NCBI GenBank assembly: GCA_022736495.1
Contig: DZCR01000067.1
Location: 1-16,639, forward strand
DNA length: 16,639 nt
Reading direction: 5' to 3'
DNA from: Desulfobacca acetoxidans
GTDB taxonomy: Bacteria; Desulfobacterota; Desulfobaccia; Desulfobaccales; 0-14-0-80-60-11
Shown in pieces: positions 1-16,639 of this stretch. Each line of letters opens with the position of its first letter. The stretch's first letter is position 1. The notes under the pieces are model-generated. The model saw only the letters and a list, made by a program, of their open reading frames with translations, ran no database searches and was not told the DNA's origin. Position numbers and translations under genes: made by a program.

Positions 1-773
1 CCCATCTCGGGGTGCACTTCGGCCACCAGACCCGTCGCTGGAACCCCAAGATGGGGCCTTACATTTTCGGCGCCAGAAACGGCATCCACATCATCGACCT
101 GCAAAAAACCGTGCAGTTCTTCAAAGTTGCCTATAACTACGTGGTGGAAACCGTCGCCAACGGCGGGGTCGTCTTGTTTGTGGGCACCAAGAAGCAGGCC
201 CAGGACGCCATTGCGGAAGAGGCCAAGCGCTGCGGCATGTTCTATGTCAACCATCGTTGGCTGGGGGGCATGCTCACCAACTTCCAGACCATCAGCCGTT
301 CCATTGCCCGCCTCAAAGAATTCGAGGCCATGAAGGAAGACGGAACCCTCAAGCGCTTCCCCAAGAAAGAAATCCTGATGATGGAAAAGAAGGCCGCCAA
401 GTTAGAGCGCTCCCTGGGCGGCATTAAAAATATGGGCCGCCTGCCGGATATCGTCTACGTGGTGGACCCCCGCAAGGAGGACATCGCGGTGGCGGAAGGC
501 CGCAAGATGGGCGTTTCGCTCTTGGCCATCGTGGACAGCAACTGCGATCCCACCGAGATCGATTATCCCATTCCCGGTAACGACGACGCCATTCGGGCCA
601 TTCGTCTGCTCACCTCCCGGGTGGCCGACGCCGCGTTGGAAGGCAAGAAGCTGGCCGAAGAACGGCTTCAGGCCATCACCGACAAGGAGATGGCCGAGGC
701 TGAGGTTGAGATGACGCCGGCAGAGGAAGCAGCAGTTCCGGAAGAGGCTGCGGCGCCGGAAGCGGAAGCCTAA
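1..773 (+). CDS. rpsB: Small ribosomal subunit protein uS2 (5' end outside the window)
   Basis: This is ribosomal protein S2, a component of the 30S subunit body. The first visible codons read [17 protein letters not shown], the signature that follows the N-terminal leader in S2, so the true start lies left of the window and the GTG at 12 is an internal valine, not a start. Later family hallmarks are the FVGTKKQAQ stretch, [13 protein letters not shown], and the [18 protein letters not shown] and [17 protein letters not shown] segments. The protein ends in an acidic Ala/Glu-rich tail of about 28 residues, common as a variable extension in S2. It is followed by tsf, the usual S2-EF-Ts pair. 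About 257 codons are visible and only a few residues are missing. Confidence 0.98.
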
Positions 774-836
774 TCTATATATCGAAATATAATAATCACC
801 TGTCGAAGGGCATAATCGGCAGAGCAATCCCCCCTA

Positions 837-857
837 CCCCCCTTTCAAAAAGGGGGG
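837..857 (+). repeat. C6T3/A3G6 hairpin between rpsB and tsf
   Basis: Six C and three T (837-845), a CAA loop and three A and six G (849-857) form a perfect 9-bp stem. It sits in the 170-base gap between rpsB and tsf. No run of T follows, so it is not a standard intrinsic terminator. It may weaken read-through or protect the rpsB message. Similar C-run/G-run hairpins recur between genes in many bacteria, so a dispersed repeat is the alternative. The rest of the gap holds a TATAAT (788-793) with no convincing -35 box, and the tsf ribosome binding site. Confidence 0.55.
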
Positions 858-943
858 AACTTGTTGAATCCGCCTTTTTCACACGATGGGAGACTCAATC
901 CCTCAAGGGCTCAATATGTTTAGGGGAATAAGGAGACACGACG

Positions 944-1804
944 GTGGAAATCACGGCTGAACTGGTAAAAACCCTGCGTGAAAAGACCGACGCCGGGATG
1001 ATGGATTGCAAAAAGGCTTTGAAAGAAACCGGGGGCGATCTGGAGGCCGCGGTGGCCTATCTGCGTCAGAAGGGCTTGGCGGTGGCCTCCAAGCGGGCTG
1101 ATCGAACCACCTCCGAGGGCGCCATCTGGGCTTCCATCGCCCCGGACCATAAGTCCGGCACCCTGCTGGAGGTCAACTGTGAAACGGATTTCGTCGCCAA
1201 GACCCCGGCCTTTGTGGATTTAGGCACCAAATTGACCGAGCACCTGGCCGCAGTGGCGCTGGAGACCGTGGAAGAGTTGTTGACCCAGCCCTGCCCCCAT
1301 GATCCCAATCTTTCGGTAACCGATTACCTCAACGAGACCATTGCCAAGACCGGGGAGTCTATCCGCATCCGGCACTTTACCCGGTATAGCGGTGATCTGG
1401 TGACCGCGTACATCCACCACGGCGGCAAGATCGGCGTCATGTTGGAGTTGAGCGGCGGCGGCGCCGCGCCGGAAGCCCAGGCCGCGGCCAAGGATCTGGC
1501 TATGCAGGTGGCCGCCACTGCGCCGGTGGCCGTGGGCCGCGAAGCAATCTCGCCGGAACTGGTCGCCAAGGAAAAGGCCATTTACGAAGCCCAGGCCAAA
1601 GACAGCGGCAAGCCGGAACAAATCATCGAAAAGATGGTGGCGGGCCGCCTGGAGAAATTCTATAAGGAAGCCTGCCTGGTGGAGCAGACGTTCGTGAAAA
1701 ACCCGGACGTCACAGTGGCCCAGTTCCTCAAAGAAGTGGGCGCCAAGCTGGGCGGTAAGGAACTCAAGGTCAAACGCTTCACCCGCTACCAGGTGGGCGC
1801 GTAA
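944..1804 (+). CDS. tsf: Elongation factor Ts
   Basis: EF-Ts is the cytoplasmic nucleotide exchange factor that removes GDP from EF-Tu. The 286-residue protein begins with the UBA-like EF-Tu-binding domain (about residues 1-55), including LREKTDAGMMDCKKAL and GGDLEAAVAYLRQKG. It continues with the core motif NCETDFVAKT near residue 80 and the dimerisation domain, ending VKRFTRYQVG. Full length is normal for the family. The start is GTG at 944, chosen because AGGAG (931-935) lies 8 bases upstream and the first residues, EITAELVKTLREKT, match the family N-terminus. It lies downstream of rpsB and 12 bases ahead of pyrH, the conserved order for this cluster. Confidence 0.98.
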   Translation: MEITAELVKTLREKTDAGMMDCKKALKETGGDLEAAVAYLRQKGLAVASKRADRTTSEGAIWASIAPDHKSGTLLEVNCETDFVAKTPAFVDLGTKLTEHLAAVALETVEELLTQPCPHDPNLSVTDYLNETIAKTGESIRIRHFTRYSGDLVTAYIHHGGKIGVMLELSGGGAAPEAQAAAKDLAMQVAATAPVAVGREAISPELVAKEKAIYEAQAKDSGKPEQIIEKMVAGRLEKFYKEACLVEQTFVKNPDVTVAQFLKEVGAKLGGKELKVKRFTRYQVGA

Positions 1805-1816
1805 GGCAGGGGCCGT

Positions 1817-2554
1817 ATGGCGCCGGAGATTGTTAAATACCGCCGCATCCTGCTCAAGGTGAGCGGCGAAAGCCTGGCCGGGGAGAAGAAATTCGGATTG
1901 GACCCCGCCACCCTGAAGGCCATCGCCCTGGAGATCAAGGGCGTGGTGGACCTGAAAGTGGAAGTCGGCGTGGTAGTGGGCGGCGGCAATATCTTCCGGG
2001 GGCTGGAGGCCAGCACCCAGGGGATCGATCGGGCCGTAGCCGATAACATGGGCATGCTGGCCACCGTCATCAATGCCCTGGCCGTGCAGGACGCCCTGGA
2101 AAAAGTCGGCGTGCCCACCCGGGTGATGAGTGCCATCACCATGAATGAGGTGGCGGAGCCCTATATCCGCCGCCGGGCCATGCGTCACCTGGAAAAAGGC
2201 CGGATCGTGGTGTTCGGGGCCGGCACTGGCAGCCCCTACTTCACCACGGATACCGCCGCAGCCTTGCGGGCTACCGAGATCGGGGCCGAGGCTATCCTCA
2301 AAGGCACCCGGGTGGCGGGCATCTACGACCGGGACCCGGAAAAAGACGGCCGGGCTCAAATGATCCGCCGCCTCACCTATTTCGACGTTCTGGAAAAATC
2401 CCTCCGGGTCATGGACAGCACCGCCATCACCATGGCCATGGAGCAGCATATCCCGATCATCGTCTTCAAAATGCTGGAGCCGGGAAATATGAGAAAAGTG
2501 GTGCTCGGAGAGGCGGTGGGCACCATCGTGGAGAAGCGCGCCGATGAAAGATGA
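1817..2554 (+). CDS. pyrH: UMP kinase (uridylate kinase)
   Basis: UMP kinase converts UMP and ATP to UDP and ADP, feeding UTP and CTP synthesis. It belongs to the amino-acid kinase fold and is normally hexameric. Visible marks are [11 protein letters not shown] near the start (phosphate binding), [11 protein letters not shown] around residue 55, [20 protein letters not shown], and the C-terminal [20 protein letters not shown] and [10 protein letters not shown] segments that bind nucleotide. Its 245 residues are the usual length. The ATG at 1817 has GCAGGGG just upstream and follows the tsf stop by 12 bases. Its end overlaps the frr start by 11 bases, so translation of the two is likely coupled. 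Confidence 0.98.
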
Positions 2555-3101
2555 GGTCCTCGCCGAAACCAAACGTAAAATGGACAAAGTCCTGGAAGCC
2601 ATGGCCCGGGACCTCTCCCGGGTGCGTACCGGGCGGGCCTCCGTGGCCCTGCTGGAAGGCATCAAGGTGGAATGCTACGGCACGACCATGCCCCTGTCCC
2701 AGGTGGCTTCCCTGGCCGCGCCGGAGAGCCGGCTGCTCACCATTCAGCCCTGGGATACCTCCGTCATGGGGGATATCGAAAAGGCCATCCTCAAATCCGA
2801 CCTGGGCCTGAACCCCGCCAACGACGGCAAGATCATCCGTCTGCCCATTCCGGCCCTCACCACCGAACGCCGGAAAGAACTGGTGAAAATGGTGAAGAAG
2901 ATGGAGGAGGAGGCCAAGGTGGCCTTACGGAACGTCCGGCGGGAAGCCAACGAGGATTTCAAAGAGATGAAGAAAGAAAAACTCCTGGCCGAGGACGACG
3001 CCCACCGGGGCACCGAAGAAGTCCAGAAGATTACGGATGACTTTATCAAGAAAGCGGAAGCCCAGGGAACCGACAAGGAAAAGGAGATCATGTCCTTCTG
3101 A
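2544..3101 (+). CDS. frr: Ribosome recycling factor
   Basis: RRF splits post-termination ribosomes together with EF-G. The 185-residue protein is full length and nearly all alignable by eye to the family. It has the first helix with [17 protein letters not shown], the small domain with [15 protein letters not shown] and [20 protein letters not shown], and the long charged helices with [14 protein letters not shown] through the C-terminus. The ATG at 2544 lies inside the last codons of pyrH (11-base overlap), which explains the lack of a separate spacer and implies coupled translation. An 80-base gap separates it from uppS. Confidence 0.98.
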
Positions 3102-3181
3102 AGACAGTTTTCGGTTTTCGGTGAGAAATTCTTGGATTATAGTCTGCACTACATGCCGGCATCTAGAGCCGGAGGACCTTA

Positions 3182-3952
3182 TTGACTGAATATTCCATGC
3201 CTCAAGACCCTGGCAAACTCCCCCGCCACGTGGCCATCATCATGGATGGCAATGGCCGTTGGGCCCAGCGCCGGGGGCTGATGCGCGTTCGGGGCCACGT
3301 GGCCGGTATAGAGTCGGTGCGGGTGGTGACCCGCCTGGCCCGCAAGCTGGGCATTTCTTATCTCACCCTGTTTGCCTTTTCCGAAGAAAACTGGCAGCGC
3401 CCCGCCAGGGAAATCCGGGTATTGATGGCCCTGATGCGGAGCTATCTGCACCGGGAATTGGCGGAGATGCGGGACAACCAGATTGCCCTCAAGGCTATCG
3501 GCAATCTGAAACAATTGCCTGATAAGGTGTTGCGGGATCTGGAGCAGACCATCGCCGCCACCGCGGATGGCGCCCGGATGGTCCTGACCCTGGCCGTGAG
3601 TTACGGCGGGCGCAGCGAAATCCTCCATGCGGTTAAGACCCTGGCCCAGGACCTGATCGCCGGACGCCTCAAGCCCGAAGACATCGACGCCGCCCTGTTC
3701 TCCTGCTACCTCTACACTGCCGGGATGCCAGACCCGGACCTCCTTATCCGCACCAGCGGCGAATATCGCCTGAGCAACTTTCTCCTCTGGCAGTCGGCCT
3801 ACACCGAACTCTACGTCACCGACACCCTCTGGCCCGACTTCCGGGAAGACGACTTTCTCAAGGCCCTGGAATCCTATCAGAACCGGGACCGCCGCTTCGG
3901 CCTCACCCAGGCGCAGATCGAGGCCCTGAACGCCTCGGAGCCGCGGCATTAG
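3182..3952 (+). CDS. uppS: Isoprenyl (undecaprenyl) diphosphate synthase, UppS type
   Basis: This cis-prenyltransferase adds isopentenyl diphosphate units to farnesyl diphosphate to give the C55 carrier for peptidoglycan and O-antigen. Family marks are HVAIIMDGNGRWAQRRG near the N-terminus, with the catalytic Asp in MDGN, then the LTLFAFSEENWQRP motif, and the C-terminal DLLIRTSGEYRLSNFLLWQ followed by SAYTELY. Length (256 residues) is normal. The start is taken as TTG at 3182 because GGAGG (3171-3175) is 6 bases away. The ATG at 3197, five codons further on, would leave a 21-base gap. cdsA and dxr, common next genes in Gram-negative bacteria, do not follow. Confidence 0.97.
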   Translation: MTEYSMPQDPGKLPRHVAIIMDGNGRWAQRRGLMRVRGHVAGIESVRVVTRLARKLGISYLTLFAFSEENWQRPAREIRVLMALMRSYLHRELAEMRDNQIALKAIGNLKQLPDKVLRDLEQTIAATADGARMVLTLAVSYGGRSEILHAVKTLAQDLIAGRLKPEDIDAALFSCYLYTAGMPDPDLLIRTSGEYRLSNFLLWQSAYTELYVTDTLWPDFREDDFLKALESYQNRDRRFGLTQAQIEALNASEPRH

Positions 3953-3961
3953 GGAAGAATC

Positions 3962-4007
3962 TTTGGGGAAGGGGCCAGGGACGAAAGCCCCTGCCCCCTT
4001 CCCCAAA
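3962..4007 (+). terminator. Long GC-rich hairpin after uppS, possible transcript end
   Basis: Arms 3962-3980 and 3989-4007 pair at 18 of 19 positions (one C-C mismatch, 3975/3994) around an 8-base loop, beginning 9 bases after the uppS stop. The stem is very stable but is followed by C-rich sequence instead of a T run. It is therefore not a classical intrinsic terminator. It could be a 3' end stabiliser, a Rho-associated stop or a repeat-family copy. The position favours a role at the end of the rpsB-uppS transcript. Confidence 0.5.
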
Positions 4008-4112
4008 CCCCTTCCCCCCCCGTAAAAATATGGAGGGGGCGCACCGTGCACCTTCAGGGATTCCTCTACTTCCCGGCCTTTTCATCAATATTATGTTGCA
4101 ATCAAACAGTAT

Positions 4113-4155
4113 AGGCGTCTCGCCTGTGCGATCGCTGGCTAAAGCCTGCGACTAC
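4113..4155. repeat. Cluster of short palindromes, dispersed-repeat-like
   Basis: Three small palindromes lie end to end: AGGCG/CGCCT with a 3-base loop (4113-4125), the 8-mer GCGATCGC (4128-4135), and GGCT-AA-AGCC (4137-4146), followed by TGCGACTACC. Such short palindromic words are typical of intergenic repeat families. This is judged by eye from one copy. The wider gene-free stretch 3953-4275 otherwise holds only the hairpin after uppS and the region before the next gene. Confidence 0.35.
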
Positions 4156-4200
4156 CAATTATTTCTTTAAACGCCTAGAGGTATTACCCTGCAAAGGCAC

Positions 4201-4240
4201 TTGACAAGAGAAAGGGCCATTATTACTTTTACTTGTAAAA
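4201..4240 (+). promoter_or_regulatory. Candidate promoter and palindromic operator ahead of the DUF4331 gene
   Basis: A perfect -35 box TTGACA is at 4201-4206. A 17-base spacer gives only a weak -10 candidate, TACTTT at 4224-4229. Overlapping this and the expected start of transcription is a perfect palindrome, TTTTAC-TT-GTAAAA (4227-4240), well placed for a repressor. The surrounding 60 bases are clearly more AT-rich than the genes. The promoter assignment rests mainly on the -35 box; the palindrome is seen directly. Confidence 0.35.
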
Positions 4241-4275
4241 ATAGCTAATACACTATATTGCGTAAGGAGACCATC

Positions 4276-5319
4276 ATGTCGAACCACTTCACCGGCCTGA
4301 AGCTTGGCCCTCCCGAAGGGGATACCCGACTAGACCTCACCGATCTCTATGCCTTCCAGGCACCGGCGGACGCATCGCGCTCCGTAATAATCCTCAACTG
4401 CAATTCGTTCGTCCAGGAGGCTGAATTCCATCCCGACGCCGTCTACCGGATCAATATCGATAACAACGGTGACGCCGAAACCGAGCTCGCCTTCATCCTG
4501 GTGTTCTCCAAGCCGCACGACGGGCGGCAGCAGGCCACCGTCTACCTGGCCACCGGTTCCGACGCCCGTCAGGCTGAGCCTGCCGGGGAGGTGATCTTCA
4601 AAGACGTCGAGGTGTCTTTCGGGCCCGAACCGCATATCCACAAGTCAGGCCCCTACACCTGTTTCCTCGGACTGCGCAGCGACGCCTTCTTCATCGATTT
4701 CGCCGGCATCCTGAGAATGTTCCACTACCGGGACGGCAACAACTTCACAAACTTCACCAGCCTCGAGGGCGCGCCGGACCCGAGCCGCTGGACCGGCAAA
4801 GACCTTTTTGCGAACTATAACGTCTTCAGCATGGCCTTTGAGCTCCCGACGCAAATGCTCGGCGCCAACCCCGCGGTGCGCATCTGGGGGCGAGTCAGCA
4901 TCCGGCGTGACGGCCAGTTGATTCCTGTCGATCGCTCCGGTCACCCGACCTTCGCGAATTTCTTCTTCACCGACGAGATCAAACCGGTATTCAACCAGAG
5001 CGAGCCGGCTCATGACCTGGAGCGCTTCCTCGAGCCTGCCATCCACTCGTTAGAGCACGTCGGGGGCTACTCCCGCGCCGAGGCCAAAGCCCTGGTCGAG
5101 GCCCAGGGGGTTCTGCCCGACATGCTGAGCTTCAACCCCAGCAAGCCCGGCGGTTACCCTAACGGCCGCCTGCTTACCGACCACATCGTGGCGCACCGCC
5201 TCGCCATGCTCTCAAATGGCAAGATCCCGCCCGACGGGCTTAAGCCCCACACCGACCTCCTCAAAGTTTTCCCCTACCTCGGCACCCCGCACGCGCACCC
5301 CGACCCGCCCCCCGCGTAA
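4276..5319 (+). CDS. DUF4331 family protein
   Basis: This 347-residue protein resembles the DUF4331 family, whose biochemical role is unknown. Shared features are RLDLTDLYAFQAP near residue 20, the DAVYRINIDNNGDAETELAF block around residues 54-73, and the C-terminal YPNGRLLTDHIVAHRLAML and FPYLGTPH motifs. Many family members have an export signal and an ASHREAP-like N-terminus. Here the N-terminus, MSNHFTGLKLGPPEGDTR, has no hydrophobic segment, so the protein is probably cytoplasmic. The ATG at 4276 is chosen over the TTG at 4258 because TAAGGAG (4263-4269) is 6 bases before it. It stands alone, with its own candidate promoter and a terminator downstream. It breaks the uppS-cdsA synteny, so recent insertion is possible. 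Confidence 0.8.
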   Translation: MSNHFTGLKLGPPEGDTRLDLTDLYAFQAPADASRSVIILNCNSFVQEAEFHPDAVYRINIDNNGDAETELAFILVFSKPHDGRQQATVYLATGSDARQAEPAGEVIFKDVEVSFGPEPHIHKSGPYTCFLGLRSDAFFIDFAGILRMFHYRDGNNFTNFTSLEGAPDPSRWTGKDLFANYNVFSMAFELPTQMLGANPAVRIWGRVSIRRDGQLIPVDRSGHPTFANFFFTDEIKPVFNQSEPAHDLERFLEPAIHSLEHVGGYSRAEAKALVEAQGVLPDMLSFNPSKPGGYPNGRLLTDHIVAHRLAMLSNGKIPPDGLKPHTDLLKVFPYLGTPHAHPDPPPA

Positions 5320-5420
5320 GAGGGCTAGTAGTCCGTGTGAGGTGCCCGCCATCGCTGCGGCGCAACCCATGACTCACATCGAAGGCTTCACCCCAGAGAC
5401 GCAGAGGGCACAGAAAAATG

Positions 5421-5450
5421 TAGGGTGGGCATTGCCCACCTTATTTTTTT
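5421..5450 (+). terminator. Intrinsic terminator
   Basis: A 10-bp stem (5421-5430 with 5434-5443, one G-T pair) closes a 3-base ATT loop and is followed by seven T (5444-5450), the classic form of a Rho-independent terminator. It would end transcription about 100 bases after the DUF4331 gene. The stem word GGGTGGGC and the preceding ACGCAGAGGGCACAG string look like common intergenic repeat sequence, so the terminator may have come from a dispersed repeat. Confidence 0.75.
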
Positions 5451-5517
5451 GTGCATATACTGCCAAGGGTATCATTCGCGACAAACCGTGTCGTAATAGC
5501 ACAGGGAGATGAAAGCA

Positions 5518-5673
5518 ATGCGGTTAAGGTTAGTGGTCTCTTGGACGTTGGGCTTTCTGCTCCTAACCCTATTTGCTGCGTTGCCGCAAGCGGCGCTGGA
5601 GCTGACCGCGAGCCAGGTCTACGAGCAAGTTAAAGACTCGGTAGTGCTTGAATTGCAGCCAGGCTCCGGTTGA
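5518..5673 (+). pseudogene. Truncated N-terminus of a secreted trypsin/HtrA-like serine protease
   Basis: A short reading frame begins at ATG 5518, with GGGAG (5504-5508) 9 bases upstream, and stops at TGA 5671-5673 after 51 residues. Residues 1-26 are a clear signal peptide: two Arg, a hydrophobic core GFLLLTLFAAL, and a PQAAL cleavage region. The mature part starts TASQVYEQVKDSVVLEL, which matches the opening of periplasmic S1C/HtrA-type proteases (usually YEKVKDSVV followed by the beta-barrel protease domain). No catalytic His, Asp or Ser region follows; eight bases later the PIN toxin gene ends on the other strand. I read it as the stub of a disrupted protease gene. A short secreted peptide is possible but less likely. 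Confidence 0.6.
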
Positions 5674-5681
5674 AGCTTAGT

Positions 5682-6107
5682 TCACCTGGGGGAAATGGCC
5701 ATTCCGATGAGGTCGATAAAATCCCTCGGGGTTATGATCTGGGTGCCATGAAACTTCTTAAGAGGGAAATGCCTGGTATTGCCCGTAATGAGGTAATCCG
5801 CCTGGGATTCCAAGGCGCATTCCAGAAACTTGTTATCAGCCGGATCGCGGCTCAGATTCAACGGAATACGGGGGAAAATCCATAACGCCTGCTCCTTGAT
5901 CACCCATAAAAGTTTTTCGATGCTTGCCAGGTCAAGTCCCAGAAATTTTTTCCGCCTCAGGACCCCCCGGTACTCCTGCCAGATTGGTTCGCTCAAACAT
6001 ACGGTAAGGGACCCTTCTAAACATAACGCCAGAATGAGAGCCGGATTGCTCTCCGCTTTCAGGAAAGCTGAAATGATCACGTTGGTGTCAAGAATGACCT
6101 TGGGCAT
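5682..6107 (-). CDS. PIN-domain toxin of a type II toxin-antitoxin pair
   Basis: PIN-domain toxins are Mg-dependent RNases that cut specific RNAs when the antitoxin is lost. The 141-residue protein shows the family's acidic residues: Asp7 in VILDTNVIISAF, a Glu at 40 or 45 in LSEPIWQEY, Asp88 and Asp91 in SRDPADNKFLECAL, and Asp104 in ADYLITGN. It resembles the COG1569 / TIGR00305 putative-toxin group. It starts at ATG 6107, 12 bases after the antitoxin gene, with no strong ribosome binding site, which suggests translation coupled to the antitoxin. Its end lies eight bases from the truncated protease stub, so the module may have landed in that gene. Confidence 0.85.
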   Translation of the reverse strand: MPKVILDTNVIISAFLKAESNPALILALCLEGSLTVCLSEPIWQEYRGVLRRKKFLGLDLASIEKLLWVIKEQALWIFPRIPLNLSRDPADNKFLECALESQADYLITGNTRHFPLKKFHGTQIITPRDFIDLIGMAISPR

Positions 6108-6119
6108 AGGAAGATCACA

Positions 6120-6413
6120 TTATGTTTTGTTGGCCTTCCGGTATGAGGCGATTTCAGCGTCAATCTCGGCCTCGGTGATCTTATTTAGTCCCGCCGCTTG
6201 GGCGCTTAGCTGGATTCTCGTCAGGAGTTCCGGCTGCTTGACCACATTCGTAAGATAATCTCGCACGCTCATAATCACCACTTTGGCTTTACCTCGCCGA
6301 CTCACCACAAACCGCACCTGGTCGGCGTCCACTTCGTCCATAAGCTCGCCAAAGCGGGTGCGGGCGGTGAGGGCGTCAATTAATTTAGTTATGGATTTGG
6401 CCCCGGATTCCAC
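6120..6413 (-). CDS. Phd/YefM-family antitoxin
   Basis: The 97-residue protein has the Phd/YefM N-terminal DNA-binding pattern: ALTARTRFGELMDEVDADQ followed by RFVVSRRGKAKVVIMSVRDYL. The C-terminal part, with EAEIDAEIASYRKANK, would wrap the toxin. Its start is GTG at 6413, supported by AAGGAGG (6419-6425) five bases upstream. Gene order is antitoxin then toxin, as usual, and both would be transcribed from the promoter at 6457-6484. A palindrome overlapping that promoter's -10 box fits the autorepression known for this family. Confidence 0.87.
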   Translation of the reverse strand: MESGAKSITKLIDALTARTRFGELMDEVDADQVRFVVSRRGKAKVVIMSVRDYLTNVVKQPELLTRIQLSAQAAGLNKITEAEIDAEIASYRKANKT

Positions 6414-6431
6414 GTTTACCTCCTTCTAAAC

Positions 6432-6484
6432 CATGATTTAACTCATTAGTTAATCCATGATAACAGAGTCCACGAATTTGTCAA
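6432..6484 (-). promoter_or_regulatory. Promoter and operator of the toxin-antitoxin pair
   Basis: Read leftward, TTGACA (6484-6479) is a consensus -35 box, and 16 bases on is TATCAT (6462-6457), one mismatch from the consensus -10. An imperfect palindrome covers 6432-6459: two 12-base arms matching at 10 positions, with outer CATG and inner TTAACT, around a 4-base spacer. It overlaps the -10 box and the expected start of transcription, an ideal repressor position. The -35 box contains the TGA stop of uvrC, so the two genes share sequence. Confidence 0.65.
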
Positions 6485-8331
6485 ATTAACTCCCCACCCC
6501 CCGCCAGCCACTCTTTCAAGCTCTCTGCGATCTTCTGATTAAAGCCCGGCAGGGCCGCCAATTCTTCGGCCTTAGCGGTCTTCATTGCCTCGATATTGGC
6601 GAAATGTTCCAGCAGCCGCCGCTTGCGCACCGGGCCGATGCCCGGCGCGGCATCCAGGGCCGAGGCCAGCATTTCCTTCCGGGCCCGCTTGCGGTGGTAG
6701 GTGATGGCGAAGCGGTGCGTTTCATCCCGCAGGCGCAGCAGCAAAAGCCAGCCCGGGGCGTTGGCCGGAGGAAACAGGGGGTTTTTGCGGCCCGGCAGAA
6801 ATAGGCGGTCCCGGACCGGGCGGCCGCCCTGTTCGGTAGCCTTGGCTAGGCCGACCACCTGAATTTTGGCCAGTCCCATCTCCTTAAGCGTCTGGGTGAC
6901 CACGTTTAACTGGCCCCGGCCGCCATCCACCACCAGCAGGTCCGGCAATTCCTGCCCTGCCTTGCCGTAGTGGCGGCCAACCACCTCCCGCAACATGGCA
7001 TAGTCGTCCTGGCCCTCTACCTCCCTGATCTTGAAGCGGCGGTAGCGGGATTTATCCGGCATCCCGTCAGTGAAGGCCACCAACGCCCCCACCGGCTGCT
7101 CCCCCTGGAGGGTGGAAATGTCCAGGCACTCCAGGCGGGCGGGCGGCTGGGGGAGATGCAAGCGATTGTGCAAATCCAGCAGGGCCGCACCGGGCTCAGG
7201 CGGCGTGGTGCGCCGCCTCAGCGCCTCTCTGGCATTGTCCGCGGCCATGGCCAGCAGCCGGGCCTGCTCGCCGCCGGGGGCCACCAATAGGCGCACCTTT
7301 GAGCCTTTTTCTTCACTGAACAGGGCCGCAAGGAGCTGGTGATCCGGAACCGCAACAGGCAGGAGCAACTCTTCCGGCAAGGGCCGGCCCTGGGCGTAAT
7401 ATTGTCTGAGGAAGGCTCCCAGCAGATCGCCGTCCAGGGGCAGTTTCGAAAAAAAGTATTCCCGGCTGCCGGTGACCAGGCCGGCCCGGACCACAAGGAC
7501 TACAATGACGGCCTGCCCCGCGTCTTCCGCCAGACCCAGGACGTCCTGGTCCTTGAAATTGGGCCGGGCCATGTCCTGGCGCTCCAGGGTCTGGGTAATG
7601 GCCTGGATGCGGTCCCGCAGGAGCGCGGCCCGCTCGAAATCCAGGTCGGCGGCGGCCAGTTCCATCTGCGCCTTGAGCCTTTTGAGCAGCCCTTTACCCG
7701 TGCCCTTGAGGAAGAGCACGGCTTCCTGCACCGCCTGGAGGTAGGCGGCGTCGCTGACACACCCGGCGCAGGGCCCCAGGCAATGGGCCAACTGATACTC
7801 CAGACAGGGGCGGGAGCGGGGCGCCAGGCGCCGCTCCTTACAGGTGCGCACCCCAAAAGCCTGCTTCATGACCTTCAGGGTCTCCCGGGCCATGCCCGCG
7901 GAGGCATAGGGGCCGAAATAGAGGGCGCCGTCAGGGTTAAAGCGCCGCACAAACCGAAGCGCGGGGTAGCTCTCCTTGAGGTCCAGGCGCAGGCAGAGAT
8001 AATTTTTGTCATCCCTGAGCATGACGTTGTAGCGGGGCCGGTGCTCCTTGATGAGGTTGCGCTCCAGGATGAGGGCTTCCCGACCCGTGGGGGTGAGGAT
8101 CACGTCCACCCGGGCCATTTTCTGCAACATCAGCGCGGTCTTGGGATCATGTCGTTCTGGGGTTTTGAGGTAAGAAAGCAGGCGGTTTTTCAGGTTCACC
8201 GCCTTGCCCACGTAGAGCACCTTGCCGTTTGCATCCTTGAACAGATAGACGCCGCTGCCTTGGGGGATATTGGGCATGGCTGCGGCCAGCGCCGGATATG
8301 GCGCCGCGGGCTTTACATCGGGCTTTTGCAT
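6481..8331 (-). CDS. uvrC: UvrABC system protein C (excinuclease subunit)
   Basis: UvrC makes both incisions around a DNA lesion in nucleotide excision repair after loading by UvrB. From the ATG at 8331 it has 616 residues, normal for the family. The N-terminal GIY-YIG nuclease spans about residues 25-105 (GVYLFKD, KVLYVGKAVNLKNR). A Cys cluster (164, 176, 184, 188, 191) can hold the Fe-S cluster. The UvrB-binding UVR helix pair is at about 212-247. The RNase H-like nuclease has Asp404 in LDIS, Asp469 in VVDGG and His539 in THRFA. Two helix-hairpin-helix motifs lie at about 557-608. A GTG at 8361 would add ten residues but sits inside a perfect palindrome, so I prefer the ATG. It is divergent from the aldo/keto reductase gene. 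Confidence 0.97.
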   Translation of the reverse strand: MQKPDVKPAAPYPALAAAMPNIPQGSGVYLFKDANGKVLYVGKAVNLKNRLLSYLKTPERHDPKTALMLQKMARVDVILTPTGREALILERNLIKEHRPRYNVMLRDDKNYLCLRLDLKESYPALRFVRRFNPDGALYFGPYASAGMARETLKVMKQAFGVRTCKERRLAPRSRPCLEYQLAHCLGPCAGCVSDAAYLQAVQEAVLFLKGTGKGLLKRLKAQMELAAADLDFERAALLRDRIQAITQTLERQDMARPNFKDQDVLGLAEDAGQAVIVVLVVRAGLVTGSREYFFSKLPLDGDLLGAFLRQYYAQGRPLPEELLLPVAVPDHQLLAALFSEEKGSKVRLLVAPGGEQARLLAMAADNAREALRRRTTPPEPGAALLDLHNRLHLPQPPARLECLDISTLQGEQPVGALVAFTDGMPDKSRYRRFKIREVEGQDDYAMLREVVGRHYGKAGQELPDLLVVDGGRGQLNVVTQTLKEMGLAKIQVVGLAKATEQGGRPVRDRLFLPGRKNPLFPPANAPGWLLLLRLRDETHRFAITYHRKRARKEMLASALDAAPGIGPVRKRRLLEHFANIEAMKTAKAEELAALPGFNQKIAESLKEWLAGGGELI

Positions 8332-8355
8332 CTTATCTTTAGGATAACAGGCGGC

Positions 8356-8379
8356 TCCCACCTGTCAAGACAGGTGGGA
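8356..8379. promoter_or_regulatory. Perfect 24-bp palindrome between divergent uvrC and reductase genes
   Basis: Two perfect 11-base arms (8356-8366 and 8369-8379; arm TCCCACCTGTC) flank an AA centre, lying 24 bases before the uvrC ATG and 31 bases before the reductase ATG. It could be an operator shared by both genes or, in either transcript, a hairpin near the start codon. I do not recognise it as a known LexA box or other named site. Confidence 0.5.
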
Positions 8380-8410
8380 AAAGGCCGGCCCTGCAAGAAG
8401 GAGAAGGATA

Positions 8411-9247
8411 ATGACCATACCCCAGAGAACCCTGGGAAGAACCGGCTATTCCGCTACGATTTTGGGCCTGGGCGGCGAAGGCGTGTTGCGTACCTTTAAC
8501 CAGGAGCGTGAGGCTCAGGCGGTCATCGAGGCCGCGCTGGCGGAAGGGATCAATTACTTCGAGACGGCCCGGGCCTACTCCGGCAGCGAATCTTACCTGG
8601 GTCCCAACCTCAAAGGGCACCGAGATAAAATCTTCCTGACCAGCAAATCCCACGGCCGCTCCTTTAAGGAGGCCATGGCCCACCTGACCATCACCCTGAA
8701 AAACCTCGACACCGATTACCTGGACCTATGGCAGGCCCACGATATCCGCACCATGGACGAAGTTGAGGCCTTGGGCGCGCCGGGCGGGGCCCTGGAGGCT
8801 CTTCACCATGCCCGGGACCGGGGCTGGGTGCGGTTCATCGGTATCACCGGTCACCACGACCCGGCGGTGCTGCGCCGGGCTTTAGAGCTGTACGAGTTTG
8901 ATACCATACTGCTGCCGGTGAACCCGGCGGAGCCGCATCACGCCAGTTTTCTGCCCCTGGCCCAGGAGGCCATGGACAAGGGCATGGGGGTCATCGCCAT
9001 GAAAACCCTGTGCCGGGGCCAACTCCCCCAACTCGCTGAGGACCCCGATGCCATCATCGGAGAGTTGCTGGCCTATGCCTGGAGCCATCCCGTCAGCCTG
9101 GCGGTGGTTGGGGCCGACTCCCACACTCAGGTACGACAGTTGGCCGCCGCAGCCCGGAACTTCATCCCCATGACCCCGGAGGAACAGCAGGCCCTGGAAG
9201 AGGCCGTGGACCCCATAGCCCGGCAGTTGATGTATTACAAGCCTTAG
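8411..9247 (+). CDS. Aldo/keto reductase family oxidoreductase
   Basis: This 278-residue protein has the (beta/alpha)8 aldo/keto reductase pattern and probably uses NADPH to reduce a carbonyl; the substrate is unknown. Around the active site it has Tyr56 in ARAYSGSE, Lys79 in FLTSKSHGR and His110 in LDLWQAHD. The usual catalytic Asp position reads Glu51 (NYFETARAY instead of NYFDTA). The C-terminal part has the typical VGADSHTQVRQLAAA cofactor-binding helix, followed by EEQQALEEAVDPIA. It carries no C-terminal Cys motif, so it is not the ferredoxin-fused subgroup. ATG 8411 has AGAAGGAGAAGG directly upstream. It is monocistronic and divergent from uvrC across a palindrome. Confidence 0.88.
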   Translation: MTIPQRTLGRTGYSATILGLGGEGVLRTFNQEREAQAVIEAALAEGINYFETARAYSGSESYLGPNLKGHRDKIFLTSKSHGRSFKEAMAHLTITLKNLDTDYLDLWQAHDIRTMDEVEALGAPGGALEALHHARDRGWVRFIGITGHHDPAVLRRALELYEFDTILLPVNPAEPHHASFLPLAQEAMDKGMGVIAMKTLCRGQLPQLAEDPDAIIGELLAYAWSHPVSLAVVGADSHTQVRQLAAAARNFIPMTPEEQQALEEAVDPIARQLMYYKP

Positions 9248-9545
9248 GGCTAACTCCAGAATTAAACATCAAATGATAGAGCTTAAGCTGGCAACCTTCG
9301 AATCGAGATCAGATTAAATCTGGCATTGAGAGCAAAATTTAACAATTGCCATGGTCTGGAATGCCGTTATGATCAGCATGAACTAAACGCTTCGCGTGGT
9401 CGGTAAGCCGGGCGACTCTCTGGTTTAATCCAGCCTCTAGCGTAATCCTTCCTGCAGAAAAACTTACCGCCTTTCTTATCGTATCCCCAGATGGTTGCGT
9501 GTAGTTTCCTCCCATAGTGCGTTTAATCCAACCAGGAGGAAAACC
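9248..9545. other. Gene-free stretch before the recombinase remnant
   Basis: Nearly 300 bases with no convincing gene. The last 200 or so may be the non-coding lead of the mobile element whose recombinase starts at 9546. An 88-codon frame on the minus strand (9605-9339, GTG start) covers it but lies antisense to the recombinase start and resembles no family I know, so I do not call it. A further 100 bases after the remnant (9606-9706) are AT-rich and also empty. Confidence 0.4.
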
Positions 9546-9605
9546 ATGGGAAAGCTCCACGATCAGATGCAGGAGGATTGACTCCTCAAGGCCTACAGCC
9601 CTCAC
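9546..9605 (+). pseudogene. Remnant of a tyrosine recombinase (integrase) gene start
   Basis: From ATG 9546, with AGGAGG at 9534-9539 six bases upstream, the sequence reads MGKLHDQMQED, stop, LLKAYSPHAR. Tyrosine recombinases often open this way (KLHDQM, then a D-L-x-L-K-x-YSPxT stretch), the N-terminal SAM-like core-binding domain. The in-frame TGA at 9579-9581 sits where Leu is expected, and after about 20 codons the similarity ends. No catalytic Arg-His-Arg-Tyr part remains in the window. The intact ribosome site plus an early stop point to a dead gene truncated by deletion. Confidence 0.55.
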
Positions 9606-9706
9606 GCGAGATCAAGCTTGTTATTCTGCCGTACTCGTCTGCAATTGAATCCATGTGTTCTGAATTTTTTATTAAACTTTTCCAAACCCTAGTTCCTGAA
9701 CCCCCC

Positions 9707-11701
9707 TTATTTCCTGTTTAAGACATAAGCGGCCTGAGATTCTTCGAGCCGGGGGTTATCCAAACGTTTTTGGCAGCGCTTCAGAAAGACTCGGGCCGGG
9801 GGGTCCTCGTGATACAAATCCAATATCTCAAAAAAGCGGCTGGCGGCTTCCGCGATTTTGCCCTCCTTGAAAGCGGCCCGACCCGCCTCAAACAAGGGTA
9901 GCCAAGCCGGGGGGCCATCTATGGGCGCGAGACCGAGTAACTCGTAAACCGTAACTGGTTGAGCCCGGCCCTGGACCTGCACCAGATCCAATTCCCGCAC
10001 CAGAAAAGTGTTCCCCAAGCGCCGGTAGGTGGCTTCGCTCAACATGATTTCTGTGCCGTAAAATTTATTGGCTTGTTCAAGCCGGGCGGCCAGATTCACC
10101 GTATCTCCCATGACCGTGTAATTGAAACGCTTTTTCGAGCCGATATTGCCGGCCACGACTGGACCGGTATGCAAGCCGACACGGGCTGCGATGTGGGGGA
10201 ATCCTTGGGACTCCCAGGACTCCTGAAGTGGCCGCAGGGCCGCCTGCATTTCCAGGGCCGCCCGGCAGGCCAGGACCGCGTGGTCGGCCAGGGGCAACGG
10301 CGCGCCCCAAAAAGCCATGATGGCGTCTCCGATAAATTTGTCCACGGTACCCTGGCGGGCCAGAATGATTTCCGTCATGGTGGAGAAATACTCATTGAGC
10401 AAGCGAATCATTTCCTTAGGAGCGGTGTTTTCGGCCATGGAGCTGAAGCCCACCAGATCGGCGAACAGCACGGTGGCTTCCACTTCCTCGCCGCCTAGCT
10501 GGAGGCGCTCCGGATTGTTGATGATGGTGTCAACCAGGGATTCCGAGACATATTGTCCGAAGGCTTGACGCAGCCAGCGCTTTTCCCGGGATTCGATCCA
10601 ATAGTGGGCAAAGATATTGCCGGCATAGACCACCACCAGCGCCCCCGAGAGGAGTACCGGCGGCCACCACAGGTTCAGATGCAGAAACAGATAAAATGAG
10701 AGCCCGAAGGTGAGCAGTATGAACCCCGCTAGCACGCCCAGGGCGGCCACGGGCGAAACCCGTCCCACCAGGCAGCCAAACGGTAGTAGTACCGCCAAGT
10801 AAAGCCCGAGCCGGGGGAGGACGCCCAACTCCGTTCCCCAATTTTGTTGCAGAAGGGTGTGGATCACCTGACCATGAATCTCCACCCCGGACATGAGCTT
10901 ACCGGTGTTGGCAAAGAAGGGGGTGTAAAAAGCGTCGGCGATGGGAGTTGGCGCGGCCCCTACAATCCGGCCGATGAGGACGATTTTGCCGCGGATGGCT
11001 TCAGCCAAATAAGGGGCCGGCCCCTCTAAGGCCCGGCTGTAAGAAACGGTGTCGATGTGTCCGGGCGGTCCGGTGAAATTAATAAGCCTGCAGAGGCGGG
11101 GGGGGATAACTTGATGGGGATGATAGGCATGAACGACTACTTCCGGGAGGGTTGCGATATTGCCAAGATGACAATAAAAACGCCGCACAATGCCGTCGCC
11201 GTCCGGGGTTACCAGCGTCAGACCCAGACCCAGGGCCGCATGACGGAACGGTTCATACGGGTGCACGAAAATCTGGCTGGCGGCCCGGGCGCTCTCGCTG
11301 AATTCCATGGTAGTGGCCAGGATGACGTTTCCCGCCGCTTGCATGGCCTCGGTAAATACTTGGTCATCCGCCGGATTGGTTGGCTCGGCAAACAGGACGT
11401 CGAAAACGATGAGGCGCGCCCCCGCGGCGTTAAGTTTGTTTATGATTTTAGCGTGATAGCTGCGTGGCCAGGGCCAGGCGGTCCTGAGTTCCTGAAAAGA
11501 ATGCTCATCGATGCCGACGATGAGGATCATCGGCGGCGGTGCCGAGTGAGGTCTGAGGCGATAGCACAGGTCCAGAGCATGGTTTTCCAGGATCTGCCCC
11601 ACCTGGAGATGACTCATGACCGCCAAGGCCGCGAAGACCACCAGGCTGAGGCAGCATATCCTCAACCGGGGTGACTTCAGAATGTTAAAAATAGAGGCCA
11701 A
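9707..11701 (-). CDS. CHASE2-domain class III adenylate cyclase, membrane-bound
   Basis: This likely makes cAMP from ATP in response to an envelope signal. Numbered from a TTG at 11701 (664 residues): a membrane helix at 14-31, a periplasmic CHASE2 sensor at about 38-283 (VGIDEHSF, GVEIHGQVIHTLL), three more membrane helices at 295-365, and a cyclase domain at about 403-588. The cyclase has both metal Asp residues (415 in LFADLVGF, 459 in FIGDAIMAF), Lys455 and Asp533 for adenine, and Asn536 and Arg540 in the transition-state motif, so it should be active and ATP-specific. A TPR-like helical tail follows. There is no ATG at the start. TTG 11701 follows GGAGG (11715-11719) at a long 13-base spacing and overlaps the preceding gene by 17 bases; TTG 11797 is the alternative. 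Confidence 0.93.
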   Translation of the reverse strand: MASIFNILKSPRLRICCLSLVVFAALAVMSHLQVGQILENHALDLCYRLRPHSAPPPMILIVGIDEHSFQELRTAWPWPRSYHAKIINKLNAAGARLIVFDVLFAEPTNPADDQVFTEAMQAAGNVILATTMEFSESARAASQIFVHPYEPFRHAALGLGLTLVTPDGDGIVRRFYCHLGNIATLPEVVVHAYHPHQVIPPRLCRLINFTGPPGHIDTVSYSRALEGPAPYLAEAIRGKIVLIGRIVGAAPTPIADAFYTPFFANTGKLMSGVEIHGQVIHTLLQQNWGTELGVLPRLGLYLAVLLPFGCLVGRVSPVAALGVLAGFILLTFGLSFYLFLHLNLWWPPVLLSGALVVVYAGNIFAHYWIESREKRWLRQAFGQYVSESLVDTIINNPERLQLGGEEVEATVLFADLVGFSSMAENTAPKEMIRLLNEYFSTMTEIILARQGTVDKFIGDAIMAFWGAPLPLADHAVLACRAALEMQAALRPLQESWESQGFPHIAARVGLHTGPVVAGNIGSKKRFNYTVMGDTVNLAARLEQANKFYGTEIMLSEATYRRLGNTFLVRELDLVQVQGRAQPVTVYELLGLAPIDGPPAWLPLFEAGRAAFKEGKIAEAASRFFEILDLYHEDPPARVFLKRCQKRLDNPRLEESQAAYVLNRK

Positions 11702-14700
11702 GTCTGAATAAGAACCTCCGGTTTGTGGAAAATTCAATAACCCGGTTCGGTTCCGGAGAGTAAAACGGGGTGCGGTTGAAGAGGTTCTGGACTTCAAAAA
11801 GCGCGAAGCCCCGCTTGTTGGGGAACTCCCGGCCCAGGGTTATGTTCATGATCACAAAAGGGTTATTCGCTTCATGGCCGGGGATTTTGCCAAATTGCTG
11901 TACCAAAAACGGCCTCAGCCTGGCCAGCCACCCCTGCCGGCTCCGATAAGCCAGGCCCAGAAAGGCGTTAAATTCGGCATAATCCTCTAACCCGGGCTGG
12001 AAAGATAAATCCGGCACCACTCGTTTGCCTATCACCCCCAGGGACAGGCCCAGAGAAGGGGTGAGAATGCGGTTCAAGACCAGGGAGGCCTGGTAGCGCT
12101 TCCAATTCTGCCAAACTCCATTAGTTGATCCGTTAGCGTCGGTTATCAGGTTCGGAGTAGCCACTCGCAGGGCATTCAGGCGCAAGGCGGTGAAGGTTTT
12201 GGCGTTCCATTGCGATTCCCAGGCCACCCCGGCCTGCCGCACCTCCGAGCCCGAATTCACATTGATGGCCCAGGGGAAGCTGGCGATCTCCGAGTTCACC
12301 AGGAGAGGCTGGGTAACCAGATGAGTCGTCAGGTGACGTTCCAACGCCAGTCGCAAAGTGTGCTGGGTGTCCTGGATCCGGAACTGGTAATTGGCCCCGA
12401 AGCGCGGGCTCCACTGCGAAGTGTAGATGGTTCTTGCGTAACCAAATCGGTCCGTCTTGTTAAAGTCTTTGAAAAGGCCCAATTCCAGCACCAAGTTCGG
12501 ACGCAGACGCCAATAATCCAGGAGATAAAAACTAGAAGATCGGAACGGCGGCTGGAAATCGAATTGGCTTGTGAATACCTGGGTCTGTTTAAAACCGGGG
12601 ATGAAAGCAGAAAAATCCAGAATGGCTATCGTGGTCTGATTCAGTCTCTGACTAATGCTGCTGGAAAAATAATCGAAGCCGCCGATCAGATTGTGCTGGC
12701 CCAAAACCAGGTTACTTTGTAATTGCACGTTGTTGAATTCCTGGTCAGAAGCTCCGCCTGCCAAGGTTTGCAGCGAAACCGGGAAGGACCCAAAGCCCAG
12801 GTCCATGTTAAAGTTACTCTGAGAAGGCATGGATACATGCACAGGGAATTCTTGGTGGGCGTAATAGGCCAGCAAGCCTATTTTGGGGTTAAAGCGGTAA
12901 TAATAGGCCGCCTCGTATAGGCGGCCGCGCGCATTCAGATTTTGGGACCCGGTAAAGAACACCGGGCCTAATTGATCAGTCTGATTGATTAATTGCTGGC
13001 TGGTAACCTTTTGCTCAAAATATTGGAACAGGCCGGTGAAGGTCCCCTGGACCGTGGGCGCCCATTTGGCCGCGGCCTCGATACTGGACAAACGGCTCGT
13101 GCCGTTGAAGGCATTGAAACTGGCGTCCGGCGGCGGCGGCACCCCCCGGGTGTCGGAGTAGCGCCCGAAGGTCTCAAACGCCGCGCCGGGAACGCCGCCG
13201 TAAGCCAAACCCTGGTGGTCCTGGATGGACTTGCGGCCCTCCGAAACCCCGATGCCCCCCATAGCCCCCAGGCGAGCGTAAGGCATTTCAAACATGGGGG
13301 TATAATCGTGGGTCAAGCCCAGAGCTTCGGTGCCTTGGAATTGGAGGCTGCTGAAAGTAGCCTGGTTCGCCGGGGAGAGCACCCGGTACAGGGTCCCCTC
13401 GATGCGTTCGCTGGGTGCGAGCAGGCCGGTAGTAAGGAAGGGGGCTTCAGAACCGGTCCGCAGGACGTCCCGCAGGAACAGGTGGGCCGAACTGTCATAG
13501 GGCTTATACTTGACGGCTGTGACCGCCTTGCTGTAGGCCCAATCAGTCAACCCCAACTGCTGGTAGGCCCGGGCCAGGCTGTAGTTGCGCACGGCCCGGT
13601 CCTGGTCCAGCAAGCTGCGGGACCGGAACATGGCCACGTTGTCGTTCAACTCGATGGACTTATTGATCTCCTGGACGGCTTCCCCCGGACGGTTAAGGTC
13701 GGTAAGTGCGATGCCCTTATAAAAATACGGGGAGGGGTCCTTGGGGTCCAGGGTCTTGGCATAGTCATAAACCTCCAGGGCCCGGTCAAAGGAGTGCGTC
13801 TGAAAAAGCGCCTTGCCCAACTCGGTCTGGTAAGAGGCTATCCGGGGGTCAAGCAGCGTGGCGGTGAGCATCTCCTCCAGCCCGCGTTGGAACTCCCGGT
13901 AGCGGAACGAGTAAATGGCCAGCCCCAGGTGAGGCTCCCCCAAGTTCGGGTCTCTTTCCAGAGCCTGGTTCCAGAACTGAAAAGCCCGGCTATAGTCCCG
14001 GAAGGCCAGGCGGACGAAGCCGGCCAAACTGAGCACCTGGGGATTGCCGGGAGCCATTTGCAGAGCCTGGTTAATGGTCCGCTGCGCCCGGGAGAGATAC
14101 CCGGACCCCAGCCAGATTTTAGCCAGATACACATAGGCGATAACAAAGCGGGGCTCCGCAGCGATGGCCTGTTCCAGGTACCGGGTGGCCGCAGGCAGCT
14201 CGAAGGAGGCCAGTTTCACCAGCCCCATGGTAAAAAGCGCCAGGGGTGAGTTAGGGGCCTGGGCCAGGGCCTGGGCCGCCTCTGCCTGGGCCGCAGCTTT
14301 GCGGTTCTGGACCAGGTCGATCTGGGCCAGTAACGGCCGGGCCAGCCAGGGGGCCGGGGGCGGCAGCGCTGCGGCCGTCTGCAACCGGGACCGGGCTTCC
14401 TCAACCCTCCCGTCCAGCAGTGCGGCATAGCCGGACATGGCTACCAGCAGAGGCGAAGGTCGGCCCCGGATGCTTGCCGCCTTGATAAGCTCGTAGGCTT
14501 TGGTTGCGCTCCCAAGGTTTTCCAGGGCCAGGGCCTGGCCCACCACAGTCAGGTCATCGGGCTGGCGTACCCGGCGGAAGTACGTTAAGGCCTCGCGGGG
14601 CTGGTTTTCCCGGAGGTTCACCCAACCCAGCAGGGTCAGGGCCCGGGAATTTTCTGGGTCTTTGGCCAGAACCGTTTCGGCCTTTCCCCGGGCTTCCTTA

Positions 14701-15479
14701 AGGCGGCCCTGGTCATAGGCGGCCTCTCCTGCCTGGATTAACGCGGACCCCACCGCAGGTCCGTAAGGGGCGCGGTGTTCCCCGGGAAGAGGGGTCAGGG
14801 GAAGGTCACGGTAGCTGATGATACCTGGATAATAGAGCACCCATTGGACCGCGTCCGCGGGTTGGACCAAAACCCGTTTGGCCGGCTTGCGCCCCGGGAC
14901 CGCGTAGCCTTCTTCCCCCGGACGGAGGCAGACCTCCCCCTGGGGGTTGGCGATACAGACGTTGCCTTCCAGCAAGATGACGCTGGTGGCGCCATTGCGC
15001 TGGACCTTAATATTCAGCTCCGTGCCCCTGATGATGGCAGTGATCGCCGGGGTCTCCAGTTCGAAGCGAAATTTTTCATGTTTGTTCCGCAGCCAGATCT
15101 CCCCCTCGGGGACCTCATAGCGGCTGGCGGGCGGAGGCTCCCCTTTGACCGGGGTCACCGGCTTCAGCCGGGGAGAGGGGGCGATACTTTTGAGTATTAC
15201 GACGGTATTTTCATTGAGTTTGATCTGGCTTTCGTCCACGCAGAGGATAGAGGCGGCGGAGGCGGGTCCGGTGCGCACCGCATCGCCGGCCAGCAGGGCC
15301 TGCCCCACCTCGGCCGGCACCCATTGGCTGGTAGTGCTGCGGCGGACTGACACTTCACCTTTGGCCGCCACCAGTTTGCCCACCGGGGTCTGTTCGGCCA
15401 TGGCCATAAGGAGGTCAGGCAGGAATAACCAGATGCCAACCGCCAGAATCAGTCCGGCAAGCCACCATGGGCGCCGCAT
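11685..15479 (-). CDS. FecR-TPR-outer-membrane beta-barrel protein
   Basis: A 1264-residue exported protein with three parts. A signal peptide occupies about residues 1-28. A FecR-type domain follows at about 33-200 (GDAVRTGPASAASILC, TAIIRGTELNIKV, EGNVCIANPQGEVCLRPGEEG), which in known cases relays envelope signals. TPR helices run from about 245 to 660 (for example GEAAYDQGRLKEA, PEAVQE-like and YFYKGIALTDLNRPGEA repeats), probably for protein contacts in the periplasm. From about 690 to the end it is rich in alternating aromatic beta-strands and closes FNRTPFY...FLFRLGLYF with a terminal Phe, like outer-membrane barrels and TonB-dependent receptors. The ATG at 15479 has GGGAGG (15486-15491) upstream. 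It is 18 bases after the small upstream gene and overlaps the cyclase gene. Its ligand is unknown. Confidence 0.88.
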   Translation of the reverse strand: MRRPWWLAGLILAVGIWLFLPDLLMAMAEQTPVGKLVAAKGEVSVRRSTTSQWVPAEVGQALLAGDAVRTGPASAASILCVDESQIKLNENTVVILKSIAPSPRLKPVTPVKGEPPPASRYEVPEGEIWLRNKHEKFRFELETPAITAIIRGTELNIKVQRNGATSVILLEGNVCIANPQGEVCLRPGEEGYAVPGRKPAKRVLVQPADAVQWVLYYPGIISYRDLPLTPLPGEHRAPYGPAVGSALIQAGEAAYDQGRLKEARGKAETVLAKDPENSRALTLLGWVNLRENQPREALTYFRRVRQPDDLTVVGQALALENLGSATKAYELIKAASIRGRPSPLLVAMSGYAALLDGRVEEARSRLQTAAALPPPAPWLARPLLAQIDLVQNRKAAAQAEAAQALAQAPNSPLALFTMGLVKLASFELPAATRYLEQAIAAEPRFVIAYVYLAKIWLGSGYLSRAQRTINQALQMAPGNPQVLSLAGFVRLAFRDYSRAFQFWNQALERDPNLGEPHLGLAIYSFRYREFQRGLEEMLTATLLDPRIASYQTELGKALFQTHSFDRALEVYDYAKTLDPKDPSPYFYKGIALTDLNRPGEAVQEINKSIELNDNVAMFRSRSLLDQDRAVRNYSLARAYQQLGLTDWAYSKAVTAVKYKPYDSSAHLFLRDVLRTGSEAPFLTTGLLAPSERIEGTLYRVLSPANQATFSSLQFQGTEALGLTHDYTPMFEMPYARLGAMGGIGVSEGRKSIQDHQGLAYGGVPGAAFETFGRYSDTRGVPPPPDASFNAFNGTSRLSSIEAAAKWAPTVQGTFTGLFQYFEQKVTSQQLINQTDQLGPVFFTGSQNLNARGRLYEAAYYYRFNPKIGLLAYYAHQEFPVHVSMPSQSNFNMDLGFGSFPVSLQTLAGGASDQEFNNVQLQSNLVLGQHNLIGGFDYFSSSISQRLNQTTIAILDFSAFIPGFKQTQVFTSQFDFQPPFRSSSFYLLDYWRLRPNLVLELGLFKDFNKTDRFGYARTIYTSQWSPRFGANYQFRIQDTQHTLRLALERHLTTHLVTQPLLVNSEIASFPWAINVNSGSEVRQAGVAWESQWNAKTFTALRLNALRVATPNLITDANGSTNGVWQNWKRYQASLVLNRILTPSLGLSLGVIGKRVVPDLSFQPGLEDYAEFNAFLGLAYRSRQGWLARLRPFLVQQFGKIPGHEANNPFVIMNITLGREFPNKRGFALFEVQNLFNRTPFYSPEPNRVIEFSTNRRFLFRLGLYF

Positions 15480-15497
15480 ATTCCGCCTCCCGCGTCT

Positions 15498-15986
15498 TTA
15501 ACGTATCGGCGGCCAGGGAAATTTGATGATCGGGCTGCCGATCTGGTTTATCGTAGCACTCAGGGTAAGCTTGTTAAAGTAAGGCTTATCTCTTAGGACC
15601 AACGGCTCGATTGGGTCGAGCGGCGTTGTTTTTAATCGTTCGATTTCATCTTGTTCCATAGATCTTATAAATCCGCCCTCCCTGTACAGGGCAATGACTG
15701 CCTGGATGAGATTATCGGCCTGCTCCTCGCTTTCTAGCTGCCCTGGATACTTCCATAGCAACACCTGTCTAAGCAGAGGAATATCTAACTGCTGCAACAA
15801 CAACCGGAGGATAAAGCCCGTAGTCTTAGTGAGTTCACGATAGGCGTACCCTCCTTCTGCATTGCGCTTCGCCAAGAGGGGCGTTAGTACAGACCCTGTA
15901 TCCGTTTCCACTGCCTCTGGATCGGCGGTTTGAAGGAATACGCAATCTTCTGTCAGACAATAAAATTCTTCATTATTTTCTACCAT
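15498..15986 (-). CDS. Hypothetical protein, first gene of the FecR-cyclase operon
   Basis: A 162-residue protein that I do not recognise. It begins MVENNEEFYCLTEDCVFLQ (a Cys pair five residues apart), is acidic at the N-terminus, and has a helical middle (GFILRLLLQQLDIPLLRQVLL, shown here only in part) and a basic, Pro-rich end, IKFPWPPIR. No signal peptide or membrane segment is visible, so it is probably cytoplasmic. The ATG at 15986 is chosen over an upstream in-frame ATG-less extension to 16169 because GGGAGGAAAG is 4 bases before it; the 61 extra residues of the longer frame are low-complexity and Arg-rich. It ends 18 bases before the FecR gene, so they are almost certainly co-transcribed. 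Confidence 0.7.
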   Translation of the reverse strand: MVENNEEFYCLTEDCVFLQTADPEAVETDTGSVLTPLLAKRNAEGGYAYRELTKTTGFILRLLLQQLDIPLLRQVLLWKYPGQLESEEQADNLIQAVIALYREGGFIRSMEQDEIERLKTTPLDPIEPLVLRDKPYFNKLTLSATINQIGSPIIKFPWPPIR

Positions 15987-16284
15987 GGTGCTTTCCTCCC
16001 TCAGAATTTCGCCTCCGTCAGGTGGCGGGATAGTGCGACCGGCGCAACGGCCAGATCGGCTAAGTGAACGGAAGGGGAGGGAGGGCTGCTTACCGGCTTT
16101 CGGCCACCCCAGGCGGTCGTGGCCGTCTGGCCTCCTCCACCTTTGACGCGACGCGGCTCCACTCAACAACGCGTTGATGAAAACTCCAGACGAGACTCGT
16201 GATCGGAAGACGGTTAGAGAAGAGTAGGGTCAGATTTGTGTCCAGGTTAATCAAGGGCCACCCCCCCCGAAGGGTTTGAGCAAA

Positions 16285-16317
16285 GGCATCAGCCGAAACT
16301 TCGTTTTACCGGATGCC
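16285..16317. repeat. Hairpin with nested stem in the leader
   Basis: Outer arms GGCATC and GATGCC (16285-16290 and 16312-16317) enclose an inner stem AAAC/GTTT with a TTC loop. The internal sequence has partly complementary sides (GCCG and CGG-type). It lies in the operon leader, close to the transposase end, and could be an RNA structure or an insertion-sequence end. Confidence 0.35.
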
Positions 16318-16387
16318 TATTAAGCCTGGATAATGGGGAACGTAACGGTTCGTAAAAATAATGTTAATAATAAACTTTTATAGATCA

Positions 16388-16417
16388 ATTAAAGACTGAA
16401 ATGAGTAAAATTGTCAA
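16388..16417 (-). promoter_or_regulatory. Candidate promoter for the leftward operon
   Basis: Read leftward: TTGACA (16417-16412), 18 bases, then TTTAAT (16393-16388), one mismatch from consensus. It lies in an AT-rich block downstream of the transposase stop and would drive the three-gene operon. TGTCAA near an ISXO2/IS1595-type end may instead be part of that element's terminal repeat; the two readings are not exclusive. Confidence 0.35.
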
Positions 16418-16433
16418 GAAAAAAGCGCAGGAA

Positions 16434-16639
16434 TTAATTTAAAATTCTTGCCCCAGAGAAGATGCGATCAGTGAATCCAAAGATTTTTATTAATGGCCTC
16501 TTGACTCTGCTCAGCAGTTTTTGCCATAAGTTCATTTCGAGTAATAGTGCACAGATGTTGAGTAACCGATGGAAAGATTGACGATCCCAAAAACGGCGAT
16601 TAAATCGGTAGCACACTTCGGTCAGGTATCGTTGGAGAT
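16434..16639 (-). mobile_element. C-terminal end of an ISXO2/IS1595-type transposase, possibly frameshifted
   Basis: The frame enters from the right edge as LQRYLTEVCYRFNRRFWDRQ, followed by SFHRLLNIC. This is the C-terminal signature of ISXO2-like (IS1595 family) DDE transposases, usually YLdEfCYRFNRRFW. After NIC this frame runs to a stop at 16434-16436 with unfamiliar residues. In the neighbouring frame the next residues are CTITRNELMAKTAEQ with a stop at 16468-16470, resembling the usual TITYxEL ending. A small insertion or deletion near 16560 would explain this. The catalytic DDE part lies outside the window, so activity cannot be judged. Confidence 0.75.

Follow-up and report, generated by a model that had tools for sequence, protein, structure and literature searches.

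Genes of the locus

The window analysed here is a stretch of 16,639 nucleotides, in which three open reading frames, found as first described and all on the minus strand, encode a 162-residue protein, a large protein of the outer-membrane receptor type and a nucleotide cyclase (Table 1). The FecR, TPR and barrel parts of the receptor all lie in one protein, as evident from Pfam matches for the first two and from a structure model for the barrel. The CHASE2 cyclase is encoded directly downstream of the receptor. Its likely start is a TTG at position 11701, which gives a 17-nt overlap with the receptor gene, and the same 17-nt overlap was present at the related loci L004, L019, L024, L030 and L032.

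Table 1. Coordinates of the three genes and their parts in the window
Feature	Position	Strand	Evidence or remark
CHASE2/class III nucleotide cyclase, CyaK-like	9707..11701	-	Pfam, CyaK match
Cyclase catalytic domain	9944..10480	-	PF00211, 3.7e-31
CHASE2 sensor domain	10787..11638	-	PF05226, 3.7e-47
1264-aa FecR-TPR-barrel protein, NsrA-type outer-membrane receptor	11685..15479	-	Pfam, structure model, NsrA homology
TonB-dependent-receptor-type barrel, receptor residues 735-1264	11688..13277	-	structure model and PDB matches
TPR stack, about receptor residues 246-618	13626..14744	-	several TPR families, Pfam
FecR domain, receptor residues 66-174	14958..15284	-	PF04773, 2.8e-10
162-aa protein P0121, predicted PqqD/RRE fold	15498..15986	-	structure model
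RRE-protein C-terminal tail (residues 137-162), predicted to be disordered	15501..15578	-	candidate modified peptide

An AlphaFold2 model of receptor residues 655-1264, built with 27 sequences, revealed a barrel of 23 strands with a mean pLDDT of 81.5 and a pTM of 0.80. The top PDB matches to the model were TonB-dependent receptors, the barrels of which have 22 strands, and the predicted structure is of this type. A barrel had been proposed for the region after residue 690; it is predicted from residue 735 on, and on this prediction the absence of a barrel was rejected. A Pfam scan found no plug family in the receptor, and the region N-terminal to the barrel consists of the FecR and TPR parts. 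In the cyclase, we found the expected catalytic residues, as claimed before, and a cyclase lacking them is ruled out.

Pfam searches covered 13 of the 40 listed open reading frames, chosen as the likely genes, and one fragment of the 16.6-kb window. Among these, no sigma or anti-sigma gene was found, which agrees with the earlier note, and no phosphodiesterase family was detected. Elsewhere in the window, a PIN-domain protein and a Phd/YefM antitoxin are adjacent on the minus strand at 5682-6413 (Pfam) and are likely a toxin-antitoxin pair, and a DUF4331 protein is encoded on the plus strand at 4258-5319, downstream of the rpsB-tsf-pyrH-frr-uppS genes. A C-terminal piece of an open reading frame upstream of the RRE gene (16437-16637, minus strand) is transposase-like by eye; this 67-aa fragment, at the upstream end of the window, matched no Pfam family. 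At gathering scores, no Rfam family matched the window.

The receptor-cyclase pair and its relatives

When plasmids were searched by tblastn, the large protein matched nsrA, located on the Sinorhizobium meliloti plasmid pSymB, in its FecR part (18% of the query, 32% identity), and the window cyclase found cyaK over 96% of its length with about 33% identity. In the annotated S. meliloti record, nsrA (1200 aa) and cyaK overlap by 1 nt, and a domain scan revealed a FecR domain (66-160) followed by TPRs in NsrA, and CHASE2 and cyclase domains in CyaK. The receptor profile matched NsrA with an E-value of 1.1e-49 and the cyclase profile matched CyaK with 1.1e-128, each computed for a search of one single sequence. 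The FecR part supplied most of the NsrA match, at 96 bits, and the TPR and barrel pieces contributed less, at 34 and 15.5 bits, respectively. The accessible text of PMC7529298 places a barrel at residues 600-1200 of NsrA and calls the protein an outer-membrane receptor. According to the accessible parts of three reports, NsrA is needed for S. meliloti to perceive a plant signal, for which ribosomal protein uL2 is a candidate, and CyaK is the cyclase (PMC7529298, PMC13001267, PMC10463352). In S. meliloti, signal perception did not depend on two further genes, which encode a FecR protein and a TPR protein, respectively, as stated in the available part of PMC5498481.

Both systems encode a FecR-TPR-barrel protein, and the two proteins are similar in length; a CHASE2 cyclase gene comes immediately after, its end overlapping that of the receptor gene. 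In contrast, the identities given above are low, and the nsrA-cyaK stretch contained neither an RRE gene nor a radical-SAM gene among its 11 annotated features, unlike the sublineage of the window. The receptor-cyclase part of the locus adds a new member to the already known NsrA-CyaK kind. The earlier note had proposed that the envelope protein signals across the periplasm to the cyclase to give cAMP; this scheme fits the homologous pair and is supported to that extent. Within 4 kb, 20 of the 50 related receptor loci lack a cyclase.

We also compared the locus with other known systems. In Campylobacterota, the accessible text of PMC9239204 reports a CHASE2 adenylate cyclase clustered with a phosphodiesterase, a FecR outer-membrane protein and a TPR protein; FecR and TPR parts are likewise encoded with a CHASE2 cyclase, but there the two are named as separate proteins beside a phosphodiesterase, whereas the window has one protein with a barrel. 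The Burkholderia operon outlined in the available part of PMC5192318 similarly combines a periplasmic FecR protein with a CHASE2 sensor, although its output is a histidine kinase with a response regulator and its FecR protein carries LysM rather than TPRs and a barrel. Like FecI-FecR-FecA, the locus joins a FecR domain to a TonB-receptor-type barrel; unlike it, the locus has no separate receptor with a plug and no sigma factor among the scanned genes of the window, and its output is a cyclase.

A protein search with 7997 candidates scored gave 324 matches to the large protein at an E-value of 0.001, and 115 of the best 120 of these, including the window's own protein, covered at least 97% of the query. 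The fusion to a barrel, which had been considered unusual, is therefore not supported as such, and this search rules out that the FecR-TPR-barrel arrangement is rare. The receptor was present in 16 of the 29 genomes of the order. It was found in 10 of 297 genomes of the wider phylum and in 10 of 199 Acidobacteriota genomes, in both of which few candidates were scored per genome, so that misses are soft (2, 3, 7 or 12 candidates in the phylum searches for receptor, radical-SAM and RRE proteins).

The loci comprised 23 from named genomes, 14 from order genomes, six from the wider phylum and nine from Acidobacteriota. Of 54 rows, four were set aside: the window itself, L047, which had been retrieved by way of its cyclase, and L033 and L028, which are identical copies of L008 and L012, respectively. 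The 50 receptor loci that were left include the gene fragments L035 and L036 as well as L029 and L030, found in the same genome and perhaps pieces of a single gene. A CHASE2-type cyclase was detected by profile within 4 kb in 30 of the 50, or in 27 when three doubtful cases are left aside: L013 (opposite strand, 2.8 kb upstream), L005 (a 52-aa piece at a contig end) and L036 (one 177-aa open reading frame matching both profiles). Relatives of the large protein thus do adjoin cyclases, and in 25 of the 30 the cyclase is downstream on the same strand. At L060 and L047, the cyclase gene lies upstream of the receptor gene. As for the 20 loci without a cyclase within this distance, four end within 1.4 kb downstream, five (L001, L010, L018, L026 and L037) carry a radical-SAM gene, four of them with an RRE gene too, and 11 have neither.

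By our estimate from 70 CHASE2 matches in 17 genomes (about 75 Mb), chance would place such a neighbour within 4 kb of roughly 1% of loci. The reverse was not the case, as only one (L047) of 14 other CHASE2 places, hand-picked from the match list of the same genomes, had a full receptor relative beside it. In Acidobacteriota, the cyclase was adjacent in 10 of the 11 loci with enough sequence (L060, with its upstream cyclase, among them), the exception being L059; a twelfth, L021, was cut at a contig edge.

The RRE-fold protein and the radical-SAM genes

The model of the 162-aa protein has a winged-helix RRE fold, and the protein thus appears, from this prediction, to be folded like a helper of peptide modification, resembling the RiPP recognition elements lasso B1 and PqqD. 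P0121 itself gave no match to PF05402 (PqqD). Its relative L015:10329-10799 matched above the cut-off (4.3e-7), and the L003 copies (1.4e-4 and 4.2e-4) and L018 (0.04) remained below it. These RRE relatives beside receptor genes sit by radical-SAM genes. The description of the small protein as an orphan is not supported. Residues 138-162 had pLDDT values below 50. Among eight sequences, this tail was the best conserved segment, with a mean pairwise identity of 0.62 compared with 0.52 for the core, 0.42 for the N-terminal part and 0.24 for the linker, the segment limits being chosen by hand. RRE-family proteins at L003 (4490-5056) and L018 (1890-2672) carry N-terminal signals that are Sec-like by eye or Tat-like by NCBIfam, which suggests, at the level of sequence, that an RRE protein may be exported. 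An open reading frame between the receptor and radical-SAM genes of L037 (6880-7628) is RRE-like by eye with a different tail and was not picked up by the RRE profile.

By profile, an RRE gene was found in six of the 50 receptor loci, and a radical-SAM gene or piece in nine, two of which (L015 and L019) contain only a remnant or fragment. A CxxxCxxC motif and additional invariant cysteines are common to seven radical-SAM proteins encoded beside receptors. The radical-SAM enzymes of the window's relatives match, among others, the peptide maturases SkfB (1.7e-14) and PqqE (2.5e-11); SuiB is a further radical-SAM peptide maturase among the closest known systems. Compared with RRE/PqqD and radical-SAM systems, the present RRE protein differs in carrying a conserved tail, and the module differs in sitting with a receptor. 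Searches of the 29 order genomes, with models built from the same loci, placed all seven radical-SAM matches at an E-value of 1e-50 and all seven RRE matches at 1e-4 beside a receptor gene, in six genomes each. In the wider phylum, three of 297 genomes carried each family at the same linked places, misses again being soft.

In a receptor tree of 49 rows, from which L033, L028, L035, L036 and L047 were left out, the loci with an RRE or radical-SAM neighbour formed clades of six and four rows, labelled 99* and 100*, respectively. The grouping was made by hand; it counts L002 and L037, which have only a radical-SAM neighbour, as well as the remnant at L015 and the fragment at L019. The window falls in the six-row clade, and five other rows of its 15-row receptor clade have no RRE and no radical-SAM neighbour. 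The genes in the RRE/radical-SAM operons overlap or lie up to 280 nt apart; the L003 operon has no gap above 112 nt, and the spacing in L010 leaves room for a short precursor gene. On non-systematic inspection for small open reading frames, no separate precursor peptide was recognised at these loci. In the window, where about 650 nt lie upstream of the RRE gene, no radical-SAM gene was seen by profile. At L015, a short radical-SAM remnant (10771-10980) lies between the RRE gene and the cyclase, and this locus seems to have lost the enzyme.

Literature searches, which covered few subscription papers, found none that joined radical SAM with CHASE2 or with FecR and PqqD, none that joined FecR, tetratricopeptide, beta-barrel and adenylate cyclase, and none that joined radical SAM, RiPP recognition element and adenylate cyclase.

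A receptor-cyclase pair with a putative peptide module

The present analysis establishes the domain content, a predicted barrel fold, homology with the NsrA and CyaK proteins and a gene adjacency that recurs among relatives; for S. meliloti, others have shown that CyaK signalling requires NsrA. What is new is the RRE/radical-SAM module accompanying one receptor sublineage. The reading that we consider likely is an NsrA-CyaK-type pair to which this sublineage has joined a module making a modified peptide that serves the receptor. The barrel would lie in the outer membrane and sense something outside; the FecR and TPR parts would extend into the periplasm and relay the state of the receptor, perhaps by contact, to the cyclase in the inner membrane through its CHASE2 sensor, and the enzyme would then make cAMP. 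In the sublineage of the window, an RRE-fold protein, a radical-SAM enzyme or both are co-inherited with the receptor gene. These would make the modified peptide, most likely on the conserved RRE tail, and the product may act on the receptor as ligand, cargo or regulator.

A separate peptide or cofactor task unrelated to cAMP, in which the RRE and radical-SAM genes are mere neighbours of the pair, is a possible but less than likely account. Radical-SAM loci without a cyclase (the five named above) and the many cyclase loci with neither small gene indicate that the two modules are separable. However, at the thresholds used, both small families occurred only beside receptor genes in the 29 genomes, and they follow two receptor clades, so that the receptor is the shared element. 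That same gene is what these loci have in common besides the RRE and radical-SAM genes, as would be expected if the pair matured the receptor itself, in a barrel loop or the FecR/TPR part, rather than making a ligand. This proposal is improbable, because receptors of the RRE clades have no private insert and showed only seven weakly distinctive columns (10 versus 19 sequences), whereas the RRE tail is itself strongly conserved. With only these seven weak columns, a receptor-specific insert as the radical-SAM target is likewise not favoured.

It is more improbable still that the large protein is a transporter or exporter of the modified peptide, with a periplasmic TPR arm, and that the role of the cyclase is limited to sensing traffic or envelope stress. 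The barrel does resemble those of TonB-dependent transporters, and the TPR part weakly matched the polymer exporters PgaA and BcsC, far below their cut-offs; on the other hand, Pfam detected no plug family in the protein, and the accessible parts of PMC7529298 and PMC13001267 present NsrA, the homologue that has been studied, as a receptor.

Within the favoured reading of a receptor-cyclase pair served by a modified peptide, there is a narrower proposal, which is rather doubtful: a radical-SAM enzyme modifies the C-terminal tail that the RRE protein carries, and the modified tail serves the receptor driving the cyclase as its ligand or key; if true, a RiPP-type peptide would be made as a self-signal for a cAMP pathway. 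The pair extends to Acidobacteriota and Desulfobacca relatives a type of signalling elucidated in a single plant symbiont, and the apparent fold of the small protein hints that some NsrA-type receptors are tied to a modified peptide. If the RRE and radical-SAM genes make a ligand or mature the receptor, RiPP chemistry would be linked to cAMP signalling across the outer membrane, and there would be a concrete candidate for the stimulus of a CHASE2 system.
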